Positions 1 through 5,120 of a DNA stretch of 5,120 nucleotides are shown here, piece after piece. The notes beneath the pieces were generated by a model. It did no database searches. It saw nothing but the letters and a program-made list of their open reading frames with translations, and was not told the DNA's origin. The translations under genes were made by a program, and so were the position numbers. Origin of the DNA: Candidatus Rokuibacteriota bacterium (GTDB lineage: Bacteria > Methylomirabilota > Methylomirabilia > Rokubacteriales > CSP1-6); contig JACOVB010000210.1 of assembly GCA_016177555.1 (NCBI GenBank), forward strand, positions 1 to 5,120, read 5' to 3'. Position 1 is the stretch's first letter. Every line of letters begins with the position of its first letter.

Positions 1-1152
1 GCCCTCCACAACGCGAATCGCTTCGGTATCGCCGGCCTCTTCGGGCCGCTCCGCGGCCGCTACCGTGGGGCCTACGCCACGGTGGGCAATCTCGTCAGCG
101 CCTCCCCGCTCGCCTACGCCTGCTCGCAGATCCCGGTGGGTTTCCTCGCCGACCGGCTCGACCCGCGGCGGCTGATCCTGCTCGGCACCGGGGGCGCGAC
201 GGTGGCGGGCGTGGTCTTCGCGCTGACCGACAGCTACGGCGTCGGCCTCGCCGCGCGCCTGGTGGCCGGCGTCTGTGGGGCGATGATCTACACGCCGGCC
301 ATGACCTTCGGCATCGGGTCATTCCCGGCCGCGAAGCGCGGCGCCGCGATAGGCGTCGCCTACACCGGAGTGGGGCTTGGCACCGCGACGTCGCTGGCCG
401 CCCTCCCCGTCCTGGTGGACTGGATCGGGCTCAGCGGGGCGCTCCTCTGTCTCGCGGGCTTCGCCGCCTTCATGACCGTCCTGACCCCGTTCGGCCTGGC
501 GATGCGGCGGAAGGAGCGCCCGGTTGCCCGGTCCACGCCGCGGAGCCTGCTCAGGCAGGGTGGGTTCCTGTGCCTCCTCGGGTTCAGCTTCTTCGGGTTC
601 TTCAACACCTACGCGCTCCTGACCTGGTTGCCCGCGTACCTGAGCGACGGCCTCGGCGTCAGCCCGTCGCGCGCGGGTGCCCTGGCCGCCCTCGTGAACA
701 TCACCATGACGGTGTCGTCGCCACTCGTGGGCAAGCTCTCGGACGTGGTCAGAAGCCGCCGCCTCATCCTCCAGATCGGCGCGCTCTGCGGCCTCGCCGC
801 CTTCGCCATCCTCGCCACCACGCGCGCGGTGCCGCTGGCCCTCGTGGCGGGCGTGCTGGCCGGCATCGCCTCCTCGATGACCACCGCCCCGATGATAGTC
901 TTCGCCGGCGAGCGCTTCGGCGTGGGCTCGGCGGGGCTGGCCGTCGGCATGGTGAACGGGATCGGCCAGACCGGGTCCTCACTCTCCGGCATCGTCTTCG
1001 GCCCGCTGCTCGACGCCACCGGGAGCTTCGGCTCGATCTGGTGGTCGTGCATCCCCATCGGAGTGGTCCGCTGCGCGCTGCTCCAGATGATCGGCGACGA
1101 GGCGAGCCCGGATCCCGGCACCGCGGCGGCGGAGGAGCCCCGGACGTCTTGA
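1..1152 (+). CDS. MFS transporter, 5'-truncated by window edge
   Basis: This is a major facilitator superfamily permease, a secondary transporter of the inner membrane. The frame is open from base 1, so the start lies upstream; the GTG at 82 is internal because the preceding 27 codons read as natural MFS sequence (NRFGIAGLFGPL). 383 residues are visible, close to a full 12-helix protein of about 400. The loop 2-3 signature (motif A) is seen as GFLADRLDPRR at visible residues 47-57, and its degenerate repeat GKLSDVVRSRR at 244-254 marks the second half. An arginine in the fourth helix region (ARLVAGVCG, R86) is also typical. A basic central loop (MRRKERPVARS) separates the two six-helix halves. 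The C-terminus is short and acidic. Substrate cannot be told from sequence; organic acid or drug transport are both possible. Family certain, function unknown. Confidence 0.93.
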   Translation, partial: ALHNANRFGIAGLFGPLRGRYRGAYATVGNLVSASPLAYACSQIPVGFLADRLDPRRLILLGTGGATVAGVVFALTDSYGVGLAARLVAGVCGAMIYTPAMTFGIGSFPAAKRGAAIGVAYTGVGLGTATSLAALPVLVDWIGLSGALLCLAGFAAFMTVLTPFGLAMRRKERPVARSTPRSLLRQGGFLCLLGFSFFGFFNTYALLTWLPAYLSDGLGVSPSRAGALAALVNITMTVSSPLVGKLSDVVRSRRLILQIGALCGLAAFAILATTRAVPLALVAGVLAGIASSMTTAPMIVFAGERFGVGSAGLAVGMVNGIGQTGSSLSGIVFGPLLDATGSFGSIWWSCIPIGVVRCALLQMIGDEASPDPGTAAAEEPRTS

Positions 1153-1177
1153 GCGTTCCCCGGTCGGCTGCTATACT
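1149..1177 (+). promoter_or_regulatory. sigma70-type promoter (TTGAGC - 17 nt - TATACT)
   Basis: The -35 box TTGAGC at 1149-1154 (4/6 to consensus) overlaps the MFS stop codon. A 17-base spacer leads to the -10 box TATACT at 1172-1177 (5/6). TGC just before the -10 box gives an extended -10 (TGnTATACT). An AT-rich hexamer at ideal spacing is conspicuous in such GC-rich DNA. Transcription would start near 1184, about 48 bases before the Shine-Dalgarno-coupled frame at 1232. It probably once served the ketopantoate reductase gene and would now transcribe dppBC. The motif match is seen directly; activity is inferred. Confidence 0.65.
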
Positions 1178-1193
1178 CCGCCCCTCCCGGGGA
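1157..1193. repeat. 7-bp inverted repeat flanking the -10 box
   Basis: TCCCCGG at 1157-1163 is the reverse complement of CCGGGGA at 1187-1193, with 23 bases between them that include the -10 box TATACT. It could be an operator for a dimeric regulator or a weak terminator for the MFS gene. It is short and made almost only of G and C, so chance occurrence is quite possible. Confidence 0.25.
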
Positions 1194-1220
1194 TCGCACC
1201 CGCGGTCGACCATGCGGATC

Positions 1221-1228
1221 GAGGAGGA
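1221..1228 (+). promoter_or_regulatory. Strong Shine-Dalgarno (GAGGAGGA)
   Basis: GAGGAGGA is a near-perfect ribosome-binding site. It is followed after only three bases by ATC AGC ATC ACG ATC TAC, exactly where the N-terminus of a ketopantoate reductase should begin (expected Met-Ser-Ile-Thr-Ile-Tyr). The position argues that the ancestral start codon was at 1232 and that ATG has become ATC. An ATG at 1212 lies upstream of this site and in another frame, giving an arginine/serine-rich shadow reading. Confidence 0.6.
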
Positions 1229-1231
1229 CTC

Positions 1232-1435
1232 ATCAGCATCACGATCTACGGCGCGGGCGCGATCGGCGGCCTCATCGGCGCGTATCTCGCGAGGGCGGGC
1301 GAGGACGCGCGCTTCGTCGACCCGATGGCCGAGCACGTCGAGGCCATGAGCCACGCCATCTCCCGAAAGCTCCAGGGGTCGGGCGGGCGGCGCGACGAGT
1401 ACCCGATCTTCACGGGCGCGTCGATCCAGGCCTAG
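1232..1435 (+). pseudogene. Chimeric relic: ketopantoate reductase N-terminus joined to solute-binding protein C-terminus
   Basis: This is an open frame of 67 codons ending in TAG at 1433-1435. Residues 3-30 read ITIYGAGAIGG...FVD, the GxGxxG dinucleotide-binding Rossmann strand-turn-helix of 2-dehydropantoate 2-reductase (PanE/ApbA), and DPMAEHVEAM (30-39) continues that family pattern. Homology then stops; the family is about 300 residues long and the catalytic domain is absent. From residue 42 to the stop (1355-1432) the sequence aligns without gaps to the last 26 residues of the binding protein encoded at 3506-5041. I count 12 identities, including GGRRDEY, and about 9 conservative changes. 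The junction therefore lies near 1346-1357 and is in frame. No ATG, GTG or TTG lies in frame between the promoter and the homologous start; ATC at 1232 sits where the start should be. dppB begins three bases after the stop in the same frame. It may still be translated as a leader through a rare ATC start, but enzyme activity is impossible. Confidence 0.8.
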
Positions 1436-1438
1436 GGA

Positions 1439-2362
1439 GTGCTCGGCTACCTCGCCTGGCGCAGCCTCCACTCGCTGCTGTTGCTGTGGCTGGTCACGGT
1501 GGTGGTCTTCGGACTGCTGCACCTGACGCCCGGAGACCCCGCCAGCCTCATGCTGGGCGAACAGGCCACCCCGGAGCAGATCCGCGACCTCCGGCACGCG
1601 CTCGGTCTCGACGAGCCCCTGGTCACCCAGTACGCGTGGTTCCTGGCCCACGCGGTCCGGGGCGACTTCGGCGCGTCGATCCGAGCACAGCGACCGGCCC
1701 TGGAGGTGGTGCTGGAGCGGCTCCCCGCCACCCTGCTCCTGACCGCTGGGGCCTTCATCTTCGCGCTTTGCGTGGGACTGCCGATCGGCGTGATCTCGGC
1801 GGTCAAGCGCCTGAGCCTGTGGGACCACGGCTCCATGGCGCTGGCCCTCATGGGCCAGTCGATGCCCGTGTTCTGGCTGGGCCTGATGCTCATCGTCGTG
1901 TTCTCCGTGCACCTGCGCTGGCTCCCGGTGTCGGGCGCGGGAGGCCCCGAGCACCTGGTGCTGCCCGCGGTGACGCTCGGCACCTTCCTGATCGGGCTCA
2001 TCATCCGCCTCACCCGCTCGAGCATGCTGGACGTGCTGGGACAGGACTACGTCCGCACCGCGCGGGCCAAGGGGCTGGCCGAGCGGGCGGTGATCGTGCG
2101 CCACGCGCTCCGGAACGCCCTGATCCCGGTGGTGACCCTGCTGGGGCTACAGCTCGGGATGCTCCTCGGGGGCGCCGTCATCACCGAGACCGTCTTCGCC
2201 TGGCCGGGCGTGGGCATGGTGACCGTGACCGCCATCTACCAGCACGACTACCCGGTGGTGCAGTGCGCGGTGTTCATCTCCGCCGTCCTGGTGGTCTCGA
2301 TCAACTGGGCGGTCGACGTGCTCTATCATGTCCTCGACCCGCGCATCCGGGCCTCGGACTAG
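1439..2362 (+). CDS. dppB: ABC transporter permease, DppB/OppB-type
   Basis: This is an inner-membrane permease subunit of a peptide/nickel/opine-class ABC importer; with a DppC-type partner it forms the transmembrane channel. The 307-residue length matches OppB-type proteins. The N-terminus MLGYLAWRSL followed by a hydrophobic helix (about residues 10-29) and TPGDPA (30-35) is the classic family opening and supports the GTG at 1439. The next in-frame Met would remove helix 1. The cytoplasmic EAA-type loop that docks on the ATPase is DYVRTARAKGL at 203-213, followed by RHALRNALIPV. The C-terminus YHVLDPRIR is also typical. AGGGA abuts the start codon too closely to be a good ribosome site, so translation may be coupled to the chimeric frame that ends three bases upstream. 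The substrate is not determinable; peptides, nickel, glutathione and opines are all known for the family. Confidence 0.95.
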   Translation: MLGYLAWRSLHSLLLLWLVTVVVFGLLHLTPGDPASLMLGEQATPEQIRDLRHALGLDEPLVTQYAWFLAHAVRGDFGASIRAQRPALEVVLERLPATLLLTAGAFIFALCVGLPIGVISAVKRLSLWDHGSMALALMGQSMPVFWLGLMLIVVFSVHLRWLPVSGAGGPEHLVLPAVTLGTFLIGLIIRLTRSSMLDVLGQDYVRTARAKGLAERAVIVRHALRNALIPVVTLLGLQLGMLLGGAVITETVFAWPGVGMVTVTAIYQHDYPVVQCAVFISAVLVVSINWAVDVLYHVLDPRIRASD

Positions 2363-2365
2363 CCC

Positions 2366-3250
2366 GTGACCATCGGCGCGCGGGCCGGGCACCGGCGGCG
2401 CCTCCGCCGCTTCTTCCGCCATCGCCTGGCCGTGATCGGCCTCGGGATCATGACGACGGTGGCCGGGCTGGCGCTCTTCGCCGACCACATCGGGCCGCGC
2501 TCCCCGACCGCCCAGCAGATCCTGCTGCGGCTCAAGCCGCCCGGCTTCGCGGATCCCCGCTCCGGGAAGGTCGCCTGGCTCGGCACCGACCATCTGGGCC
2601 GCGACATCCTGAGCCGGATCATCCACGGCAGCCGCGTGTCGCTCGTGATCAGCCTGCCCGCGGTGGTGGTGTCCGCGCTGCTGGGCATGACGCTCGGGCT
2701 CCTGGCCGGCTACCACGGGGGCGCGATCGAGAGCGTCGTGATGCGCTGCGTGGACCTGCAGCTGGCCTTCCCGTTCATCCTGCTCGCGCTCAGCATCGTG
2801 GCGCTCATGGGCCCGTCGCTGCGGAACATCATCATCGTGTTCGCAATCACCACCTGGCCGGTGTACGCGCGCACCACGCGCGGCGTCGTCCTGGCCCTGC
2901 GGGCGCAGGAATTCGTGCAGGCGGCCCGGAGCCTGGGCGCGAGCGACCAGCGCATCCTGTGGCGGCACGTCGCCCCCGGCGTCGTGAGCCCCGTCCTCGT
3001 GCTGGCCTCGTTCGAGGTGGCGCGCATGATCATCCTGGAAGCGGCCCTGGGGTTCCTCGGCCTGGGCGTGCCGCCGCCCACGCCGACCTGGGGGAGCATG
3101 CTCGCGGACGGCCGTGACTACCTGCGCGACGCCTGGTGGATCGCCGCCTTCCCGGGCCTCGCCATCATGCTCACCGCCGCCGGCTCGAACTTCCTGGGCG
3201 ATGGCTTGCGCGACATGCTCGACCCGACGCTCCGCAACGTCGAGGGCTGA
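2366..3250 (+). CDS. dppC: ABC transporter permease, DppC/OppC-type
   Basis: This is the second inner-membrane permease subunit of the same importer, 294 residues long, as usual for DppC. It has an arginine-rich N-terminus (RAGHRRRLRRFFRHR) followed by the first helix (about 21-40), the OppC N-terminal pattern. The family motif GTDHLGRDILSR lies at 73-84, the EAA-type ATPase-contact loop EFVQAARSLGAS starts at 182, and EAALGFLGLGVPPPTPTWG is the conserved late segment. The C-terminus GDGLRDMLDPTLRN is canonical. The GTG start lies three bases after the dppB stop, indicating translational coupling and one operon. No DppD/DppF ATPase gene follows; a convergent gene lies downstream instead. Confidence 0.95.
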   Translation: MTIGARAGHRRRLRRFFRHRLAVIGLGIMTTVAGLALFADHIGPRSPTAQQILLRLKPPGFADPRSGKVAWLGTDHLGRDILSRIIHGSRVSLVISLPAVVVSALLGMTLGLLAGYHGGAIESVVMRCVDLQLAFPFILLALSIVALMGPSLRNIIIVFAITTWPVYARTTRGVVLALRAQEFVQAARSLGASDQRILWRHVAPGVVSPVLVLASFEVARMIILEAALGFLGLGVPPPTPTWGSMLADGRDYLRDAWWIAAFPGLAIMLTAAGSNFLGDGLRDMLDPTLRNVEG

Positions 3251-3297
3251 GGCGAACGCCCTCGATTCAACCGGCCCATCGCGGCGTTCCTCGCCTC
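3249..3297 (+). terminator. Hairpin at end of dppBC (candidate terminator)
   Basis: The stem pairs 3249-3260 with 3283-3297. Seven base pairs (GAACGCC with GGCGTTC) and five more (GAGGC with GCCTC) are separated by a 3-base bulge at 3290-3292. The loop is 22 bases (3261-3282). It begins inside the dppC stop codon. No run of T follows, so it is not a textbook intrinsic terminator; it could instead protect the 3' end of the mRNA. Confidence 0.4.
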
Positions 3298-3315
3298 GAC
3301 GTGAGGGACGGAGGG

Positions 3316-3422
3316 GGAGTGAGCAGACGCCGGCGGCCGGTGCCGCCGGCGGCAGCCGGGCGCTACGCGTCGAGCGAGCAATCGATCTGCTTGGCCGAGA
3401 GCGTCTGCATCGTGCTCACTCC
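3316..3422. repeat. Long-range imperfect inverted repeat in the convergent intergenic region
   Basis: The left arm 3316-3330 (GGAGTGAGCAGACGC) pairs completely with the right arm 3401-3422. GCGTCT (3401-3406) pairs with 3325-3330 and GCTCACTCC (3414-3422) with 3316-3324, leaving seven right-arm bases (3407-3413) unpaired. The 70 bases between the arms hold a compact hairpin. The intergenic region 3251-3505 contains no credible coding sequence; besides its hairpins I see nothing else in it. This may be a bidirectional termination structure or the remnant of a palindromic repeat element. Confidence 0.45.
3328..3351. terminator. 10-bp perfect GC hairpin with CGGT tetraloop
   Basis: CGCCGGCGGC (3328-3337) is perfectly complementary to GCCGCCGGCG (3342-3351), with loop CGGT. 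It lies between convergent genes, where a bidirectional terminator would be useful. It lacks a T-tract on either side, so termination is inferred from position and stem strength only. Its first three bases also belong to the arm of the larger inverted repeat, so the two can coexist only if the stem base is trimmed. Confidence 0.45.
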
Positions 3423-3479
3423 ACGCGCCGGCCGGGGCGCTCTGTGGGCCAGACCTTCGGCACGGTCGGGGTTGGGCAT

Positions 3480-3510
3480 CCTGACGCTGCCGACGCGCCC
3501 TCGCGTCAGG
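3480..3510 (-). terminator. Hairpin over the binding-protein stop codon (candidate terminator)
   Basis: CCTGACGC (3480-3487) is complementary to GCGTCAGG (3503-3510), an 8-bp perfect stem with a 15-base loop, including the TGA stop on the minus strand. A competing 6-bp stem with tetraloop (GACGCG 3492-3497 with CGCGTC 3502-3507) is also possible. No T-tract follows on the minus strand, so this is a weak candidate. Confidence 0.3.
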
Positions 3511-5041
3511 CGCCGAGGGTCGCGTCGTGGAAGAGGAGATACTCGTCGCGGCGGCCCCCGGCCCACTTGAGCCGCTTGTTGACGGCGTTGATGTCGGGCT
3601 GCTCCAGGAGCCAGATCCACGGGCACTCGTCCCAGACGATCTCCTGCGCCCGGAGGTAGGCGGCCCGGACCCGCGCCTCGTCGAAGCTCTCGCGGGCCTC
3701 GTTGATCAGGCGGTCGACCTCCGGATTCGCGTAGAGGGTGCGCTTGACCGCGGTGGAGTAGAAGTGGTCACCCATGAGCTGGTCCGGCTCGCCGGTGACG
3801 ACGCCCCAGCCGAACATGAAGCCGTCGTACTTCGACTTCTCGTATTTCGTCACCTCGTTCACGAAGCTGCTCCACAGCGGACTCTCGAACTTGACCTGGA
3901 GGCCGACGGCTTCCAGATAGCCGGCGATCGCCTCGCCCATCTGCTTGTCGAGCAGGTACCGGCCATTCGGCACACCAAGGAAGAACGGCGCGCCCGCCGC
4001 CCCTGTCTCGGCGAGGAGCTTCTTCGCTCGCTCGGGGTCGTAGCGGTAGGGCGGCAGGCTCGGATGCGACCCGAACACGGCATCGGGCAGCGGCGCCTTC
4101 GCGATCGGCGCCAGCCCGCCCATGAGGCCCTTGCTGAGGGCCTCCCGGTCGATGGCGTAGTTGAGCGCCTGGCGAACCCGCTTGTCGTTGAAGGGCTTCC
4201 GATCTGTTCGCAGGGCGATGAACGTCACACGGTTGGTCGGCGAGGTGATCACCCGGAGATTGGGATTGGCGCGCAGCCGCGGGATCTGGTCCGGCGGGAC
4301 GTTGTTGACGACCATGACCTCGCCCGCCTCGAGCGCGGCGAGCCGGGTGCCGTTCTCCGGGATGAACCGAAAGCGGATCTGCGAGAACGCGGGCTTCTTG
4401 CCCCAGTATCCCGGATGCGCCTGCATGACCACGTGCTGGCCCGGCCGGTACTCGGCGACCTTCATCGCGCCGGTGCCCACCGGGTTGGTGGGGAAGCGAT
4501 CACCCAGCTCCCGGAAGGCCCGCGGAGAGAGCGCCATCGTCGAGGTGGAGTTGCGCAGGAGCGGCCGGCTTGCGCGCTCGGTGACGAGCTCGATGGTGTG
4601 TGGGTCCTGGATGCGATACTCGCGAATCACGCCGATGCGATTCTTCCAGGGCGATCGCGAGGTCGGCGCAGCGTACTGCTCCAGCGAGAACTTGACGGAC
4701 TCCGCGGTGAAGTCTTCGCCGTTGTGGAACTTGACGCCCTTGCGCAGGTGCCACCGGAGCACCGTGGGCGATGCCTGCTCCCACCTGGTCACGAGCCACG
4801 GAATGGGATTCGCCCGCTCGTCGCGGAACACGAATCCGTCGAACATGTGGGAGAAGATCGACCAGCCAGGGCCGCCGGCCTCGACGCGAGGGTCGAGGTG
4901 GCCCGGGTCGAGCGACAGGCCGACGACGAGCTCGGGCGCTTGCGCCCGGGCGGGGCGGAGCGGGAGTGCGGTCAGCGCTGCGCCGCCGGCCGCGGCGAGC
5001 TTCAGGATCTCTCGTCGAGTCACACGCGCTTGTGCCTTCAT
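3506..5041 (-). CDS. ABC transporter family 5 solute-binding protein, Tat-type signal
   Basis: This is a periplasmic binding protein of the DppA/OppA/NikA family (SBP_bac_5), which captures substrate for a DppBC-type importer. It has 511 residues, normal for the family. The signal peptide has the twin-arginine pattern TRREILK (8-14), a hydrophobic stretch rich in Ala/Gly/Leu, and likely cleavage after ARA (31-33). There is no lipobox Cys, so it is predicted to be soluble rather than a lipoprotein. Family landmarks are KGVKFHNGEDFTAESVKFSL (101-120), NPVGTGA (186-192), YWGKKP (212-217) and KRVRQALNYAIDREAL (287-302). The ATG at 5041 is preceded by GGAG ten bases upstream (5055-5052), and no other start is in frame within the window. 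It overlaps the upstream frame by ATGA, implying a minus-strand operon. It converges on dppC, an uncommon arrangement, so partnership with those permeases is not proven. The ligand is unknown. Confidence 0.95.
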   Translation of the reverse strand: MKAQARVTRREILKLAAAGGAALTALPLRPARAQAPELVVGLSLDPGHLDPRVEAGGPGWSIFSHMFDGFVFRDERANPIPWLVTRWEQASPTVLRWHLRKGVKFHNGEDFTAESVKFSLEQYAAPTSRSPWKNRIGVIREYRIQDPHTIELVTERASRPLLRNSTSTMALSPRAFRELGDRFPTNPVGTGAMKVAEYRPGQHVVMQAHPGYWGKKPAFSQIRFRFIPENGTRLAALEAGEVMVVNNVPPDQIPRLRANPNLRVITSPTNRVTFIALRTDRKPFNDKRVRQALNYAIDREALSKGLMGGLAPIAKAPLPDAVFGSHPSLPPYRYDPERAKKLLAETGAAGAPFFLGVPNGRYLLDKQMGEAIAGYLEAVGLQVKFESPLWSSFVNEVTKYEKSKYDGFMFGWGVVTGEPDQLMGDHFYSTAVKRTLYANPEVDRLINEARESFDEARVRAAYLRAQEIVWDECPWIWLLEQPDINAVNKRLKWAGGRRDEYLLFHDATLGA

Positions 5042-5120
5042 GCTGTCTCTTCTCCAGCCGCTCGGCGCGGGCCGATCGCGGATCCGTACAGTTGCTGGCG
5101 TCGCGTCTCGAGCTCGTCGA
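5038..5120 (-). CDS. Probable C-terminal end of an unidentified upstream gene
   Basis: On the minus strand one frame reads 26 residues from the window edge, DELETRRQQLYGSAIGPRR and then AAGEETA, and stops at TGA (5040-5038). The stop overlaps the ATG of the solute-binding protein in the form ATGA, a common sign of translational coupling. The amino acid composition looks natural for a charged protein tail. The other two frames are also open over these 79 bases, so the call rests on the ATGA overlap and the lack of a promoter-like sequence. I do not recognise the family. Confidence 0.4.
   Translation of the reverse strand, partial: DELETRRQQLYGSAIGPRRAAGEETA

Follow-up and report, generated by a model that had tools for sequence, protein, structure and literature searches.

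A short reading frame at positions 1232-1435 of the window (the whole 5,120-nucleotide stretch analysed here) is, with good probability, an inherited deletion scar: it would head a dppBC operon from the Rokubacteria group, in which a promoter and the remaining tail of a solute-binding protein (SBP) gene would keep dppBC expressed. The 67-residue frame fuses the start of a PanE/ApbA-type reductase to the end of an SBP, and the chimera itself would have no enzymatic or binding role.

The chimeric frame and its surroundings

The window begins on the plus strand with an MFS transporter gene (1-1152; PF07690, 2.1e-50), which extends beyond the window at its 5' end. The TGA that ends this gene (1150-1152) overlaps the -35 element of a sigma-70-like promoter (1149-1177, plus strand; TTGAGC-17-TATACT with TG before the -10; one found, against a mean of 0.0 in shuffles). 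On the same strand follow a Shine-Dalgarno sequence AGGAGG (1222-1227), 4 nt upstream of codon 1 of the frame, the 39-codon 5' stub of a reductase gene with ATC at its start codon (1232-1348), the join at codons 40-41 (about 1349-1354), and the final 27 codons of a family-5 SBP gene with their TAG stop (1352-1435, the stop being 1433-1435). A dppB-like permease gene starts with GTG 3 nt past this TAG (1439-2362, plus strand), and a dppC-like one with GTG 3 nt past the TAG of dppB (2366-3250, plus strand). These two BPD_transp_1 permeases in tandem (PF00528, 3.9e-44 and 4.8e-27) are both matched by the Dpp, Nik and Opp profiles of NCBIfam; dppB exceeds the cutoff of Opp2B (358 bits for 350), and dppC scores under their cutoffs. 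Directly upstream of dppB the window holds no intact SBP gene, just the tail; an intact family-5 SBP gene lies convergent with dppBC (3506-5041, minus strand; PF00496, 8e-90). The dppC and SBP genes, which converge, are separated by a stretch that includes an inverted repeat (3323-3356; arms of 15 nt, 4 nt apart), a possible terminator. Rfam found nothing at gathering scores on the window.

For the left part of the frame, the Pfam family PF02558 (ApbA) matches residues 3-42 (E 1.3e-8, 35 bits for a cutoff of 22.2), and the N-terminal Rossmann GxGxxG motif of the PanE/ApbA family is present. The match spans profile positions 1-39 of 150: the full PanE length of roughly 300-350 aa and the C-terminal domain are missing. 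The NCBIfam profile of 2-dehydropantoate 2-reductase likewise matches residues 2-42 (1.2e-7, 31.4 bits, the whole-protein cutoff being 223); full-length panE copies in the loci we fetched measure 310-372 aa.

For the right part, residues 41-67 align ungapped with the C-terminal 27 residues of the SBP encoded in the window itself (12/27 identical, E 3e-7) and, more closely, with those of the full-length SBP P0128 (22/27, E 5e-13). The tail alone matches neither PF00496 nor any other Pfam family, and the 27-codon remnant is recognised through alignment. A search limited to the C-terminus gave six full-length SBPs, two of which, P0128 and P0129, share the window's ending GGRRDEYPIFTGASIQA. The source of the tail is, to judge from these alignments, a P0128-like SBP. 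On the same figures (12/27 against 22/27 for P0128), an origin of the tail as a copy of the convergent SBP gene in the window was rejected; this convergent SBP is 81% identical to P0130 and 67% to P0128.

The sequence-only reading had described an in-frame reductase/SBP chimera directly upstream of dppBC, with a Rossmann start at residues 3-39 and an SBP tail counted by hand as 12 identities in 26. The ApbA match and the tail alignment bear it out; moreover, no one Pfam or NCBIfam family covers the whole 67-residue frame, whereas such a family would have spoken for a single protein rather than a chimera. To this reading the analysis adds the lost ATG, the promoter at 1149-1177, a second type of join and the missing Shine-Dalgarno site of dppB.

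The join in related proteins and the nearest genome

A protein search with the chimeric frame gave seven proteins, P0001 being identical to the window. The join is present in four of the seven, P0001, P0002, P0003 and P0005, and the other residues around it differ in the latter three; the same join in diverged sequences, which is what a deletion scar should leave, is therefore found in P0002 (90% to the window, 7/76 residues different), P0003 and P0005. By their listed records, P0002 and the DppB P0018 (99%) share a longest contig of 6498 bases and the source jgi, and P0005 and the DppB P0021 (97%) a longest contig of 2480 and the same source; these equal sizes and sources suggest that each pair sits on one contig. 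P0004 and P0006 continue as panE. In the same manner the SBP P0129, with the same tail as the window, and the DppB P0044 (85%) are both listed with a longest contig of 2704 bases and the source lgn. As 2704 bases would just fit an SBP gene and dppB in tandem, an intact SBP-dppB pair may be placed on this contig, from equal size and source alone. P0002, P0003, P0005, P0007, P0129 and P0044 are known from protein letters alone. The first ~100 residues of P0129 are unlike P0128, the remainder being nearly identical, and the protein is either a recombinant or a misassembly.

P0007 presents a second type of join. It reads LIVPRSAAILR and then TYENPEVHAINRKLQW..., i.e. it has a different left partner: VPRSAAILR is what the window's spacer just 3' of the MFS gene, the promoter stretch, encodes in frame 3. 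In P0007 this spacer is joined to YENPEVHAINRKLQW..., that is to ~33 SBP codons. P0007 thus holds SBP codons absent from the window, and is without the panE part that the window keeps. Since neither allele can be derived from the other by deletion, the SBP gene was probably lost at least twice.

The nearest genome came from a DppB scan across 95 genomes belonging to the same phylum as G001 (source of locus L018, Candidatus Rokuibacteriota), with at most 24 candidates scored per genome: G071 alone has a DppB at E 1e-118 or better (88%) among the best 24 candidates per genome. Homologue scans scored the best 24, 20 or 15 candidates for many genomes. A separate scan of genome contigs with DppB returned at least 80 loci, with a best identity of 58% among the matches listed; the 88% relative surfaced in the phylum scan only; a scan of viral contigs found no relatives.

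In G071, contig C421 (7109 bases; locus L082) carries a divergent SDR gene upstream of dppB, and the gap between them contains TTGACC-17-TAGACT, like TTGAGC-17-TATACT in the window. Window positions 1149-1184 agree with the L082 stretch before dppB at 27 of 36 bases, the top placement in both directions (next 23 and 21), for a 36-base stretch picked after the likeness was noticed. Just before dppB, L082 has PMLPVTSVRA-stop where the window has PIFTGASIQA-stop. The two remnants agree at 24 of 36 bases, which none of 200,000 random pairs equalled; over the 27 nt before the TAG alone the score is 16/27, and 295 of 200,000 random pairs were as good. G071 has thus apparently retained the promoter and some ten final SBP codons upstream of dppB, and no part of panE lies between promoter and dppB. 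Contigs C421 and C96 of G071 overlap by 159 bases at 97.5%, and the order in this genome is therefore dppC then the convergent SBP gene, as in the window.

Between the window and G071, dN/dS is 0.11 for dppB (306 codons), 0.135 for dppC (284) and 0.26 for the convergent SBP gene (481): the three genes look constrained, under purifying selection. As all three do, the convergent SBP appears as the natural partner of the permeases, and it is likely the partner of DppBC.

G071 also holds a panE stub of ~25 codons within a 51-aa frame (L115), located upstream of the related convergent SBP gene and adjoining a scaffold gap. The stub of the window matches it at 88% over 76 nt (97.8 bits), and matches the best full-length panE of the fetched loci (L089) at 80% over 111 nt (95.1 bits), so that by score the lead of L115 is small. 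The leader of the window's convergent SBP gene (5042-5120, minus strand) resembles by eye, in an unscored comparison, the stretch that follows the L115 stub (DELETRRQQL against DELERERARRH). This likeness hints at a possible further panE stub upstream of the convergent SBP gene, which would fall just beyond the window edge. The stretch after the L115 stub was also considered as a panE C-terminus, and gave no convincing match to full-length panE.

Other panE stubs were met elsewhere. P0131 has a panE-like start of ~20 codons (71% over 21 residues, E 2.7e-6 at nominal database size, by unfiltered blastp against 30 panE proteins). It gave no Pfam ApbA match, and BLASTP against P0006 returned a 7-residue match only; a proven panE start was therefore rejected, and we regard it as a likely stub. 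Scans with P0131 of three other phyla came out empty, at E 1e-130 for 18 genomes and at 1e-120 for 198 and 398 genomes, and empty answers of this kind show nothing. Eight short-frame panE matches were fetched: seven end at a contig edge and one is a stub (G054:C261; L121, 1399-1746), which ends at about codon 41 and is immediately followed by a D-2-hydroxyacid dehydrogenase gene (PF02826, 1.6e-49). In L085 (G059:C13) a panE start reaches a stop after 61 codons inside the stretch that was fetched, by a frameshift, as a stub or through a poor contig end. Full-length panE is found near dpp-type genes on plasmids of Deinococcus actinosclerus, Alloyangia pacifica and Sagittula. In L125 (CP029777.1), the gene 6159-7112, annotated as a diguanylate cyclase and located between an SBP and a permease gene, is 44% identical to the window DppB over 281 residues; this annotation is likely wrong.

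Origin and use of the frame

In the ancestral order that we infer, the promoter was followed by a panE-like gene (complete or already a stub), an SBP gene, dppB and dppC, and a paralogous SBP gene lay downstream in convergent orientation. A deletion would then have fused panE codon 39/40 to the 27th-last SBP codon and left in place the promoter together with the Shine-Dalgarno site of panE and the final SBP codons. It would have removed most of the genes at the head of the operon and spared what dppB needs, i.e. a promoter and a frame ending at the TAG. The transcription of dppBC would start from the 1149-1177 promoter, and the transporter would use the convergent SBP.

Because of the G071 stub and of the likely stub in P0131, panE may have been truncated before the deletion occurred. 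We estimate that the deletion measured ~2.4 kb with a complete panE and ~1.5 kb with a pre-existing stub, from the 310-372 aa of panE and the 524 aa of P0128. The deletion proposed by the sequence-only reading is upheld in part: a 5' part of a reductase gene is joined to the 3' end of an SBP gene that once stood before dppB, and the loss of an intact reductase is unproven. The figure of at least 2.2 kb given for it is not established, since panE may already have been a stub. As to the gene order it expected in related genomes, the SBP-dppB part can be inferred from the 2704-base contig, and the intact order panE-SBP-dppB was found in none of the loci examined.

How the frame would be used can be approached from the start signals. 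No Shine-Dalgarno 4-mer occurs within 20 nt before dppB in the window or in L082, nor before dppC in the window, and the arrangement TAG-NNN-GTG precedes dppB in both as well as dppC in the window. Genes that lack a ribosome site of their own and begin right behind an upstream stop codon typically have coupled translation. As dppB has no Shine-Dalgarno sequence and lies 3 nt past the TAG, its translation is probably coupled to the upstream frame that ends there. Such coupling between dppB and dppC is not common to G071 and was rejected: dppC of L082 begins 35 nt past the dppB stop with GGAGG ahead, so that the junction differs from that of the window, and the GTG after the L082 dppB stop is out of the dppC frame.

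No stop interrupts the chimeric frame between 1091 and the TAG, and its earliest ATG, GTG or TTG is the ATG at 1325. Codon 1, at 1232, is ATC in the window and I in P0002; it is ATG in L115 and M in P0004, P0006 and P0131. The ATG at 1325 has no ribosome site, and that at 1346 has GAGG just 2 nt ahead. With the ATG of the stub lost, the frame might be used weakly from ATC, or from the ATG at 1325 or 1346; the scar would then act as a coupling frame for dppB, if translated at all.

Another origin for the same arrangement is that recombination or shuffling, rather than the deletion of neighbouring genes, set the 5' end of panE (promoter, ribosome site and first codons) before the SBP remnant. 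We hold this to be unlikely, and it has nevertheless some facts on its side. The intact order panE-SBP-dppB, as said, did not turn up, and panE stubs occur in other contexts (~25 codons in G071, likely ~20 in P0131, ~41 in L121 before the hydroxyacid dehydrogenase gene). The window is also a mosaic: positions 1-1147 are 96.5% identical to G095:C205 (L083) and the similarity stops at 1147, so that different genomes match the window left and right of ~1148, and some event other than a simple deletion may have rearranged it. But the promoter is common to G071, where no panE separates it from dppB, and the G071 stub before the convergent SBP gene shows that panE and this SBP family were once neighbours. 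A further join is to be noted at ~1147-1149, the MFS side resembling G095 and the promoter block from 1149 resembling G071.

It is still less probable, indeed very improbable, that the frame is a functional small fusion, its Rossmann start and SBP tail having been kept as a novel peptide that has its own function. The frame is open in all four clusters with the join, and the last 23 residues show two variable positions among five proteins, P0007 included; recent descent also accounts for this conservation, and about 31% of random 67-codon stretches with the base composition of the window contain no stop, so that the open frame alone is little sign of a gene. Besides, the start is ATC in the window and I in P0002, only the first strand-helix part of the nucleotide-binding fold is present, and no Pfam or NCBIfam family spans the frame.

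An assembly error, merging panE reads with SBP-dppB reads in a metagenome contig, might be evoked from the two genomes matched on either side of ~1148 and from the multi-copy nature of the SBP-type permease and panE families in the phylum, but it is hardly credible since P0002 (with its 7 differences in 76 residues), P0003 and P0005 show the same join in other surroundings; the misassembly that the sequence-only reading had kept as its alternative is thus disfavoured by three diverged clusters.

Returning to the inherited scar, a broader scenario can be put forward tentatively, as possible rather than probable: the SBP gene before dppB would have been lost several times in one lineage, its 3' end being a required cis coupling element, with a switch to the convergent SBP and with the chimeric frame as a leader cistron made of debris. 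Three deletion forms are seen, and each seems to keep the promoter and the last SBP codons up to a stop 3 nt before dppB.

Known systems and significance

Operons of Dpp, Opp and Nik ABC importers are made of SBP, permease B and permease C genes. The window shares the tandem permeases, but the SBP gene normally found before dppB is cut to 27 codons, and the intact one is convergent, 3' of dppC. Compared with the PanE/ApbA family, the first 39 codons are shared, whereas the remaining ~300 are missing and the start is ATC.

Among the papers that our literature searches listed, none concerned this locus and one gave a useful precedent: in Clostridioides difficile, an amino-acid ABC transporter underwent convergent loss of its SBP and ATP-binding genes (PMC5951980). 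Both cases involve an SBP deletion in an ABC importer, repeated and independent in C. difficile and probably so here too, with a paralogous gene set adjacent. By the same account the ATP-binding gene was lost too in C. difficile, and the repetitive structure of the site is thought to have helped. The words “fusion” and “chimeric” are absent from the main text of PMC5951980; what remains ahead of dppB in the window, unlike in the C. difficile locus, is a single frame made of a panE 5' stub and an SBP tail. The repeated loss of an SBP gene beside a paralogous set has thus been reported already, and the window is another example of it, with a clear scar.

Taken with its relatives, the locus displays the pruning of an operon through a series of alleles: one intact and inferred, two with deletions of which neither can yield the other by deletion, and one shorter, each of which seems to preserve the expression signals of the remaining genes. 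It also warns annotators that what looks like a fusion gene may be debris left at the head of an operon. The series leads to a testable idea, namely that what persists of a lost gene is determined by translational coupling.
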